The translations under genes and the position numbers were made by a program. The notes beneath the pieces were generated by a model, which saw only the letters and a program-made list of their open reading frames with translations, had not been told where the DNA came from and did no database searches. Below, piece by piece: positions 1 to 64,000 of a stretch of DNA of 64,000 nt. Every line of letters begins with the position of its first letter. Position 1 is the first letter of the stretch. Source of the DNA: Herbiconiux sp. A18JL235 (GTDB lineage: Bacteria > Actinomycetota > Actinomycetes > Actinomycetales > Microbacteriaceae); assembly GCF_040939305.1 (NCBI RefSeq), contig NZ_CP162511.1:1-64000 (forward strand), written 5' to 3'.

Positions 1-100
1 CTCGATGAACGAATCCACATCCCGGCCCGAATGATCAACATCTCGAGCCGGTTTATCCACATTCTTTTCACAATCTGTGGACAACCGTGTCAGGAGTCGC
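1..100. other. oriC: Edge of oriC with DnaA boxes (dnaA-dnaN spacer, cut by window)
   Basis: This stretch lies downstream of the dnaA stop codon. It holds a perfect DnaA box TTATCCACA at 53-61, a perfect TTGTCCACA on the minus strand at 76-84, and a weaker GAATCCACA at 11-19. In actinobacteria such as Streptomyces and Mycobacterium the origin lies between dnaA and dnaN, so the rest of oriC is expected to the left of base 1. The AT-rich unwinding element is not visible here. Confidence 0.75.
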
Positions 101-1531
101 TCAGGCGCCTTTGTAGCGCTGGTTGTGCTTGATGCGGTTCGAGATCTCGGTGACCTGGTTGTAGATCGACCGCTTCTCGGTCATCAGCTTGCCGATCTTG
201 TTGTTGGCGTACATCACCGTGGTGTGGTCGCGGCCGCCGAACAGCTGCCCGATCTTCGGCAGCGACAGGCTCGTCATCTCACGGCACAGGTACATGGCGA
301 TCTGGCGCGCCGTCGCGATCGCCTGCGAGCGCGACGAGCCATAGAGGTCGTCGACCGAGAGCCTGAAGTACTCGGCGGTGTGGTTGATGATGTCGACGGG
401 TGCGATGACGTTGTCGTCGTCGAGCGTGATGAGATCTTTCAGCACCGTCTGCACGAGCTGCATGTCGACCGGGGTGCGGTTGAGGCTCGCGAACGCGGTG
501 ACCCTGATGAGGGTGCCCTCGAGCTCCCGCACGTTCGACGAGACCTTCGAGGCCATGAACTCGAGGATGTCGTCGGGCACCCTGAGCCGCTCACTCTGTG
601 CCTTCTTGCGCAGGATGGCGATGCGGGTCTCGAGGTCGGGGGTCTGCACGTCGGTGATCAGTCCCCACTCGAAGCGGGTGCGCATCCGGTCTTCGAAGCC
701 GGTGAGGTGCTTCGGCGGCAGGTCGGAGGTGATGACGACCTGCTTGTTGTGATCGTGCAGGGTGTTGAAGGTGTGGAAGAACGCTTCTTGCGTCTCGGCC
801 TTGCCCTGCAGGAACTGGATGTCGTCGATGAGGAGCAGGTCGATGTCGCGGTAGCGGCTGTGGAACGCGGCGCCCCGGTTGTTGGCGATCGAGTTGATGA
901 AGTCGTTGGTGAACTCCTCCGAGCTCACATAGCGCACTCGGACGCCGGGATAGAGCGAGATCGCGTAGTGACCGATGGCATGGAGGAGGTGGGTCTTGCC
1001 GAGGCCGGAATCGCCGTAGATGAAGAGGGGGTTGTAGGCCTTGGCGGGAGCTTCGGCGACAGCGACGGCCGCGGCGTGGGCGAAGCGATTCGACCCGCCG
1101 ATGACGAAGTTGTCGAAGCTGTACTTGGGGTTCAGCCGGGTGTCGTTGTTGCGGAGCGGCCCGACGGTCTCCTGCACGGCGGGTGTGCTCTGCACGATGG
1201 AGTCGGTGAAGCTCGCCTCGGGTGCCGGGTCGGTGACCGTGACGGTCTCGAAGCCGTCGACGTCGGGGTTCACGACCACCGAGAAGTTGGAGACGGCCAG
1301 GCGGCTGTCGAGGGTTCCGAGCGCGGTGAGAAGAGAGGGGCGCACGCGCTGCTCGAGCATGTCGCGCGTGAAGTCGTTGGGGACTTCGAGGTAGAACGAC
1401 CCGCCGAGGATGCCTTTCGGAACCACGAGGCCGAGAAAACCCTTCAGCTGAGGGGTGATGCGCTCGTCGTGCGCCAGCACGTCGAGCACCGAGCGCCAGT
1501 TGTCTTCTGTCGAACCGGCACCGTCAGCCAA
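101..1531 (-). CDS. dnaA: Chromosomal replication initiator protein DnaA
   Basis: This 476-residue protein binds DnaA boxes at oriC and, as an ATP-bound AAA+ filament, melts the origin. The sequence shows the N-terminal domain I, a short linker, an AAA+ core with Walker A GDSGLGKTH and Walker B LLLIDDIQF, and the C-terminal domain IV signature GGRDHTTVMYA. The length is normal for an actinobacterial DnaA with a short domain II. The start is a TTG codon at 1531 preceded by a good CAGGAG ribosome site six bases away; no better ATG lies near. It is transcribed away from rpmH, with DnaA boxes in the shared upstream region that suggest autoregulation. Confidence 0.98.
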   Translation of the reverse strand: MADGAGSTEDNWRSVLDVLAHDERITPQLKGFLGLVVPKGILGGSFYLEVPNDFTRDMLEQRVRPSLLTALGTLDSRLAVSNFSVVVNPDVDGFETVTVTDPAPEASFTDSIVQSTPAVQETVGPLRNNDTRLNPKYSFDNFVIGGSNRFAHAAAVAVAEAPAKAYNPLFIYGDSGLGKTHLLHAIGHYAISLYPGVRVRYVSSEEFTNDFINSIANNRGAAFHSRYRDIDLLLIDDIQFLQGKAETQEAFFHTFNTLHDHNKQVVITSDLPPKHLTGFEDRMRTRFEWGLITDVQTPDLETRIAILRKKAQSERLRVPDDILEFMASKVSSNVRELEGTLIRVTAFASLNRTPVDMQLVQTVLKDLITLDDDNVIAPVDIINHTAEYFRLSVDDLYGSSRSQAIATARQIAMYLCREMTSLSLPKIGQLFGGRDHTTVMYANNKIGKLMTEKRSIYNQVTEISNRIKHNQRYKGA

Positions 1532-1694
1532 GGAAACTCCTGTCGAACCTTCAATTGCGTGCCGAACCGTTCGTTCGACTGCTGCCGATGTCGCGCCCCC
1601 GCCGGCTGTGAATAACTGTAGGAAGCTACGCTAGTGACTGCCATGCCGCAGGGCAAGTTCGTTGTATTGACAGGCCGCGTGTCCTACACAGCTT

Positions 1695-1715
1695 CTATCC
1701 ACAGGGTGTGGATAA
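1695..1715. promoter_or_regulatory. Inverted pair of DnaA boxes between dnaA and rpmH
   Basis: CTATCCACA at 1695-1703 and TGTGGATAA at 1707-1715 form an inverted pair three bases apart. A third box-like element CTGTCCACA lies at 1789-1797. The dnaA-rpmH spacer (1532-1872) otherwise holds the two divergent promoters and no gene. Boxes here fit DnaA autoregulation. Confidence 0.7.
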
Positions 1716-1737
1716 TTGATTCTTTGCGGCGTCCCGT

Positions 1738-1766
1738 TTGACCCACGGCGATTCAGGCCGTAGGTT
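1738..1766 (+). promoter_or_regulatory. Promoter of the rpmH operon
   Basis: TTGACC at 1738-1743 and TAGGTT at 1761-1766 are separated by 17 bases, a good match to a housekeeping sigma factor promoter. It would drive rpmH and the genes behind it. Confidence 0.55.
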
Positions 1767-1872
1767 TAATCAGTTGACTCGTGGACCTCTGTCCACACAC
1801 CCCCACGTCGTCACGACGCGACCACTTCACGGCGGCGAACCATTCGAACGCCGGCCGATCACGGAGATCAAG

Positions 1873-2010
1873 ATGAGCAAGCGAACCTTCCAGCCGAACA
1901 ACCGCCGCCGCGCCAAGGTGCACGGCTTCCGTCTGCGCATGCGCACCCGTGCGGGCCGTGCGATCCTGTCGGCTCGCCGCCGCAAGGGCCGCACCGAGCT
2001 CTCCGCCTGA
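1873..2010 (+). CDS. rpmH: 50S ribosomal protein L34
   Basis: A 45-residue, strongly basic protein of the large ribosomal subunit. It begins [13 protein letters not shown] and carries the L34 core [15 protein letters not shown], ending in a long arginine-lysine run. The start ATG at 1873 is chosen because the family begins there; in-frame codons further upstream give sequence that does not match L34. It is first in the conserved rpmH-rnpA-yidD-yidC-jag order and is divergent from dnaA. Confidence 0.97.
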
Positions 2011-2028
2011 GTTCTCCGTCGCCCGGCG

Positions 2029-2370
2029 GTGTTGGCCTCAGCCAATCGCATCACTCACGGCAGCGACTACCGCTCCACCGTTCGACGTGGTTCGAAGCAC
2101 GTGGGGCCCAACACCGTGACCTACATTCGCGCATCCGATTCGTCGTCGGATGCGCGTTTCGGGTTCATCGTGGCCAAGACGGTCGGCGTGGCCGTGGTGC
2201 GCAACCGGGTTCGGCGCCGCATGAAAGCGGCCTGCTACGAACTCCTCCCCCACGTGCGACCAGGTGTCGACGTGGTCGTGCGGGCGCTTCCCGGAGCCGC
2301 GTCACAGCCTTACCGGGTACTGTTCGAAGAACTGTCGCGTTCTCTCACCAAAGGATCCGTGCTCGCATGA
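2029..2370 (+). CDS. rnpA: Ribonuclease P protein component
   Basis: The 113-residue protein subunit of RNase P helps the catalytic RNA remove 5' leaders from tRNA precursors. The family signature is present: RFGFIVAKTVG followed by AVVRNRVRRRMK, the RNR motif that contacts RNA. The start is GTG at 2029, with an alternative TTG one codon later. It sits 18 bases after rpmH, and its stop codon overlaps the yidD start (ATGA at 2367), so the two are translationally coupled. Confidence 0.96.
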   Translation: MLASANRITHGSDYRSTVRRGSKHVGPNTVTYIRASDSSSDARFGFIVAKTVGVAVVRNRVRRRMKAACYELLPHVRPGVDVVVRALPGAASQPYRVLFEELSRSLTKGSVLA

Positions 2371-2678
2371 CGTCGGTGTTGACCGCGCTGCTGCTGCTCC
2401 CCCGCAATCTCGCCGTTCTGGTGTTGCGTGGGTATCGCGCCGTGATCTCCCCACTGTACGGCGACGTGTGCCGCTACTACCCGTCGTGCTCCTCTTATAC
2501 CTTGCAGGCGATCCAGCAGCGCGGACTCGTGGTGGGGTCAGCACTCGGCGTCTATCGCATCGCGCGCTGTCACCCCTGGGCGAAGGGTGGCGTCGACGAC
2601 GTGCCGCCGCTTCGCCGCCTGAGATATCGGCTCACGCCGTTCGGTTTCGTCGTACCAGCTAGCCACGGAAAGGGCTGA
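2367..2678 (+). CDS. yidD: Membrane protein insertion efficiency factor YidD
   Basis: A 103-residue small protein, thought from Escherichia coli work to help membrane insertion together with YidC. The hallmark segment SPLYGDVCRYYPSCSSYT, with its conserved cysteines, is seen near residue 30, preceded by an amphipathic N-terminal helix. The ATG overlaps the rnpA stop by four bases. The yidC gene follows eight bases downstream. Confidence 0.95.
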   Translation: MTSVLTALLLLPRNLAVLVLRGYRAVISPLYGDVCRYYPSCSSYTLQAIQQRGLVVGSALGVYRIARCHPWAKGGVDDVPPLRRLRYRLTPFGFVVPASHGKG

Positions 2679-2686
2679 CCCGACCC

Positions 2687-3658
2687 ATGGAAATCCCGTT
2701 CATCGATACCATCCTCTGGCCCATCAAGTGGGTGGTGGAGCTGATCCTCGTGGCGTGGCACTGGGTGTGGACGGCGATCGGGCTCGACCCGGCAGCCGGT
2801 CTCACCTGGGTGCTCTCGATCGTCGGTCTGGTGATCGTCGTCCGTGCGGCCCTCATCCCCATCTTCGTGCGCCAGATCAAGAGCCAGCGCAAGATGCTCG
2901 AGGTCGCGCCCCAGCTGAAGAAGATCCAGGACAAGTACAAGGGCAAGAAGGACCAGTTCTCGCGTGAGGCGATGTCGCGCGAGACGATGGAGCTCTACCG
3001 CAAGACGGGCACCAACCCGCTCGCTTCGTGTCTGCCGCTGTTGCTGCAGATGCCGATCTTCTTCAGTCTCTTCTCGGTGCTCAACAACGCGCAGAAGGGC
3101 CAGGCCGGTGTCGGCCCGCTCGACGCCGGGCTCGGCAAGCAGTTCGGTGACGCGACGCTGTTCGGGGTCGCTCCGCTCCACGACACCTTCATCGGCGCCT
3201 GGAACGCCGGCGGACCGTGGCAGGTCATGCTCATCGCGGGTCTCATGGTGGTGCTGATGACGGCGTCGCAGTTCTACACGCAGCTGCAGATCATGGCCAA
3301 GAACCAGTCTCCTGAGGCCAAGGAGAGCCCGATGTACCGGCAGCAGCGCATCCTGCTGTACATCCTTCCGCTCGTGTTCGTGTTCTCGGGTGTGGCCTTC
3401 CCGCTCGGTGTCATGTTCTACTGGCTGACCTCGAACTTCTGGACCATGGGCCAGCAGTTCCTGGTGATCCGCAACATGCCCACCCCCGGCAGCGAGGCGG
3501 CAAAGGCTCGTGAAGAGCGACTGGCTCGACGCGGGAAGCTGGAGCCGAAGAAGGGCGCTGCCGGCGAGATCGAGACGGCACCCGAACCCCCGAAGCCCAC
3601 CCAACGACAGCAGCCGGTGAGTAAGAACCGTGCAAAGAAGCAAGGCGGCAAGAAATGA
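2687..3658 (+). CDS. yidC: Membrane protein insertase YidC
   Basis: This 323-residue insertase places proteins into the cytoplasmic membrane with or without SecYEG. It has an N-terminal membrane helix, a charged cytoplasmic hairpin rich in lysine around residues 65-105, the segment NPLASCLPLLLQMPIFFSLF typical of the 60KD_IMP family, then further hydrophobic helices and a basic, lysine-rich tail ending AKKQGGKK. It lacks the large periplasmic domain of Gram-negative YidC, as expected for a Gram-positive. The stop codon overlaps the jag start (ATGA at 3655). Confidence 0.96.
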   Translation: MEIPFIDTILWPIKWVVELILVAWHWVWTAIGLDPAAGLTWVLSIVGLVIVVRAALIPIFVRQIKSQRKMLEVAPQLKKIQDKYKGKKDQFSREAMSRETMELYRKTGTNPLASCLPLLLQMPIFFSLFSVLNNAQKGQAGVGPLDAGLGKQFGDATLFGVAPLHDTFIGAWNAGGPWQVMLIAGLMVVLMTASQFYTQLQIMAKNQSPEAKESPMYRQQRILLYILPLVFVFSGVAFPLGVMFYWLTSNFWTMGQQFLVIRNMPTPGSEAAKAREERLARRGKLEPKKGAAGEIETAPEPPKPTQRQQPVSKNRAKKQGGKK

Positions 3659-4173
3659 GCGACGTGACCGAGACCACCATCGACCCCGAGGCCACTCCGG
3701 CTGCCGCGGGTGAGACGACCGAGACCGTCGACGAGGGCGATGTCGCAGCCGACTACATCGAGGAGCTGCTCGACATCTGCGACCTCGACGGCGACATCGA
3801 CATCTCGGTGGCCGACGGCCGTGCCTACATCTCGGTGAACGCCTCGGGCGACAGCAACCTGCGACTCCTGTCGCGACCCGACACCGTCTCGGCGCTGCAG
3901 GAGCTCACCCGCCTCGCCGTGCAGACGAAGACCGGCGACTTCTCCCGCCTCATCCTCGACGTGGGCGGAAGTCGCGAGCAGCGACAGCGTGAACTCGAAA
4001 AGCTCGTGACCTCGGCCATTGCCGAGATCGAGGCGGGTGCGTCGGCCGCGGCTCTCGAGCCGATGTCGTCGTACGAGCGCAAGCTCGTTCACGACATCGT
4101 CGCCGACCGCGGGTTCACCTCCGAGTCGGAGGGCGAGGGTCGCGACCGCCACACGGTGATCCGGCGCGCCTGA
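3655..4173 (+). CDS. jag: Jag/KhpB-type R3H and KH domain RNA-binding protein
   Basis: A 172-residue protein with an acidic N-terminal stretch (to about residue 45), a KH-like domain in the middle and a C-terminal R3H domain in which MSSYERKLVHDIVADRG carries the R-x-x-x-H core. Homologues (Jag/SpoIIIJ-associated, KhpB) bind RNA and affect cell elongation and division. The Jag-N domain found in Firmicutes is absent, as usual in actinobacteria. It is coupled to yidC by a 4-base overlap and is followed by a strong hairpin, so it ends the operon; rsmG, which usually follows directly, is almost 2 kb away here. Confidence 0.92.
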   Translation: MSDVTETTIDPEATPAAAGETTETVDEGDVAADYIEELLDICDLDGDIDISVADGRAYISVNASGDSNLRLLSRPDTVSALQELTRLAVQTKTGDFSRLILDVGGSREQRQRELEKLVTSAIAEIEAGASAAALEPMSSYERKLVHDIVADRGFTSESEGEGRDRHTVIRRA

Positions 4174-4197
4174 CCCGCACTCCCCCGCACCACCCCC

Positions 4198-4232
4198 AGG
4201 GGCCGGTGAGCGCCTCCGGCGCCCCGGCCCCT
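4198..4232 (+). terminator. Rho-independent terminator after jag
   Basis: A nine-base stem AGGGGCCGG (4198-4206) pairs with CCGGCCCCT (4224-4232) and is followed by the pyrimidine run TTCCTTT. It lies 24 bases after the jag stop. Confidence 0.75.
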
Positions 4233-4239
4233 TTCCTTT

Positions 4240-5890
4240 GCGTCCGAATTACACCGAAGTAGTTCTGGTGAGAGATCGTCACTGTCGTGCAATGTGCTTG
4301 CCCTCGACCTGTCACATTGTTGCCGCGTCACCCTCGCCCCTTTCACTCCTTCGAGAGGGCGGGTTCGCGGCCACTAAGAAAGCCCAGCGGCTGGGCATGG
4401 CAGCCTCGAGCAATGCCAGTGCTGTTCCCGTCCCCCGGAACTGCACGACCTCTGGCTGCGATCGCTCGTCGCACGCCGGTGCTCGCGCTTCTCGACCATG
4501 GAACCCGTCGAGACTTTCGGTCGCGGCCCGCTCAGGGCTTTAGACGCTCGGGGTGATGTTTCCTCCCGAGTGCCACTGTTACTCTTCGACCGGTCGCAAT
4601 GTGTCTACTCAAGGCGCCGGATGCGGCCCTTTGTGACAACTCGATGCGCCGCCGCCGGTGCATGGTCTGAGAGCAGACCAGATTCTTCGCTGTGCGCGGT
4701 GGTGAACGACCGTCACGGACGCAATCTGGTGGGCGCCCATGCGTCCGCTCGGTTCGCTCTGCGTCAGCCGGTCCCACGCCGGCGGTCGTGCTTCGTAGCA
4801 CCGCAGTCAGTACGCCGTCCGACTACCCCGACTCTCGACACATATCCCTCGGCGCCTATGAGCCCGCAGTCTCCGTCGACGCTTAGTGTCAGCGGCCTCC
4901 TCCCTGCGGGCAGAGCGGGTGGAATGCCCGGTTATGGCCCGATCGGGGCCACGCGGAGGCAGTTTCTCTTCAGTGCGAATTAGGGCTACTGATGTGGTCA
5001 CCGTCGCGCGAGCTCACTTTCACCGGCGCTCTATCCGCCCCTAGCGTCAGCGTCTTCGCTACTACCTCGCGACTAGTACCGTGGAGTAGATCTCTACGTC
5101 CGCGCTCTCCGGCCCTCGTACCGTCATCGACCTGTCACGATCCGCCCCCTCAACCCATGGGATACGGGATATGGCCATCTGGGTCTTGGTCCATGGGAGT
5201 GCCGTCTTACCCCTCGCGGCGGAGGCGCCCGGCGTCCAATCGCGGTATCCCGCGCGTTCGAAGCCACCCGAGCACACCTTGGCGTCGCCGATCGTCACGG
5301 CTCCGGCTCACTGGTCCGCAAGGATGGACCCACCCGCCCCGCGCGCAGAAGCCTCCGGAGACGCGGCCTCATCAGAACCGGCGGGCTCGATCTCGAAGTA
5401 AAGAGCATGCAAGATGGTCTCGGAACTGCAGTTCGCTCAGCCAAAATCGGGGCGTCGTGACTTGATGTTCGTCGAACTTCACGTCACGCCCTGCAACGAA
5501 GCCTGCCTAGATCGATCGCCGTGGGTATGGGCATGCGACACTTCCTGCTCGAAGACGGCGGAGCCAGCCAGCTTGTCGCAATGGGTTGGGGACGATTGCA
5601 TTCTGCGTGCGCCACACTGTGGCGCCAACCGCCGCGCGCCGTCTCCACGTCGAGACCGCTCACGGTCTTCCGGCTCTCGGCCCTCGACGCGTCGCGTCGG
5701 CTGTACGGGCGCATCACACATGCGTGACCCCCGTGGTCAATCAGAAGCCCGCTTGGTACGGCCCCCACATTCGGTGGAGTCCGTCGCATTGGATCACGAA
5801 GAGCACGGACTATGTGCTCAATGGACGTGGTTCGTTCAGTTCGTTCGGCTCTGGCCACCGTTGGGAGATTCAGGGGCATCGTGGGACGGG
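4240..5890. other. Large spacer without a convincing gene (jag-rsmG interval)
   Basis: About 1.65 kb with no open frame that shows the codon pattern of the neighbours. Two lines counted by hand give about 60-63% GC, against roughly 70% in nearby genes, and stops are frequent in all frames. The longest frames (up to 166 codons, for example 5414-5914 plus and 4498-4983 plus) translate into arginine/serine-rich strings that match no family I know. A small hairpin GCCCAGCGGCTGGGC lies near 4382-4396. No tRNA or rRNA is recognisable. The right end runs into the parS cluster. Confidence 0.6.
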
Positions 5891-5894
5891 ACTA

Positions 5895-5910
5895 TGTTCC
5901 ACGTGAAGCT
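5895..5910. promoter_or_regulatory. Degenerate parS-like site
   Basis: TGTTCCACGTGAAGCT differs from the parS consensus TGTTTCACGTGAAACA at three positions but keeps the central CACGTGAA. It lies 40 bases before the first perfect site. Confidence 0.45.
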
Positions 5911-5949
5911 CTGAGCGATGGCAGCGCGTGCGTGCCGACGGCCCCTCAA

Positions 5950-5965
5950 TGTTTCACGTGAAACA
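5950..5965. promoter_or_regulatory. parS: parS centromere site 1
   Basis: Perfect 16-base palindrome TGTTTCACGTGAAACA. ParB binds and spreads from such sites to build the segregation complex. It is one of three perfect copies within 171 bases ahead of rsmG. Confidence 0.95.
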
Positions 5966-5998
5966 TAGCCATTAGTCGACCACGGCTTGCCAGGACGA

Positions 5999-6014
5999 TG
6001 TTTCACGTGAAACA
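5999..6014. promoter_or_regulatory. parS: parS centromere site 2
   Basis: Perfect copy of TGTTTCACGTGAAACA, 49 bases after site 1. Confidence 0.95.
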
Positions 6015-6104
6015 TGAGCGCCTCGGGCCCGACGAACGAACGTGTCCGCGAAGATAGAATGGCAGTTCTGGAAGAGCCCCGTCGCTGGGCGAACGCAATC
6101 GCAA

Positions 6105-6120
6105 TGTTTCACGTGAAACA
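6105..6120. promoter_or_regulatory. parS: parS centromere site 3
   Basis: Perfect copy of TGTTTCACGTGAAACA, 106 bases after site 2 and 30 bases before the rsmG start, so bound ParB could influence rsmG transcription. Confidence 0.95.
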
Positions 6121-6150
6121 TCGCTGGCATGAGAGTGAGTGTGACCAGGG

Positions 6151-6801
6151 ATGGGCACCGAGTCTGACGGCATCACGAGCGCAGAGCAGGAGCCCACGCT
6201 CGCACGGGAACTCTTCGGTGATCGGCTCGACCTTGCGCGTCGGTACACCGACGACCTGATCACGCGCGGTGAGGAGCTCGGGCTCATCGGACCACTCGAA
6301 CTCCCCCGCATCTGGACACGTCACATCGTGAATTGCGCTCTCGTCGCTCCCCTCTTGCGCCCGGGTGTCGTTGGAGACATCGGGAGCGGTGCCGGCCTGC
6401 CTGGAATAGTGCTGGCCGTTGCTCGGCCGGATGTCGACTTCGTTCTCATTGAGCCGATGGAACGGCGAGTCGCATGGTTGGAAAAACAGCGCGAGAATCT
6501 TGGCCTCGAGAATGTGAGGGTCGTGCGCGCTCGGGCCGAGGAGTACCGCGGCGAGGCTCAGCTCGACCAGGTGACAGCGCGCGCTGTGAGCGCATTCGCC
6601 AAACTCGTCCCGCTCTGTGCCCCTTTGCTGAAGCCAGGGGGCGAGATGGTGCTCATGAAGGGTGCCGGCGCCGCGCGCGAGATCGACTCCGCGGAGAAGG
6701 CGATCCGTCGGTTCAAACTCACGGGTGTCGAGGTTCTCGAGCTCGGTGCCGAGCATGGCGTGGAGATCACGAGGGTGATTCGGGCATCGCTGCCGGCCTG
6801 A
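6151..6801 (+). CDS. rsmG: 16S rRNA (guanine-N7) methyltransferase RsmG
   Basis: A 216-residue SAM-dependent methyltransferase that modifies G527 of 16S rRNA (E. coli numbering). The Rossmann motif DIGSGAGLPGIVLAVARP and the following FVLIEPMERRVAWL identify the GidB/RsmG family. Loss of this enzyme gives low-level streptomycin resistance in other bacteria. The ATG at 6151 is preceded by CCAGGG. The N-terminal 20 residues are variable. It lies between the parS cluster and parA, in the order normal for actinobacteria apart from the long upstream spacer. Confidence 0.95.
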   Translation: MGTESDGITSAEQEPTLARELFGDRLDLARRYTDDLITRGEELGLIGPLELPRIWTRHIVNCALVAPLLRPGVVGDIGSGAGLPGIVLAVARPDVDFVLIEPMERRVAWLEKQRENLGLENVRVVRARAEEYRGEAQLDQVTARAVSAFAKLVPLCAPLLKPGGEMVLMKGAGAAREIDSAEKAIRRFKLTGVEVLELGAEHGVEITRVIRASLPA

Positions 6802-6916
6802 TCAACCGAAAGTCTGCGGGCAGGTTCGAGATCTCCCGCGACACGCGGAACCGCACCGTGTTGTTGGGTAGCATCGAAGTCTGCCCTTCTCGCCGCGAGG
6901 TACGGTGAAGCCACGA

Positions 6917-6932
6917 TGTTTCACGTGAAACA
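6917..6932. promoter_or_regulatory. parS: parS centromere site 4, in the parA upstream region
   Basis: Perfect TGTTTCACGTGAAACA, ending 19 bases before the parA ATG, where a promoter or leader would be. Binding of ParB here could regulate parAB. Confidence 0.95.
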
Positions 6933-6951
6933 TATCGACAGGATGAAGTGA

Positions 6952-7869
6952 ATGACCACCAGTGATTCCACCGCTTTCGATGCGACGACTCCACTGGCTC
7001 GGGAACTGGCAGATCTCTCGCAGCGCCGGCGACGCCTGGCGACTCGCGAGTTTCCCCTCCCCCACTCTTCGCGTGTGCTGACAGTCGCGAATCAGAAGGG
7101 CGGAGTCGGCAAGACCACGACCACGGTGAATCTCGCGGCCGCACTCGCGCGAGAGGGCGCACGCGTGTTGGTGATCGATCTCGATCCACAAGGCAATGCC
7201 TCGACCGCTCTCGGAGTCGACCATCGAGGTGAGCTCCCGAGCGTGTACGACGTTCTCATCCGAGACGAGGATATCGCCGATGTCGTGCAGGCCAGCCCCG
7301 AGAACGAGCGCTTGTTCTGTCTTCCTGCCACCATCCACCTGGCGGGCGCCGAAATCGAGCTCGTTCCTATGGTCGCCCGCGAGCAGCGGCTCAGAGGTGC
7401 CCTCGATCGCTTCCTTGCAGCCAAAGAGCGCGAGGGCGAACCATTCCACTATGTCTTCATCGACTGCCCGCCGTCACTCGGCCTGCTCACCATCAATGCA
7501 TTCGTGGCGGCGCGTGAGGTGCTCATCCCGATCCAGTGCGAGTACTACGCTCTTGAGGGCCTCAGCCAATTGCTCAACAACATCAGTCTCATCGAACGGC
7601 ATCTGAACCCCGCCCTTGCGGTCTCGACGATCCTGCTCACCATGTACGACGGCCGCACCCGCCTTGCCTTCCAGGTCGCCGAGGATGTTCGCGAGCACTT
7701 CCCCGAGCAGACGCTCCAGGCGGTGATCCCGCGTTCGGTGCGCATCTCCGAAGCTCCGAGCTACGGGCAGACCGTGATCAGCTTCGACCCCAGTTCCCCC
7801 GGCTCGATCTCGTACCTCGAGGCGGCCGCCGAAATCGCAGAAAGAGGAGCGTCGCAGCGTGGCCACTAA
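6952..7869 (+). CDS. parA: Chromosome partitioning ATPase ParA (Soj)
   Basis: A 305-residue Walker-type ATPase that moves ParB-parS complexes over the nucleoid. The deviant Walker A motif KGGVGKTTTTVNLA begins near residue 48, and Walker B is HYVFIDCPPSLGLL. The family core starts near residue 40, so the first 40 residues form an N-terminal extension. The ATG at 6952 follows AGGATGAAG. Its end overlaps the parB start by 11 bases, so the two are co-translated. Confidence 0.96.
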   Translation: MTTSDSTAFDATTPLARELADLSQRRRRLATREFPLPHSSRVLTVANQKGGVGKTTTTVNLAAALAREGARVLVIDLDPQGNASTALGVDHRGELPSVYDVLIRDEDIADVVQASPENERLFCLPATIHLAGAEIELVPMVAREQRLRGALDRFLAAKEREGEPFHYVFIDCPPSLGLLTINAFVAAREVLIPIQCEYYALEGLSQLLNNISLIERHLNPALAVSTILLTMYDGRTRLAFQVAEDVREHFPEQTLQAVIPRSVRISEAPSYGQTVISFDPSSPGSISYLEAAAEIAERGASQRGH

Positions 7870-8839
7870 GAAGAGAGCCGGCCTCGGCCGCGGTATCGGA
7901 GCCCTCATCCCCACCGACGAGCCGCGGCTCGAGGGGTCGCGCCCCGTCGACGTGTTCTTCGATGCTCCACGGTCCACCCCCTCCGAGCCGCAGCTCGTGT
8001 CGGTTCCCGGCGCGCGCCTTGCCCAGCTCGATCCCGCCTCCATCGTGCCGAACGCCAAGCAGCCGCGCAGTGTCTTCGACCCGGCAGACCTGGCTGAGCT
8101 CGTTCACTCCATCCGCGAGATCGGCGTACTTCAGCCCATCGTCGTGCGCGAGCTCCCCCGCGAAGACGGTGCCGAGCAGCAGTACGAGCTGGTCATGGGC
8201 GAGCGGCGACTTCGGGCGACCAAGGAGGTCGGTCTCGACACCATCCCCGCCGTCATCAAAGACACCGCCGATGAAGACATGCTCAGGGATGCTCTACTCG
8301 AGAACCTGCACCGGTCTCAGCTCAATCCCCTCGAGGAAGCATCCGCATATCAGCAGCTGCTCGACGACTTCGGCATCACGCAGGATCAGCTCGCGGAGCG
8401 CATCGGTCGGTCGCGCCCCCAGATCACCAACACCCTGCGACTCCTCCGGCTCCCACCGGCGGTGCAGAACCGCGTGGCGGCCGGAGTGCTCAGTGCAGGT
8501 CACGCGCGGGCCGTGCTGGCCGTCGGTGACGTCGAGGCGATGACGAAGCTCGCCGACAAGATCGTGAATGAAGACCTCTCGGTGCGTGCCGCTGAGGCGC
8601 TGGCCTCGGAGGCTCCCAAGCAGTCGCGCGCGAAGACGACGGCGGGAACCAAGCGGGGCCACTTGGACGAGATCGGCGAGCGACTCGGCGACCGTCTGAA
8701 CACCAGGGTGCGTGTCAGTCTGGGGCGTACCAAGGGTCAGATCGTCATCGACTTCGCGACCATCGGCGACCTCAACCGCATCCTCTCCGAGCTGGGAGAG
8801 ACGGGGTTCGGCGGAGACGACTCGACCGAACCGAGTTAG
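7859..8839 (+). CDS. parB: Chromosome partitioning protein ParB (Spo0J)
   Basis: A 326-residue parS-binding CTP-dependent clamp. It begins with the conserved MATKKRAGLGRGIGAL stretch from a GTG codon inside the parA end, followed by a variable linker, the ParB/Srx domain with the motif MGERRLRATKEVG (CTP binding), a helix-turn-helix (ERIGRSRPQITNTLRLL) and a C-terminal dimerisation domain. Four perfect parS sites lie within 2 kb upstream. It converges on the ddl-like gene, with a 4-base overlap of the 3' ends. Confidence 0.96.
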   Translation: MATKKRAGLGRGIGALIPTDEPRLEGSRPVDVFFDAPRSTPSEPQLVSVPGARLAQLDPASIVPNAKQPRSVFDPADLAELVHSIREIGVLQPIVVRELPREDGAEQQYELVMGERRLRATKEVGLDTIPAVIKDTADEDMLRDALLENLHRSQLNPLEEASAYQQLLDDFGITQDQLAERIGRSRPQITNTLRLLRLPPAVQNRVAAGVLSAGHARAVLAVGDVEAMTKLADKIVNEDLSVRAAEALASEAPKQSRAKTTAGTKRGHLDEIGERLGDRLNTRVRVSLGRTKGQIVIDFATIGDLNRILSELGETGFGGDDSTEPS

Positions 8840-9801
8840 CCGCGCTCGTCGGCGAGGGCGACCTCGCCGATCTGTTCGTACACCGCACCGAGCGTGAACC
8901 CGGCCGCCAGGATGCCCTGCGGCACCGTCGAGGTCTCCGTGAGACCGGGGAGCACGTTGGCCTCGAGGAACCACGGAACGCCGGAGGCGTCGACGATGAG
9001 GTCGACTCGGGAGATGTGGCGGAGGCCGAGCGCGCGATGGATCTCGAGCGCGGCGCGCTGCGCGTTCGAAGCCGTCTCCGCGTCGAGGCGGGCGGGAGCA
9101 TAGAAGCTGGTCTCACCGGCGTTGTAACGAGCCTCGAAACTATAAATGCCTGATCGGGGCTCGATTTCAACAGCAGGAAGGGCGAACGGACCGTCACCGA
9201 GGTCGACGATCCCGACCGAGATCTCGACACCCCGCACCCGCTGTTCGATGAGCGCCACGTCGCCGTAGGTGTAGGCGTCGACCACGGCGCGCGGAAGATC
9301 GTCGGAGGTCTCGAGAACACCGACGCCGAGTGCCGAACCACCCATGGCCGGCTTGACCACGAGGTCGGCTCCGAGCGAGTCGAGCACCAGGGCGAGCACC
9401 TGCGTGGCCCCGAGCTCCCGGAAGCTGTCGCGCGGGAGCGTGATCGACTGCGGGGTGGCGAGGCCCGCCCGAGAGACGATCTCTTTGGCTGTCGGCTTGT
9501 GCCAGGCCAGCCGTGCGGTGTTCGACCGCGATCCGACGTACGGAACACCGAGCATGCCGAGCAGGGCCCGCAACGCTCCGTCTTCACCACTGGCGCCGTG
9601 GAGGGCGGGCCACACGAGGTCGGGTCGGTTCTCGGCGAGGAAAGGAAGAAGCGTCGCATCCGGATCGCGAAGCGTGACCGAGTGGCCGCGTTCGAGGAGG
9701 GCGTCGGCGACGCGCCGGCCGGAACGGAGCGACACGTCGCGCTCGTGAGAGATACCGCCGGCGAGCACCACGACGGTGCGGGGAGTCGTTTCGTCGGACA
9801 T
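8836..9801 (-). CDS. D-alanine-D-alanine ligase family ATP-grasp protein
   Basis: A 321-residue ATP-grasp enzyme, probably joining two D-alanines for peptidoglycan. It shows the N-terminal AGGISHERDVSLRSG motif of Ddl, a central ATP-grasp domain and the C-terminal metal-binding block VPWFLEANVLPGLTETS. The ATG at 9801 is preferred. A TTG at 9816 overlaps the stop of the upstream aminotransferase gene by four bases and is the alternative. Ligases of this shape often occur as second copies in actinobacteria, so whether this is the essential Ddl cannot be decided here. Confidence 0.85.
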   Translation of the reverse strand: MSDETTPRTVVVLAGGISHERDVSLRSGRRVADALLERGHSVTLRDPDATLLPFLAENRPDLVWPALHGASGEDGALRALLGMLGVPYVGSRSNTARLAWHKPTAKEIVSRAGLATPQSITLPRDSFRELGATQVLALVLDSLGADLVVKPAMGGSALGVGVLETSDDLPRAVVDAYTYGDVALIEQRVRGVEISVGIVDLGDGPFALPAVEIEPRSGIYSFEARYNAGETSFYAPARLDAETASNAQRAALEIHRALGLRHISRVDLIVDASGVPWFLEANVLPGLTETSTVPQGILAAGFTLGAVYEQIGEVALADERG

Positions 9802-9812
9802 GGAGTCGATCC

Positions 9813-11132
9813 TCAATCCAGGTTGGGCGGCGGGGCGGAATAGTTGCGGTCGCGAACCGTCTCGAGTGGGCCGGTCGCGGCGAAGGTCTCGAGGAGGTCG
9901 AGCTCGCCGTTGATGACCGACTGCAGGCGACGGATGCCCACCTTGATCGCGTCGGGCGTCGGATAGCAGAACGACAGACGGATGTTGTTGCGCCCGCCGC
10001 CGTCGGAGAAGAACGCGGTTCCCGGCGTGTAGGCGACGAGCTCCTTCACCGCACGGGGCAGCATCTGCTTCGAGTCGAGGTCGGGCGGGAGGGTGAGCCA
10101 GACGTAGAAGCCGCCTTCGGGATTCGTCCAGCTGAGGTTCGGCAGGTACTCGGTGAGCGCCGAGATCATCGCCTCCTTGCGCTCCCGGTAGACCCCGCGG
10201 AAGCGGTCGACCTGCGCGCGCCAGTCGATCGAGTCGAGGTACTCCGAGACGACCAGCTGGCTGAACGAGCTGGGCGAGAGCACCGCGGCCTCGTTGGCCA
10301 GGATGAGCTTCTCGCGGACCGCGTGGGGCGCGAGTGCCCAGCCGACTCGGAAGCCGGGGGCGAGGGTCTTCGAGAAGGTTCCGAGGTAGATGACGCCGTC
10401 CTGCTCGACCGAGCGCATGGCGGGCGGCGGCGGGGAGTCGAAGTGCAGCAGACCGTAGGGGTTGTCTTCGAGCACCAGGATGTCGTTGTCGCGGGCGATC
10501 TCGAGGATCTCGAGCCGTCGCTCCCAGCTCAGCGTCACACCGGCAGGGTTCTGGAACGACGGGATCGTGTAGAGCAACTTGATCTTCTTGCCCGCAGCCT
10601 TGAGCCGGGCGATGTTCTCGCGCAACGACTCGGGGATCATGCCGTGCTCGTCCATCAGCACATGGTGCGTCTCCGCTTGGAAAGACTTGAAGATGACCAT
10701 CGCGGTGACGTAGCTCGGCCCCTCGGCCAGCACGACGTCTCCCGGGTCGATGAAAAGCTTGGTCACCAGTTCGAGCGCGTGCTGCGAACCCGTCGTCACC
10801 ACCACGTCGTCGGCGCTGGCCCGGATGCCCTCCATCGCCATCACGTCGAGGATCTGCTCACGGAGCTTCGGAACACCCTGCCCCGAGCCGTACTGCAGGG
10901 CGACGGGGCCCTGCTGCCGCATGACGCGGTTAATCGAGTCGATGACGAGCTCCTGCGGCAGTGCGGAGACGGCGGGCATACCGCCGGCCAGCGACACCAC
11001 CTCGGGGCGCGAGGCCACGGCGAACAGGGCGCGTACCTCGGAGGCGGCGAGGCCGGCCGTGCGCTCGGCGTAGTTGTAGTACCAGGGATCGAGGTTGTTG
11101 CCCGACTGCTGTGGAGGGTTGTGGCTGCTCAC
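9813..11132 (-). CDS. MocR/2-aminoadipate-type PLP-dependent aminotransferase
   Basis: A 439-residue fold-type I aminotransferase without a GntR DNA-binding domain. The PLP lysine is in GTFSKTLAPGFRVGW, and the substrate-side signature YTIPSFQNPAGVTLS and the block EDNPYGLLHFDS are typical of the LysN/ARO8-like group. The GTG at 11132 begins VSSHNPPQQSG; longer frames upstream look non-native. It is located between trxA and the ddl-like gene on the same strand, and the ddl-like gene follows with almost no gap. The substrate is unknown; aromatic amino acids or 2-aminoadipate are common for the group. Confidence 0.85.
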   Translation of the reverse strand: MSSHNPPQQSGNNLDPWYYNYAERTAGLAASEVRALFAVASRPEVVSLAGGMPAVSALPQELVIDSINRVMRQQGPVALQYGSGQGVPKLREQILDVMAMEGIRASADDVVVTTGSQHALELVTKLFIDPGDVVLAEGPSYVTAMVIFKSFQAETHHVLMDEHGMIPESLRENIARLKAAGKKIKLLYTIPSFQNPAGVTLSWERRLEILEIARDNDILVLEDNPYGLLHFDSPPPPAMRSVEQDGVIYLGTFSKTLAPGFRVGWALAPHAVREKLILANEAAVLSPSSFSQLVVSEYLDSIDWRAQVDRFRGVYRERKEAMISALTEYLPNLSWTNPEGGFYVWLTLPPDLDSKQMLPRAVKELVAYTPGTAFFSDGGGRNNIRLSFCYPTPDAIKVGIRRLQSVINGELDLLETFAATGPLETVRDRNYSAPPPNLD

Positions 11133-11266
11133 TGACGTACATCCCGACGTAGACCGAAATTCCATCGTAGAACACGAAAAAGTGGCCCGGCGCAAGGATG
11201 CGGCGGGCCACTCGACAGGAACTGGCCGTCAGGCGCGTTCTCGGGGGTTCGACGGGGTCGAGGCGA

Positions 11267-11590
11267 TCAGATGAACGCCGCGAGGTCGGCCTCGAGGGCA
11301 GCCTTGGGCTTCGCGCCGATGATCGTCTTCACGACCTCGCCGCCCTGGTAGACCTTGAGCGCCGGGATCGAGGTGATCTGGTACTTCATCGCGGTCTGCG
11401 GGTTGTCGTCGACGTTCAGCTTCACGATCTCGAGCTTGTCGCCGTGCTCGGCCGCGATCTGGTCGAGGATGGGGGCGACGGCGCGACACGGGCCGCACCA
11501 CTCGGCCCAGAAGTCGACGAGGATGGTCTTCTCGGACTTCAGGACATCGGCGTCGAAGGTGGAGTCGGAGACTGCCTTGGCGTTGGACAT
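11267..11590 (-). CDS. trxA: Thioredoxin
   Basis: A 107-residue thiol-disulfide reductant. The active site WCGPC is at residues 31-35 inside FWAEWCGPCRAVAPIL, and the cis-proline region appears as TSIPALKVYQGG. The ATG at 11590 follows a GAAGGAAG ribosome site. It is 39 bases downstream of trxB, which supplies its reductase, so the pair forms an operon. Confidence 0.97.
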   Translation of the reverse strand: MSNAKAVSDSTFDADVLKSEKTILVDFWAEWCGPCRAVAPILDQIAAEHGDKLEIVKLNVDDNPQTAMKYQITSIPALKVYQGGEVVKTIIGAKPKAALEADLAAFI

Positions 11591-11629
11591 GGCTTCCTTC
11601 TTTCGTGGGGAGGTGGGAGTTCGGATGCT

Positions 11630-12592
11630 CTACTCGGCGGGAACCAGGTCGCGCGCCTCGGCGGCGGCCTGGTCGAGCGACGCGAGGAACTCCTCGGCGT
11701 CGAGCGCGGCGACCGTGCCGGAGGCGGCCGCGGTGACGGCCTGCCGGTAGTGCGGGTCGATCACGTCACCGGCCGCGAACACTCCGGTGAGGTTGGTCTT
11801 CGAAGAGCGGCCCTCGACGGCGATGGTGCCCTCGGGCGTGAGGTCGAGCTGACCGTGAACGAGATGCACGCGCGGGTCGTTGCCGATCGCGACGAACAGA
11901 CCCTGCACCTCGAGGGTGCTCTCCTCACCGGTGACGGTGTCGCGCAGCTGGAGCCCTTCCACCGCGTTCTCACCGTTGATGCCGACGACCTCCGCGTTCC
12001 ACACGAACTCGATCTTGTCGTTGCCGAAGGCGCGCTCCTGCATGATCTTCGAGGCGCGCAGCGAGTCCTTGCGGTGCACGACGTAGACCTTCTCGGCGAA
12101 GCGCGTGAGGAAGGTGGCCTCCTCCATGGCGGAGTCGCCGCCGCCGACGACCGCGATGGTCTTGGTCTTGAAGAAGAAGCCGTCGCAGGTGGCGCACCAG
12201 GAGACGCCGCGGCCGGAGAGGCGCTCCTCGTCGTGGAGGCCGAGCTTGCGGTAGGCAGAACCCGTGGCGAAGATCACCGAGCGAGCCTCGAAGGTGCCCG
12301 AGTAACCGGTTTCGACGACCTTGACCTCGCCCGAGAGCTCGAGGCGGGTGACGTCGTCGAGCACGACCTCGGTGCCGAAGCGCTCGGCCTGCTCCTGCAG
12401 CTTCATCATGAGCTCAGGGCCCTGCACACCCTGCGGGAAGCCGGGGAAGTTCTCGACCTCGGTGGTGTTCATCAGGTCGCCGCCCGCCTCGACGCTCGAA
12501 GCGAGGAGGAGGGGCTTGAGTCCGGCCCGGGCGGCGTAGATCGCCGCCGTGAAACCGGCGGGGCCCGACCCGATGATGATGATCTCGCGCAT
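11630..12592 (-). CDS. trxB: Thioredoxin-disulfide reductase
   Basis: A 320-residue FAD/NADPH flavoenzyme that reduces thioredoxin. It has the N-terminal FAD-binding GSGPAGFTAAIYAARAG, the redox pair CATC in SWCATCDGFF, the NADPH-binding GGGDSAMEEA and a C-terminal FAD-binding AAGDVIDPHYRQ. The ATG at 12592 is chosen because AGGAG lies 8 bases upstream; the longer frame upstream is not conserved in type. It is followed by trxA. Confidence 0.97.
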   Translation of the reverse strand: MREIIIIGSGPAGFTAAIYAARAGLKPLLLASSVEAGGDLMNTTEVENFPGFPQGVQGPELMMKLQEQAERFGTEVVLDDVTRLELSGEVKVVETGYSGTFEARSVIFATGSAYRKLGLHDEERLSGRGVSWCATCDGFFFKTKTIAVVGGGDSAMEEATFLTRFAEKVYVVHRKDSLRASKIMQERAFGNDKIEFVWNAEVVGINGENAVEGLQLRDTVTGEESTLEVQGLFVAIGNDPRVHLVHGQLDLTPEGTIAVEGRSSKTNLTGVFAAGDVIDPHYRQAVTAAASGTVAALDAEEFLASLDQAAAEARDLVPAE

Positions 12593-12682
12593 GTCTACTG
12601 TCTCCTGGAATGAGGGCGGGCACGGTGCTGCCGGGTCCGTCGAGCGGTACAACACATCCTAACCGCGCACTATTCCGCGCGG

Positions 12683-14296
12683 TCAGCGGCCGAGGCGTGC
12701 CCGCAGCGGCCCCAGCGCATCCTTCAATTCGGGCGAGCGGATGAGGAACAGGGCCCCCAGATAGACGAGCAGCATCACGACACCGATGACCGCCATGGAG
12801 ACGATCGGGCCGACGAACCCCGAGGTGGTGAACCCCTGCCCGAGAAGGGCCTGCAGCCCGAGGAACACCCCCACCCCGGCCGCGGCCGCGGGGAGGGCGG
12901 CGACGGCGAAACGGAGGAAGCTGACCACGATGGTGCGACCCCCCACTCCCCCGAGCTTGCTGCGGATCATGACCCCGGCGACCAGCGTCTGGATGGCCGT
13001 GGCGAGCGAGAGCGCGAGACCCACGCCGACCGTGATCATCTCGACCGGCAGGAACGAGCAGGCCACGGCCAGAGCGGTGAAGATGACGGCCTGGAGGACC
13101 TGGAGGAAGAAGGGGGTCTTCGTGTTGCTGAGGGAGTAGAAGACCCGCTGCAAGACGAAGAGGGCGCTGAACGGTACGAGTCCGACCACGAAGGCGATGA
13201 GCACGTTGCCCATCGCAGCAGTCTGCTCGAAGGTGCGGGAGAACAGACTCGAGAACGGGTAGGCGACGACGATGAGCACGGCGGTGCCGAGCACCATGAA
13301 CAGGCCCGTCACCCTGATGGCCGCCGACACGTCGCCCCGCAGCTCGGTGACCTCTCCACGGTTCGCATGCCCCGACATCTTGGTGAAGTACGCGGTGACG
13401 ATCGACACGGTGATGATGGAGTGCGGCAGCATGAAGATGAGCCATGCCGCTTGCACCGTGGCGACGGAGGCCCCGTCTCCCGACGCGATGGAGACCACCA
13501 TCGTCTCGACCAGACCGGCGGCCTGGGTGACCAGGAGCATGCCGAAGGTCCAGCCGGCGAGCTTTCCGGCGGCGCCGAGGCCCACGCCGCGCCAGCGGAA
13601 ATCAGGACGGTAGTGGATGCCGGCCCTCCGCCAGAAGATGAAGAGCACGAGGGCCTGGCACGCCACCGCGAGAGTGGTGCTCCCGGCGAGAAGGATGATC
13701 TTGTCGGGTGACCAGTCGGTGACCAGGCGCTCACCGCTCGGGTCGGCGCCGAACAGCACGATGAAGACGACGAGGCCCGCGATCGAGACCACGTTGTTCA
13801 CCAGCGGAGCCCAGGTGAACGGACCGAACACGCTCTTGGCGTTGAGCACTTCGCCGAGCACGGTGTAGAGCCCGTAGAAGAAGACCTGCGGAAGGCACCA
13901 GTACGCGAAAGCGATGCCGAGAGCCCGTTGATCCGGCGACCAGCTCGGTGCCGACACGGTCACCAGGATCGGCGCGGCCAGGGTGGCCACGACCGTCGTC
14001 GCCGCGAGAATGACCATCGCGATGGTGAGCAGCTTGTTGATGTAGCCCTTGCCGCCGTCGCTGTGCAGGGTGGCGCGCACGATCTGGGGCACCAGCACCG
14101 CCGAGAGCGTGCCGCCCGCGATGATGGCGTAGATGTTGTTCGGCAGCTGATTGGCCACGGCGAAGGCGTCGGCACTCGCACTCGTCACGACGCCGATCGT
14201 CTGCGCCAGGATGATGGTGCGCACGAAGCCCAGCACCCGCGACACCATCGTGCCGGAGGCGAGGAAGAGGCTGGCGCGACCGATGCTGCTAGCCAT
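12683..14296 (-). CDS. murJ: Lipid II flippase MurJ (MviN family)
   Basis: A 537-residue integral membrane protein with about 14 hydrophobic helices that moves lipid II across the cytoplasmic membrane for peptidoglycan synthesis. The N-terminal block ASGTMVSRVLGFVRTIILAQ is the MurJ signature. The ATG at 14296 overlaps the last eight bases of the upstream DUF6049 gene, so the two are coupled. In mycobacteria the same pair (Rv3909-Rv3910) occurs, where MurJ carries an extra cytoplasmic pseudokinase domain; no such extension is present here. Confidence 0.93.
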   Translation of the reverse strand: MASSIGRASLFLASGTMVSRVLGFVRTIILAQTIGVVTSASADAFAVANQLPNNIYAIIAGGTLSAVLVPQIVRATLHSDGGKGYINKLLTIAMVILAATTVVATLAAPILVTVSAPSWSPDQRALGIAFAYWCLPQVFFYGLYTVLGEVLNAKSVFGPFTWAPLVNNVVSIAGLVVFIVLFGADPSGERLVTDWSPDKIILLAGSTTLAVACQALVLFIFWRRAGIHYRPDFRWRGVGLGAAGKLAGWTFGMLLVTQAAGLVETMVVSIASGDGASVATVQAAWLIFMLPHSIITVSIVTAYFTKMSGHANRGEVTELRGDVSAAIRVTGLFMVLGTAVLIVVAYPFSSLFSRTFEQTAAMGNVLIAFVVGLVPFSALFVLQRVFYSLSNTKTPFFLQVLQAVIFTALAVACSFLPVEMITVGVGLALSLATAIQTLVAGVMIRSKLGGVGGRTIVVSFLRFAVAALPAAAAGVGVFLGLQALLGQGFTTSGFVGPIVSMAVIGVVMLLVYLGALFLIRSPELKDALGPLRARLGR

Positions 14297-16520
14297 GGGA
14301 CGCATCCGTTTCGTCGGTCGCATCCGTGTCGTCCGTGGCCTCGCGAATGCGCTTACGCCGTCTCAGGATGTTGCGCACCAGCCCGAAGCCGAACAACAGC
14401 ACGAGCAGGATGGCGACGATCACCGTGCCCCAGGTCTCCCAGTCGGCGCTCACGTTCACCAGCACCGGTGACGGCACCGAGACGAGCACGCCGGTGGGGC
14501 TCAGCACCTGGAAGCGCAGGGTGACGGGCCCGTTCGCCACGCCGGCCTCGAGCGGGATCTGGGCGCCCTTGCGCGAGTTCGCCTCGATGGTGACCTCGAT
14601 GTCGCTCTTCTCCACCACGAGGCGACCGTTCGAGGGGGTGACGTGCACCACGACGTTCACCGGGTAGGGCAGCTCGTTGCTGAGGGTGACCGGGAGGTTG
14701 GCCTGGTTCGCCACCATGTTGATGTTCGACCCGTCGACGATCTGCACGGCGCCGAGGGTCGTCGCTGTGGTCTCACGGGCGGCGTCGACGGCGACGCTCC
14801 AACCCCCGGTGTTGGTCGTCCAGGCGTTCGAGAGCAGGGCGAGCAGGTTCGCCTGCTGCGAACCCGAGAGCAGCGACGGGTCGAGCAGAACCGACGAGAA
14901 CGCGTCGATGCCCCTGGCGTCGGAGAGCAGCGCCGAGATGCGCTCGATGCGCTCCGCCGGCTGCGGGGCGTCGGTGAGGGTGAGGGGCTGCTCGAAGGCG
15001 CCGGTGAGCAGAGTGTCGAGCGGAGACGGCTGCGACCAGGGGGAGTCGCTCACCACGGCCATCGCCGCGCCCAGGTCGCCGAGGTTCATGGTTTCACGGT
15101 CGAGCACCGCGAGCACCTTGACACCCGGGGAGCCGGAGGGCACGATGCCGTGCTCGGCAGCCACCGCGAGCGAGGCGGAGAGCGCGGCGTAGGCGGCGTC
15201 GCGACCGGGGCCGGTGGTCGCGGAGAGGGCGTCGTGCAGGGCGGAGGAGACGACGTGGTCGGAGACGAGAACCTGCTGGTCGCCGACGCGGGCCGTGGCA
15301 GCCATGGGCGCAGGCGCGGGATCGCCCTCCTCAGGCGTCGCGCTGAGCTGCTCCGAGTCGACGATGGTGCGCTCGTAGCCCGACGACGCGAACACCGGGA
15401 GGTCGTCGCCGACGACGGTGCCCCCTCGGGGCCAGGCGATCGTGCTCGAGGTGTAGTCCCAGGCGAGCAGCTGCTCGAGCGTGGGTACGGTGCTCGCCGA
15501 CGGCGTGGGCGACGGGCTCGCCGCGGCGACCCCCGCATCCGGAGTCGCTGTCGGCTCGATGAGCTCGTCGACGTCGGTGAAGTCGGCCCCGCGCAACGCA
15601 TAGGAGAACGAGGTGGGCTGCAGCACCTGGGTGGCGCCGGCCTGACGTTCCCCCGAGATGTCGGAGTCGCCGAAGGTGAGCGGGATGATCGGGTTGCTCG
15701 CCTGGTCGAGGCGCTGCAGCCAGGCCACAGCCGAGTCGGGGGCCGCCGACCCCAGTGCCCGGATGGAGACGATGATGCGCGGGTCGACGGCGATGGTGAC
15801 GGGCTGGTCGATCACCGCCTCGAGCTCACGGGTGAGAACGCCGGAGTCGCTTGTGAACGCCTCAAGAGCGGCGGGCTGGATGAGACCGGTCGAGCTCGCC
15901 ACGCTCGTGATGGGGGCGATGACGGTGAGGTCGGCGGGGGCGGGGGCGGATGCGGCGGGGTCGTTCCACACGATCGTCGAGCGGGCGACGGTGGTGACTC
16001 CGTCGATGGTCGCCGACACCGAGACCGGATAGACGCCCCAGCTGTCGAGGGCCGCATCGAGCTGTGCGGCCGGGAGGGTGACCTGCACGGTGTGGGTGAC
16101 GCCGGGCGAGACCACCGTGGAGGCGACCGATGTCACGGGTGCGAGCTCGGGCGCGGCGCCGGCCTCCCCCGACGCGTCGCTGCCGTCGAGCCAGGAGCCG
16201 AGGGCCGACACCGAGTCGAAGGCGGTGTCGCCGAGCGAGACGGTGACGGGGGTGTCGACGGTGCGCCCGTCGCTCGGGTTCGCGATCTCGACGGCGAGCT
16301 GCAGCTCCGAGCCGGGGGTGGCCACGCCGTCGTTCGCGGGTGCGAGAGTGAGTGCGGGTGCGGGTGCGGGTGCGGGTGCGGAGGCGGGATCGACTTCGGC
16401 GGAGACCTCGACCGCCTGTGCGGGGCTCGGCGCGGGGGTCGCGAACAGAGCACCGGCGATGAGCGCGCAGGCTGCGATCGCGGGCGCAACTCGGGACATC
16501 CGACGCGCTGGTGAATTCAT
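14289..16520 (-). CDS. DUF6049 family secreted, membrane-anchored protein
   Basis: A 743-residue exoprotein of unknown function. It has a signal peptide (ACALIAGALFATPAPSPAQA), an Ala-Pro repeat near residue 50, a long extracellular part with a low-complexity Ala/Ser/Pro stretch in the middle, and a C-terminal membrane helix (IVAILLVLLFGFGLVRNIL) followed by a basic tail. The place between pcnA and murJ is conserved in actinobacteria and suggests a role in envelope assembly with MurJ. The ATG at 16520 starts MNSPARRMSR; an upstream GTG at 16544 is possible. Confidence 0.8.
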   Translation of the reverse strand: MNSPARRMSRVAPAIAACALIAGALFATPAPSPAQAVEVSAEVDPASAPAPAPAPALTLAPANDGVATPGSELQLAVEIANPSDGRTVDTPVTVSLGDTAFDSVSALGSWLDGSDASGEAGAAPELAPVTSVASTVVSPGVTHTVQVTLPAAQLDAALDSWGVYPVSVSATIDGVTTVARSTIVWNDPAASAPAPADLTVIAPITSVASSTGLIQPAALEAFTSDSGVLTRELEAVIDQPVTIAVDPRIIVSIRALGSAAPDSAVAWLQRLDQASNPIIPLTFGDSDISGERQAGATQVLQPTSFSYALRGADFTDVDELIEPTATPDAGVAAASPSPTPSASTVPTLEQLLAWDYTSSTIAWPRGGTVVGDDLPVFASSGYERTIVDSEQLSATPEEGDPAPAPMAATARVGDQQVLVSDHVVSSALHDALSATTGPGRDAAYAALSASLAVAAEHGIVPSGSPGVKVLAVLDRETMNLGDLGAAMAVVSDSPWSQPSPLDTLLTGAFEQPLTLTDAPQPAERIERISALLSDARGIDAFSSVLLDPSLLSGSQQANLLALLSNAWTTNTGGWSVAVDAARETTATTLGAVQIVDGSNINMVANQANLPVTLSNELPYPVNVVVHVTPSNGRLVVEKSDIEVTIEANSRKGAQIPLEAGVANGPVTLRFQVLSPTGVLVSVPSPVLVNVSADWETWGTVIVAILLVLLFGFGLVRNILRRRKRIREATDDTDATDETDASHG
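16352..16381. repeat. Hexanucleotide tandem repeat (GTGCGG)n
   Basis: About five copies of GTGCGG in a row encode an Ala-Pro repeat in the DUF6049 protein (read on the minus strand). Because the unit is six bases, changes in copy number keep the frame and only vary the length of the Ala-Pro spacer. Confidence 0.85.
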
Positions 16521-16620
16521 AGGCCGACGGAGTGCGCGCCCCACGACGCTCTCACTCCTCTGGCGATTCTAGGAGACGGGGGCTGGGAGAACCGGGAGGC
16601 GGTCGGCGCGGGGCCGCGGC

Positions 16621-16626
16621 TAAAAT
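16621..16626 (+). promoter_or_regulatory. -10 element of a probably leaderless pcnA transcript
   Basis: TAAAAT ends six bases before the GTG start at 16633, and no Shine-Dalgarno is present, so transcription likely begins at the start codon. Confidence 0.6.
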
Positions 16627-16632
16627 GGCTCG

Positions 16633-18069
16633 GTGCAATCGGTTCAGCAGTCGCTCGCGTTCCTCGCCTCCCTGGCGGAGAGCGGCCCCGTCGCCACGCT
16701 CGCCGCAGCCTTCCAGGCAGCGGGCAAGGAACTGGCGCTCGTGGGTGGCCCCGTGCGCGACGCCTTCCTGGGCCGGCCGATCACCGACCTCGACTTCACC
16801 ACCGACGCGCGGCCCGACGAGATCCTCGAACTCGTGACCCCCATCTCGCAGGCGCAGTGGGACGTGGGCCGCGCCTTCGGCACGATCGCCGCGCGCATCG
16901 ACGGCGAGAACGTCGAGATCACCACCTACCGTTCCGACTCCTACGACGGCGAGAGCCGCAAGCCCGCTGTGGAGTTCGGCGACACCCTCGAGGGCGATCT
17001 GCTGCGCCGCGACTTCACGGTGAACGCAATGGCCCTGCGGCTGCCCCAGCTCGTGCTGGTCGACCCGTCGCACGGCATGGACGACCTCATCGCGGGTGTG
17101 CTGCGCACGCCGGGAGCGCCCGAGATCTCGTTCGGCGACGACCCGCTGCGCATGCTGCGCGCCATCCGGTTCACCGCCCAGCTCGGCTTCACCGTCGACG
17201 TCGACACCGCGATCGCGATCTCCGAGATGAAGGAGTCGATCGGCATCGTCTCGATCGAGCGGGTGAACGACGAGCTGTCGAAGCTGTTGAAAACGGATGC
17301 GCCGCGTCGCGGGGTCGAACTGCTCGTCGAGAGCGGCCTCGCCGACATCGTGCTGCCCGAGGTGCCCGCCCTGCAGCTCGAGCGCGACGAGCATCACCAC
17401 CACAAGGACGTCTACGAGCACAGCCTCACGGTGCTCGACCAGGCGATCGATCTCGAGAAGTCGCGCGCGGCCGCCGGCATCGCCTCCCCCGACCTCGTGC
17501 TGCGGCTCGCGGCGCTGCTGCACGACATCGGCAAGCCGTCGACCAAGCGCAACGAACCGGGCGGGCAGGTCACCTTCCACCACCACGACGTCGTCGGGGC
17601 GAAGCTCGCCAAGAAGCGGCTGCGCGCCCTGCGCTTCGACAACGACACCATCGCGGCCGTGTCGCGGCTCATCGAGCTGCACCTGCGCTTCTTCGGCTAC
17701 ACCGACGGCGCGTGGACCGACTCCGCGGTGCGACGCTACGTGCGCGACGCGGGCGACCAGCTCGAGCGTCTGCACATCCTCACCCGTGCCGACGTCACCA
17801 CGCGCAACCGGCGCAAGGCCGATCAGCTCTCCTTCGCCTACGACGACCTCGAGGAGCGCATCGCCGTGCTCGAGAAGGAGGAGGAGCTGGCAGCGGTGCG
17901 GCCCGACCTCGACGGCGAGCAGATCATGGCGATCCTCGGCATCAAGCCCTCACGCGAGGTGGGGCAGGCGTACGCCTACCTCCTCGAGGTGCGGCTCGAT
18001 GAGGGCCCCCTCTCGGAGGAGGAGGCCACGGCGAGGCTGCTCAGCTGGTGGCGCTCCCGTACCGACTGA
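16633..18069 (+). CDS. pcnA: CCA tRNA nucleotidyltransferase
   Basis: A 478-residue enzyme that adds or repairs the CCA end of tRNAs. The nucleotidyltransferase head has [20 protein letters not shown] with the catalytic DxD, followed by a poly(A) polymerase-type RNA-binding region and a C-terminal HD domain ([11 protein letters not shown] and [12 protein letters not shown]). This domain order is the usual actinobacterial form. The GTG start at 16633 has a -10-like TAAAAT just upstream. Its 3' end overlaps the convergent ino1 gene by 29 bases. Confidence 0.95.
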
Positions 18070-19123
18070 TGAACTCCTCGAGCTGCGTGCGCGCCACGTC
18101 GTCGGGCAGCTGCTTCGCGGGCGACTTCATGAAGTAGGCGCTCGCCGACTCGACCGGCCCGGCGAGACCGGCGTCGAGGGCGATCTTCGCCGCCCGCAGC
18201 GCGTCGATGATCACTCCGGCGGAGTTCGGCGAGTCCCACACCTCGAGCTTGTACTCGAGGCTCAGGGGTGCTCCGCCGAAGCCATGACCCTCGAGGCGCA
18301 CGAAGGCGAACTTGCGGTCGTCGAGCCACGGCACGTGGTCGCTCGGGCCGATGTGCACGTCGTCGGCGTCGAGCTCGATGTCGATGTTCGAGGTCACCGA
18401 GCGGGTCTTCGACACCTTCTTCGAGCTGAGCCGCCGGCGCTCGAGCATGTTCTTGAAGTCCATGTTGCCGCCCACGTTGAGCTGGTAGGTGTGGTCGAGA
18501 CGGATGCCGCGGCTCTCCAGCAGGCGCGCCAGCACGCGGTGGGTGATGGTGGCACCGACCTGGCTCTTGATGTCGTCTCCGACGATGGGGAGGCCGGCGT
18601 CGACGAACTTCTGCGCCCACTCCGGGTCGGAGGCGACGAACACCGGAACCGCGTTGACGTAGGCCACACCGGCGTCGAGCGCCGCCTGGGCGTAGTGCTT
18701 CACGGCCTCCTCCGAGCCCACGGGGAGGTAGCCGACGAGCACGTCGGCGCCCGAGGCGCGGAGGGCTTCGGCCACGTCGACCGGTTCGGCGGGCGACTCG
18801 TCGATCATCTCGACGTAGTACTCGCCGAGACCGTCGAGGGTCGGCCCGCGCTGCACGGTCACGCCGGTGGGCGCGACGTCGGCGAACTTCAGCGTGTTGT
18901 TCTCACTGGCCCAGATGGCATCGGCGAGGTCGGCACCGACCTTGGCGGCATCGACGTCGAAGGCCGCGACGAACTTGATGTCGCCCACGTGGTAGCTGCC
19001 GAAGCGCGTGTGCATGAGTCCCGGAATCGCCTCCGTGTCATCCGCGTCGGCGTAGTACGTCACGCCCTGGATCAACGAGTTGGCGCAGTTGCCCACGCCC
19101 GCGATGGCGACCTTGATGCTCAT
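18041..19123 (-). CDS. ino1: Inositol-3-phosphate synthase
   Basis: A 360-residue NAD-dependent enzyme converting glucose 6-phosphate to inositol 3-phosphate, the precursor of phosphatidylinositol and mycothiol. The NAD-binding motif [15 protein letters not shown] at the N-terminus and the core motif [13 protein letters not shown], followed by [10 protein letters not shown], mark the short actinobacterial/archaeal type. It is 26 bases downstream of the fused mshA-mshB-like gene on the same strand, so substrate supply and use for mycothiol are encoded together. The 3' end overlaps that of pcnA. Confidence 0.96.
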
Positions 19124-19149
19124 TCGGAACGGCTCTCATTCAGTAGTTG

Positions 19150-21117
19150 TCAGAACTGAACGATCGTATCGGTCTCCTCGCGCCGAAACCGCTCCACGAC
19201 GCCGAGGGGATGCCGCTGGCCCCCGCTCAGCACGAAGTGCGGCGGCTCGGTGGAGGCGTCGAGAGTCAACTGCGAGGCGTGCGCGCCCATCGCCCGCGCC
19301 TTCACGGCGGCGAGGGCACCGAGCTCGAGCTCCAGGGCGACGGGTGCCTCGGCATCCGGATCGACACCGGCCGTCCGTGGTTCGATGACCGCGAAGAACG
19401 GCACCCCGAGCCGTGCGGCAGTCGCGACCGCGGCGTCGTGCATGCGCACGTGATCGGGGTGACCGTAGCCGCCTCTGGCGTCGTAGCTCACGATCGACGA
19501 CGGCTGCACACCGAGCTCGGTGATCGCCCTCATCGCGTCGTCGACGACCTCCTGAAGTGGCGCGAGGCTGAGGGAATCGGGCGAGGCGTCGGCGGCGGCG
19601 ACGGCGAAACCGTCGTCGCCCCACCGCATTCCGGAATCGGAATACACGCGACGCGATCCACCGAGGTACGCGTGGGCGATGTCGCCGTGGCCCGCGCGGG
19701 CCAATTCGGACAGTGCCGACCGCAGCTCCGCTTCACGGTGCGGAGCGAGCTGCGCGGTACCTTCGAGGGCCTCGAAGGGCCCCGGCACCACCTCTCCGCG
19801 CTCGCCCCGCGTGCCGGTGAGCACGGTCGCCCTCGCACCCGACCGCACGATCGCCGCGATGGCGCCACCGGTCGAGATCGACTCGTCGTCGGGGTGGGCG
19901 TGGAAGAAGACGGGGCTGCCGCCGAGGCCGGCCCGTGCCGCGCGCGCCGTGACCGCGCCGGAGTACTGCGATTCCAGCAGTGCCGCGCTGCGACGCCATG
20001 AATGGCGGGCGGCGAAGCCCCCCGCCGAGGCGGAGAGCGCGGCGAGACGGTCCGGGTCGTCGAGCAGACCGGCGATGGTGGCGGCCCACCCCTCGGGATC
20101 GCGCCCGTCGAGCAGTACGCCGCTCTCGCCGTCGGCGACGGCGTCGAGCAGCCCCGTCGTGCGCGACGCGATCACCGGTGTTCCGCTCGCCGCCGCCTCC
20201 AGGGCGACGAGCCCGAAGGTCTCGGAGAAGGAGGGCACCAGCACGAGCGACGCCTCGCGCAGGAGGTCGGCGGCTGCATCCCTCGCCTGAGCAGGCAGGA
20301 AGGAGACGTCGTCGTCGACCCCGAGCTCACCGGTTCGCCGGCGAAGCTGCGCCGCATAGCCGTCGTGGCCCGGGCTCACCCCACCGGCGATCACGAGTCG
20401 CGGCCGCATCGCCGACGGGATGCGCGCGAGGGCCTCGATCGCGAGATCGATCCCCTTCAGGGGCTGGATGCGCGCGAGCACCAGCAGCACCGGCCGCCCC
20501 GGTGCCTTCGCACCCGGCCGGAACAGCTCCTCGTCGACCCCGGGGGGCACCGTGACCACGCGCGTCGGCTCCGCGCCGAGCAGTTCGAGCACCGCCTCGC
20601 TCTCGGCGGCGGTGTGGGTCACGGTGAGATCGGAGGCCCGCGCGAGCATCCGCTCGCCCTCGAGCCGCGAAGCGGGTTCGGGGGTGTCTCCGGGTGCCAG
20701 GCGCGCGTTCTTCAGCGCGGCGACGGTGTGCAGGCTCAGCACATGGGGCGCACCCCACTCCTCGGCCACCGGACGTGCGGCGAGGCCTGAGAGCCAGTAG
20801 TTCGAGTGCACGACGTCGAAGCGGGGCAGGGCACGCAGCGCGTCGCCGAAGGCGGGTGCGAGCGTCGCGAGCTCCGACTTGGGAACGGATGCGCGCGGTC
20901 CCGCCTCCAGGAACCGCACCACGGCGCCGCCCGGGGTGCGCCGTTCGTCTGCCGTGCCGAAGCGTGCCTCCGTCGCCCGCGTGAGCAGCTCGACCTCATG
21001 ACCGCCCGCCACCAGCGCGTCGGCGACTCCGAGGAGGAAGGTGTTCATGCCCCCCGCGTCGCCCGAGCCCGGGAGCGCCAGCGGGGAGGTGTGCAGCGAT
21101 ACCAGGGCGATGCGCAT
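19150..21117 (-). CDS. Fusion protein: MshA-like glycosyltransferase plus MshB-like PIG-L deacetylase
   Basis: One 655-residue reading frame joins two mycothiol-type enzymes. Residues 1-390 are a GT4 glycosyltransferase: DAGGMNTFLLG near 20, a glycine/lysine nucleotide-sugar region (LARIQPLKGIDLA) near 215, and the E-x7-E block SETFGLVALEA near 298. Residues 400-655 are a PIG-L family deacetylase: AHPDDESISTGG at 407-418 and GYGHPDHVRMH near 551-560, the zinc ligands of MshB. The two steps in mycothiol synthesis are GlcNAc transfer to inositol 3-phosphate and, after dephosphorylation, deacetylation. Downstream ino1 supports this assignment. There is no stop or frameshift at the junction. The ATG has TAGCCT six bases upstream, suggesting a leaderless transcript. 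Confidence 0.85.
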   Translation of the reverse strand: MRIALVSLHTSPLALPGSGDAGGMNTFLLGVADALVAGGHEVELLTRATEARFGTADERRTPGGAVVRFLEAGPRASVPKSELATLAPAFGDALRALPRFDVVHSNYWLSGLAARPVAEEWGAPHVLSLHTVAALKNARLAPGDTPEPASRLEGERMLARASDLTVTHTAAESEAVLELLGAEPTRVVTVPPGVDEELFRPGAKAPGRPVLLVLARIQPLKGIDLAIEALARIPSAMRPRLVIAGGVSPGHDGYAAQLRRRTGELGVDDDVSFLPAQARDAAADLLREASLVLVPSFSETFGLVALEAAASGTPVIASRTTGLLDAVADGESGVLLDGRDPEGWAATIAGLLDDPDRLAALSASAGGFAARHSWRRSAALLESQYSGAVTARAARAGLGGSPVFFHAHPDDESISTGGAIAAIVRSGARATVLTGTRGERGEVVPGPFEALEGTAQLAPHREAELRSALSELARAGHGDIAHAYLGGSRRVYSDSGMRWGDDGFAVAAADASPDSLSLAPLQEVVDDAMRAITELGVQPSSIVSYDARGGYGHPDHVRMHDAAVATAARLGVPFFAVIEPRTAGVDPDAEAPVALELELGALAAVKARAMGAHASQLTLDASTEPPHFVLSGGQRHPLGVVERFRREETDTIVQF

Positions 21118-21123
21118 TCTGGT

Positions 21124-21129
21124 AGGCTA
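21124..21129 (-). promoter_or_regulatory. -10 element of a probably leaderless transcript (mshA-mshB-like/ino1)
   Basis: Read on the minus strand, TAGCCT is followed by six bases and then the ATG. No ribosome site is seen. Confidence 0.55.
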
Positions 21130-21238
21130 CCCAGGTTGTCCTGTGCCCGATGGAACTCTCCGTTCGGGTGCCGGGCCGATGCAGAACCCTCCTGTCACAG
21201 ACCGTCTGTGGCCGTTCTAGTCCGAAGGAGGTGGGTTT

Positions 21239-21697
21239 GTGACGCATCAGTACGAACTCATGGTCATCCTCGATCCCGAGATCGACGAGCGCACCGTGGC
21301 TCCGAGCCTCGACAAGTTCCTCAATGTCATCCGCAACGACGGTGGCACCGTCGACAACGTCGACATCTGGGGCCGCCGTCGCCTGGCCTACGAGATCAAC
21401 AAGAAGAGCGAAGGCATCTACGCCGTGGTGAACCTCACCGCGACCGCCGACTCCACCAAGGAGCTCGACCGCCAGCTGAAGCTCTCCGAGGCCGTCATGC
21501 GCACCAAGGTGCTCCGCGCCGAAGAGGGAATGGCCCAGGTCGCCGCCGCCAAGAAGCTCGCCGACGAGAAGGCCGCCCGCAAGGCCGCCAACCCGAAGGC
21601 CGCTGCTGCCCCGGCTGCCGCTCCCGCCGCCTCCGCCTCGCCCGCTGCCGCCGTCAAGGCCGCTGCGTCGAAGGCGTCGACCAAGGCTGCCGAGTAG
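21239..21697 (+). CDS. rpsF: 30S ribosomal protein S6
   Basis: A 152-residue ribosomal protein. The S6 core covers residues 1-100 ([20 protein letters not shown] at the start), followed by about 50 residues of Ala/Lys/Pro low complexity, an extension seen in several actinobacteria. The GTG start at 21239 is supported by a near-perfect AAGGAGGTG ribosome site 8 bases upstream. It is first in rpsF-ssb-rpsR-rplI. Confidence 0.96.
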
Positions 21698-21703
21698 TCG
21701 ATC

Positions 21704-22228
21704 ATGGCCGGCGAGACCGTCATCACCGTGGTGGGAAACCTCACCGCCGACCCTGAGCTGCGCTACACGCAGAACGGGCTCGCGGTAGCGAACTTCACGA
21801 TCGCCTCCACCCCCCGCACCTTCGACCGGGCGTCGAACGACTGGAAGGACGGCGAAGCGCTGTTCCTCCGGGCGTCGGTGTGGCGTGAGTTCGCCGAGCA
21901 CGTCGCCGGATCGCTGACGAAGGGAAGCCGCGTCGTCGCGACCGGCCGCCTGCGCCAGCGCTCCTACGAGACGAAAGAGGGCGAGAAGCGCACCTCGATC
22001 GAGCTCGAGGTCGACGAGATCGGCCCCTCGCTCCGCTACGCGACCGCGCAGGTCACCCGTGCCACCTCCGGCGGCGGCGGTGGCGGCGGCTCCTTCGGGG
22101 GCGGCAACCGCGGTGGTCAGCCCGCCGTCGACGAGCCGTGGGCGGCATCCGCTCCCTCCTCGTCGGGTGGCTCGGGCGGCGACGTCTGGAACACTCCGGG
22201 CTCGTACGCCGACGACACCCCCTTCTAA
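21704..22228 (+). CDS. ssb: Single-stranded DNA-binding protein
   Basis: A 174-residue protein coating single-stranded DNA in replication and repair. It has the OB fold ([19 protein letters not shown] at the N-terminus), a glycine/serine-rich linker from about residue 120 and the acidic interaction tip ending DDTPF, close to the standard DDDIPF. It lies six bases behind rpsF and 30 before rpsR. Confidence 0.97.
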
Positions 22229-22258
22229 ACTCTCTTCTCTTTCAGAACAGGAATCACC

Positions 22259-22522
22259 ATGGCTGGAAAGTCAAGCGGCGACCGCCGCAAGCCGCTCCGC
22301 GGCGCCAAGGGTGCGAAGAACGCCGCACCCGCGAAGTCGATCCGCGTCGGAGTCATCGACTACAAAGACGTCGCGACCCTGCGCAAGTTCATCTCGGAGC
22401 GTGGAAAGATCCGCGCCCGCCGTATCACGGGAGTCTCCGTCCAGGAGCAGCGCCTCATCGCCCGTGCCGTCAAGAACGCCCGCGAGATGGCACTCCTGCC
22501 CTACGCCGGCTCAGGCCGTTAA
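22259..22522 (+). CDS. rpsR: 30S ribosomal protein S18 (cysteine-free form)
   Basis: An 87-residue protein paired with S6 in the small subunit. The core [19 protein letters not shown] and the end [13 protein letters not shown] are typical of S18. It contains no cysteine at all, so it cannot bind zinc through the CxxC positions that many actinobacterial S18 proteins have. The ATG follows AGGAATCACC. It belongs to the rpsF operon. Confidence 0.95.
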
Positions 22523-22533
22523 GGAGCAGCAGA

Positions 22534-22986
22534 ATGTCGAAACTCATCCTCACCCACGAGGTGACCGGTCTCGGAACCCCCGGCGACGTCGTCGAGGTCA
22601 AGAACGGCTTCGCCCGTAACTACCTCATCCCGAAGGGCTTCGCCGTGGCGTGGAGCCGCGGTGGCGAGAAGCAGGTCGAGCAGATCAAGGCGGCGCGTGC
22701 CGCTCGCGAGCTGGCCACCATCGAAGAGGCCCAGCACATCAAGCAGTCGCTCGAGAACGCGACCGTCAAGCTCACCGTCAAGGCGGGCAAAGAGGGTCGT
22801 CTGTTCGGCTCGGTGAAGACCTCCGACATCGCCGACGCGGTGGCGGCGGCCGGCATCGGCTCGCTCGACAAGCGCAAGATCGAGATCCCCAACGCCATCA
22901 AGGCGACGGGCAACCACGAGGCCACCGTGCGCCTCCGTGACGACATCTCGGCGACGATCAGCCTTCAGGTGGTCGCAGCAAAGTAG
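22534..22986 (+). CDS. rplI: 50S ribosomal protein L9
   Basis: A 150-residue protein with an N-terminal RNA-binding domain ([20 protein letters not shown] and the signature [13 protein letters not shown]), a long connecting helix and a C-terminal domain. The ATG at 22534 has AAGGAGCAGC upstream; in-frame sequence further upstream belongs to other genes. It ends the operon and is followed by a strong terminator. Confidence 0.97.
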
Positions 22987-22997
22987 TCCACCCGATC

Positions 22998-23039
22998 AAG
23001 GGGTGTCAAGGGTTCTTCCGGCCCTTGACGCCCCTTTTT
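22998..23039 (+). terminator. Strong Rho-independent terminator after rplI
   Basis: A 15-base stem AAGGGGTGTCAAGGG (22998-23012) pairs exactly with CCCTTGACGCCCCTT (23022-23036) around a nine-base loop and runs into a T tract. Confidence 0.93.
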
Positions 23040-23181
23040 CGCGCCCGGAATCCCCAGGCCTATGCACAGGGTGGATGCTCCATGACAACGTTCAAGTGTT
23101 GATCGAAGGATGTCTCTACTCACACCCTGTGTGCTGATGAAATGCCTGGTAGGGGCGTTTTTCACATTCTGATGTCGGTGG

Positions 23182-23257
23182 TTGTCCACAGACTAGTGCA
23201 CACCTTGTGCACACGGGCCGCGGCGTTTCGCGCAGATCGTCCACAACGTTATCCACA
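23182..23257. promoter_or_regulatory. DnaA-box cluster upstream of dnaB
   Basis: The rplI-dnaB spacer (22987-23328) holds, besides the terminator, two perfect DnaA boxes on the plus strand, TTGTCCACA (23182-23190) and TTATCCACA (23249-23257), and two with one mismatch, TTGTGCACA (23205-23213) and TCGTCCACA (23237-23245). Four such sites in 76 bases suggest direct DnaA control of dnaB or a DnaA-binding reservoir. Confidence 0.7.
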
Positions 23258-23328
23258 AGCCAATTTGATCCGTTCGCCCGCTACCGCTTTGCTGGTGCGA
23301 GCAACGGGAACGACCAGGAGGAGACCAC

Positions 23329-24714
23329 GTGTCGATCGCCCACCTCGGCCTTGCGGGAGACCAGCAGCGACCCGGCGACCGGGAGCCGCGTTCGGCCGGA
23401 GACCGCACTCCGCCGCACGATCTGCTGGCCGAGCAGAGCGCCCTGGGCGGCATGCTGCTCAGCAAGGATGCAGTGGCCGACGTCGTCGAGGTCATGCGTT
23501 CGGTCGACTTCTACGTGCCGAAGCACGAAGTGATCTTCGAGGCGTTGCTGAACCTCTACTCGCACGGCGAGCCCACCGACGTGATCGCCGTGACTGACGA
23601 GCTCACCAAGACGGGCGAGCTCGTGCGCGCGGGCGGTGCGGAGTACCTGCACACCCTCACCGGTCTCGTGCCGACGGCTGCGAACGCGGGCTACTACGCG
23701 TCGATCGTGGCCGAGAAGGCCGTGCTGCGGCGGCTCGTCGAGGCCGGCACCCGCATCGTGCAGATGGGTTACGCCAGCGAGGGTGAGGTCACCGATCTCG
23801 TCAACAACGCCCAGGCCGAGATCTACGCCGTCAACGGCGGCGTGGAGACCGAGGACTACGTGCCGCTCACCGTGGCCGTCACCGCCGCCATCGACGAGAT
23901 CGAGGCGGCAGCGGGCAAAGACGGGCAGATGACCGGCGTGCCGACGGGCTTCGCCGACCTCGACAACCTCACCAACGGGTTCCACCCGGGGCAGATGATC
24001 ATCGTCGCCGCGCGTCCGGCACTGGGTAAGTCGACCCTTGCGCTCGACTTCTGCCGCGCCGCATCGATCAAGAACGACATGCCGTCGATCTTCTTCTCGC
24101 TCGAGATGGGGCGGTCGGAGATCGCGATGAGGTTGCTCTCGGCAGAAGCATCCGTTCCCCTGCAGAGCATGCGCAAGGGGCGTATCGAGGGGCGCGACTG
24201 GACCACGCTCGCCTCGACCCGTGGCCGCATCAACGACGCGCCGTTCTACATCGACGACAGCCCGAACATGACCCTTGTGGAGATCAGGGCGAAGTGCCGG
24301 CGGTTGAAGCAGAAGGTCGGCCTCAAGCTCGTCGTCATCGACTATCTGCAGCTCATGACGAGCGGCAAGAAGGTCGAGAGCCGCCAGCAGGAGGTGTCGG
24401 AGTTCTCTCGCGCGCTGAAGCTCATGGCCAAGGAGCTGCAGGTTCCCGTGATCGCCCTGTCGCAGCTCAACCGTGGCCCCGAGCAGCGCGCCGACAAGAA
24501 GCCCGCCATCAGCGACCTCCGTGAGTCGGGTTCGCTCGAGCAGGACGCCGACATGGTCATCCTGCTTCACCGTGAGGGCGCCTACGAGAAAGACAACCCC
24601 CGCGCCGGCGAGGCCGACTTCATCGTCGCCAAGCACCGCAACGGCCCCACTGCCACCATCACCGTCGGTTTCCACGGCCACTTCTCCCGCTTCGCGGACA
24701 TGCCTCCGGCCTAG
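23329..24714 (+). CDS. dnaB: Replicative DNA helicase DnaB
   Basis: A 461-residue hexameric 5'-3' helicase of the replication fork. The N-terminal domain (PHDLLAEQSALGGMLLS from near residue 27) is followed by the RecA-like motor with Walker A AARPALGKSTLALDF, Walker B KLVVIDYLQLM and the DnaB motif SDLRESGSLEQDADMV. No intein interrupts it, in contrast to several actinobacterial dnaB genes. The GTG start has AGGAGGAG nine bases upstream. DnaA boxes lie in the spacer before it. Confidence 0.97.
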   Translation: MSIAHLGLAGDQQRPGDREPRSAGDRTPPHDLLAEQSALGGMLLSKDAVADVVEVMRSVDFYVPKHEVIFEALLNLYSHGEPTDVIAVTDELTKTGELVRAGGAEYLHTLTGLVPTAANAGYYASIVAEKAVLRRLVEAGTRIVQMGYASEGEVTDLVNNAQAEIYAVNGGVETEDYVPLTVAVTAAIDEIEAAAGKDGQMTGVPTGFADLDNLTNGFHPGQMIIVAARPALGKSTLALDFCRAASIKNDMPSIFFSLEMGRSEIAMRLLSAEASVPLQSMRKGRIEGRDWTTLASTRGRINDAPFYIDDSPNMTLVEIRAKCRRLKQKVGLKLVVIDYLQLMTSGKKVESRQQEVSEFSRALKLMAKELQVPVIALSQLNRGPEQRADKKPAISDLRESGSLEQDADMVILLHREGAYEKDNPRAGEADFIVAKHRNGPTATITVGFHGHFSRFADMPPA

Positions 24715-24742
24715 CCGCGGGTAGCCACGAGAGCCGCGACTA

Positions 24743-24780
24743 ACCGTGAATGTATCCAGTCCAGGATCTTAATTCACGGT
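24743..24780. repeat. Inverted repeat upstream of the Fic gene
   Basis: ACCGTGAAT (24743-24751) and ATTCACGGT (24772-24780) are perfect inverted copies 20 bases apart. The spacing suits either a regulator operator or a terminator for dnaB; no T tract follows, so an operator is favoured. Confidence 0.5.
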
Positions 24781-24806
24781 AACCTTGCCCGTGGGAGGGG
24801 CTGGCG

Positions 24807-25685
24807 ATGATCAACCGGACGACCCTCGATCGCATCGATGAGCTGTGGGATCGCTACCGCGATCTCTCCGAACGGCATGCCTCCGGGCTGACGGAGATAG
24901 CACTCGCGGAGCTGCCCGAGTCGGTGCATCAGTCGAACGCGATCGAGAACTCGACTCTGACGCTCGAGGACACGGAGCGCATCCTCGCGGGTCGCGTGCC
25001 CACGTCGGCTCGCGAGTTGCGGGAGATCTACGAGGCGAGCAACCTCGCCCGGGTGACCGATGACCTTCTCACGTCGACGGAGCAGCTGTCGGTCGAGCTG
25101 ATCCTCCGCTGGCATCGCGAGTTGCTCACTGGAATCCGCGACGACGCGGCAGGGCGGTTCCGGCGCGGTGACGAGTGGGTACGGGTGGGCTCGCATTTGG
25201 GAGCGAATCCGGCCTTCGTGGCGGATCTCGTCGATCAGGCGCTCGCACGATATCGGACGGGCCCGCCGGACGGAGCGATCGAGCGCGTCGCGTGGTTCCA
25301 CTGCGAGTTCGAGGTGATCCATCCGTTCGTCGACGGTAACGGCCGCATCGGGCGCGTGCTGATGAACCAGCAGCTGCTGGCCGAGGGTCTTCCGCCGGTG
25401 ATCGTCAGGGCGCGCACGCGGCGGTCGGACTACTACCCGGCCCTCGACGAGTACGCGCGGACGGATCGGTACGACTCCCTGATCAGACTGCTCGCGCTGC
25501 TGGTGCTGGAGGCCTTGCACAAGCGTCTCGTGCTGCTCACGAGCAGAGAGGTGATTCCGCTGGCCGCGTGGGCACGCAAGGTGGGGATGCGGGGGACTGT
25601 TGCCGCGAACAGGGCGAAGCGGCAGACGCTGCCGGCGTTCAGGATGCGCGACCGCTGGATGATCTCGGCCGATCATCGGGAGTGA
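24807..25685 (+). CDS. Fic/DOC family protein (probable AMP transferase) with HTH-like tail
   Basis: A 292-residue protein. The Fic active-site motif HPFVDGNGRIGR is at residues 172-183, complete with the catalytic histidine and the phosphate-binding GNGR, so AMP transfer from ATP to a target protein hydroxyl is expected. The N-terminal helix contains SNAIEN (43-48), which fits the autoinhibitory [ST]xxxE[GN] motif of class II Fic proteins. The last 45 residues (for example PLAAWARKVGMRG) resemble a small helix-turn-helix of the excisionase type. The ATG follows GGGAGGGG. It stands alone after dnaB behind an inverted repeat, and no antitoxin partner is next to it, consistent with built-in inhibition. 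Confidence 0.85.
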   Translation: MINRTTLDRIDELWDRYRDLSERHASGLTEIALAELPESVHQSNAIENSTLTLEDTERILAGRVPTSARELREIYEASNLARVTDDLLTSTEQLSVELILRWHRELLTGIRDDAAGRFRRGDEWVRVGSHLGANPAFVADLVDQALARYRTGPPDGAIERVAWFHCEFEVIHPFVDGNGRIGRVLMNQQLLAEGLPPVIVRARTRRSDYYPALDEYARTDRYDSLIRLLALLVLEALHKRLVLLTSREVIPLAAWARKVGMRGTVAANRAKRQTLPAFRMRDRWMISADHRE

Positions 25686-25713
25686 GGCTCACACCGCCGG
25701 CGGGCGCTGCGGG

Positions 25714-26280
25714 TCAGGGGTCGGGGGTGGCGGCGGTGCGGTAGACGGCGTCGACGCCGCGGAGGAAGCGCTCGACGACGGCGTGCTCCTCGGGGGTGAG
25801 TTCGGCGACGAGGTCGCCGAGGCCGTCGATGACGGGGCGCAGCTCGTCGATGGCGCGGAGCACCGAGCTGCGGGCGGGAACCACCACGATCTTGCGGCGG
25901 TCGTGCTCGTGCGGGTGCCGCTCGGCGTGGCCGAGCGCCACGAGGCGGTCGACGACGAGGGTCGACGCCGCCGTGGTGACGCCGAGGCGTGCAGCGAGGT
26001 CGCTCGGGGTGAGGGGGCCGCTCGAGATGAGGTGCTGCATCGCCGTGAGGTCGGTCTGGTTCACGGTGAGGGTCGAGGCGAGGCGCCGCTCGAAGGCGCG
26101 CGAGTGCGTGTCGATGTCGCGGAGGGTCGTGATGATGGGGTCGCGTTCCGAGATGCCGGCCTCGGCCAGCTCGTCGCGAGACCAGGGCGAATCGTCGTCA
26201 CCGGGGTCGGTGCCGGCGCCCGCCGGCTCGGCGGTGGGGCGCTCGGCTTCCGGTTTGCGGTCGACATCCACGAGTGCCAT
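25714..26280 (-). CDS. MarR family transcriptional regulator
   Basis: A 188-residue winged-helix regulator. After an acidic, proline-rich N-terminal 50 residues the MarR core appears, with recognition-helix region TPSDLAARLGVTTAASTLVVDRL and wing EHDRRKIVVV. It is divergent from an MMPL exporter gene with 75 bases between them; an imperfect palindrome in that gap is the likely operator. By family logic it represses the exporter and possibly itself until a small ligand binds. Confidence 0.88.
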   Translation of the reverse strand: MALVDVDRKPEAERPTAEPAGAGTDPGDDDSPWSRDELAEAGISERDPIITTLRDIDTHSRAFERRLASTLTVNQTDLTAMQHLISSGPLTPSDLAARLGVTTAASTLVVDRLVALGHAERHPHEHDRRKIVVVPARSSVLRAIDELRPVIDGLGDLVAELTPEEHAVVERFLRGVDAVYRTAATPDP

Positions 26281-26291
26281 GCTAATCCACT

Positions 26292-26316
26292 AGATAGCTA
26301 AGTTACTTGGTTATCT
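26292..26316. promoter_or_regulatory. Palindromic operator between marR-type gene and MMPL exporter
   Basis: AGATAGCTAAGT (26292-26303) and ACTTGGTTATCT (26305-26316) match as inverted halves at 10 of 12 positions around one central base. It is the most AT-rich spot in the divergent gap and fits a MarR dimer. Confidence 0.7.
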
Positions 26317-26355
26317 GGCAACTCGATCGAAAAGCCATGATGAGGGAGAGAGCGG

Positions 26356-28488
26356 ATGCGGGCAGTCGCACGTTTCGTGAGCGGCAGGGGCACGGCCTGG
26401 CTGGTGCTCGGCCTGGCGGTCGTCGCCGTGGGGCTGTTGTTCGGCCTGCTGCCGAAGGGGTCGAGCGAGAGCTTCCCCGCCTCCGGACTTCCCGACTCGA
26501 GCGACGCCGCGAAGGTCTCCGCCCTTCTCGAGGAGTTCCCGAGCGCAGACAGCACAGCGGCGATCCTCGTCTACAGTCGCGACGACGACGCGGCGCTCGA
26601 CGACACCGACCGTGAGGCCATCGCCGCCTCCGCTGCGGCGCTCGCCGAGGACTCGATCGCCCCCCAGGCCGTCGTGCCGCAGTTCAGCGACGACCAAGAC
26701 GCCGCGATCGTCGTGGTGCCCCTCGACTCCGCGACGGCCGAGGACGACCTCGAGGGAACCGCGGAAGGCCTCCGCAGCACGGCGGCCGCGGGTCTGCCCG
26801 ACGGCGTGACGGTGCTGCTCACCGGTCCCGTCGGCTTCCAGGCCGATATCAGCAACGCCTTCGCCGGCGCCGATTTCCGGCTGCTGCTCGTGACCGTCAT
26901 CGTGGTGGCGGTGCTGCTCATCGTCACCTACCGCAGCCCGGTGCTGTGGATCGTGCCGCTCGCCGTCGTCGGCATCGCCGACGGCCTCGCGCGCGTCGTG
27001 GTGACCACGCTCGCCGACCCCCTCGGTGTGACCATCGACGCCTCCATCGGGGGCATCCTCTCGGTGCTCGTCTTCGGCGCGGGCACGAACTACGCCCTCC
27101 TGCTCGTCGCCCGCTACCGCGAGGAGCTCACCCGCGAGAACGATCGCCACCGCGCCATGCTCACGGCCGTGACGAGCGCAGGCCCCGCCATCGCGGCGAG
27201 CGGTGGCACCGTGGCGCTCAGCCTCCTCACCCTCGTGTTCGCCGAGCTCGCCGGCAACCGGGCCCTCGGCATCGCCTGTGCCATCGGCATCGCGATCGCC
27301 GTGCTGTTCGCCCTGATCGTGCTGCCCGCAGCCCTCGTCGTCTGCGGCCGCGGCCTGTTCTGGCCGTTCGTGCCGCGCGTGCACGCCTCGGGCGACCACC
27401 ACCACGCTGCCCGGAAGCCTTCGCTCTGGACCAGACTCGGCCGCGGCGTCAGCCGCCGTCCCGCAGTGGTGGCGATCGTCGCGACCCTCGGCATCGGCGC
27501 TCTCGCCCTCGGCCTCTTCGGGGTGCGCATCGGCCTCTCGCAGGTCGACCAGCTCGTGGGCGAGCCGGAGTCGGTGGTCGCCCAGCGCGTCATCGACGAC
27601 TCCTTCTCGGCGGGCCTCACCGGACAGACCATCGTGCTGACCCCAGACGCCGCGGTCTCCGACGCGACCAGCATCGTCGAGGGCGTCGACGGCGTCGAGG
27701 CGGTGCGACCGGGTGAGAGCGCCGAGGGCTACACCCGGCTCGACGTCACGCTCTCCGCCGAGCCGCAGAGCGACGAGGCCTTCGCCACGATCGAAGCGCT
27801 GCGCGCCGCGTTCCAGGATGCCCAGGGTGATGCCTCGGAGAGCCTGGTCGGCGGCAGCGACGCCACGGCCCTCGACGAGAACACCGCCGCGGCAGCCGAC
27901 CAGGCGCTCATCATCCCGCTCATCCTGGCGATCGTGTTCGTCATCCTGGCACTGCTGCTGCGCTCGCTGGTGGCGCCGGTGCTGCTCATCGTGAGCGTGC
28001 TCGCCACCTTCTTCGCCAGCCTCGGGGCCTCGAACCTCATCTTCCAGAACCTGATGGGCTTCCCGGCGTTCGACGCGAACGTCGTGCTGTTCGCGTTCCT
28101 CTTCCTCGTCGCGCTCGGTGTCGACTACAACATCTTCCTCACCACGAGGGCGCGCGAGGAAGCGGCTCGGCACGGTACCCGAGAGGGGATGGTGCGCGCG
28201 CTGAGCTCTACCGGCGGGGTGATCACGAGTGCCGGCATCCTGCTGGCAGCGGTGTTCGCGGTGCTCGGCGTGCTGCCGGTCGTGGCGCTCACGCAGATCG
28301 GCGTGATCGTGTGCATCGGCGTGCTGCTGGACACCCTGGTGGTGCGCACGGTGCTGGTGCCGGCTCTGGTGCTCCTCACCGGCGACCGCTTCTGGTGGCC
28401 GTCGCACCCCGCCCGGGGGGCCTCGGGAGACACGACCGGGAGAGGCTCCCAGGCTGAGCACAATAAACTGGGGGCACGAGCTAGCTGA
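26356..28488 (+). CDS. MMPL/RND family exporter
   Basis: A 710-residue membrane transporter with the duplicated MMPL layout: one N-terminal helix, an extracellular domain (about 40-165), a bundle of helices (about 170-345), a second single helix near 375-395, a second extracellular domain and a second helix bundle. The segments GTNYALLLVARYREEL and GVDYNIFLTTRAREEA are the GxDY-like family motifs of the two halves; in the first half the usual Asp is Asn. It is divergent from a MarR regulator. Substrate unknown; lipids or drugs are typical. Confidence 0.9.
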   Translation: MRAVARFVSGRGTAWLVLGLAVVAVGLLFGLLPKGSSESFPASGLPDSSDAAKVSALLEEFPSADSTAAILVYSRDDDAALDDTDREAIAASAAALAEDSIAPQAVVPQFSDDQDAAIVVVPLDSATAEDDLEGTAEGLRSTAAAGLPDGVTVLLTGPVGFQADISNAFAGADFRLLLVTVIVVAVLLIVTYRSPVLWIVPLAVVGIADGLARVVVTTLADPLGVTIDASIGGILSVLVFGAGTNYALLLVARYREELTRENDRHRAMLTAVTSAGPAIAASGGTVALSLLTLVFAELAGNRALGIACAIGIAIAVLFALIVLPAALVVCGRGLFWPFVPRVHASGDHHHAARKPSLWTRLGRGVSRRPAVVAIVATLGIGALALGLFGVRIGLSQVDQLVGEPESVVAQRVIDDSFSAGLTGQTIVLTPDAAVSDATSIVEGVDGVEAVRPGESAEGYTRLDVTLSAEPQSDEAFATIEALRAAFQDAQGDASESLVGGSDATALDENTAAAADQALIIPLILAIVFVILALLLRSLVAPVLLIVSVLATFFASLGASNLIFQNLMGFPAFDANVVLFAFLFLVALGVDYNIFLTTRAREEAARHGTREGMVRALSSTGGVITSAGILLAAVFAVLGVLPVVALTQIGVIVCIGVLLDTLVVRTVLVPALVLLTGDRFWWPSHPARGASGDTTGRGSQAEHNKLGARAS

Positions 28489-28503
28489 ATCGAGGCTTTC
28501 CGC

Positions 28504-29100
28504 GTGACCGACGCAACCCGAACTCTCCCGCGGTCGCCCTATTGGGGCGTTCCCGTGGCCCGGGCGATCCCGTTCGTCGTCACCGCCCTCGTCATCACCT
28601 TCGTCTCCAACCACTCCGCCCAGGTGGGCCTCCTCTCCTACGGCGTGTTCGCGATCGTGTCGGGTCTCATCATCGCCGTGCTGTCGTGGCGCACCGTCAC
28701 CGAGCGGAGCATCCGTGTCGTCTTCCTCGTGCACGGTGTCTCGGGAGTCGTGTTCGGGGCGCTGGCGCTCGCGTTCAGCACCGGTGGGCTCGGCTTCTTC
28801 CTGTTCTGCGCGACGATGAACTCCGCCATCGGCGGGTTCCTCGAGCTCTACGTCGGTCTCCGCAGCACCAAGAACCCCGCGGGCCGCGACTGGGCGATCG
28901 TCGGCGTGCTCACCGTCGTGTTCGCCCTCGTCCTGATCTTCTTCCCCACCGATCCCGTCTTCGCGGTCGGGATGCTGGGCGCCTACGCCGCGATCGTCGG
29001 GCTGTTCCTCGTCATCGCCGGCCTCTCGCTGCGCTGGGGAGTCCAAGCGGTGCCCGCCGCGACCACCGGGCAGTCCCCTCGGGGCGGAAAGGCATCGTGA
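28504..29100 (+). CDS. Integral membrane protein, DUF308-like
   Basis: A 198-residue protein with about six hydrophobic helices and short loops. The pattern of paired helices (SYGVFAIVSGLIIAVLSWR, then VVFGALALAFSTGGLGFFLF) resembles the DUF308/HdeD group, but I see no diagnostic motif. The start is GTG at 28504, 15 bases after the MMPL gene; it shares a 4-base GTGA overlap with the next gene. Function unknown. Confidence 0.65.
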   Translation: MTDATRTLPRSPYWGVPVARAIPFVVTALVITFVSNHSAQVGLLSYGVFAIVSGLIIAVLSWRTVTERSIRVVFLVHGVSGVVFGALALAFSTGGLGFFLFCATMNSAIGGFLELYVGLRSTKNPAGRDWAIVGVLTVVFALVLIFFPTDPVFAVGMLGAYAAIVGLFLVIAGLSLRWGVQAVPAATTGQSPRGGKAS

Positions 29101-29384
29101 ACCAACCCTCGAGGCGCGACCGGCTGAAGCCCGTCGAACTGCTCGTGCTCTCCGGCATCCTTGCCCTGTTCGTGGGGCTGACGGTGTTGCTGTCGACACG
29201 CGAGATCGTGCTGTCGCTCATCTTCTTCGGCATCGCCTTCATCGTCGTGCTCGTGGTGATGGCGATGTTCTCGCTGTCGATCAAGCCCAACGAGTTCGAG
29301 CAGCACGAGATCGACGGCGACGGCGACGGCGACGCCACCGGGTCGGTGCCAGGAGGGGACGACAAGCGGCCCTCCGGCCACTGA
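29097..29384 (+). CDS. Small membrane protein of unknown function
   Basis: A 95-residue protein with two hydrophobic helices (residues about 13-30 and 37-58) and an acidic, Asp-Gly-rich C-terminal tail predicted in the cytoplasm. The GTG start overlaps the stop of the previous gene, so the two are co-translated. I do not recognise the family; it could be a partner of the preceding six-helix protein. Confidence 0.7.
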   Translation: MNQPSRRDRLKPVELLVLSGILALFVGLTVLLSTREIVLSLIFFGIAFIVVLVVMAMFSLSIKPNEFEQHEIDGDGDGDATGSVPGGDDKRPSGH

Positions 29385-29393
29385 TGCCCGGCC

Positions 29394-29426
29394 GCTGAGG
29401 TCGTGCGCTGAGGTCGTGCGCTGAGG
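29394..29426. repeat. Short tandem repeat (13 bases, 2.5 copies)
   Basis: GCTGAGGTCGTGC occurs at 29394-29406 and 29407-29419, followed by a partial copy GCTGAGG. It lies in the convergent spacer before purB, probably a neutral slippage product. Confidence 0.8.
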
Positions 29427-29429
29427 CGC

Positions 29430-29451
29430 GCGGCCGGCACTCGCCGGCCGC
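29430..29451. terminator. Hairpin between convergent genes
   Basis: GCGGCCGG and CCGGCCGC form a perfect eight-base stem with a six-base loop between the small membrane protein gene and purB. No T tract is present, so termination is inferred from position. Confidence 0.5.
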
Positions 29452-29465
29452 GGCCTCCCCGCCCC

Positions 29466-30857
29466 CTACTCCCCCTGCAGGATGTGGTCGACGAGCTCCG
29501 ACGCCAGCCCGGTGTACCCCGCCGGGGTGAGCGCCACCAGCCGCTCCTTCGCCTCGTCGCCGATGTCGAGCCCGCGCACGAACTCGACCAGTTCCGCCTG
29601 ACCGATGCGGCGGCCGCGGGTGAGCTCCTTGAGGAGCGCGTACGGGTCGGCGATCGACGAGCGCCCCGCCGTCACCTCGGCCCGCACCACGGTCTGGATG
29701 GCCTCGCCGAGCACCTCCCAGTTCGCATCGAGGTCGCGGGCGAGCACGTCGGCGGCGAGCGAGATCTGCCCGAGGCCGCCCTTGATGTTGTCGAGGGCGA
29801 GCAGCGAGTGGCCGAGGGCCACGCCGACGTTGCGCTGCGTGGTGGAGTCGGTGAGGTCGCGCTGGAGCCTCGAGGTGACGAGGGTCGCGGCGAGCGAGTC
29901 GAGCAGCGCGCTCGAGAGCTCGAGGTTCGCCTCGGCGTTCTCGAAGCGGATGGGGTTGACCTTGTGCGGCATCGTCGACGAGCCGGTCGCCCCGGCGACG
30001 GGGATCTGAGCGAAATAGCCCATCGAGATGTAGGTCCACACGTCGGTGCACAGGTTGTGCAGGATGCGGTTGGCGTGGCTGATGCGCGAGTAGAGCTCGG
30101 CCTGCCAGTCGTGCGACTCGATCTGCGTGGTGAGCGGGTTCCATTCGAGGCCGAGCGAGGTGACGAAACCGCGCGAGACGGCCTGCCAGTCGGCTGTGGG
30201 GTCGGCGACGAGATCGGCGGCGAAGGTTCCTGTCGCACCCGAGAACTTGCCAAGGTACTCGGTGCCCTCGATCTGCTTCTTCACCCGCTCCAGGCGGTGC
30301 ACGGTGACGGCGAGCTCCTTGCCCATGGTGGTGGGGGTGGCGGGCTGGCCGTGGGTGTGGGCGAGCATGGGCACGTCGCGGTACTCCACCGCCTGGCGTC
30401 GAAGCTCCTCGATCACCGCGGTGAAGGCGGGGAGCCAGACATCCGTCACCGCCGAGCGGATGGTGAGGGCGTAGGAGAGGTTGTTGATGTCCTCACTGGT
30501 GCAGCCGAAGTGGGTGAGCTCGGCGATGTGGTTGAGCCCGAGGTCGGCCAGCTTGCGGCGCACGTAGTACTCGACGGCCTTGACGTCGTGCCGCGTGGTG
30601 GCCTCGAGCGAGGCGATCTGGTCGATGTCGGCCTGACCGAACTCCTGCACCACGGAGCGCAGCCGGCGGGCGAGCTCGGGGTCGAGGGGTTCTGAACCGA
30701 ACATCGAGTTGTCGGTGAGGTGGAGCAGCCAGTCGATCTCGACGTGTACCCGCGCACGGTTGAGACCGGCCTCGGAGAGGAACTCGCCGAGCTCGGAGAC
30801 GGCGGGGCGGTAGCGGCCGTCGAGGGGGCTGATGGGCTGGGGAGGCAGAGGGGGCAT
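29466..30857 (-). CDS. purB: Adenylosuccinate lyase
   Basis: A 463-residue homotetrameric lyase acting twice in purine synthesis, on SAICAR and on adenylosuccinate, releasing fumarate each time. The fumarase/ASL signature GATGSSTMPHKVNPIRFENA is present near residue 290, and the N-terminal PISPLDGRYRP and the histidine block HTHGQPATPTTMGKELAV are typical of the E. coli-like long form. The ATG at 30857 starts MPPLPPQPISPLDG. It forms a minus-strand run with the tyrosine phosphatase gene upstream. Confidence 0.97.
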   Translation of the reverse strand: MPPLPPQPISPLDGRYRPAVSELGEFLSEAGLNRARVHVEIDWLLHLTDNSMFGSEPLDPELARRLRSVVQEFGQADIDQIASLEATTRHDVKAVEYYVRRKLADLGLNHIAELTHFGCTSEDINNLSYALTIRSAVTDVWLPAFTAVIEELRRQAVEYRDVPMLAHTHGQPATPTTMGKELAVTVHRLERVKKQIEGTEYLGKFSGATGTFAADLVADPTADWQAVSRGFVTSLGLEWNPLTTQIESHDWQAELYSRISHANRILHNLCTDVWTYISMGYFAQIPVAGATGSSTMPHKVNPIRFENAEANLELSSALLDSLAATLVTSRLQRDLTDSTTQRNVGVALGHSLLALDNIKGGLGQISLAADVLARDLDANWEVLGEAIQTVVRAEVTAGRSSIADPYALLKELTRGRRIGQAELVEFVRGLDIGDEAKERLVALTPAGYTGLASELVDHILQGE

Positions 30858-30930
30858 GACGTCTTTCGTGCTGGGGGCTGGGCGGGACGGTGCGGTCGGC
30901 CGGGTGGCCGGGCGAAGGCGGTTCGGGCGG

Positions 30931-31461
30931 TCAGAGGACGGGGTGCGGCCGGCGGAACGCGGGCTCGAGCTGCCGGAACAGCGCCTTGCAGGAGTGCTCG
31001 ACCATAGCGAGCACCGAGTCGAACATCGCGGAGTCGGAGTAGTACGGGTCTGGCACGTCCGACCGGCCGGCGTACTCGGGGTCGAAGCTCAGGAGCAGAC
31101 GGACCTTCTGCCGGTCTTCCTCTGAGCGCGCCCACGAGCGCAGCACCCGCTCATGGCTGCGGTCGAGAGCGACCACCAGGTCGAGCCGGTCGAACCACGA
31201 CGGGTCGAACTGGCGCGCGCGGTGGAGGCTGCCGTCGTAGCCGCGTGCCCGCAGGGCTGCGACCGTGCGGGGGTCGGCGTGCTCGCCGACGTGCCACTCC
31301 CCCGTGCCTGCCGAACTGACCACGACGCGGTCGCCGAGACCGGCTTGGTCGACGAGGTCGCGCATCACCACCTCGGCCATCGGCGATCGGCAGATGTTCC
31401 CGGTGCAGACCATGCTGATGCGGAACGCCTCGTCTGCGGGCTCATCGGGGTCACGGGGCAT
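30931..31461 (-). CDS. Low molecular weight protein-tyrosine phosphatase
   Basis: A 176-residue cysteine phosphatase. The P-loop CTGNICRSPMAEVV carries the CX5R motif near residue 19, and the general-acid loop VPDPYYSD is near residue 137. Family members dephosphorylate tyrosine on proteins, often in capsule or envelope control, or arsenate. An in-frame ATG three codons upstream (31470) is an alternative start. It lies between the amidase and purB genes on the same strand. Confidence 0.92.
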   Translation of the reverse strand: MPRDPDEPADEAFRISMVCTGNICRSPMAEVVMRDLVDQAGLGDRVVVSSAGTGEWHVGEHADPRTVAALRARGYDGSLHRARQFDPSWFDRLDLVVALDRSHERVLRSWARSEEDRQKVRLLLSFDPEYAGRSDVPDPYYSDSAMFDSVLAMVEHSCKALFRQLEPAFRRPHPVL

Positions 31462-31478
31462 GGCCCTCATTCTCGCAC

Positions 31479-33194
31479 TCAGGCCGTGCGACCCCCAAGG
31501 GCGGGAGTGCGCGGGGGCTCGGTGCGCCGCGGCGCGAGCGCCTCGAACGCGGCGGCGAGGCGCAGCAGGGCGGTGTCGGAGTATGCAGCGCCGGCGAAGG
31601 TGAGCCCGACCGGCATGCCGATGTCGTCGAGGGTTCCCATCGGAACCGTGACGGTGGGGATGCCGAGGTGGCGGGGCACGAGGTTGCCGTTCGCGACCCA
31701 CACCCCGTTCTGCCAGGCGCGCTCGGCCGAGCGCTCGTCGACGTCGGCGTCGGCGGCGCCCACGTCGGCGACGGCAGGGAAGACGACCGCGTCGAAGCCG
31801 TTCCGGGCCATCCACTCCTCGAGATCGACTCTCCGGGTCTGTTCGAGGCCGTGGAGGCCCCGGTCGACGCCGGGAATGCCCTCGAGCGGCACCACTCCCT
31901 CGTTCCGGGCGCGCTCGGCGTAGAGCGCGAGGTCGAAGTCGAAGTCGCCGTAGCGATCGGGCAGGGCGCCCGGCGGATGCGGGAAGATGCGCGGCCCGTC
32001 GACGTCGGCGAGCCGGTTCAGCGCCGGGTCGCCGTTCTGGGCGAGGAAGTCGTTCCACGCCCACATCGACAGCTCCCACAGCTCGCGCTCGAAGAACTCG
32101 GGCGGCACGAGGCCCCGGGTGTACACGGTGGGAGCCCCAGGCCGGTCGCCCTCGTAGTTCGACACGACGGGGAAGTCGCACGGCACGACCGCGGCGCCCG
32201 CCGCCACGAGGTCGCGTCGCGCCGCCTCCCAGAGCTCGATGACGGATGCGCGGGTGACGATGCGCTGCCCCGTCGGCCCCCCGATCCCCGGCTTGTCGCC
32301 CGTGCCGGCCTCGGGGTCGGCGTTCACGTACATCCGTGGCACGCCGAGCCGCACCCCGGCGAGCGGCAGCGGGTCGTCGAGGAGTGCGGGGTACGACGCC
32401 GGCCGAACCTCCGAGGCGCGCGGCAGCCGCACCCAGGGCTGCACTCGCCAGAAGTCGCCCCGGGTCTCCTCGTCGTCGGCGACGACGACGTCGAGCACCT
32501 CGAGCAGGTCGGCAATGGTGCGGGTGTGCGGCACCACCACGTCCATGGTGGGCACGAGCGGCCAGTTGCCGCGCACCGAGATGACGCCGCGCGAAGGCGT
32601 GTAGGCGCAGAGCGCGTTGTTCGAGGCGGGGGCGCGGCCGGACGACCAGGTCTCCTCGCCGAGCCCGAAGGCGGCGAAGCTGGCCGCGGTGGCGGTGCCC
32701 GAGCCGTTCGAGGAGCCCGAGGCGAAGGCAGCCGTGAGGTAGGCGCCGTTGTAGGGGCTCTCGGCGCGGCCGTAGAGCCCGCGCTGCATGCCGCCGTTGG
32801 CCATGGGGGGCATGTTGGTGAGGCCGAGCAGCACGGCACCCGCGGCCCGCAGCCGCTCGATGGTGAAGGCGTCGCGCTGGGCGACGAGATGCTCGAACGC
32901 CGGCGACCCGGCTGCGGCGGTGAGGCCCTTGGCGAGGTAGCTGTCCTTCGCGGTGTACGGGATGCCGTCGAGCGGCCCCAGCACCGTGCCCGCCGCCCGT
33001 CGGGCATCGGAGGCCCGGGCGTCGGCGAGGGCGTCGGGGTTGTCGACGATCACCGCATTGAGACGGATGCCCGATCTGTCGTAGGCCTCGATGCGCCGCC
33101 GATAGGCCTCCACCAGGCCCACGCTCGTCACCGTGCCGCTCTCGAGGGCGGCACGCAGCTCGGCGATCGAGGCCTCCACCACGTCGACGTTCAC
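31479..33194 (-). CDS. Amidase signature family hydrolase
   Basis: A 571-residue amidase. The Ser-cisSer-Lys triad is recognisable: Lys83 in GIPYTAKDSYLAKG, cis-Ser161 in ASGSSNGSG and nucleophile Ser185 in EETWSSGRAPAS; the 24-residue serine spacing equals that of fatty acid amide hydrolase. The GTG start overlaps the stop of the agmatine deiminase gene by four bases, so both are made together and controlled by the divergent TetR gene. The context suggests that the substrate is an amide arising from agmatine or polyamine breakdown, for example N-carbamoylputrescine, but this is inference: that step is usually done by a nitrilase-type enzyme. Confidence 0.88.
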   Translation of the reverse strand: MNVDVVEASIAELRAALESGTVTSVGLVEAYRRRIEAYDRSGIRLNAVIVDNPDALADARASDARRAAGTVLGPLDGIPYTAKDSYLAKGLTAAAGSPAFEHLVAQRDAFTIERLRAAGAVLLGLTNMPPMANGGMQRGLYGRAESPYNGAYLTAAFASGSSNGSGTATAASFAAFGLGEETWSSGRAPASNNALCAYTPSRGVISVRGNWPLVPTMDVVVPHTRTIADLLEVLDVVVADDEETRGDFWRVQPWVRLPRASEVRPASYPALLDDPLPLAGVRLGVPRMYVNADPEAGTGDKPGIGGPTGQRIVTRASVIELWEAARRDLVAAGAAVVPCDFPVVSNYEGDRPGAPTVYTRGLVPPEFFERELWELSMWAWNDFLAQNGDPALNRLADVDGPRIFPHPPGALPDRYGDFDFDLALYAERARNEGVVPLEGIPGVDRGLHGLEQTRRVDLEEWMARNGFDAVVFPAVADVGAADADVDERSAERAWQNGVWVANGNLVPRHLGIPTVTVPMGTLDDIGMPVGLTFAGAAYSDTALLRLAAAFEALAPRRTEPPRTPALGGRTA

Positions 33195-34243
33195 GCGGCA
33201 CCCCGCGCGGGAGCGGCCCCACGCGACACCGGCTGCTGCTGCGTGATGCAGTGCACCCCGCCACCGCGCTCCAGGATGGGCCGGGCATCGACGGTCACCA
33301 CGTCGCGCCCGTAGGCCTCGGCGAGGATCGACGCCGCCCGCGCATCCGCCTCGGCTTCGCCGTAGCCGCAGGCGATCACCCCGCCGTTCACGACGAGATG
33401 GTTGGCGTAGTTCCAGTCGACGAACCCCTCGGCGTCGCGAAGCGTGGCGGGCGCAGGCAGCTCGACGATCTCGAACGAACGGCCCCGCGCATCCGTGGCC
33501 CGCTCGAGCACCGCGCGCACCTGCCGCACCACCCCGTAGTCGGGATGCGCCGGGTCGTCCTGCCAGTGCAGCAGCACCCGCCCGGGACCGGCGAACGCCG
33601 CCACCATGTCGACGTGGCCGCGGGTGCCGGGTGCCTGATAGTCGCGGGTGAGGCCGCGGGGCAGCCAGACCACCGTGGTGACACCGAGGGTGCGGCGGAG
33701 CTCGGCCTCGACCCGCCCCTTGGTGAGGTAGGGGTTGCGGAAGGGGTCGAGCTGCACGGTCTCGGTGACGAGCACGGTGCCCTCGCCGTCGACGTGGATG
33801 CCGCCGCCTTCGTTCACGAGCATCGAGGTGACGATCTCGGCCCCGGCGAGGGTGCCGACGCGCTCGCCGATGAGGGAGTCCCTGTCCCAGGTGGTCCACG
33901 AGGTGGCGCCCCAGCCGTTGAAGGTCCAGTCGACGGCGCCGAGCCGGCCGTCGTCGCCGAGCACGAAGCTCGGGCCGATGTCGCGCATCCAGAAGTCGTC
34001 GAGCGGAGCCTCGACCAGCTCGATCTCGGCCGAGAGCAGCCGGCGGGCGTCGGCGAGCGCGCTCGGGTCGACGACCATGGTCACCGGCTCGAAGCCTGCG
34101 ACGGCGTTCGCGACGGCGGCCCAGGCCCTGCGGCCCTCCTCGGCCGACTCCGGGTCGTCGCCGAGGGTGTATCCGGGGCGCGGGAAGGCCATCCAGATGC
34201 GCTCCTGCGGGGCCCATTCGGCCGGCATCGTCCAGGTCATCAC
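33191..34243 (-). CDS. aguA: Agmatine deiminase
   Basis: A 350-residue member of the guanidino-group modifying superfamily that converts agmatine to N-carbamoylputrescine and ammonia. The motif DDFWMRDIGPSFV near residue 80, the segment NEGGGIHVDGEGTVLVTE in the middle and the catalytic cysteine in GGVHCITQQQP near the C-terminus are all present. The ATG follows a GAGAGGAG ribosome site. It is first in the aguA-amidase pair and divergent from a TetR regulator. Confidence 0.92.
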   Translation of the reverse strand: MMTWTMPAEWAPQERIWMAFPRPGYTLGDDPESAEEGRRAWAAVANAVAGFEPVTMVVDPSALADARRLLSAEIELVEAPLDDFWMRDIGPSFVLGDDGRLGAVDWTFNGWGATSWTTWDRDSLIGERVGTLAGAEIVTSMLVNEGGGIHVDGEGTVLVTETVQLDPFRNPYLTKGRVEAELRRTLGVTTVVWLPRGLTRDYQAPGTRGHVDMVAAFAGPGRVLLHWQDDPAHPDYGVVRQVRAVLERATDARGRSFEIVELPAPATLRDAEGFVDWNYANHLVVNGGVIACGYGEAEADARAASILAEAYGRDVVTVDARPILERGGGVHCITQQQPVSRGAAPARGAA

Positions 34244-34256
34244 CGCTCCTCTCGCT

Positions 34257-34276
34257 TATTGATCATGCGACCAATA
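34257..34276. promoter_or_regulatory. Operator between aguA and the TetR gene
   Basis: TATTGATC and GACCAATA are inverted halves matching at seven of eight positions across a four-base centre. It sits in the 68-base divergent gap, a natural site for autoregulation by the TetR protein. Confidence 0.65.
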
Positions 34277-34311
34277 GGATTGGGATCGAGGCTACGGAGG
34301 GAGTGCCGACG

Positions 34312-34980
34312 ATGTCAAGAGCCACCCGCACCCGCCTCAGTGCACCCGAGCGCGCGGCTCAGCTGGCGACGACTGCCTGCGAGCTCGCGCTCGAGGAGGG
34401 GCTCGGCGCCCTCACTCTGCGAGGCCTCGCAGCCCGGGCGGGCGTCGCCCCCGGGCTCGTCGCCCACTACGAGCCCAGCATGGAGGCACTCGTCGCGCGC
34501 ACCTATTCGGCGATCGTCGCGGCCGAGCTCGACGAGGTCGAGGAGCTGCTGGCGGGCGTGCGCTCGCGGAACTCCGACGGGGGTGAGGTCGCCGCACTCG
34601 CCGTCCTCATCCGCACCCTGCTCGACCCCGCCCGCGACGCCACGACGGTGGTGTGGGTCGAGGCGTGGGGGCTCGGCCGCCGCAACGAGGCGCTCGCCTC
34701 GGCGGTGCGCGACCACATGGCGGCCTGGAACGCCCTGGTGACCGAGCTCGTCGAGGCGGGGGTCGCCTCCGGCCGCTTCAGCACCGACGACCCGCCCGCG
34801 GTGGCGAGGCAGCTCATCGGGCTGATCGACGGCGCGAACGCTCAGGCCATGGTGCTGCACGGCGACACGGCCGGGCAGCAGCTCCTCATCGCGCAGGTGC
34901 TGGAGCGGATGCTCGGGCTCGCGCCCGGGTCGCTCAGCGGTCGCGACGACCCGCCAGGGGGCGGAGGATCGCGCCGATGA
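34312..34980 (+). CDS. TetR family transcriptional regulator
   Basis: A 222-residue regulator with an N-terminal TetR helix-turn-helix (LTLRGLAARAGVAPGLVAHYE) and a helical ligand domain. It resembles the BetI/PuuR-like TetR group that acts on amine and polyamine genes. The ATG at 34312 is preferred over the GTG at 34303 because GGAGGG lies at proper distance only for the ATG. It is divergent from aguA-amidase; its 3' end overlaps the next, convergent gene by 47 bases. Confidence 0.87.
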   Translation: MSRATRTRLSAPERAAQLATTACELALEEGLGALTLRGLAARAGVAPGLVAHYEPSMEALVARTYSAIVAAELDEVEELLAGVRSRNSDGGEVAALAVLIRTLLDPARDATTVVWVEAWGLGRRNEALASAVRDHMAAWNALVTELVEAGVASGRFSTDDPPAVARQLIGLIDGANAQAMVLHGDTAGQQLLIAQVLERMLGLAPGSLSGRDDPPGGGGSRR

Positions 34981-35335
34981 TCGCCGAGAGGATCGCGAGG
35001 ACCAGAGCGCCGAAGACCGTGCTCCAGAAGCCGTCGACGACGAGGCCGAAGCCGAACCAGCCGGTCACCACCGACACCAGCCAGAGCAGCAGCGCGTTCA
35101 CGAACAGCGCGATGATGCCGAGGGTGAGGATGTACAGCGGGAACGCGACGATGCGGATGGCGCTGCCGATGATGCCGTTCACGATGCCGAAGATGAGGGC
35201 GACGAAGAGGTAGGTGAGGATGGTGTCGAGCGCGCCGTCGTCTCCGAAGGAGTCGATCTTGACCCCGGCGACGATCAGCGTGGTGAGCCACAGGGCGATG
35301 GCGTTCGCGATGAGGGAGACCAGGAATCTGCGCAT
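34934..35335 (-). CDS. Phage holin family 4 (PF04020-type) membrane protein
   Basis: A 133-residue protein with four hydrophobic helices: an N-terminal helix (FLVSLIANAIALWLTTLIV), a glycine-rich second helix with GIVNGIIGSAIRIVAFPLY, a third and a fourth near the C-terminus. This is the pattern of the widespread holin-like family that is chromosomal and not part of a prophage. The function is unknown. The 3' end overlaps the convergent TetR gene. Confidence 0.82.
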   Translation of the reverse strand: MRRFLVSLIANAIALWLTTLIVAGVKIDSFGDDGALDTILTYLFVALIFGIVNGIIGSAIRIVAFPLYILTLGIIALFVNALLLWLVSVVTGWFGFGLVVDGFWSTVFGALVLAILSAIIGAILRPLAGRRDR

Positions 35336-35395
35336 GACCCCACTATCCCAGACGGGGGTGTTCCGCGGAACGGCCAGGGATGACAGAGTCGAGGC

Positions 35396-35989
35396 ATGGT
35401 GAGCACGCTCTGGGCACCCGACTATCCGGTCGCGACGCCGCGGCTCGATCTGCGGCCGCACCGTGCGGGCGACCTCGACGACCTGATGCGCTACCACTCC
35501 GACCCCGAGGTGGTGCGCTACATCCCGTGGCCGGTGCGCACACCCGACCAGATACGAGAGGCCATCGCCTCCCGTGCGAAGCAGGGCGTCGTCTCCGCCC
35601 CCGGGCAATGGCTGGTGCTCGCGATGGAGCTGCGTGCCGAACACCGCGTCATCGGCGAGGTGCTGCTGAAGTTCGACAGCGAGACGGATGCACGGGGCGA
35701 GCTCGGCTACGCGATGGCAGCCGATGTGGCCGGCCACGGCTACGCCACCGAAGCCGCGCACGAGATGCTGCGGCTCGCCTTCGACGAGTTCGGGCTGCAC
35801 CGCGTGATCGCCCGGCTCGACGCGCGGAACGACGCATCCGCTCGGCTGCTCGAGCGGCTCGGCATGCGTCGGGAGGCCCACTTCGTGAAAGACGAGTTCT
35901 TCAAGGGCGAGTGGACCGACACCCTCGTCTACGCGATGCTCGCCGAGGAGTGGCCTATATTCCGGAGTCGCTTTCACAGCGAGAACTAA
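35396..35989 (+). CDS. GNAT family N-acetyltransferase (RimJ/RimL type)
   Basis: A 197-residue acetyltransferase. It starts with the RimJ/RimL-like TPRLDLRPHRAGDLDDLM, contains the acetyl-CoA region GELGYAMAADVAGHGYATEA near residue 105 and the RLDARNDASARLLERLGMRR block typical of the group. Targets are usually N-terminal residues of proteins or small amines. The ATG at 35396 is used; GTG follows it directly. It ends ten bases before the next gene, whose -10 element overlaps its stop codon. Confidence 0.88.
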   Translation: MVSTLWAPDYPVATPRLDLRPHRAGDLDDLMRYHSDPEVVRYIPWPVRTPDQIREAIASRAKQGVVSAPGQWLVLAMELRAEHRVIGEVLLKFDSETDARGELGYAMAADVAGHGYATEAAHEMLRLAFDEFGLHRVIARLDARNDASARLLERLGMRREAHFVKDEFFKGEWTDTLVYAMLAEEWPIFRSRFHSEN

Positions 35990-35992
35990 GAT
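35987..35992 (+). promoter_or_regulatory. -10 element of a probably leaderless transcript (aminotransferase/BCKDH operon)
   Basis: TAAGAT, overlapping the stop codon of the GNAT gene, ends six bases before the ATG at 35999. No ribosome site is seen. Confidence 0.55.
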
Positions 35993-35998
35993 GAACGG

Positions 35999-37084
35999 AT
36001 GAGTTCCGGCATCGCGAGCAGCCCGGTGAAGCTGCGCCCCGAGATCCTCGCCCTCCCCGCCTACCGACAGGGTCAGGCGGCCCCCACCGGTTTCAAGCTG
36101 TCGTCGAACGAGAACCCGTTCGACCCGCTGCCCGGAGTGCTCGACGCGGTCGACGCCGCCACCCGCACGCTGCACCGCTACCCGAACGCGGCGGCCCCCG
36201 AGGTCACCACGCGCATCGCCGCGGACTGGGGGGTGGAGCCCGACGAGGTCATCCTCGCCGCAGGCTCGGTGGCCCTGCTCGTGCAGCTCACCCTCACGGC
36301 GGCCGGGCCGGGCGACGAGGTCGTCTACTCGTGGCGCTCGTTCGAGGTGTACCCGTGGATGACGGTGCTGCCTTCGGCCGTGAAGGTCGCCGTGCCGAAC
36401 ACCCCCGACCATCGCCACGACCTCGACGCAATGGCCGCCGCCATCACCGACCGCACCCGGCTCGTGCTCGTCTGCTCCCCCAACAACCCCACCTCCTCCA
36501 TCGTCACCGCTGAGGAGTTCGAGCGGTTCATGCAGAAGGTACCCACCGACGTGCTGGTCATCCTCGACGAGGCCTACGCCGAGTTCGTCACCGACCCCAC
36601 AGCGGTGAACGGGCGCACGCTGGTGCGTCGGTACCCGAACCTCGTCATCCTGCGCACCTTCTCGAAGGCCTACGGGCTCGCCGGGCTCCGCATCGGCTAC
36701 GGCATCGGGCCGGCCGAGGTGTTCACCGCCGCCCGCATCGCGGCGATGCCGCTCAGCCTCACCGACCACGCCCAGGTCGCGGCCATCGCCTCGCTCGATC
36801 GCGGCGACGAGCTGCGGGCTCGGGTGGCCGACATCGCCGCCCGCCGCGACGCCATCTACGACTCGCTCGTCGAGCAGGGGTGGACGAGCATCCCCCGTCC
36901 GCACGGCAACTTCGTCTGGTACCCCACGGGCGAGCACACCGAACGGGCGCTCGAGATCTTCCGCGACCACGGCATCATCGCCCGGGCGTACCTGCCCGAT
37001 GGCATCAGGCTCACCATCGGCGAGGCCGAGTCGGTCGAGAACGTGCTCGCCGCATCCGCTCAGATCATGAGGGAGTTCGCATGA
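35999..37084 (+). CDS. HisC-like aminotransferase (histidinol-phosphate or aromatic amino acid)
   Basis: A 361-residue class I/II PLP aminotransferase. It has the N-terminal KLSSNENPFDPLPGV of the HisC/Pat group, the PNNPTSS turn, DEAYAEFV and the PLP lysine in TFSKAYGLAGLRIGYG. Actinobacterial Pat proteins use phenylalanine and other aromatic amino acids, while true HisC makes histidinol phosphate; the operon with a 2-oxoacid dehydrogenase and no his genes favours an amino acid to 2-oxoacid role. Its stop overlaps the next start (ATGA at 37081). Confidence 0.88.
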   Translation: MSSGIASSPVKLRPEILALPAYRQGQAAPTGFKLSSNENPFDPLPGVLDAVDAATRTLHRYPNAAAPEVTTRIAADWGVEPDEVILAAGSVALLVQLTLTAAGPGDEVVYSWRSFEVYPWMTVLPSAVKVAVPNTPDHRHDLDAMAAAITDRTRLVLVCSPNNPTSSIVTAEEFERFMQKVPTDVLVILDEAYAEFVTDPTAVNGRTLVRRYPNLVILRTFSKAYGLAGLRIGYGIGPAEVFTAARIAAMPLSLTDHAQVAAIASLDRGDELRARVADIAARRDAIYDSLVEQGWTSIPRPHGNFVWYPTGEHTERALEIFRDHGIIARAYLPDGIRLTIGEAESVENVLAASAQIMREFA

Positions 37085-38202
37085 CCGACCAGACACCCGT
37101 GAGGTTCCTCACCACAGAGGGCGAGTTCGCGCCCACCGAGGCGGCCGAAGAGTACGCCGGCTACCTCGACCGCCTGAGCGAGGGCGATCTGCGCGAGTTC
37201 TACCGGCAGATGGCCGTCGTGCGCCGCTTCGACCTCGAGGGCACGAACCTGCAGCGGCAGGGGCAGATGGCCCTGTGGGTGCCGAGCCACGGCCAGGAGG
37301 GCGCCCAGGTGGGCTCGGCCTTCGCCGCCCGCCCGCAAGACCACATCTTCCCCTCCTACCGCGAGCACTCCGTCGCCAAGGTGCGCGGTGTCGACATGCT
37401 CGGCGTCGTCGAGCTGCTGCGCGGCAACACCCACGGCGGGTGGGACCCGACCGACCCCACGAACGGCAATGTGCACGGCTACTGCCTCGTCATCGGCTCG
37501 CACGCGCTGCACGCCACGGGCTATGCCATGGGGATGCAGCGCGACGGCGTGGTGGGCACGGGCGACGACTCCGTCGACGCCGCGGTGCTCTGCTACTTCG
37601 GCGACGGCTCCACCTCGCAGGGCGACGTGAGCGAGGCCTTCGTGTTCTCGGCGTCGAACCAGTCGCCGAACGTGTTCTTCCTGCAGAACAACCAGTGGGC
37701 CATCTCGGTGCCCGTCTCGGTGCAGTCGCGCACACCGCTCTACCTCCGCTCGCGCGGCTTCGGCATCCCGAGCGTGCAGATCGACGGCAACGACGTGCTG
37801 GCGAGCTTCGCGGTCACGACGAAGCACCTCGACGAGGCCCGCGGCGGCAACGGCCCGCAGTTCATCGAGGCGCTCACCTACCGCATCGGCGCGCACACCT
37901 CCTCCGACGACCCCACGAAGTACGCCGACCCCGCCGAGCACGAGCGCTGGGTGTCGCGCGACCCCATCGCGCGCTTCGAGACGTACCTCAGGTCGCTCGG
38001 CGAAGGCGACGCCTTCTTCGCCGAGGTGAAGACCGAGGCCGAAGACTTCGCCGCCGACATCCGTCACCGCACACTCGCCCTCGAGCCTCCGGCGGCCGAC
38101 ATCCTGTTCGACCACGTCTACTCCGAGCCGCACCCCGTGATGGCCGAGCAGAAGCTGTGGCTCGAACGCTACGAAGCCTCGTTCGAGGAGGAGACGGCAT
38201 GA
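37081..38202 (+). CDS. 2-oxoacid (branched-chain) dehydrogenase E1 alpha subunit
   Basis: A 373-residue thiamine diphosphate-dependent subunit that decarboxylates 2-oxoacids. The TPP motif begins GDGSTSQGDVSEAFVFSA and continues to the asparagine in LQNNQWAISVP; the N-terminal GQEGAQVGSAFAARPQD and the phosphorylation-loop region YRIGAHTSSDDPTKY are as in BCKDH/PDH alpha chains. The ATG overlaps the stop of the aminotransferase and the end overlaps the E1 beta start. Subunit type (branched-chain versus pyruvate) is inferred from the context. Confidence 0.92.
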   Translation: MTDQTPVRFLTTEGEFAPTEAAEEYAGYLDRLSEGDLREFYRQMAVVRRFDLEGTNLQRQGQMALWVPSHGQEGAQVGSAFAARPQDHIFPSYREHSVAKVRGVDMLGVVELLRGNTHGGWDPTDPTNGNVHGYCLVIGSHALHATGYAMGMQRDGVVGTGDDSVDAAVLCYFGDGSTSQGDVSEAFVFSASNQSPNVFFLQNNQWAISVPVSVQSRTPLYLRSRGFGIPSVQIDGNDVLASFAVTTKHLDEARGGNGPQFIEALTYRIGAHTSSDDPTKYADPAEHERWVSRDPIARFETYLRSLGEGDAFFAEVKTEAEDFAADIRHRTLALEPPAADILFDHVYSEPHPVMAEQKLWLERYEASFEEETA

Positions 38203-39221
38203 GCATCGAGACGACGACGACGGATGCTTCTGCCGCGGCCTCCCGGGTCGAGGAACTGCCCATGGCGCGGGCCCTCAACGCCGGGCTCCGGCAGGCGCTC
38301 GCCGACGACCCCAAGGTGCTGCTCATGGGTGAGGACATCGGTGCGCTGGGTGGCGTGTTCCGTGTCACCGAGGGGCTGCAGGCGGAGTTCGGGAAGACCC
38401 GCGTCGTCGACACCCCGCTCGCCGAGTCGGGGATCGTCGGCACGGCCATCGGTCTCGCGATGCGCGGCTACCGGCCCGTGTGCGAGATCCAGTTCGACGG
38501 GTTCATCTACCCCGGCTTCGACCAGATCACCTCGCAGCTGGCGAAGCTCACCAATCGCGGCCAGGGGGCCTTCACGATGCCCGTCGTCATCCGGGTGCCC
38601 TACGGCGGGCACATCGGTGCGGTCGAGCACCACCAGGAGAGCCCCGAGGCGTACTTCGCCCACACAGCGGGCCTGCGCGTCGTGAGCCCGTCGACGCCGA
38701 ACGACGCGTACTGGATGATCCAGGAGTCGATCGCCTCGAACGACCCGGTCATGTTCTTCGAGCCGAAGAGCCGCTACTGGCCGAAGGGGCCGGTCGACTT
38801 CGCCGGCACGGCGGCGCCGCTGCACGCCAGCCGCGTGGTTCGCACGGGAACCGACGTCACCCTGCTCGCCCACGGCGCCATGGTCAGCGTGCTCATGGCC
38901 GCCGCCGAGATCGCCGCCGGTGAGGGCGTGAGCTGCGAGGTCGTCGACCTGCGGTCGCTCAGCCCGGTCGACTACGGGCCCATCCTCGACTCGGTCACGA
39001 AGACCGGCCGCCTCGTGGTGGCGCAGGAGGCGCCCGGTTTCGTGAGCGTGGGCTCCGAGATCGCCGCGACCGTCGCCGAGCGCGCCTTCTACTCGCTGCA
39101 GGCGCCGGTGCTCCGCGTCTCCGGCTTCGACACCCCCTTCCCGCCGGCCAAGCTCGAGACGCTGTACCTCCCCGATGCCGATCGCATCATGGAGGCCGTC
39201 GACCGGGTGATGGCGTACTGA
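38199..39221 (+). CDS. 2-oxoacid (branched-chain) dehydrogenase E1 beta subunit
   Basis: A 340-residue partner of E1 alpha. The transketolase-type pyrimidine-binding part has [15 protein letters not shown] and the turn [18 protein letters not shown]; the C-terminal part contains [16 protein letters not shown] and the end segment [11 protein letters not shown]. The first 20 residues (rich in Thr, Ala) are variable. The ATGA overlap with E1 alpha ensures balanced synthesis. E2 follows 20 bases later. Confidence 0.93.
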
Positions 39222-39241
39222 ACCGACACCGGGAGAATCCG

Positions 39242-40669
39242 ATGACCAGCGCACAGTTCCACCTGCCCGACGTGGGTGAGGGCCTCACCGAGGCCGAGAT
39301 CGTCTCCTGGAAGGTCGCCCCGGGCGACTCCATCGAGATCAACCAGGTGATCGTCGAGATCGAGACGGCCAAGTCGCTCGTCGAGCTGCCGTCGCCGTTC
39401 GCCGGCACCGTCGAGAACCTGCTGGTGCCCGAGGGCACGACCGTCGACGTCGGAACCGCGATCATCGCGGTGAACGCGAGCGACGGCCAGGAGGCGCCGC
39501 CGGCGGTCGCCGCCACCGAGATCCTCGGCACGGTGACGCTGCCGGATGCGGCACCGGCGGGTTCGACCCCGGCGGCAGCCGCGGCGGGTACGCGCGCCGA
39601 GGCACCCGCGCCCACGGTCGCGCCCGCTTCCCCGCCCGCCGCCGAGAGCTCGGGCGCCGTGCTGGTCGGCTACGGCATCAAGGGTCACGTGGCCAGCCGC
39701 CGCACGGCACGCACGCGTGCCGCCGCCACCATCCCCGCGATCGGCGAGAGCCCCGACGCCAAGCGGCCCACCACGCGCCTCGCCCGCGCCCATCAGCCCA
39801 TCCCGGGCGTTCCCGTCATCGCCAAGCCCCCCATCCGCAAGCTCGCCAAAGACCTCGGCGTCGACCTCAACGAGGTCACCCCCACCGGGCTCATCGGCGA
39901 CATCACGCGCGAAGACGTCATCCGTCACGCCGACCAGGCGAAGGTGTTCCACAACATCGAGACCCCGCAGTGGGCTCCGGTGCGCGAGGAGTACATCCCC
40001 GTCAAGGGCATGCGCAAGCAGATCGCGAAGGCGATGGTGGCGAGCGCGTTCACCGCCCCGCACGTGAGCCTGTTCGTCGACGTCGACGCGACCCGCACCA
40101 TGGAGTACGTGAAGCGCCTGAAGACCTCCCCCGACTTCACCGGGGTGAAGATCTCGCCGCTGCTCATCATGGCCAAGGCGCTCATCTGGGCCGTGCAGCG
40201 CAACCCGATGGTGAACTCGGCGTGGACCGAGAAGGAGATCGTGGTGCGCAACTACGTGAACCTCGGCATCGCGGCCGCCACACCGCGCGGGCTCATCGTG
40301 CCGAACATCAAAGACGCGCACGACCTCTCGATGCGCGGCCTCGCCGAAGCGCTCGAGCAGCTCACCCTCACCGCGCGCGAGGGCCGCACCTCCCCCGCCG
40401 ACATGGCGGGCGGCACCATCACCATCACCAACATCGGCGTGTTCGGCATGGACACCGGAACCCCCATCCTCAACCCGGGCGAGGTGGGGATCGTCGCTCT
40501 CGGAACCATCAAGCAGAAGCCTTGGGTGGTCGACGGCGAGGTGCGCCCGCGCTTCGTCACCACGATCGGCGCGAGCTTCGACCACCGGGTCGTCGACGGC
40601 GACGTGGCGAGCCGCTTCGTCGCCGACGTCGCCTCCATCATCGAGGAACCTGCGCTTCTGCTCGATTAA
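39242..40669 (+). CDS. 2-oxoacid dehydrogenase E2 (dihydrolipoyl acyltransferase)
   Basis: A 475-residue core protein with one N-terminal lipoyl domain (lipoyl lysine in [15 protein letters not shown], near residue 44), an Ala/Pro-rich linker, a peripheral subunit-binding domain ([20 protein letters not shown], near 196) and a C-terminal catalytic domain with the motif [15 protein letters not shown] near residue 447. It accepts the acyl group from E1 and passes it to CoA. No gene for E3 (lipoamide dehydrogenase) is in the cluster, so E3 must be shared from elsewhere. Confidence 0.94.
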
Positions 40670-40677
40670 GTTGGTGT

Positions 40678-40692
40678 TGATAATCATTATCA
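40678..40692. promoter_or_regulatory. Zur/Fur-type operator of the zinc ABC operon
   Basis: TGATAATCATTATCA is a perfect 7-1-7 palindrome, as expected for a Fur-family site. It ends three bases before the -10-like TAGGCT, so binding would block RNA polymerase. The operon ends with a Fur/Zur gene. Confidence 0.88.
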
Positions 40693-40694
40693 TC

Positions 40695-40700
40695 TAGGCT
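40695..40700 (+). promoter_or_regulatory. -10 element of the zinc ABC operon, probably leaderless
   Basis: TAGGCT ends seven bases before the GTG at 40708. There is no ribosome site in the seven bases left. Confidence 0.55.
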
Positions 40701-40707
40701 CGAGCGC

Positions 40708-41772
40708 GTGAAGAAGAACGCGCTCATCGTCCCCGTGCTCCTGTCGGCCTCCGCTCTCGCCCTCGCGGGCTGCGCATCCGGCGCCTCGTCGACGGATGCG
40801 GGCTCCACGAGCGCTGCCGCCGGCGGTCTCAAGGTGGTCGCCACCACCACCCAGGTCGCCGACTTCACCCGCGAGATCGCGGGCGACGCGGCGAGCGTCA
40901 CCCAGCTCATCCAGCCGAACCAGAGCGCGCACAGCTACGACCCGTCGGCGGCCGACCTGTCGGCCCTGGCGTCGGCCGACGTGCTCGTCATCAACGGCGC
41001 GGGGCTCGAGGAATGGCTCGACGACGCCATCTCGGCCTCCGGCTTCGACGGGGTGACCATCGACGCGTCGACCGGCATCCAGCTCTCGGAGGAGACCGCC
41101 GGCGACGACCACGCCCACGAGGAGGGGTCGACCGAAGACGACCACGCCCACGAGGAGGGCGAGGCGCACGAGGAGGGCGACGACCACGCCCACGAGGGCG
41201 GCAACCCGCACATCTGGACCGACCCCTCCCGCGCGGAGCAGATGGTGGCCACCATCGAAGCGGGACTTGCCGTCGCCGACCCGGCCGCCGCATCCGACTT
41301 CACGACGAACGCCGACGCTTACGAGAAGAAGCTCGCCGAGCTCGACGGCTGGATCCGCGAGAACGTCGACCAGGTGCCGGCCGACAAGCGTCTGCTGGTG
41401 TCGAACCACGACGCCTTCACCTACTTCGTCGACGCCTACGGCATCACCTACGTGGGCTCGGTCATCCCGAGCTTCGACGACAACGCCGAGCCGAGCGCCG
41501 CTCAGATCGACGAGCTGGTCGCGGCCATCAAGGCCACCGGGGTGAAGGCCGTGTTCTCCGAGGCCTCCATCTCGCCGAAGGCCGCCGACACCATCGCCAG
41601 CGAGGCGGGCGTGAAGGTGTACTCCGGCGACGAGGCGCTCTACGGCGACTCGCTCGGCCCGGCCGGCAGCGACGGCGCCACCTACCTCGACTCGCAGATC
41701 CACAACGCCACGGTCATCCTGGAGTCGTGGGGGGCCACGCCGAGCGCGCTCCCCGCAGACCTGGAAGACTAG
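40708..41772 (+). CDS. Metal (zinc) ABC transporter substrate-binding lipoprotein
   Basis: A 354-residue cluster A-I binding protein for zinc or manganese. The N-terminus is a lipoprotein signal with lipobox LALAGC (Cys22). A metal-ligand histidine is in NQSAHSYDPS near residue 75, and a His/Asp/Glu-rich loop with three DDHAHE repeats at about residues 133-165, ending in NPHIWTDP, is typical of zinc-specific members (ZnuA). The C-terminal FSEASISPKAAD block completes the site. Synthesis is probably controlled by the palindromic Zur box directly upstream. Confidence 0.93.
   Translation: MKKNALIVPVLLSASALALAGCASGASSTDAGSTSAAAGGLKVVATTTQVADFTREIAGDAASVTQLIQPNQSAHSYDPSAADLSALASADVLVINGAGLEEWLDDAISASGFDGVTIDASTGIQLSEETAGDDHAHEEGSTEDDHAHEEGEAHEEGDDHAHEGGNPHIWTDPSRAEQMVATIEAGLAVADPAAASDFTTNADAYEKKLAELDGWIRENVDQVPADKRLLVSNHDAFTYFVDAYGITYVGSVIPSFDDNAEPSAAQIDELVAAIKATGVKAVFSEASISPKAADTIASEAGVKVYSGDEALYGDSLGPAGSDGATYLDSQIHNATVILESWGATPSALPADLED
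41104..41198. repeat. Direct repeats encoding the His/Asp-rich metal loop
   Basis: GACGACCACGCCCACGAG occurs at 41104, 41137 and 41179 with a related half copy (GAGGCGCACGAGGAGGG) between the last two. Each unit encodes DDHAHE. Confidence 0.85.
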
Positions 41773-41776
41773 CGCG

Positions 41777-42553
41777 GTGACCGAGAGCGCCCCCGTCCTG
41801 CAGGTGAACGACGCGTCGTTCGCCTACGGGCCGACGGTGGCGCTCTCCGGCATCTCGATGGAGGTGCACGCCGGAGAGGCGGTCGCCCTCATCGGCCCGA
41901 ACGGCGCAGGCAAGTCCACCCTGCTGAAGGGCATCCTCGGCCTCGTGCCCCAAGTGGCCGGCCGCCTCACGGTAGACGGCAGCGATTCGCGCCGCCGCTA
42001 CGCCTCGGCCATCGGCTACATGCCGCAGCACGACGAGCTCGACCCGCAGTTCCCCGTCACCCTCGAGCAGGTCGTCATGATGGGCCGCTACCGCTCCATC
42101 GGCTGGTTCAGGATGCCGCGGGCCGTCGATCGCGCGGCTGTCGCCTCCGCGCTGGCCGCGGTCGGGCTCACCGAGCGGGCGCGCATCCGTTTCGGCGACC
42201 TCTCGGGCGGTCAGCAGCAGCGCGGCGTGCTCGCACGCTCGATCGTGTCGACACCGAAGCTGCTGCTGCTCGACGAGCCGTTCAACGGCCTGGACCACGA
42301 CAACCGCGCAGCCCTCATCGACACGCTGCTCGCGCTCAAGGCCGACGGTGTGGCGATCGTGGTCTCGACGCACGACTTCGACCTCGCCCGCCAGGTGTGC
42401 GACCGGGTGATGCTGCTGAACGGCCGCCAGGTGGCCTTCGGCGAGCGGGAGAGCGTGCTCACCATGCCGAACGTGCACAACACCTTCAGCGAGGTCGAGC
42501 TCGGGCCCGACGGGGAGCCGTTGCAGCCGCCGACCCACGACGAGGTGCGCTGA
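41777..42553 (+). CDS. Metal ABC transporter ATP-binding protein
   Basis: A 258-residue ATPase of the zinc/manganese importer. Walker [17 protein letters not shown], signature [13 protein letters not shown], Walker [13 protein letters not shown] and the H-loop VVSTHD are all intact. The GTG start lies four bases after the binding-protein gene, and the first permease starts one base after its stop. Confidence 0.94.
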
Positions 42554-42554
42554 G

Positions 42555-43430
42555 GTGGACCTCGGCGCCTTCTTCATCGACCCCTTCGCCCTGCCCTTCA
42601 TGGCGAAGGCACTCGGCGTGCTGCTCGTCTTGAGCGTGGTGGCGGGGTTCATCGGGGTGCTGGTCAACCTTCGCGCCCTCGAGTTCGTGAGCGACGGGCT
42701 GGTGCACGCCGTCTTCCCGGGCCTCGTCATCGGCTTCGTGGTCTCCGGTCGGGACGGGCTGTACGCCGGCGCGGTCATCGCCGCCGTCGTGGCGGCCGTG
42801 GTGCTCACTCTGCTCACCCGGCGGGCCATCACCTCCGACGCCTCCACCGCGATCGTGCTCACCGGCATGTTCTCCATCGGCATCATCGTGGTCTCCACCC
42901 AGAGCGACTACGTGGGCCAGCTCGACCAGCTGCTGTTCGGGCGGCTGCTCACCGTCACCGACTCCGACCTGGTGCAGACCGCCGTGGTCTGCGGCATCGC
43001 CCTGCTGCTCGTGCTGGTCACACTGAAGGGCCAGCTGTTCCGGGCCTTCGACGGCCCGGGAGCGGCGGCGGCGGGCTACCGGGTGCTCGCGCTCGACCTC
43101 GTGCTCAACGTGGCGATCGCCCTGGTGGTGGTGGCGGCGTCGAACGCCGTGGGCAACCTGCTCGTGCTCGCGGTGCTCATCGTGCCCGGTGCGGTCGGGC
43201 GGCTCATCGCCGGCCGCATCGGGCTCATCTTCGCCCTCGCCGCCGCGTTCGCCGCGTTCACCGGGTGGCTCGGGCTCAGCATCGCCTTCGCGCTCTCCGT
43301 CGGCGCGGGAGTGCCCGCACCGAGCGGTGCCACCGTGGTGCTCGTCGTGGTGGCGGTGTACCTCGTGGTGCTCCTCGTGCGCGTGGTCGTCGACGCGGCG
43401 CGACGCGGCCGGATGCGGGTGGCTGCCTGA
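42555..43430 (+). CDS. Metal ABC transporter permease 1
   Basis: A 291-residue ABC-3 family permease with eight to nine helices. The N-terminal [19 protein letters not shown] motif (coupling region) and the run of helices to residue 285 are typical. GTG start directly after the ATPase stop. Two different permeases follow each other, suggesting a heterodimer. Confidence 0.92.
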
Positions 43431-44251
43431 TGGGGTACTTCGAACGCGCCCTCGTGCTCGCCGTGGTCATCGGGGTGCTGAGCGGACTCGTCGGCACGGT
43501 GGTCGTGCTGCGCCGGCGCGCCTTCTTCACGCAGGCGCTCACGCACGCCACCTTCCCGGGTGCGGTGCTGGCGGCGGCGCTCGGCGTGAGCGTCATGCTC
43601 GGTGCCGTGGTGTCGAGCGTGCTGCTCATCGTCGCGATGACCCTGCTCGGCAGGGTGACGCGGCAGGGGTCGCAGGTGGCGTCGGGCGTCGTGCTCACGG
43701 CCGGCTTCGCGCTCGGGGTCTTCCTGCAGGCGTTCTTCCCCGAACTGCCGATCCACGTCGACAGCTACCTCATCGGCTCCATCTTGAACGCCACCGACCT
43801 CGACCTCGCCGCGTCGACGGCGGTGCTGCTCGTGGCCGTCGTGGTGCTCCTGGCCGCGGGCAAGGAGATCCTGTTCTCCACCCTCGACCCGATGGGGTTC
43901 CGGGCGGCGGGGTACCGCGCCTGGGTGGTCGAGGCGGTCTCGCTCGCGCTCATCGTGCTGACCGTGGTGACCGCCATGCCGGCGGTCGGGGCGATCCTCG
44001 CCCTCGCCCTCATCGCGGCCCCGGCCGCGGCGGCACGGGTGATCGCACGCACCACTACCCAGATGTTCGTGCTGGCCCCCGTCATCGGAGCCCTCTCCGG
44101 GGTCGTCGGGGTGCTCTCCTCGCGGTGGCTCGGCATCGCCGCCGGTGCGGCGATCGCCCTCACCGCAGCCCTGTTCTTCGTGCTGGCGCTAGGCGTCTCC
44201 CAGCTGGCACGGATACGGTGGAGACGGTCGGAAGAGGTGGTCGGTTCGTGA
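43430..44251 (+). CDS. Metal ABC transporter permease 2
   Basis: A 273-residue second ABC-3 family permease with the matching motif FFTQALTHATFPGAVLAAAL near residue 35. The ATG shares its A with the TGA stop of permease 1. Its own stop overlaps the GTG of the Fur-family gene, so the regulator is translated together with the transporter. Confidence 0.92.
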   Translation: MGYFERALVLAVVIGVLSGLVGTVVVLRRRAFFTQALTHATFPGAVLAAALGVSVMLGAVVSSVLLIVAMTLLGRVTRQGSQVASGVVLTAGFALGVFLQAFFPELPIHVDSYLIGSILNATDLDLAASTAVLLVAVVVLLAAGKEILFSTLDPMGFRAAGYRAWVVEAVSLALIVLTVVTAMPAVGAILALALIAAPAAAARVIARTTTQMFVLAPVIGALSGVVGVLSSRWLGIAAGAAIALTAALFFVLALGVSQLARIRWRRSEEVVGS

Positions 44252-44637
44252 AGCGCAACACGTGGCAGCGGGAGGCGGTGCGCTCGGCGCTCGGCACCCA
44301 GATGGGCTTCGTGAGCGCCCAGGCGCTGCACTCCTCGCTCAAGAACACCGGCTCGCAGATCGGCCTGGCGACGGTGTACCGGGCGCTCGCCGATCTCGCC
44401 CAAGAGGGTGAGGCCGACTCGCTCCAGTCACCCGAGGGCGAGTCGCTCTACCGCGCCTGCTCGCTGGCGCACCACCACCACCTCATCTGCCGCAGCTGCG
44501 GCCTCACCGTCGAGATCGAGGCCGACGAGGTGGAGTCATGGGCCCAGAAGACCGCGGCCCAGCACGGCTTCACCCGCCCCGAGCACGTCGTCGACATCTT
44601 CGGCTACTGCTCCGCCTGCGTGCCGACCACGGCTTGA
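44248..44637 (+). CDS. zur: Fur family transcriptional regulator, probably Zur
   Basis: A 129-residue regulator with an N-terminal winged helix (TWQREAVRSALGTQMGFVSA, then IGLATVYRALADLAQEGE) and a C-terminal metal-binding domain containing HHHHLICRSCG and the second cysteine pair CSAC that fix a structural zinc. The position at the end of the zinc importer operon and a perfect palindrome before that operon point to Zur and not Fur. The GTG start overlaps the permease stop. Confidence 0.9.
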   Translation: MKRNTWQREAVRSALGTQMGFVSAQALHSSLKNTGSQIGLATVYRALADLAQEGEADSLQSPEGESLYRACSLAHHHHLICRSCGLTVEIEADEVESWAQKTAAQHGFTRPEHVVDIFGYCSACVPTTA

Positions 44638-44681
44638 GACGTCTCTGGCCTCCGGGTGCCCCCGCGTCCCATACTGACTGC

Positions 44682-45959
44682 ATGACCCGACGTCCGCTTC
44701 TGCTGATCCCGATCGCCGCAGCGGCACTGCTCCTCGCCGCCTGCACCCCGTCCTCCGCGCCCGAGCCCGCCGCCGATCCGGTCGCCGAAGGAAGCACCCC
44801 GCCTCCCGACGCCGCCTCCGGTGACGGTGAGGGCTCCGGCGACGCCACCAGCGCATCCGACGACCCCTTCACCCCGGTGATCGCGCGCGTGCTGAGCACC
44901 CCGCGGCCCGTGCCGACCACCGACGGTCTGGTGCACATCGCCTACGAGCTCTACCTCAGCAACGTCACCACCCAGACGGCGACGATCGAGACCATCGACG
45001 TGCTCGACGGGAAGGGCAGATCGCTCGAGCGCCTCGACGGCGACGAGGTCGTGCCCTGGGTGCATGTGTCGGGCACGACCGAGCCGGGGCGGGTCATCGG
45101 GGCCGGCCAGGGCGCCCTGGTGTGGCTCGACGTCACCGTCGAGTCGATGGACGACGTGCCCGCGAAGCTCGCGCACGACGTGACCTTCGGGTTCGACCCC
45201 GGCGCCCCGCCCATCATCACCCCGGAGATGACGGAGCGGCTCGCGAGCACCCCGGTCGACCACCAGGCGCCCGTCGTGATCGCGCCGCCCCTGCGGGGCG
45301 ACGGCTGGCTGAACGGCAACAGCTGCTGCGCCGTCACGCCGCACCGCGGGGCGGTGAACCCCATCGGCGGCTCGTACCACGCCCCCGAGCGCTACGCGAT
45401 CGACTACGTGCAGCTCGACTCGAACGGCTCGTTCGTGACCGGGCCCGTCGACGAGCTCTCGAGCTACCCCTACTTCGGCGCCGACATCCTCGCCGTGGGA
45501 GACGGACCGATCGTCTCGATGCGGTTCGACCTCCCCGAGCAGAGGCCGGGCGCCAACCCGACCGGCCTCACGGTCGACGAGTACGGCGGCAACCACATCG
45601 TGCAACAGCTCGGCGACGGCGTGTACGCGTTCTACGCGCACCTGCAGCCCGGCAACCCCGCAGGCGTCGAGGTGGGCCAGCGACTGTCGACCGGTGACGT
45701 CATCGGGCTGCTCGGTAATACCGGCAACACCGACTCACCGCACCTGCACTTCCACCTCATGGACTCCCCGAGCCCGCTCGGCTCGAACGGCGTGCCCTTC
45801 GTCTACGACGATTTCAGGCTGGCCGGCGAGATCACCGCCGACGACCTGTTCGCCAACCTGACGGCCGGAGGCCCGTTCGAGATCGCCACGGGCGACCGCG
45901 GCGAACGCGAAGACCTGTACCCGCTCTGGCTCACCGTCACCGACTACGCCGGGCCGTGA
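44682..45959 (+). CDS. Lipoprotein with M23-like peptidase domain
   Basis: A 425-residue exported lipoprotein (lipobox LLAAC, Cys21) with a Ser/Pro/Gly/Asp-rich linker to about residue 60, a beta-rich domain of unknown type (about 65-195) and a C-terminal M23/LytM-like domain. In that domain HAPERYAIDY and SPHLHFHLMD resemble the zinc ligands, and GNTGNTDSPHLHF is typical. The first motif has more residues between His and Asp than in classical LytM, so activity on peptidoglycan is probable but not certain. It stands alone between the Zur operon and rpmB. Confidence 0.82.
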   Translation: MTRRPLLLIPIAAAALLLAACTPSSAPEPAADPVAEGSTPPPDAASGDGEGSGDATSASDDPFTPVIARVLSTPRPVPTTDGLVHIAYELYLSNVTTQTATIETIDVLDGKGRSLERLDGDEVVPWVHVSGTTEPGRVIGAGQGALVWLDVTVESMDDVPAKLAHDVTFGFDPGAPPIITPEMTERLASTPVDHQAPVVIAPPLRGDGWLNGNSCCAVTPHRGAVNPIGGSYHAPERYAIDYVQLDSNGSFVTGPVDELSSYPYFGADILAVGDGPIVSMRFDLPEQRPGANPTGLTVDEYGGNHIVQQLGDGVYAFYAHLQPGNPAGVEVGQRLSTGDVIGLLGNTGNTDSPHLHFHLMDSPSPLGSNGVPFVYDDFRLAGEITADDLFANLTAGGPFEIATGDRGEREDLYPLWLTVTDYAGP

Positions 45960-45973
45960 CCGGCGGGCCCGAC

Positions 45974-46002
45974 TTGCCGCCCGGGCGCCGCTCGTCTAAG
46001 CT
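45974..46002 (+). promoter_or_regulatory. Promoter of rpmB-rpmG-rpsN
   Basis: TTGCCG (45974-45979) and TAAGCT (45997-46002) with a 17-base spacer. The leader to rpmB is about 100 bases and contains a hairpin (GGCCCG/CGGGCC, 46036-46055). No Zur-like palindrome is visible. Confidence 0.5.
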
Positions 46003-46113
46003 TACACGGTTGGGTGGAATCCTCCGCCCATTGCGGGCCCGTCACGAGTCGGGCCTGTCGACAAGTCATCTTGGGTGAGGCGCTCGTCTCACGGTAACCA
46101 AATGGAGGAAACA

Positions 46114-46350
46114 ATGGCAGCAGTGTGCCAGGTGACAGGAGCCGTTCCCGGCTTCGGTCACAACATCTCGCACTCGCACCGTCGCACCAAGCGGCGCTTC
46201 GACCCGAACGTGCAGAAGAAGACGTACTACGTGCCGTCGCTTCGCCGTAACGTCACCCTGACGCTGTCCGCCAAGGGCATCAAGGTCATCGACGCCCGTG
46301 GCATCGAGGCCGTCGTCAAGGACATCCAGGCTCGGGGGATCAAGCTCTAA
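46114..46350 (+). CDS. rpmB: 50S ribosomal protein L28
   Basis: A 78-residue protein of the large subunit. The beginning [20 protein letters not shown] keeps one cysteine but lacks the second of the CxxC pair, so it is of the zinc-free type. The ATG at 46114 follows AATGGAGGAAAC, a strong ribosome site. rpmG begins at the last base of its stop codon. Confidence 0.96.
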
Positions 46351-46517
46351 TGGCAAAGCAGCAGGACGTCCGTCCCATCATCAAGCTCCGCTCGACGGCG
46401 GGCACCGGTTACACCTACGTGACCAAGAAGAACCGTCGCAACGACCCCGACCGCCTCGTGCTGAAGAAGTACGACCCGGTCATCCGCAAGCACGTCGACT
46501 TCCGAGAGGAGCGGTAA
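46350..46517 (+). CDS. rpmG: 50S ribosomal protein L33 (zinc-free form)
   Basis: A 55-residue protein, [18 protein letters not shown] at the start and [10 protein letters not shown] at the end. It has no cysteines, whereas zinc-binding L33 has two CxxC pairs. The frame is short and sits between rpmB and rpsN with a one-base overlap upstream and four bases downstream. Confidence 0.96.
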
Positions 46518-46521
46518 ACAC

Positions 46522-46827
46522 ATGGCCAAGAAGAGCAAGATCGCCCGCAACGAGCAGCGCAAGGTCGTCGTGGAGCGGTACGCCGCGAAGCGTCTCGAGC
46601 TGAAGAAGGCTCTCGTCAGCCCCACGTCCACCGACGAGGAGCGCGAGGCCGCACGCCTCGGCCTGCAGAAGCTCCCCCGCAACGCCTCGCCCATCCGCGT
46701 GCGCAGCCGCGACTCGGTCGACGGCCGCCCCCGTGGTGTGCTCACCAAGTTCGGAATCTCGCGTGTGCGGTTCCGCGACATGGCGCACCGAGGCGAGTTG
46801 CCGGGCATTACGAAGTCCAGCTGGTAA
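46522..46827 (+). CDS. rpsN: 30S ribosomal protein S14 (long, zinc-free form)
   Basis: A 101-residue S14 of the long type that has no zinc ribbon. It begins [20 protein letters not shown] and ends with the S14 signature [24 protein letters not shown] block and KSSW. Many actinobacteria carry a short zinc-type S14 in the main ribosomal operon and this type as a zinc-saving copy; whether a second copy exists cannot be seen here. Confidence 0.95.
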
Positions 46828-46860
46828 GTTACCCTCGGTCGAACAGACCAACCGAACTGG

Positions 46861-46880
46861 CCCCGGTGGCCGGGGTTGTT
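46861..46880 (+). terminator. Possible terminator after rpsN
   Basis: CCCCGG and CCGGGG form a six-base stem with a three-base loop, followed by TTGTT. It lies in the 105-base gap before hup and could stop or attenuate transcription. Confidence 0.4.
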
Positions 46881-46932
46881 CCACTGTCAACAGCTGCATC
46901 CGCAGCGAAATGGTCCGAGGAGGACACCTTAA

Positions 46933-47220
46933 ATGGCTGACAAGTCACTCAACAAGACCGAGCTCGTCGCAGCCGTCGCCGCCGCTTCCGGCCAGACCCA
47001 GGCTTCGGTGAACGAGGTTCTCGACGCTCTGTTCTCGACCCTGGCCGACTCGGTCGCCAGCGGCACCAAGGTCACCATCCCGGGCTGGCTCGCTGTCGAG
47101 CGCACCTCGCGCGCCGCTCGCACCGGCCGCAACCCGCAGACCGGCGCCACCATCGAGATCCCCGCGGGCCACTCCGTGAAGATCTCGGCCGGCTCGAAGC
47201 TCAAGGCTGCCGCCAAGTAG
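46933..47220 (+). CDS. hup: HU family DNA-binding protein
   Basis: A 95-residue nucleoid protein, dimeric, that bends DNA. It begins MADKSLNKTELVAAVA, has the HU core and the beta-arm region GRNPQTGATIEIPAGHSVKI, ending in a short AAAK tail. It does not have the long lysine-rich tail of mycobacterial HupB. A GGAGGACACC ribosome site precedes the ATG. A strong terminator follows. Confidence 0.97.
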   Translation: MADKSLNKTELVAAVAAASGQTQASVNEVLDALFSTLADSVASGTKVTIPGWLAVERTSRAARTGRNPQTGATIEIPAGHSVKISAGSKLKAAAK

Positions 47221-47239
47221 CCTTCGGCTCACCAGCTCG

Positions 47240-47269
47240 AGAGGGCGACGACTTCGGTCGTCGCCCTCT
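47240..47269 (+). terminator. Terminator after hup
   Basis: Perfect 12-base stem AGAGGGCGACGA/TCGTCGCCCTCT with the stable loop CTTCGG, 19 bases after the hup stop. Confidence 0.9.
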
Positions 47270-47363
47270 CTGCTGTTAACGGCGGATGCTGTTGACGGTG
47301 GACGCTGTCGACCGCGGCTGCGCCTGCGCATCCGCACCGGGCGGAGGCACAGGCAGCGGCGCG

Positions 47364-47369
47364 TAAAGT
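47364..47369 (+). promoter_or_regulatory. -10 element of a probably leaderless copD-ctaG transcript
   Basis: TAAAGT ends six bases before the GTG at 47376. No ribosome site is seen. Confidence 0.55.
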
Positions 47370-47375
47370 GGTCGG

Positions 47376-49379
47376 GTGCTGAGAGTCGTGCGGGTCGCCG
47401 GTCCTGCCGCCCTGGTGGCGGTCTCGGTGGCGGCGCTCCTCGCGGCCCTCGCCATCGGTGGCGGCGCTGCGCCGCAGCTGCTCGAAGACCCCGGCGCGGT
47501 GGTGCGCTACGGGCTCCCTGCGGCCTCGATGCTCGTCAACATCGCCGCCGCAGGCATGATCGGCTCGATCGGCCTCGTCCTCTTCGTCTTCCCGGGCGAC
47601 AGCCCCGTGGCCGCCCGTACCCTCGACGTCGCCGCCGGCTCCGCAGCTCTGTTCACCGTCGCCGCCGGGCTGACCGGCTTCTTCAGCTACCTCAGCGTCA
47701 CCGCGCGGGCGCTGAGTTTCGACGACACCTTCTCGCAGGGTCTCGGCCAGTTCCTCACCGCCATCCCGCTCGGTCAGGCGTGGCTGCAGACAACCCTCAC
47801 GGGCGCCGTGGTCACCGTGCTCTGCTTCGCCGTGCGCAACCAGACCGCCCTGTTCTTCGTCGGACTCCTCGCCGTGGCGTCGCTGTGGCCGATGGCCCAG
47901 CAGGGCCACGCCGCCGGAACCGATGGCCACGACGCGGCCATCACCGCTCTGATGCTCCACCTCGTCTTCGCGGCTGCCTGGCTGGGGGGTCTCGTCGTCA
48001 TCGCCATCCTGAGTCGTCAGCTCGACACCCCGCGGCTCGTCGACGTGGTGGCGCGCTACTCCAGCGTCGCCCTGGTGTGCTTCATCGTGGTGGCGGCGTC
48101 GGGCTACGTGAGCGCGGAGCTCCGGGTGGGCTCGCTCGACCGCCTGCTCACCCCCTACGGCGTGCTGGTGCTCGTGAAGGTCGGCGCGCTCGTCGCGCTC
48201 GGGGTGTTCGGCGCGTTCCACCGCCGATTCGTGATCGGCCGGCTCGCCGACACCGGCCGGCGCCGGCACTTCTGGTGGCTGGTCGTCGCCGAGCTCGCGT
48301 TCATGGGCATCGCCACCGGCTTCGCCGCCGCACTCGCCCGTACGGCCACCCCGGTTCCCGAGACCGTGCCGCCCGAGCAGACGGCGGCGCAGATCCTCAC
48401 CGGAACGCAGCTGCCCCCTGAGCCGACGGTGGAGCGCTTCCTCACCCTGTGGAACTTCGACCTCATCTGGGTGCTGGTGTGCGCCTTCGGCATCGTGTTC
48501 TACCTCGCGGGCGTCTGGCGCCTGCACCGGCGCGGCGACCGCTGGCCCTGGTACCGCACGGTGCTGTGGGTCGCGGGCATGCTGATGCTGTTCTACGTCA
48601 CCAACGGCGGCCTCAACGTCTACGAGAAGTTCCTCTTCTCGGCTCACATGTTCGGGCACATGACCCTCAGCATGGCCATCCCGCTGCTGCTCGTGCCGGC
48701 CGGCCCCGTGACGCTCGCACTCCGCGCCATCCGCAAGCGCGACGACGGCAGCCGCGGCATGCGCGAGTGGATCCTGCTCGCCGTGCACTCCCGTGTCGCC
48801 GCGGTCATCGCGAACCCCATCGTCGCGGGCGTGCTCTTCGCCACCAGCCTCGTCGCCTTCTACTACACGCCGTTGTTCCGCTGGGCGACCGAAGACCACC
48901 TCGGGCACGAGTGGATGATCGTGCACTTCCTCATCGTCGGCTACCTCTTCGTGCAGGCTCTCATCGGCATCGACCCGGTGCCCTACAAGCTGCCCTACCC
49001 GTTCCGCCTGGTGCTGCTACTGGCCACGATGGCGTTCCACGCCTTCTTCGGTCTCGCGCTCATGGAGGGCACGGGGCTGCTGCTCGCCGACTGGTTCGGC
49101 GCCACCGGCCGCACCTGGGCCGCCGACGCCCTCGAAGACCAGCAGACCGGCGGCGGCATCGCCTGGAGCATCGGTGAGATCCCCACCGTCATCCTCGCCT
49201 TCGTCGTCGCGGTTCAATGGAGCCGCAACGACAAGAAGGAGACCACGCGTCGCGACCGCAACGCCGATCGCACGGGCGAGGCCGAGCTCGAGGAGTACAA
49301 CCGGATGCTCGCTCAGCTCGCCGGAGGCAGCGGGCGCTCCGAGGGCGGTCGACAGGGCGAGGGCTCAGCTCCGCGGTGA
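47376..49379 (+). CDS. Fused CopD-like and CtaG-like copper/cytochrome oxidase assembly membrane protein
   Basis: A 667-residue membrane protein with about 15 helices. The N-terminal half resembles CopD (copper import or resistance), with a histidine in QQGHAAGTDGHDAAITALMLHL near residue 175. The C-terminal half resembles Caa3-type CtaG, with NGGLNVYEKFLFSAHMFGHM near 408 and DHLGHEWMIVHFL near 507. Such fusions are common in actinobacteria and probably bring copper to cytochrome oxidase. The cytoplasmic tail is charged. The last 15 bases overlap the convergent gene. Confidence 0.88.
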   Translation: MLRVVRVAGPAALVAVSVAALLAALAIGGGAAPQLLEDPGAVVRYGLPAASMLVNIAAAGMIGSIGLVLFVFPGDSPVAARTLDVAAGSAALFTVAAGLTGFFSYLSVTARALSFDDTFSQGLGQFLTAIPLGQAWLQTTLTGAVVTVLCFAVRNQTALFFVGLLAVASLWPMAQQGHAAGTDGHDAAITALMLHLVFAAAWLGGLVVIAILSRQLDTPRLVDVVARYSSVALVCFIVVAASGYVSAELRVGSLDRLLTPYGVLVLVKVGALVALGVFGAFHRRFVIGRLADTGRRRHFWWLVVAELAFMGIATGFAAALARTATPVPETVPPEQTAAQILTGTQLPPEPTVERFLTLWNFDLIWVLVCAFGIVFYLAGVWRLHRRGDRWPWYRTVLWVAGMLMLFYVTNGGLNVYEKFLFSAHMFGHMTLSMAIPLLLVPAGPVTLALRAIRKRDDGSRGMREWILLAVHSRVAAVIANPIVAGVLFATSLVAFYYTPLFRWATEDHLGHEWMIVHFLIVGYLFVQALIGIDPVPYKLPYPFRLVLLLATMAFHAFFGLALMEGTGLLLADWFGATGRTWAADALEDQQTGGGIAWSIGEIPTVILAFVVAVQWSRNDKKETTRRDRNADRTGEAELEEYNRMLAQLAGGSGRSEGGRQGEGSAPR

Positions 49380-50423
49380 GAACGCGATCGAGCCGTCGGG
49401 CTCGACGGACACCGCGAAGCTCACGTCGAAGGGCACGAGTTCGTCGCGCGTGGTGACGGTGCCGTCGAACAGTGACCGGATGTCGACGACGACCCGCGCG
49501 GTGCCCCGGGCGTTCGGCACCACCCAGCTGTCCTGCCCGGCGAGCAGGGTGAGCTGGGGGTAGCTCTCGATCGACCAGACAGGCTCCGAGACGATGCGGT
49601 CGTTGACATCGAGGCCGAACGGGCATCCGGGCGGGTACAGCAGCCGTTGGGTGACGCAGTCGGCGAGGAAGCCGTCGACCGCCGTCTGCACCTCGGCGAG
49701 GAAGCCCGTGGTGGGCTGCACGTCGACAATCGCGCTGACCGGGGTGCGGGGCTTTGTCGCCGCCAGCGGCACGGCCCGTGAACCGAGCTGCTCGGAATGG
49801 TGGGAGAGCATCACGAGGCTCGGCACGAGCATCTCGTAGGAGCTGCTGGCGTGGAACGCTGTCGGGTCGCCGGCCGAGACCTGCACGGCGCCCGCGGTGA
49901 AGTCGGAGGCGTGCGACACGGTGATGGTGGCGGTCGCGCTGGGCGAGCGCACGAACGACCACTCGGGGAAGACCAGCCAGCTGGTTCCGGTGCGCTCCAC
50001 GTCGAACTCGCTCTGCGCCGTCACGGTGTACGGGTTGGAGTCGCCCCGCACGGGGGTGCCGGTGAGGGTGTAGGAGAACACCATGCGGTGCCGGCCCGGG
50101 GTGATCTCGGTGTCGCTCACCAACTCGATGTCGGAGAGCCCGCCGAGTGCGTCGGGGGTGATGAGCGATGCCTCGCCGGTGCCGGGAGCGTCGTCGGTGA
50201 CGAGCTTCACACCCGGGGTGGCGAGGGCCGCCGCCACGTCGTGGTCGGCGACGGCGTCGAGGTAGATGCGCACGAACGCGGGCGCGCTGTACAACTCGCG
50301 GTTCAGGATGCCGATCGCTGAGAACGCCGCGGCCACCGTGAGCAGGAGCAGCCCGGTGTAGATGACCACCGATCTCTGGAGTGCGTCGCGGGAGTTCTCC
50401 CCAGCATCCGCCTCGTCGGTCAT
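49365..50423 (-). CDS. Membrane-anchored protein of unknown function
   Basis: A 352-residue protein with a short cytoplasmic N-terminus, one membrane helix (VVIYTGLLLLTVAAAFSAIGIL, about residues 20-40) and an extracellular part rich in beta-strands. A cysteine pair in DCVTQRLLYPPGC may form a disulfide. I recognise no family; repeated domains in the NTF2-like style (FVRIYLDAVADHDVAAALA near the start) are suggestive only. The ATG at 50423 has TAAACT six bases upstream; a GTG at 50429 is less likely. It is divergent from the Pif1-like gene. Confidence 0.75.
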   Translation of the reverse strand: MTDEADAGENSRDALQRSVVIYTGLLLLTVAAAFSAIGILNRELYSAPAFVRIYLDAVADHDVAAALATPGVKLVTDDAPGTGEASLITPDALGGLSDIELVSDTEITPGRHRMVFSYTLTGTPVRGDSNPYTVTAQSEFDVERTGTSWLVFPEWSFVRSPSATATITVSHASDFTAGAVQVSAGDPTAFHASSSYEMLVPSLVMLSHHSEQLGSRAVPLAATKPRTPVSAIVDVQPTTGFLAEVQTAVDGFLADCVTQRLLYPPGCPFGLDVNDRIVSEPVWSIESYPQLTLLAGQDSWVVPNARGTARVVVDIRSLFDGTVTTRDELVPFDVSFAVSVEPDGSIAFSPRS

Positions 50424-50429
50424 CTCCAC

Positions 50430-50435
50430 AGTTTA
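50430..50435 (-). promoter_or_regulatory. -10 element of a probably leaderless transcript
   Basis: On the minus strand TAAACT ends six bases before the ATG at 50423. Confidence 0.5.
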
Positions 50436-50467
50436 CGGTGACCCCTCTCGACGGCCTCGGGGGCCGG

Positions 50468-50473
50468 TAGATT
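50468..50473 (+). promoter_or_regulatory. -10 element of a probably leaderless transcript (Pif1-like gene)
   Basis: TAGATT ends six bases before the ATG at 50480. A GGAG follows immediately but is too close to the ATG to act as a normal ribosome site. Confidence 0.5.
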
Positions 50474-50479
50474 GGAGTG

Positions 50480-51754
50480 ATGGACAGGCCAGCGCTCTCG
50501 GCCGAGCAGCAGAGGGTGTTCGACCTCATCGAAGGCACCCGCGAGCACGTGTTCGTCACCGGTCGCGCAGGCACCGGCAAGTCGACGCTGCTCAACCACC
50601 TCTCGTGGAACACCGAGAAGCAGCTCGTCATCTCGGCACCTACGGGGGTCGCCGCCCTCAATGTCGGCGGGCAGACCATCCACTCCTTGTTCAAGCTGCC
50701 GATCGGGGTCATCGCCGACCACGAGATCGAGCAGGGCGGTGAGGTGCGGAAGCTGCTCAACACCATCGACACCCTCGTCATCGACGAGGTCTCGATGGTG
50801 AACGCCGACCTCATGGATGCGATCGACCGCAGCCTCCGTCAGGCCAGGCAGCGCCCCGCCGAGGCCTTCGGTGGCGTTCAGGTGGTGCTGTTCGGCGACC
50901 CGTACCAGCTCGCCCCGGTGCCGGGCGACGCCGACGAGCGCGCCTACTTCGCCGACCGCTACCGGTCGATGTGGTTCTTCGACGCGCGGGTGTGGGAGGA
51001 GGCGCCGCTCCGTATCGTCGAGCTCACCGAGGTGCACCGTCAGCACGACGACGACTTCAAGTTCATGCTCAACGCCGTTCGGTTCGGCATGGTCACCAAG
51101 GAGATCGCCGACGCGCTGAACGGTGCGGGCGCGCGCACTCCCCCCGCAGACGGCGCGATCACCCTCGCCACACGCAACGATTCGGTGAACCGCATCAATC
51201 AGAGTGCGCTGGCGCGCCTGCCCGGCCGCGTGCTGAGCGCGAAGGCCGAGATCTCGGGCGACTTCGCGGGGCGGGCCTACCCGGCCGATGTGAACCTCGA
51301 GCTCAAGGTGGAGGCCCAGGTGATGTTCCTCCGCAACGACGGCGACCAGCGCTGGGTGAACGGCACGGTCGGCACCGTCACCAAGATCGACTCGACCGTG
51401 TGGGTCGACGTCGACGGCGAGGTGCACGAGGTCGACCCGGTGGCCTGGGAGAAGCACCGCTACTCCTACTCCCCCGAGTCGAAGCAGCTCACCAAGGAGG
51501 TGATCGGCGAGTTCACCCAGTTCCCGCTGCGGCTGGCCTGGGCGGTCACCATCCACAAGTCGCAGGGGCAGACCTACGACGAGGCGATCGTCGACCTCGG
51601 CTCCCGGGTGTTCAGCCCCGGCCAGACCTATGTGGCGCTCAGCCGCCTCACCACTCTCGACGGCCTCTACCTCACCAGGCCGTTGAAGCCCAGCGACATC
51701 ATCGTCGACAAAGCCGTCCTCGCCTTCATGCAGCGCGCCACCCGCCCCCGCTGA
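50480..51754 (+). CDS. Pif1/RecD2-like superfamily 1 helicase
   Basis: A 424-residue SF1B-type ATPase. Motif I is VTGRAGTGKSTLLNHL, motif II is TLVIDEVSMVNADLMD, motif III contains VVLFGDPYQLAPVP, and the C-terminal motif block WAVTIHKSQGQTYDEAIVDL with YVALSRLTTLDGLYL matches Pif1-like helicases. It lacks the N-terminal and C-terminal extensions of RecD. Proteins of this kind unwind 5'-3' and resolve G-quadruplex or forked DNA. The neighbours give no further hint about its job. Confidence 0.88.
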   Translation: MDRPALSAEQQRVFDLIEGTREHVFVTGRAGTGKSTLLNHLSWNTEKQLVISAPTGVAALNVGGQTIHSLFKLPIGVIADHEIEQGGEVRKLLNTIDTLVIDEVSMVNADLMDAIDRSLRQARQRPAEAFGGVQVVLFGDPYQLAPVPGDADERAYFADRYRSMWFFDARVWEEAPLRIVELTEVHRQHDDDFKFMLNAVRFGMVTKEIADALNGAGARTPPADGAITLATRNDSVNRINQSALARLPGRVLSAKAEISGDFAGRAYPADVNLELKVEAQVMFLRNDGDQRWVNGTVGTVTKIDSTVWVDVDGEVHEVDPVAWEKHRYSYSPESKQLTKEVIGEFTQFPLRLAWAVTIHKSQGQTYDEAIVDLGSRVFSPGQTYVALSRLTTLDGLYLTRPLKPSDIIVDKAVLAFMQRATRPR

Positions 51755-51837
51755 CGTCTGGCGCCCCCCACTAAGGGGGGGACTCCCGGGCCCCGACGGG
51801 GTGCTGCGTGACCGATACCCTCAGAGGGGAGGGGCAC

Positions 51838-54800
51838 ATGGCTACGCTGCTGTACAGGATCGGGCGCTTCGCCGCGCATCGGAGCATCGCGGTGATAGTG
51901 GGATGGGTGGTGCTGCTCGGGTTGTTCGTCGGCGGCGCCGGCGCGCTCGGCGGCACCATGAGCTCCTCCTTCGCCATCCCAGGCACCGAGTCGCAGCAGG
52001 CCATCGACATGCTCGACCAGCGCTTCCCGCAGGCCTCGGGGGGCAGCGCCAAGGTCATCTACGTGCCGCCGTCGGGGCAGAAGATCGATGCCTTCGAGAG
52101 CCAGATCGCCGCATCCGTCACCGCGCTCGGCTCGGTCGACCACGTGTCGATGGTGACGGGGCCGTTCGACGCCAACGCGTCGGCGCAGGTCAACGACGAC
52201 AGCAGCATGGCGTACACGACCGTGCAGCTCGACGTCGCGAGCTCCCAGCTGAGCGAGGCCGAGAACGAGGCGATCGTCGCCGCGGGCGAGAAGGCGGCGA
52301 CCGACGGGGTCACGGTCTACTTCTCCGGGGTCACCGACCCGCCGGAGGCCGGGGTCGACTACACCGAGGCCATCGGCCTGCTGGTGGCCTTCGTCGTGCT
52401 CCTCATCACCTTCGGCTCACTGCTCGCAGCCGGCATGCCGCTCGTCACCTCGGTGATCGGCGTCGCCATCACGACCACCACCATCACCATCGCGTCGGGC
52501 TTCGTGAGCATCTCCTCCACGGCGCCGCTGCTCGCCACGATGCTCGGACTCGCCGTCGGCATCGACTACGCCCTGTTCATCGTGGCGCGGCACCGTACCC
52601 AGCTCATCCACGGCATGGACCCGAAGGAATCGGCCGCCACCGCCGTGGCCACCGCGGGCAGCGCGGTCGTCTTCGCAGGTCTCACGGTCATCATCGCCCT
52701 GCTCGGCCTCTCGGTGGTGCAGATCCCCTTCCTCACCGTGATGGGCATCGGCGCCGCCATCTCGGTCGTGATCGCCGTCGTCGTGGCACTCACCCTGCTT
52801 CCCGCCATCCTCGGCCTGTTCGGTCGGCGCCTCATCCCGAAGCCCACCTCGCGCGCCGCTCGGCGCGAGCTCGCGTCCGCCGACCCGCACGCGAAGAAGA
52901 CCACGCTCGGGGCGCGCTGGGTGGCGCTCGCCACCGCCAAGCCCGTCATCACCGTCGCCGTGGTGGTGATCGGGCTGGTCGTCGTCGCGCTCCCCGCCGC
53001 ATCGCTCCGGCTCACGCTGCCCGACGCCGGGTACGACCCGAGCGGCTCGATGTCGCGCGAGGGGTACGACCAGCTGAGCGAGGGCTTCGGCCCCGGCTTC
53101 AACGGGCCACTGCTCATCACCGCCGACATCGCCGCGGTGACAGACCTCGACTCGGCCCGCACCGCGCTGCACGACCAGTTCACCGGCCTCCCCGACGTCG
53201 CGAGCGTGAGCCAGGCGTTGCCGAATGCCACTCTCGACATGCTCATCGTGTCGATCATCCCCGACAGTTCGCCCGACAGCGTCGCCACCGAGCAGCTGGT
53301 GCACGGCATCCGTGACAGCGAAGCCGCCTTCGAGAAGGCGAACGGCTTCGGCTACCAGGTGACCGGGCAGACCGCGCTCGGCATCGACGTGTCGGCGCGG
53401 CTCGCCGACGCCCTGTTGCCGTTCGCGGTGGTCGTGGTGGGCCTGTGCATCATCCTGCTCACCATCGTCTTCCGCTCCCTCGCAGTGCCCATCTCGGCGA
53501 CCATCGGCTACCTGCTCTCGGTGGCTGCGTCGTTCGGCATCGTCACCGCGGTGTTCGAGTGGGGCTGGCTCGCCGATGTGCTCGGCGTGGCCAAGGTGGG
53601 CCCGGTCATCAGCTTCTTCCCCATCCTCCTCATGGCGGTGCTGTTCGGCCTCGCCATGGACTACCAGGTCTTCCTGGTGTCGCGGATGCGCGAGGTGTAC
53701 AGCGAGACCGGCGACGCCCACTTCTCGGTGCGCCACGGTTTCGTGGGAGCCGCCCGGGTGGTGACGGCTGCCGCCTGCATCATGTTCGCCGTGTTCGCGA
53801 GCTTCGTGCCGGGCGGCAACGCCGTGCTGCAGCCGATCGCCCTCGGCCTCGCGGCGGGCGTGTTCATCGACGCCTTCCTCGTGCGCATGACCTTCATCCC
53901 GGCACTCATGATGCTGCTCGGTAAGCTCGGCTGGGCCATCCCGAAGCGGCTGGCGCGCATCCTGCCGAACGTCGACCTCGAGGGCGAGGGCGTGCGCGAG
54001 ATGCTCGACGCGGTGCGGTGGCGTCCGTTGCCCGCGCCCGACGCGCCGCCCTTCGCCGTGGCCGCGGAGCGCGCGGTCGTCGAGTCCGCCGCCGAAGGCG
54101 AGCTCGTCGCCCCCTTCGACGTGCGCGCCGAGGCGGGCGACCTGGTGATCGTGACCGGAGCGGTCGGCACCCACCCCGAGGCCGTCGTCGCCGCGATGGC
54201 CGGGAGGCAGCGGCTGCTCGAGGGCCACCTGCGCGTGCTCGACCGCCCCCTCCCCGTGCACGCGGCCGAGCTGCGCCGCCACAGCGTGCTCGTGGCGCGG
54301 CCGGTCGACGACGACCTGCTGGCCGACCGCATCCCGCTCGGCTCGTTGCCCGCCGTCGCACGGAGGGTGCAGGAGCGGCTGCAGCGCGAGCTCGGCGAGG
54401 AACTCGCTGAGCTCTGGGGCGGAGCTCTCGCGGAGGAGTGGATGCGCCAGCTCGCGGAGGCCACGGCCGCCGCGGCGACGGTGACCGACCGGCGCGGGCG
54501 CGCCACCGCCAAGGTGGGGCTCGTCGCCGTCGACGGCACCGGCATCCCCACCGCCCACCTGCAGCACGCGCTCTCGATCGTCGACGCAGCACTGCCGCTC
54601 ACCGCCACGCTCGTCGTCGCCCACCACGGGGCGCGGCTCGAGGCGGGCACCCGTCCTGTGCAGGTGGTGGAGCTCGCCGCGGTGCGTCCGGAGCCGCGGG
54701 CGCTGCCGGGCCTGCCGGGTCTGCCGGCGGCACCGGATGGCGCTCCGGGAGACCAGGCGGCCCTCGACGCACCATCGGGACGCGGTGGCGGCCCGGCCCC

Positions 54801-54891
54801 CGACGACCCGGGGCCGCAGCGAGGAGGCGACTCCCCCGACGACCCCGACCAGAACCCGCCCACCGAGCCCCGACAGGAGGTGACAGCATGA
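51838..54891 (+). CDS. MMPL exporter with C-terminal degenerate ABC-ATPase-like domain
   Basis: A 1017-residue protein. Residues 1-720 form a complete MMPL/RND transporter with 12 helices (GIDYALFIVARHRTQL and AMDYQVFLVSRMREVY are the two GxDY-type motifs). Residues 720-950 add a cytoplasmic domain that follows the order of an ABC nucleotide-binding domain: a strand then AGDLVIVTGAVGTHPEAVV where Walker A should be, RVLDRPLPVHAAELRRH, a Walker B-like strand KVGLVAVDGTG, and TLVVAHHG at the H-loop position. The Walker lysine, the LSGGQ signature and the Walker B Glu are all missing. The last 65 residues are Pro/Gly/Asp-rich. ATG at 51838 with GGGAGGGG upstream; the end overlaps the YhgE gene. 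Confidence 0.85.
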   Translation: MATLLYRIGRFAAHRSIAVIVGWVVLLGLFVGGAGALGGTMSSSFAIPGTESQQAIDMLDQRFPQASGGSAKVIYVPPSGQKIDAFESQIAASVTALGSVDHVSMVTGPFDANASAQVNDDSSMAYTTVQLDVASSQLSEAENEAIVAAGEKAATDGVTVYFSGVTDPPEAGVDYTEAIGLLVAFVVLLITFGSLLAAGMPLVTSVIGVAITTTTITIASGFVSISSTAPLLATMLGLAVGIDYALFIVARHRTQLIHGMDPKESAATAVATAGSAVVFAGLTVIIALLGLSVVQIPFLTVMGIGAAISVVIAVVVALTLLPAILGLFGRRLIPKPTSRAARRELASADPHAKKTTLGARWVALATAKPVITVAVVVIGLVVVALPAASLRLTLPDAGYDPSGSMSREGYDQLSEGFGPGFNGPLLITADIAAVTDLDSARTALHDQFTGLPDVASVSQALPNATLDMLIVSIIPDSSPDSVATEQLVHGIRDSEAAFEKANGFGYQVTGQTALGIDVSARLADALLPFAVVVVGLCIILLTIVFRSLAVPISATIGYLLSVAASFGIVTAVFEWGWLADVLGVAKVGPVISFFPILLMAVLFGLAMDYQVFLVSRMREVYSETGDAHFSVRHGFVGAARVVTAAACIMFAVFASFVPGGNAVLQPIALGLAAGVFIDAFLVRMTFIPALMMLLGKLGWAIPKRLARILPNVDLEGEGVREMLDAVRWRPLPAPDAPPFAVAAERAVVESAAEGELVAPFDVRAEAGDLVIVTGAVGTHPEAVVAAMAGRQRLLEGHLRVLDRPLPVHAAELRRHSVLVARPVDDDLLADRIPLGSLPAVARRVQERLQRELGEELAELWGGALAEEWMRQLAEATAAAATVTDRRGRATAKVGLVAVDGTGIPTAHLQHALSIVDAALPLTATLVVAHHGARLEAGTRPVQVVELAAVRPEPRALPGLPGLPAAPDGAPGDQAALDAPSGRGGGPAPDDPGPQRGGDSPDDPDQNPPTEPRQEVTA

Positions 54892-57005
54892 CGAAGCTCC
54901 GCTCCCTCGTCAGACGCGGCGACAGCGGCGGCCTCTCACCGCTCGCGCGCCGTATCGCGATCGTGCTCGCCGTGCTGACGCCCCTGCTCATCGCCGGGGT
55001 GGCCGTGACGGCGCTGCGGGCCGAGGCCGGCACGAGCGCTTCGGGCTCGGGCGGCTCGAGCTCCGACGCGGCCGGCGCGACCTCACCGAGCCTGCCCGCG
55101 GCCGTGGTCAACCTCGACCAGATCGTCTACGTCGACGGCACCACGGTCACCCCCGCGGCCTCCGACGGCAGCGGAACCGGCTCCCCCGTCGCCGCCGGCA
55201 AGCTCCTCGTCAGCCAGCTCACCGCCGGAACGGCCGGCCAGGGCTTCTCCTGGACGGTGACCGACCCCGACACCGCGGCTGTGGGCCTGTCGTCGGGCGA
55301 GTTCGCCACCGTGGTCACGATCCCTCAGCAGTTCTCGGCCGACTACGTCTCCATCGCCACGAGCGATCCCGTGCAGGCACAGGTGCAGGTGCAGACGAAC
55401 GGCGCGAGCAGCTACGTCACCGAGCTCCTCGCCAGTGCCCTGTCGGCCAATCTCCAGGCCACGATCTCGCAGACGGCGACCAAACAGTACGTCACCGGTC
55501 TTCTCGGCGGCTTCACCGAGCTGAACGGACAGCTCACCGAGGCGGCGAACGGGGCCGGGCAGCTCGCCTCGGGGGCGAACACGCTCGCCGGATATCAGGA
55601 CCAGCTCGCCACCGGAATGGCCGGCGCGGCGCAGGGTGGGGCGGGGCTGGACACGGCCGTGCAGGCGCTCAACACCGGCATGCGCCAGATCGCTACGGGC
55701 ACGGCCGACCTGCCGGTCTACGCCGACGCCATCGCCGTCGGGTCGACCGGGGTCACCGACGGCATCGGGCTGCTCAAGCAGCGCCTTGCCGACGAGACCG
55801 CGAAGAGCTACGGCATCGACGCCCAGCAGCAACAGCTCGAGAGCGACATCGCGGCCCTGAGCGACGCCGTGCCCGGTCTCACGGATGAGGAGATCCAGTC
55901 CCGTCTCGGCGAGCTGCAGTCCACGGCGGCAGGAATACGGGTGCAGAGCTTCGGCGTGACCCTCGGGCTCGGACTCGACGCGCTCGGGGTGACGGCGCTC
56001 GAAGACTTCTCGAACCAGGTGAGCGGAGGTGCCGCCGAGTTCGCCCAAGACCTACCCCTGCTCACCTCGACGCTCACCGAGGTGGCGAACGGCACGGAGA
56101 AGCTCGCCTCCGGCACGGCCGAGTTGGCGAAGGGCCTCGGCGATCTCTCCACGGCCGCCTCGGGCATCGCCGGTGGCGGAACGGAGCTCGCCACCAACAC
56201 GGGCAAGCTGGCCTCCGGTCTCTCCGAGGCCGCCGCCGCCGTTCCGAGCTACACGAAGGAGCAGCAGGACTCGATCTCCACGGTCGCGGCCACCCCCGTG
56301 GTGACGCAGCAGAGCGACATCGACGCGCTGCCCACCCCCGCGGCCGCGATCGCCGCGGTCGCCGTCCCGCTCGCCCTGTGGATCGGCGCGTTCGCGATCT
56401 ACCTGCTGCTCACGCCGTTCAGCCGCCGCGAGCTGGCCTCGACGGCGTCGACCTTCCGCGTCGTCGTCGCCGCCCTCGTCCCCGCCGCCGCGCTCGCCCT
56501 GGTGCAGGCTGCCGTGGTGGCGGTCGTGCTGTTCGCGGTGGGGGCGCATCCGCTTCACGTGATGGGCGCCATCCTGTTCTCGGCGGTGATGTCGGTGAGC
56601 TTCGTGATGCTGCACCAGGGGCTCGTCGCTTTGTTCGGGCAGGCGGGACGCCTGGTGTCGCTCGCGCTGGTGGTGGTGCAGGTGGCGGCTGCCGCCGTCA
56701 TCATCCCGAACGGGCTCAGTTCGCCGTTCTACACCGGGCTCGCGCAGCTGCTGCCGCTGTCGCATGCCATCACGGGAATGCACGCGCTCATCGGTGGAGG
56801 GTCGGCGGCGGTGGCCGCTCAGGAGGCGCTGGTGCTCGTCGTCTTCGCCGCCATCGGGCTCGTGCTCACACTGGTCGCGGTGACGCGCGCGCGGGGGCGG
56901 AGCGCCGTGGTGCTCGCGGCGGGAGCGACGCGCGGGCCGGGTGCCGCGGGCGGATCGGGCGCGCCGGCGCTGCCCGCTTCACCGACGGCCGCGCCCGCCG
57001 CCTAG
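54888..57005 (+). CDS. YhgE/Pip-type membrane protein
   Basis: A 705-residue protein with one N-terminal helix (residues 24-45), a long extracellular region and about six C-terminal helices, as in the YhgE/Pip and ABC-2-type permease-like family. The extracellular part has repeating Gly-Ala-Leu heptads (for example GAGQLASGANTLAG and GTEKLASGTAELAKGL), predicted as coiled coil. Relatives include a phage receptor (Pip) in lactococci and the type VII secretion component EsaA/YueB. The ATG overlaps the stop of the MMPL gene, so the two products are probably used together. Confidence 0.87.
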   Translation: MTKLRSLVRRGDSGGLSPLARRIAIVLAVLTPLLIAGVAVTALRAEAGTSASGSGGSSSDAAGATSPSLPAAVVNLDQIVYVDGTTVTPAASDGSGTGSPVAAGKLLVSQLTAGTAGQGFSWTVTDPDTAAVGLSSGEFATVVTIPQQFSADYVSIATSDPVQAQVQVQTNGASSYVTELLASALSANLQATISQTATKQYVTGLLGGFTELNGQLTEAANGAGQLASGANTLAGYQDQLATGMAGAAQGGAGLDTAVQALNTGMRQIATGTADLPVYADAIAVGSTGVTDGIGLLKQRLADETAKSYGIDAQQQQLESDIAALSDAVPGLTDEEIQSRLGELQSTAAGIRVQSFGVTLGLGLDALGVTALEDFSNQVSGGAAEFAQDLPLLTSTLTEVANGTEKLASGTAELAKGLGDLSTAASGIAGGGTELATNTGKLASGLSEAAAAVPSYTKEQQDSISTVAATPVVTQQSDIDALPTPAAAIAAVAVPLALWIGAFAIYLLLTPFSRRELASTASTFRVVVAALVPAAALALVQAAVVAVVLFAVGAHPLHVMGAILFSAVMSVSFVMLHQGLVALFGQAGRLVSLALVVVQVAAAAVIIPNGLSSPFYTGLAQLLPLSHAITGMHALIGGGSAAVAAQEALVLVVFAAIGLVLTLVAVTRARGRSAVVLAAGATRGPGAAGGSGAPALPASPTAAPAA

Positions 57006-57015
57006 GCCCCGGGCC

Positions 57016-57669
57016 CTAAGCGACCTGGGCGGCCTTGGCGTCGGCGAGGTCGAGGAAGAGCTCGGTGTTGAAGCGGTAGGCGACGAGCACCTCGTCGATC
57101 ACGCGATCGCGCTCGGCGTCGTCCCAGTCGACGGCGTCGAGCTGGGTACGGTAGATCTCCTTGAACTCCTTCGGCTTCGCGATGTCGCCGAACAGGTAGA
57201 AGCCCACGCCGTTGGTCTCGAAGCCGAACTGCCGCTGCATCAGCGTGCGGATGATCTGCCCACCGGAGAGGTCGCCGAGGTAGCGCGTGTAGTGGTGCGC
57301 GATGAACCCGCCGTTCCATGTGGCGGCCACCTCTTCGATGCGCTTCACATAGCGCTGCGTGGTGGGCAGCGGCTCGATCTGCTCGCGCCACTCGGCGCCG
57401 AGGAGGAACTCGAGGTCGGCCTCGATGGCGGGCAGCCGGGTGAGCTTCGGCGAGATGAACGCGGCGGCGACGGGGTCGTTCTTCATGCGGTCGGCGGCTG
57501 CCTCGAGGGCTTCGTAGATGAAGTAGTGCTGGGCGACCAGGGCGATGTAGTCGTCTTTCGAACCCTTGCCGCTCATCAGGTCGGTCATGAAGCCGGCGCC
57601 CTCGCTGTCGCCGTGGCCCGACCAGGTGCGCTCGCGAAGAGCCTGAGAGAAGGGGATCACTGCGGCCAT
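57016..57669 (-). CDS. hmuO: Heme oxygenase (biliverdin-producing)
   Basis: A 217-residue canonical heme oxygenase that opens heme to biliverdin, iron and CO. The proximal histidine is His19 in ERTWSGHGDSEG, and the distal helix is RYLGDLSGGQIIRTLMQRQF. The length fits the HmuO group. The ATG at 57669 is chosen by the family start; further in-frame codons upstream give non-matching sequence. A DtxR-type iron box lies 30 bases upstream, so expression is expected when iron is scarce. It is downstream of a DUF2470 gene. Confidence 0.95.
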   Translation of the reverse strand: MAAVIPFSQALRERTWSGHGDSEGAGFMTDLMSGKGSKDDYIALVAQHYFIYEALEAAADRMKNDPVAAAFISPKLTRLPAIEADLEFLLGAEWREQIEPLPTTQRYVKRIEEVAATWNGGFIAHHYTRYLGDLSGGQIIRTLMQRQFGFETNGVGFYLFGDIAKPKEFKEIYRTQLDAVDWDDAERDRVIDEVLVAYRFNTELFLDLADAKAAQVA

Positions 57670-57698
57670 GTGTTCATTCCCAGCTAGTCGAGTGGAAG

Positions 57699-57717
57699 TT
57701 AGTATCACCTAACCTAG
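57699..57717 (-). promoter_or_regulatory. DtxR/IdeR-type iron box before hmuO
   Basis: On the minus strand CTAGGTTAGGTGATACTAA matches the consensus TTAGGTTAGSCTAACCTAA at 14 of 19 positions. It overlaps the stop codon of the DUF2470 gene and is just ahead of hmuO. Confidence 0.7.
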
Positions 57718-58025
57718 CGGTCGTGAGAGCGCGGTTCCACCCCGAGTACGGCGCAGGCCTCGTCGTAGAGGGCGACGATCTCGCGGCGCACCTCGGCCCG
57801 CTCGCTGATCGGGCCGGCCGGCCAGGCGACGGATGCGGTGCGTGCCGTGCCCCCGGTCGTCACCTCCCACACTCCCCCGTCGCCGTCGAACCCGGTCATC
57901 GTCGAGGCGTCGGCCGAGGGGTCGACGAAGGCGCGGGCGATGAGCAGGTTGTCGTCGGTGTGGTCGTCGTTCATGTGCCGGAGCACGGCGTCGACGACCT
58001 CGGGTGCGAATGCGGTCACGGGCAC
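57714..58025 (-). CDS. DUF2470 family protein
   Basis: A 103-residue protein with the DUF2470 start VVDAVLRHMNDDHTDDNLLIAR, a segment found at the C-terminus of HugZ-type heme-binding enzymes and as a stand-alone small protein. The histidine-rich HMNDDH is the conserved core. Directly before hmuO on the same strand, it probably helps in heme binding or delivery, but no function is proven. The ATG at 58025 gives MPVTAFAPEV. Confidence 0.82.
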   Translation of the reverse strand: MPVTAFAPEVVDAVLRHMNDDHTDDNLLIARAFVDPSADASTMTGFDGDGGVWEVTTGGTARTASVAWPAGPISERAEVRREIVALYDEACAVLGVEPRSHDR

Positions 58026-58044
58026 ACGCTACACGCCGCGGTCG

Positions 58045-58671
58045 TCAGTCGAGCAGCTGGGCCTGCATGAAGTAGACCGAGCGGGCGAAGGCGAGTGCGG
58101 CGGCCTGGGGGTCGACGAGCTCTGCGACCGTCGCGTTCGCGAAGCCGGACGACGCGGCGTAACTGTGCTGGGTCACCGGGGTGCCGTGCTCCTTCACGCG
58201 GCTCACGAAGGCGTCGAACTCGTCGCCTGCTGCCCGGTGCAGCATCACCGGGCAGGGGATGATGCCGCCCTCGTCGTCGCCGAGCGTGGCGTAGTAGGTG
58301 ACCACGGCATCCGCTGCCCCGCTCTGCGCCGCCCGCAGCGCGAGCCTGCCGCCGAGACCGAGCCCGATCACGCCGACGCGGGTGGCCCCGGCGGCGCGTG
58401 GGAACCCGATGGCGTCGTCGAGGGTCGCCTGGGCGAAGCCCTCGTCGACGCGGGCGACCAGCTCGGCCGCGCCCGCCTCGTGCACGGCGGCCTTGCCGTC
58501 GAAGAGGTCGGGCACGACGACGTGGAAGCCCTGCGCGGCGAGGGCCGTGCCGTACGACTCGAGGTAGGGAAGCCGGCCGTACTCGTCGTGGACGATGACC
58601 ACACCGGCGCGGCCGGGAACACCGAACTCGAGCGGCCAGCCGGGTGAGGGGATGTCGACGAGCTCGCTCAT
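58045..58671 (-). CDS. Dienelactone hydrolase-like protein lacking catalytic residues
   Basis: A 208-residue alpha/beta-hydrolase of the dienelactone hydrolase family, with VVIVHDEYGRLPYLESYG and VVVPDLFDGKAA in the N-terminal half. The nucleophile elbow, normally G-x-C-x-G-G, is GLGLGG (103-108), so the cysteine is glycine. The catalytic histidine, normally before Gly-Phe, is serine (YAASSGFAN, Ser175). The fold-keeping residues are retained. It is coupled to the MBL hydrolase gene by an ATGA overlap. It is probably a non-catalytic or altered-function relative. Confidence 0.82.
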   Translation of the reverse strand: MSELVDIPSPGWPLEFGVPGRAGVVIVHDEYGRLPYLESYGTALAAQGFHVVVPDLFDGKAAVHEAGAAELVARVDEGFAQATLDDAIGFPRAAGATRVGVIGLGLGGRLALRAAQSGAADAVVTYYATLGDDEGGIIPCPVMLHRAAGDEFDAFVSRVKEHGTPVTQHSYAASSGFANATVAELVDPQAAALAFARSVYFMQAQLLD

Positions 58672-59756
58672 GCCGCTGCCTCCGCCCGCTGCAGATGGGT
58701 GAGGTGCAGGGCGGTCTGGCTGAGGGCCGAGACGCGGTAGAAGCCATGCAGGTTCGCCCAGCCGGCTGTCCAGCTGACGTGCGCGGCGAGCTGCCACACG
58801 GAGGACTCCGGATGCTCGGCGTGAAGGGCCGCGATCTCGCGGGAGCGCTTCAGGTGGTGCTCGCGGATGTCGGCGCAGCGCTCGGCGATGCCGGTGAAGC
58901 GGTAGCCGTGGCCGGGGAGCACCTCGTGCCGGTCGTAGCCCGAGACACGATCGAGCGAGCGCAGGTAATCGCCCAGCGGGTCGTCGGCCGGTCCGCCGAG
59001 GCCGAGGCCCGGGTAGACGGTCGGCAGCACGAGGTCGCCGGTGAACAGCAGCTCGTCGTCGTGGTCGACGAGGGCGAGGTGGCCCGGGGTGTGACCGGGG
59101 GTGTGCAGCACCTCGATGCGCCGGCCCGCCACGTCGAGCAGGTCTCCGTCGCGGAGCAGCAGGTCGGCGGTGAAGCCGGCCGGGCCGACACCGGTGCTGA
59201 CCTCGGTCGTGCGGGGGCCTGCGGTGGCAGCCACCCGTGCCACCGCCATCAGCTCGTCGCGCTCTGCCGATGGCACGCCCCATCCGTCGAGTCGCGCGGT
59301 CGCGGTCTCCACCGCGGTGAGCGACGAGGCGGCGAGGCGTCGCGCGGCCTCCTGCTCGTGGGCGTGCAGCTGCACGCGGGCGCCCGTCTCCCGGCGGAGG
59401 CGCTCGGCGAGGCCGAGGTGGTCGGGATGCAGGTGGGTGGCGGTGACGGAGGCGACATCGTCGAGTCTCGCGCCCCGGTCGGCGAGGAACGCGGCGAGCC
59501 GCCCGGCGTTCTCGTCGGTGTCCCAGCCCGGATCGACGAGATGGACGCCTCCGGCGGCGTCGAAGATGGCGTAGCTCAGGGTGTATTGGGGGATGCCGTT
59601 GCCCGGCGTGGGTTGGGGCAGCACCCAGACCCCGCTCCGCACCTCGGCTGCCGGCGGGAGGCCGTCGGCGAGCGGCACCCCGTGCTCGGCGGCCCGGTCG
59701 GCTGCGAACTCGACGGGATCGACGGGTTCGGGAAGACGCAGGCCGTTCGAGCTCAT
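58668..59756 (-). CDS. Metallo-beta-lactamase fold hydrolase
   Basis: A 362-residue MBL-fold protein. The metal site motif ATHLHPDHLGLAERL (HxHxDH) is near residue 110, further ligands are in HTPGHTPGHLALV and in LPGHGYRFTG, and a C-terminal helical part of about 90 residues follows. The pattern fits hydroxyacylglutathione hydrolase-like or lactonase-like enzymes. The start overlaps the nucleoside hydrolase stop (ATGA), and its stop overlaps the next start. Substrate unknown. Confidence 0.87.
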   Translation of the reverse strand: MSSNGLRLPEPVDPVEFAADRAAEHGVPLADGLPPAAEVRSGVWVLPQPTPGNGIPQYTLSYAIFDAAGGVHLVDPGWDTDENAGRLAAFLADRGARLDDVASVTATHLHPDHLGLAERLRRETGARVQLHAHEQEAARRLAASSLTAVETATARLDGWGVPSAERDELMAVARVAATAGPRTTEVSTGVGPAGFTADLLLRDGDLLDVAGRRIEVLHTPGHTPGHLALVDHDDELLFTGDLVLPTVYPGLGLGGPADDPLGDYLRSLDRVSGYDRHEVLPGHGYRFTGIAERCADIREHHLKRSREIAALHAEHPESSVWQLAAHVSWTAGWANLHGFYRVSALSQTALHLTHLQRAEAAA

Positions 59757-60757
59757 GGCAGACGGGCGATCGTGTCGAGGAAGAGGCGGGCGAAGCGGTC
59801 GACATCCACGTCGAGGGCGATGTCGATGGCGGGCACGGAGGAGTGTATGCCGTGAACGGCATCTTCGCCCGACCGCCGTCGTCGGTCGACGATCGTCTGG
59901 CCGCGCGCGAACCCCGCCAGCTCGACCCGCACCGGGTGCCTCTCGATCGTCAGTGCACCGGGGTCGACGAGGGCGCAGAGGGCACCGGCGTCGCCGATGT
60001 GGCCACCCCAGGGGCTCTCGGCCGCACCGTCGGCCGCATCCGCGGCAGCCGCGTCGGCATCCGACTCCGGAGCGGTCTCGGGGTCGGCCATCTGGAACGA
60101 CAGAAGAGCGCCGGCGAGCCGACCCGAGACGCTCGAGCCCTGCGTGAGCCGCGCGGCGTCGCTCTCGTCGATGGTGACCTGGTTGAACACGTCGAGCCCG
60201 TACATGAAGGCGGGAACCCCCGAGTCGAGCACGATCGCCGCGGCCTCGGGATCGTGCCAGACATTGAACTCGGCGACCGCGGTCGCGTTGCCCCCGCTGG
60301 CGGAGCCGCCCATGAACACGATGCGCTCCAGGTTCTGCGCGACCTCGGGGTATTGCCGCAGCAGCAGCGCGAGGTTCGTCTGGGGGGCCAGGGCGACCAG
60401 GGTGACCGGGCCGTCGGAGGCGAGGATGAGGTCGCGGGCGAGGTCGACGGCGTGCCGGGGGTCGACGGGGCGGGTCGAGGGGGCGAGGCCGAGGTCGCCG
60501 AGTCCGTCCTCCCCGTGCACGTGCGAGGAGCGCAGGGGTTCGATGAGGGGGCGTACGGCTCCGCCCGCCACCGGAATGGGCGGCGCTCCGGCCGCATCGA
60601 GCACCTTGAGGGTGTTCGCCACCACGTTGGGCAGCGAGGTGTTGCCGGCGACGCAGGTGATGCCGAGGAGCTCGATGTCGGGGTGGGCGACGGCGAACAG
60701 GATGGCGAGGGCATCGTCGACCCCCGTGTCGACGTCGAGCAGAACGCGATGGGTCAC
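59753..60757 (-). CDS. Nucleoside hydrolase (IUNH family)
   Basis: A 334-residue enzyme that cleaves the N-glycosidic bond of nucleosides to give ribose and base. The calcium-binding N-terminal motif LLDVDTGVDDALAILFAV is complete, and FMGGSASGGNATAVAEFNVW and a late DAVHGIHSS region are typical. The start is GTG at 60757 with TAGATT six bases upstream, so the transcript is probably leaderless. It heads a run of overlapping genes with the MBL and DLH-like proteins. Confidence 0.92.
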   Translation of the reverse strand: MTHRVLLDVDTGVDDALAILFAVAHPDIELLGITCVAGNTSLPNVVANTLKVLDAAGAPPIPVAGGAVRPLIEPLRSSHVHGEDGLGDLGLAPSTRPVDPRHAVDLARDLILASDGPVTLVALAPQTNLALLLRQYPEVAQNLERIVFMGGSASGGNATAVAEFNVWHDPEAAAIVLDSGVPAFMYGLDVFNQVTIDESDAARLTQGSSVSGRLAGALLSFQMADPETAPESDADAAAADAADGAAESPWGGHIGDAGALCALVDPGALTIERHPVRVELAGFARGQTIVDRRRRSGEDAVHGIHSSVPAIDIALDVDVDRFARLFLDTIARLP

Positions 60758-60763
60758 GGCCTC

Positions 60764-60769
60764 AATCTA
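60764..60769 (-). promoter_or_regulatory. -10 element of a probably leaderless nucleoside hydrolase transcript
   Basis: On the minus strand TAGATT ends six bases before the GTG start. Confidence 0.55.
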
Positions 60770-60786
60770 TCGTGGACCTCTGTCGA

Positions 60787-61191
60787 TCAGCGCTTGTCGC
60801 GGGTCGACCACACCGCCCACGCGATGAGCACGGGCTGGAAGAACAGGCGCGCGAAGCGCTTGCGGTCGGTGTCGAGCCCGAAGGCGTCGCGTTCGTTCAG
60901 CCACTGCGACAGGTTGCCGGGGAAGATCGCGGTGAAGAAGACCGCGGCCGTGTTGCCGACCGCCTGCTTGTGCTTCGGCAGGAAGATCAGCGAGGCTCCG
61001 AGCGCGATCTCGGCGACACCCGAGCCGAGCACCACCGTGTCGTCGTCGACCGGCACCCAGTCGGGCACCTGCGCCTGGAAGTCCTTGCGCGCGAAGGTGA
61101 GGTGCGACACCCCCGCGAACACCAGGGCGGACCCGAGCGCGATGCGCCCGATCGTGCGGGCCACCGAGGGCCGTGCGACTGTCTTGCTCAT
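60787..61191 (-). CDS. DoxX family membrane protein
   Basis: A 134-residue protein with four hydrophobic helices and the segment GVSHLTFARKDFQAQVPDWV that marks the DoxX/YphA-like group. The C-terminal part is cytoplasmic and basic. The ATG at 61191 has GGAGGG immediately before it, which is very close. It is 29 bases upstream of the nucleoside hydrolase start and divergent from the acetyltransferase gene. Function unclear; some relatives act in thiol redox homeostasis. Confidence 0.82.
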   Translation of the reverse strand: MSKTVARPSVARTIGRIALGSALVFAGVSHLTFARKDFQAQVPDWVPVDDDTVVLGSGVAEIALGASLIFLPKHKQAVGNTAAVFFTAIFPGNLSQWLNERDAFGLDTDRKRFARLFFQPVLIAWAVWSTRDKR

Positions 61192-61272
61192 CCCTCCATT
61201 GTGGCCCTCCCCGGGCCGAGGCGGGTGGGGGCGAACTCGAGCCGCTCCAGGTCGTGCTGCGATGATGAGTCG

Positions 61273-61929
61273 ATGCAGAACCCCGTGCCGATCGATCTCG
61301 CCGACTGGCCCCGGCGTCAGCACTTCGAGCACTACCGCCACGTCGTTCCGTGCACCTACGCGATCACCGTCGAGATCGACGTGAGCGAGTTCGTCGGCGC
61401 AGTCCGCACGGCGGACCGTCGCGCGTACGTCGCTCAGATCTGGGCCATCGCCTCCGTCGTGAACCGCCACGACGAGTTCCGCATGACCCTCGGCGAGACC
61501 GGAGACCCTGCGGTGTGGCGCGTCGTGCATCCGGCGTTCACGGTCTTCCACCCGGAGCGGGAGACGTTCTCGTGCCTGTGGGTGCCGTTCGACCCCGACT
61601 TCGCGGCCTTCCACGATGCCGCCACGGCGACGATCGCCGAGTACGCCGGGTCGACCGAGTTCTTCCCTCAGGGCGCGCCGCCCGGGAACACCTTCGACGT
61701 GTCGAGCGTGCCGTGGACGTCGTTCACGGGATTCACCCTGAACGTCGAAGGTGGAGCGGACCACGTCGCTCCGATCTTCACCCTCGGCCGGTACACGGTG
61801 CGCGAGGGCCGCACCCTCCTCCCGCTGGCGGTGCAGGTTCACCACGCGGTCGCCGACGGGTTCCACACCGCGCGCCTGATCGAGGAGTTACGCGAACTCC
61901 TCGCCGATGGAGCGTGGATTCACGGTTGA
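61273..61929 (+). CDS. Chloramphenicol acetyltransferase (CatA family)
   Basis: A 218-residue member of the classical type A chloramphenicol acetyltransferase family. It starts with the family pattern WPRRQHFEHYRHVVPCTYAI, has STEFFPQGAPPGNTFDVSSV and PWTSFTGFTLNV in the middle, and the active-site block QVHHAVADGFHTARL with catalytic His191 and the structural Asp195. Length and motifs match active enzymes. No transposase or other mobile sequence is next to it. The ATG at 61273 gives MQNPVPIDLADWPRR; whether it protects against chloramphenicol in this host is not known. Confidence 0.88.
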   Translation: MQNPVPIDLADWPRRQHFEHYRHVVPCTYAITVEIDVSEFVGAVRTADRRAYVAQIWAIASVVNRHDEFRMTLGETGDPAVWRVVHPAFTVFHPERETFSCLWVPFDPDFAAFHDAATATIAEYAGSTEFFPQGAPPGNTFDVSSVPWTSFTGFTLNVEGGADHVAPIFTLGRYTVREGRTLLPLAVQVHHAVADGFHTARLIEELRELLADGAWIHG

Positions 61930-61978
61930 TGCGGGCCGCGGCCCGCCTTCGGATGCGGGCGTCGCAACGCCCTGTCGG

Positions 61979-62049
61979 AGCGGATGACGGGAATCGAACC
62001 CGCGCTATCAGCTTGGGAAGCTGAAGTTCTGCCATTGAACTACATCCGC
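61979..62049 (-). tRNA. tRNA-Gly (anticodon CCC)
   Basis: On the minus strand the acceptor stem GCGGATG (5') pairs with CATCCGC, the anticodon stem is TCAGC/GCTGA with the seven-base loop TTCCCAA, giving anticodon CCC, and the T arm is GCGGGTTCGATTCCCGT. Length is 71 bases with no encoded CCA. Confidence 0.95.
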
Positions 62050-62099
62050 GTGTGGTGCTCCCCCGAGGATAGCAGGGGTCTGGCGTCGCCGGTCTGCTC

Positions 62100-62105
62100 T
62101 ACCGT
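62100..62105 (+). promoter_or_regulatory. -10-like element, probably leaderless transcript
   Basis: TACCGT ends seven bases before the ATG at 62113. The match is weak. Confidence 0.35.
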
Positions 62106-62112
62106 GTCGGGC

Positions 62113-63210
62113 ATGACCAAGCGCCCTGAGACGATCAAGCTGCTTCCTCGTTCGAGTGGGGAGGTGTTGCGCGAGATGGCGGCCTATTCCGTCTTTCTTC
62201 TCGTGACCGTGCTGGCGGCGTGCTGGATCGTCTCGGAGGGCGACGGCTCACGGGTCGCGGCGTGGATCGTCGACAGCGGCGGGGTGCTCGTCGGGCAGCT
62301 CGGGGCGTCGTACGGGCTCTACGCCACCGTGCTGCTGGGGTTCGTCATAGCCGCCTACGCCGGCGAAGCGCTCCTGGACGGACTCCCGCAGCGGTATCGC
62401 CGATGGTTCGCGGGGATCGCGGTGATGATCGGCGTCGGCACGATCTGCTCGACCGTGTGGGTCGTGCCCGCGCTGTTCAGGCATCCGTCCCAGCTGGGGG
62501 TGCTGTTCGCGTTCCTTCCCCAGGCGACACTCGTCGTCGTGCTGGCCGGCTTGGTCGGGCGCTTGCTGGTGTTCGACAACGACCGCCGACGGGCCGCCGC
62601 GGAGAAGACGCGAGATCGAGCGCGGGCCGGCGCCACCCGGGTGGGATGGACGGCGCGGCTCGCCTTCCTGCCCGGCGGCGTCGTCGTGATCGCCGTGCTC
62701 ATCGCGGTGCTCACGCTCGTGGTCAGCGTCGGTGAACTCCCGGTCACGGGCGTCGGAGGTGCGGCCGCTTTGTTCGTGATCGCTGCGTCCGTTGCCTACT
62801 TCGACGGACTGGCGGTGTACGTCGGGCTCACGTCGTTCAGTCGGAGCAGTTCGATCGCCGCGCTGCTCAGCGCAATCGCCATCAACGTCTCCATGCTGTG
62901 TCTCGCCGCGAGCGCGTGGCTGGTACAGCTGCCCCCGACGGCCGCGGCCATGGCCGCAGCAGTGGTTCTCGCCGGGGCGAGCGCGGCACCGTGGGCTGAG
63001 CGGGCTCCGAGGCCGCTCCGGGAGGTCACGATTCGCGCCATGGTGAACACCAGCGCGCTGAACTCGTTCCGCCGCTCCGAGCGGTTCGCTCTGCGGGAGC
63101 TCGATCTGCTCGATCGTGAGGCACCTCGGCCAGCTGACGAGGGCTCGCTGCGCCGGGCGGCGGCAGCGTTCTTCGCGACGCTGCGCGCTGACGGGAGGCG
63201 CGACCTCTAG
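62113..63210 (+). CDS. Membrane protein of unknown function
   Basis: A 365-residue protein with about eight hydrophobic helices, grouped as four plus four around a basic cytoplasmic loop (FDNDRRRAAAEKTRDRARAG, about residues 155-175), and a charged C-terminal tail of about 60 residues rich in Arg and Ala. I recognise no family motif. The ATG at 62113 starts MTKRPETIKLLP; the region before it is the tRNA gene. The codon pattern matches the neighbours, with slightly more T. Confidence 0.72.
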   Translation: MTKRPETIKLLPRSSGEVLREMAAYSVFLLVTVLAACWIVSEGDGSRVAAWIVDSGGVLVGQLGASYGLYATVLLGFVIAAYAGEALLDGLPQRYRRWFAGIAVMIGVGTICSTVWVVPALFRHPSQLGVLFAFLPQATLVVVLAGLVGRLLVFDNDRRRAAAEKTRDRARAGATRVGWTARLAFLPGGVVVIAVLIAVLTLVVSVGELPVTGVGGAAALFVIAASVAYFDGLAVYVGLTSFSRSSSIAALLSAIAINVSMLCLAASAWLVQLPPTAAAMAAAVVLAGASAAPWAERAPRPLREVTIRAMVNTSALNSFRRSERFALRELDLLDREAPRPADEGSLRRAAAAFFATLRADGRRDL

Positions 63211-63234
63211 CGAACCTCTCGGACCTCGCGGACC

Positions 63235-63663
63235 TCAGCGCTCGGAGACGTAGCGGAGCCGGCGGAGGGTCTCGGTGTTGCGGATGTGGAGGGGGATGTC
63301 GAGCAGGGGTGCCGGCACGAGGGTGCCGGGGCCCCGGGAGGCGTGCTCCTCGAGCCGCACGACGCATCCCGGGCCGCGCGGCTTCACCGTGATGGTCACG
63401 CGCGCCTCGCCGATGGGCCAGCCGGCGGGCTGCATCACCATGCGGTGAGGTGGGTTCCACTCGAGCACCGTCGTCTCGTCGTCGATGACCGCGGGCCACA
63501 CCCCGAAGGAGTGGTGGAGCTTGCTGCCCTCGGCGGGCCAGGCCTCCTCGACGTCGCGCATGCGCGAGGCGCCCACCACCCAGACGGGGAAGAGCCAGCC
63601 GTCGGCGAGCACCTCGAAGACGCGCTCGGGCGGGCAGGAGAACACGTTCACATTGGTCGACAC
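63235..63663 (-). CDS. SRPBCC family (polyketide cyclase-like) protein
   Basis: A 142-residue START/SRPBCC fold protein, with VNVFSCPPERVFEVLADGWL at the start, SFGVWPAVIDDETTVLEW in the middle and a final helix. Such proteins bind hydrophobic ligands. The GTG at 63663 overlaps the end of the upstream oxidoreductase gene by 16 bases, so the two are coupled and probably work on the same lipid or isoprenoid-like substrate. Exact function unknown. Confidence 0.8.
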   Translation of the reverse strand: MSTNVNVFSCPPERVFEVLADGWLFPVWVVGASRMRDVEEAWPAEGSKLHHSFGVWPAVIDDETTVLEWNPPHRMVMQPAGWPIGEARVTITVKPRGPGCVVRLEEHASRGPGTLVPAPLLDIPLHIRNTETLRRLRYVSER

Positions 63664-64000
63664 GGTGACTCCGATCTGTTCGGGTGGGGTGCCAGCGACG
63701 GCGGGGTACGGATGCCGAACACCGCCGCCAGTGCCCGTCGCGCCGCGTACCAGCCCGACAGGCCGTGCACACCCGGCCCGGGGGGCGTCGACGACGAGCA
63801 CAGGTACACCCCGCGGGCGGGCGTCGACCAGGGGTCGAGCGACAGGGTCGGCCGGGCGATGAGCTGGCCGAAGGTGGCGGCTCCGGCGGCGATGTCGCCG
63901 CCGATGTAGTTGGGGTCGTACGACTCGTACTCGGTCGCCGTGCGGGAGGCCGAGCCGAGCACGAGGTCGCGGAAACCCGGCGCGAAGCGTTCGATCTGCC
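63648..64000 (-). CDS. Phytoene desaturase-like NAD(P)/FAD oxidoreductase (3' part, cut by window)
   Basis: The last 117 codons of a gene whose start lies beyond base 64000. The visible part contains YDPNYIGGDIAAGAATF, LCSSSTPPGPGVHGLSGWYA and AARRALAAVFGI, the C-terminal FAD-binding segment of the CrtI/phytoene dehydrogenase-related family (FAD motif GPGVHGLSG). Function of the group members outside carotenoid synthesis is often unknown. It overlaps the start of the SRPBCC gene. Confidence 0.82.
   Translation of the reverse strand, partial: QIERFAPGFRDLVLGSASRTATEYESYDPNYIGGDIAAGAATFGQLIARPTLSLDPWSTPARGVYLCSSSTPPGPGVHGLSGWYAARRALAAVFGIRTPPSLAPHPNRSESPCRPM

Follow-up and report, generated by a model that had tools for sequence, protein, structure and literature searches.

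The window, a 64,000-nucleotide stretch of the Herbiconiux sp. A18JL235 genome, holds two adjoining genes on the forward (+) strand, on which all features described below lie. By translation, gene A (51838..54891; start ATG at 51838, stop TGA at 54891) encodes 1017 residues, which the PF03176 match and the structure model describe as an MMPL exporter with a C-terminal pseudo-nucleotide-binding domain (pseudo-NBD), and gene B (54888..57005; start ATG at 54888, stop TAG at 57005) encodes a YhgE/Pip protein of 705 residues (TIGR03062, PF12698). Stop and start codon share four bases in an ATGA overlap (54888..54891), and AGGAGGTG stands immediately 5′ of gene B; overlap, coordinates and lengths are exactly those of the original prediction. 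The arrangement is more than a chance neighbourhood, since it recurs in other genera and families. The Herbiconiux genome contains three YhgE loci, located on contig C1 at 56, 248 and 697 kb.

The MMPL core of gene A spans residues 1–715 (51838..53982) and adopts an MmpL3-like fold according to fold searches. It matched PF03176 with 265.8 bits against a cut-off of 20.5, in two stretches corresponding to both Pfam repeats, and the structure model of gene A has a mean pLDDT of 85.2. Pattern search and alignment located Asp243-Tyr244 in TM4 (52564..52569) and Asp608-Tyr609 in TM10 (53659..53664), pairs that we take to be the proton relay, as their role is known from work on MmpL3. Both pairs are invariant in a 53-sequence alignment, and both motifs were found by pattern search in 68 of 70 fused MMPLs. 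Among the matches listed, MmpL3, the trehalose monomycolate flippase, was the closest solved fold to the full-length model, although gene A shares only 21–23% identity with MmpL3 chains, carries the C-terminal pseudo-NBD, is proposed to be coupled to YhgE and reached 171 bits with the MmpL3 equivalog NF052608, far under its cut-off of 1400.

Gene B shares with the YhgE/Pip family (TC 9.B.74, phage infection protein) the TIGR03062 match, the heptads and the ABC-2-like membrane domain. YhgE/Pip proteins are surface proteins and phage receptors, and to our knowledge they have no agreed function. The C-terminal membrane domain (residues 466–668; 56283..56891) scored 131.1 bits with TIGR03062 (cut-off 102.2) and 40.4 bits with ABC2_membrane_3 (PF12698; cut-off 31.6), bearing out the claimed likeness to ABC-2 permeases. 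The N-terminal extracytoplasmic domain (residues 68–205; 55089..55502) matched TIGR03061 with 78.3 bits (E 4.8e-22), under the cut-off of 96.15; two YhgE paralogues score 169.9 and 118.0. Residues 206–460 (55503..56267) form a predicted extracellular helical or coiled region with xxxLxxG heptads, which exceeded the TIGR03057 cut-off (24.5 versus 18.6 bits, three stretches) and matched chain 8qae, by name a designed coiled coil, with E 2.6e-5.

The pseudo-NBD of gene A comprises residues ~741–950 (54058..54687), and profiles of its relatives, motif alignment and the model indicate that it derives from an ABC ATPase. Its pLDDT is mostly above 90, and the modelled order of strands and helices resembles that of the separate NBD-like protein described below; the Pro/Gly/Asp-rich tail that follows (residues 951–1017; 54688..54888) is of low confidence, with pLDDT mostly below 50 from residue 958. 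Twelve hydrophobic segments, an even number, precede the domain, which would place it in the cytoplasm. No Pfam family, including PF00005, matched the last ~310 residues of gene A at E ≤ 1, and ABC ATPase models matched them weakly (DevA, E 0.019; CcmA, E 0.065). Searched alone against solved structures, the C-terminal domain gave chance-level matches (E 0.14 or worse), and the fold lists of the full-length model were filled by MmpL/RND chains, so that the pseudo-NBD was barely probed; that no ABC ATPase is among the matches listed carries no weight. The assignment comes from profile matches of the relatives rather than from the domain's own sequence: a profile built from 56 fused domains lacking a P-loop-like motif matched 30 canonical ABC ATPases at 98.2% (E 3e-14), whereas the Herbiconiux clade domains alone reached 20% (E 0.0011) against the canonical ATPases and 84% (E 7.6e-6) when set against the family of separate NBD-like proteins, and the MMPL control in the same comparison gave 0.8%. 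By these profile comparisons the C-terminal domain shares, via its relatives, ancestry and an NBD fold with ABC ATPases. A decaying relic was considered and rejected, as the dN/dS of the pseudo-NBD, a rough pairwise NG86 estimate at GC3 above 0.9, was 0.33 to L081 and 0.34 to L082, both orthologues from the same genus, indicating purifying selection. On the same rough scale, the short tail yielded 0.35 and 0.61, and a pair of separate NBD-like partners (L016 and L033) yielded 0.53, meaning looser purifying selection for that pair.

The linkage of such domains to YhgE was surveyed in 136 hand-picked actinobacterial loci with 140 YhgE genes, called at a threshold of at least 60 bits to a profile of our own. 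The loci were picked as 13 (all those over cut-off outside the own genome), 80 places and 40 regions from three search lists; scoring in three other searches covered the ~8000 candidates sharing most words, and one first-look search scored 150 of 212 candidates. An NBD-like domain lies directly upstream of 131 of the 140 YhgE genes, 61 times as a separate gene and 70 times as a C-terminal fusion to an MMPL protein, a ratio that is not the natural one because hand-picking skewed the set towards lower-scoring, mostly fused-type places. For nine YhgE genes, one of them at a contig edge, no partner was found. The final NBD-like profile counts leave out the canonical ABC ATPases at L036 and L051. 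Counted as start codons available in frame rather than as annotated starts, a YhgE start overlapping the partner's stop by 4 or 1 nucleotides exists at 60/70 fused and 42/61 separate loci. YhgE frames longer than 1400 residues, considered as triple fusions, were rejected, being upstream open frames that overlap the MMPL gene in another frame. According to tree labels, the pairing is present in 14 family codes of Actinomycetes, and a separate NBD-like gene stands beside another YhgE in the Herbiconiux genome itself (L016). For 61 YhgE genes we found an NBD-like partner and no MMPL in the stretch fetched, suggesting that the MMPL protein is optional to the YhgE–NBD unit. The expectation of an NBD-like partner for YhgE holds in the actinobacterial loci examined, in contrast to Bacillota and Deinococcota plasmids, where none of six YhgE genes had an adjoining one annotated in an incomplete gene table. 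On the YhgE tree two changes suffice for the fused versus separate state, and the fused label against all other rows needed three changes (mean after shuffling 48.9; 0/500 as low), the tree coming from a quick search with 41 of 143 inner branches weak and a scattered outgroup.

By their motifs, these partners of YhgE are catalytically dead, fused and separate alike. The LSGG[QEKR] signature was found in 0/131 NBD-like partners versus 23/30 control loci and the Walker B catalytic Glu in 0/131 versus 30/30 aligned controls, while the Walker A Lys is kept in 16/131 versus 30/30 in the alignment column, the figure used here (15/131 by regular expression). This sets them apart from the ABC ATPases of ABC-2 and lipid exporters such as LptB, HrtA, MlaF and FtsE. 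The 16 partners retaining the P-loop Lys keep it together with the Walker B Asp, and separate Microbacteriaceae copies invariably carry PDRHGG close to the Walker B/D-loop position, which hints at a specific site; both observations would suit a domain that binds ATP or another ligand without hydrolysis and switches YhgE or MMPL rather than serving as a passive dock. We regard such a switch as unlikely, since the gene A domain has Pro aligned at the place of the Walker A Lys and VDG replacing DE(P), with Walker A, LSGGQ and the Walker B Glu all absent, and since in 21 of the 70 fused domains the Walker A and Walker B positions lie close together, as would be expected of a trimmed helical subdomain.

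The same counts bear on the origin of the fusion, for which the original prediction had proposed that an ABC ATPase once serving YhgE was fused to the MMPL protein and lost its activity. In its full form, this scenario has an active ATPase inactivated as a result of fusion in this lineage, with the proton gradient as the new energy source. The partner and the fusion both exist, and the 16 retained P-loop Lys make a nucleotide-binding ancestor likely. The second half of the proposal fared worse: separate partners without MMPL are equally dead (0/61 for LSGG[QEKR] and 0/61 for the catalytic Glu), which argues that catalytic loss did not result from fusion, and the P-loop Lys, kept in 10/70 fused and 6/61 separate copies and changed at least nine times on the tree, was lost independently of fusion. 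Loss through fusion thus appears improbable.

Within 14 genomes picked for having fused pairs, YhgE adjoins each of the 20 MMPL genes that carry the domain and none of the 28 that lack it (Fisher 6e-14). Of these 48 MMPL genes, 19 were found to adjoin YhgE by comparing coordinates by hand, the twentieth being L220, where YhgE scored 38 bits. When the YhgE search was repeated in the 14 genomes at E 0.001, the nearest domain-less MMPL lay 8 kb off, in G085, with an NBD-bearing MMPL between it and YhgE. Among named contigs, 9/9 MMPL genes carrying the domain adjoin YhgE, a count that includes the query's own record, as against 0/2 lacking it. The pseudo-NBD is hence linked to and co-inherited with YhgE, and the co-occurrence survey called for by the original prediction found the opposite of homologues that are never linked. 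A TetR-like gene lies near 62/70 fused and 46/61 separate loci, as in ordinary inducible efflux operons, which would fit two independent exporters linked for co-expression only, with a domain that regulates the MMPL protein without contacting YhgE. We give little credence to this explanation, since domains of this kind occur next to YhgE at other loci as separate genes, the domain-less MMPL genes show that linkage follows the domain and not the MMPL, and an MMPL of the fused lineage (L226) is without both the domain and a YhgE neighbour. Regulation apparently differs between fused loci, eight of the 70, including that of Herbiconiux, having no TetR-like gene nearby.

That YhgE acts like EsaA of type VII secretion, the MMPL protein being accessory to it, is highly improbable: the claimed likeness of gene B to EsaA/YueB is a real but weak match to the EsaA N-terminal model TIGR03929 (E 4e-8) that stays under the family cut-off (33.1 versus 122 bits), and no EccC gene is linked to the Herbiconiux YhgE loci: the genome's pair of long ORFs resembling EccC, at C1:1271815 and C1:4078143, both score under cut-off and are not in the vicinity of these loci.

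Taken together, the data point to the A/B pair as an undescribed two-part envelope transporter, and we found no description of a pairing of YhgE with a dead NBD and MMPL in the literature searched. We somewhat favour, over the explanations above, a single two-part exporter in which a non-catalytic NBD serves as the dock that couples the MMPL protein to YhgE. The MMPL half of gene A would be an MmpL3-like flippase or exporter driven by the proton gradient. Its pseudo-NBD would not hydrolyse ATP and may persist as the docking element normally expected by an ABC-2-type permease, gripping the cytoplasmic face of YhgE, joining it to the MMPL motor and perhaps relaying conformational changes between the two. 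YhgE would serve as membrane partner, with its long extracellular helical rod guiding cargo off the membrane into the wall. From these features we infer formation of an A–B complex and the direction of export, with a cargo that is most likely a lipid or another hydrophobic compound.

Published work touches on this cargo. In a study on Saccharopolyspora hirsuta (PMC9782250), YhgE and an MMPL gene, with or without a pseudo-NBD, bear consecutive locus tags and are both cholesterol-induced, and the authors name export of lipid components among the possible roles of the YhgE gene. Further reports describe YhgE mutations in Enterococcus isolates with reduced sensitivity to ginkgolic acid and licochalcone A (PMC8754111, PMC9634178) and lower YhgE levels on 2- than on 1-butanol, apparently in Bacillus subtilis (PMC11728337), weak hints at most of a hydrophobic link. 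A report that identifies YhgE, located upstream of Mce genes, as a hotspot of recombination (PMC12584985) does not enter into this interpretation.

Like the MmpL4/5–MmpS systems and the RND tripartite pumps, the proposed exporter combines a proton-driven MMPL with a second, partly extracytoplasmic protein, but YhgE is neither an MmpS nor a periplasmic adaptor, and the coupling would run via a cytoplasmic domain. More tentatively, and with somewhat less confidence than in the two-part exporter itself, the pair may represent a hybrid class in which an RND/MMPL proton motor drives an ABC-2-type YhgE through a permanently non-hydrolysing NBD and the YhgE rod stands in for the periplasmic coil or adaptor found in other MMPL pumps. 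Where the NBD is encoded separately, YhgE would be held by nothing but this dead domain, and actinobacterial YhgE would amount to a widespread 'ABC transporter without ATPase'. With a partner derived from a dead ABC ATPase and sometimes welded to a proton-driven exporter, actinobacterial YhgE would be one half of a transport machine, and the pairing would illustrate how the proton gradient could take over as the energy source of an ABC-type permease.

Searches with TIGR03062, the model for the YhgE C-terminal domain, were run against 79 genomes of the class, 120 genomes of the family and 296 genomes of the class, and the 135 fetched loci examined together with the window comprised 140 YhgE genes. 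Directly upstream of 131 of these we found an NBD-like domain, encoded either separately (61) or at the end of an MMPL protein (70), the latter being the arrangement of the window pair, where the MMPL gene (51838–54891, plus strand) overlaps the YhgE gene (54888–57005, plus strand). A start codon that would produce a 4- or 1-nt stop/start overlap was available in 60/70 fused and 42/61 separate pairs. The nine YhgE genes without an NBD-like domain directly upstream were those of L031 and L047, preceded by a TetR-like gene instead, tandem pairs in L051 and L147, and those of L132, L142 and L038 (contig edge). In a quick tree, the tandem copies fell outside the remaining actinobacterial YhgE proteins and clustered with a protein from Parageobacillus. 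At L112, one NBD-like gene appears to be split across two overlapping frames (4691–5503 and 4707–5396), perhaps by a frameshift or sequencing error, and a second copy at this locus is intact. All four named actinobacterial plasmid loci carried a separate NBD-like gene, two annotated as ATP-binding proteins, whereas none of six Bacillota and Deinococcota YhgE loci had an annotated NBD-like gene adjoining YhgE; from this contrast, the pairing looks actinobacterial.

The NBD-like partners uniformly lacked key catalytic residues, as the LSGG[QEKR] motif was found in 0/131 compared to 23/30 control loci, and the glutamate after the Walker B place in 0/131 compared to 30/30. The Walker A lysine was retained in 16/131 (10 fused, 6 separate), with arginine the commonest residue at its place. 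In 21/70 fused domains, fewer than 80 residues separated Walker A from Walker B, as though the helical subdomain had been trimmed; the controls spanned 113–133. A PDRHGG motif (residues 171–176 of P0023, a separate NBD-like protein) was invariant in the separate pseudo-NBD family (38/38 sequences, A1/A3 alignments). Between the window and the same-genus locus L081, dN/dS was 0.33 both for the domain and for YhgE, compared with 0.21 for the MMPL core; the domain gave 0.34 against L082, likewise of the same genus, and a separate-partner pair 0.53. Purifying selection is acting on the NBD-like domain.

Whether the linkage follows the domain or the MMPL was assessed on 48 MMPL genes from 14 Microbacteriaceae genomes. 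Nineteen adjoined a YhgE from the family-wide TIGR03062 search, all bearing the domain. Fetching the remaining 29 yielded 28 without it and one with it (L220), the latter immediately followed by a YhgE that had fallen below the earlier threshold. A YhgE search of the 14 genomes at E 0.001 placed none beside the 28 domain-less genes, the closest lying 8 kb away with an NBD-bearing MMPL in between. Adjacency was thus 20/20 with the domain versus 0/28 without (Fisher 6e-14). Telling for this question is L226 (G168:C27:163000-169000), an MMPL whose score against the fused-lineage profile is 911 bits and which lacks both the domain and an adjoining YhgE. On 12 named contigs, where the twelfth match was an ordinary ABC ATPase, YhgE followed 9/9 domain-bearing MMPL genes (Planobispora, Microbacterium, Propionibacteriaceae and Micrococcales bins) and 0/2 of those lacking the domain; one of the nine (L190) is the query's own record, leaving eight new.

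The window's own genome holds three YhgE genes over the cut-off, including the window pair. At L015, a TetR gene lies upstream of a 988-residue MMPL that carries a C-terminal domain of this type and likewise overlaps, by four bases, a YhgE of 807 residues. At L016, a TetR gene is followed by an NBD-like gene standing on its own (291 residues) and then by YhgE (659 residues), with ATGA overlaps at each successive junction, so that one chromosome carries the dead domain beside YhgE in both forms. With 150 of 212 candidates scored, ABC_tran gave 149 matches in this genome, all of them outside the three YhgE loci. Two long type VII EccC-like ORFs (C1:1271815 and C1:4078143), under the curated cut-off, lie away from them. 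A TetR-like gene is near 62/70 fused loci; the window locus is without one. Its flanking genes, a PIF1-like helicase (50477–51754) and a heme oxygenase (57016–57708), enclose the pair in the same order in L081 and L082.

A tree built from 146 YhgE C-terminal domains accommodated fused versus separate architecture with only two changes, and the fused label against all other rows with three (shuffled mean 48.9; 0/500 as low), indicating that YhgE lineages retain their partner type. The P-loop lysine required at least nine changes; its loss is therefore scattered and unconnected to fusion.

Phage infection protein is classified as TC 9.B.74, with ABC-2 homologues, in PMC3924187. A literature search with most subscription journals outside its scope returned no YhgE–NBD or MMPL–NBD–YhgE pairing. 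While the components come from families already known, the link through a dead NBD, and the fusion of that NBD to an MMPL, appear undescribed in the literature searched.

Proton-gradient drive via relay pairs is established for MmpL3. The relay pairs of the MMPL half are intact, so that a proton gradient can drive it. The NBD-like half is without every catalytic motif, yet it is retained, and retained beside YhgE. ABC-2 membrane proteins of other systems bind an NBD, and this half corresponds to such a piece. In the simplest reading, it would dock YhgE onto the MMPL motor, cargo then being handed to the extracellular rod of YhgE; in the separate version, the domain would hold YhgE with no MMPL involved. 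In Saccharopolyspora hirsuta, the 28 cholesterol-induced genes include both the YhgE gene F1721_04135 (3.82-fold) and an MMPL gene whose locus tag follows directly, F1721_04140 (3.33-fold) (PMC9782250, Table 2). For F1721_04135, the consulted sections of that paper suggest a possible function in exporting lipid components; they do not discuss the two genes as a pair. Together with the MmpL3-like fold, these induction data suggest a lipid or otherwise hydrophobic cargo.
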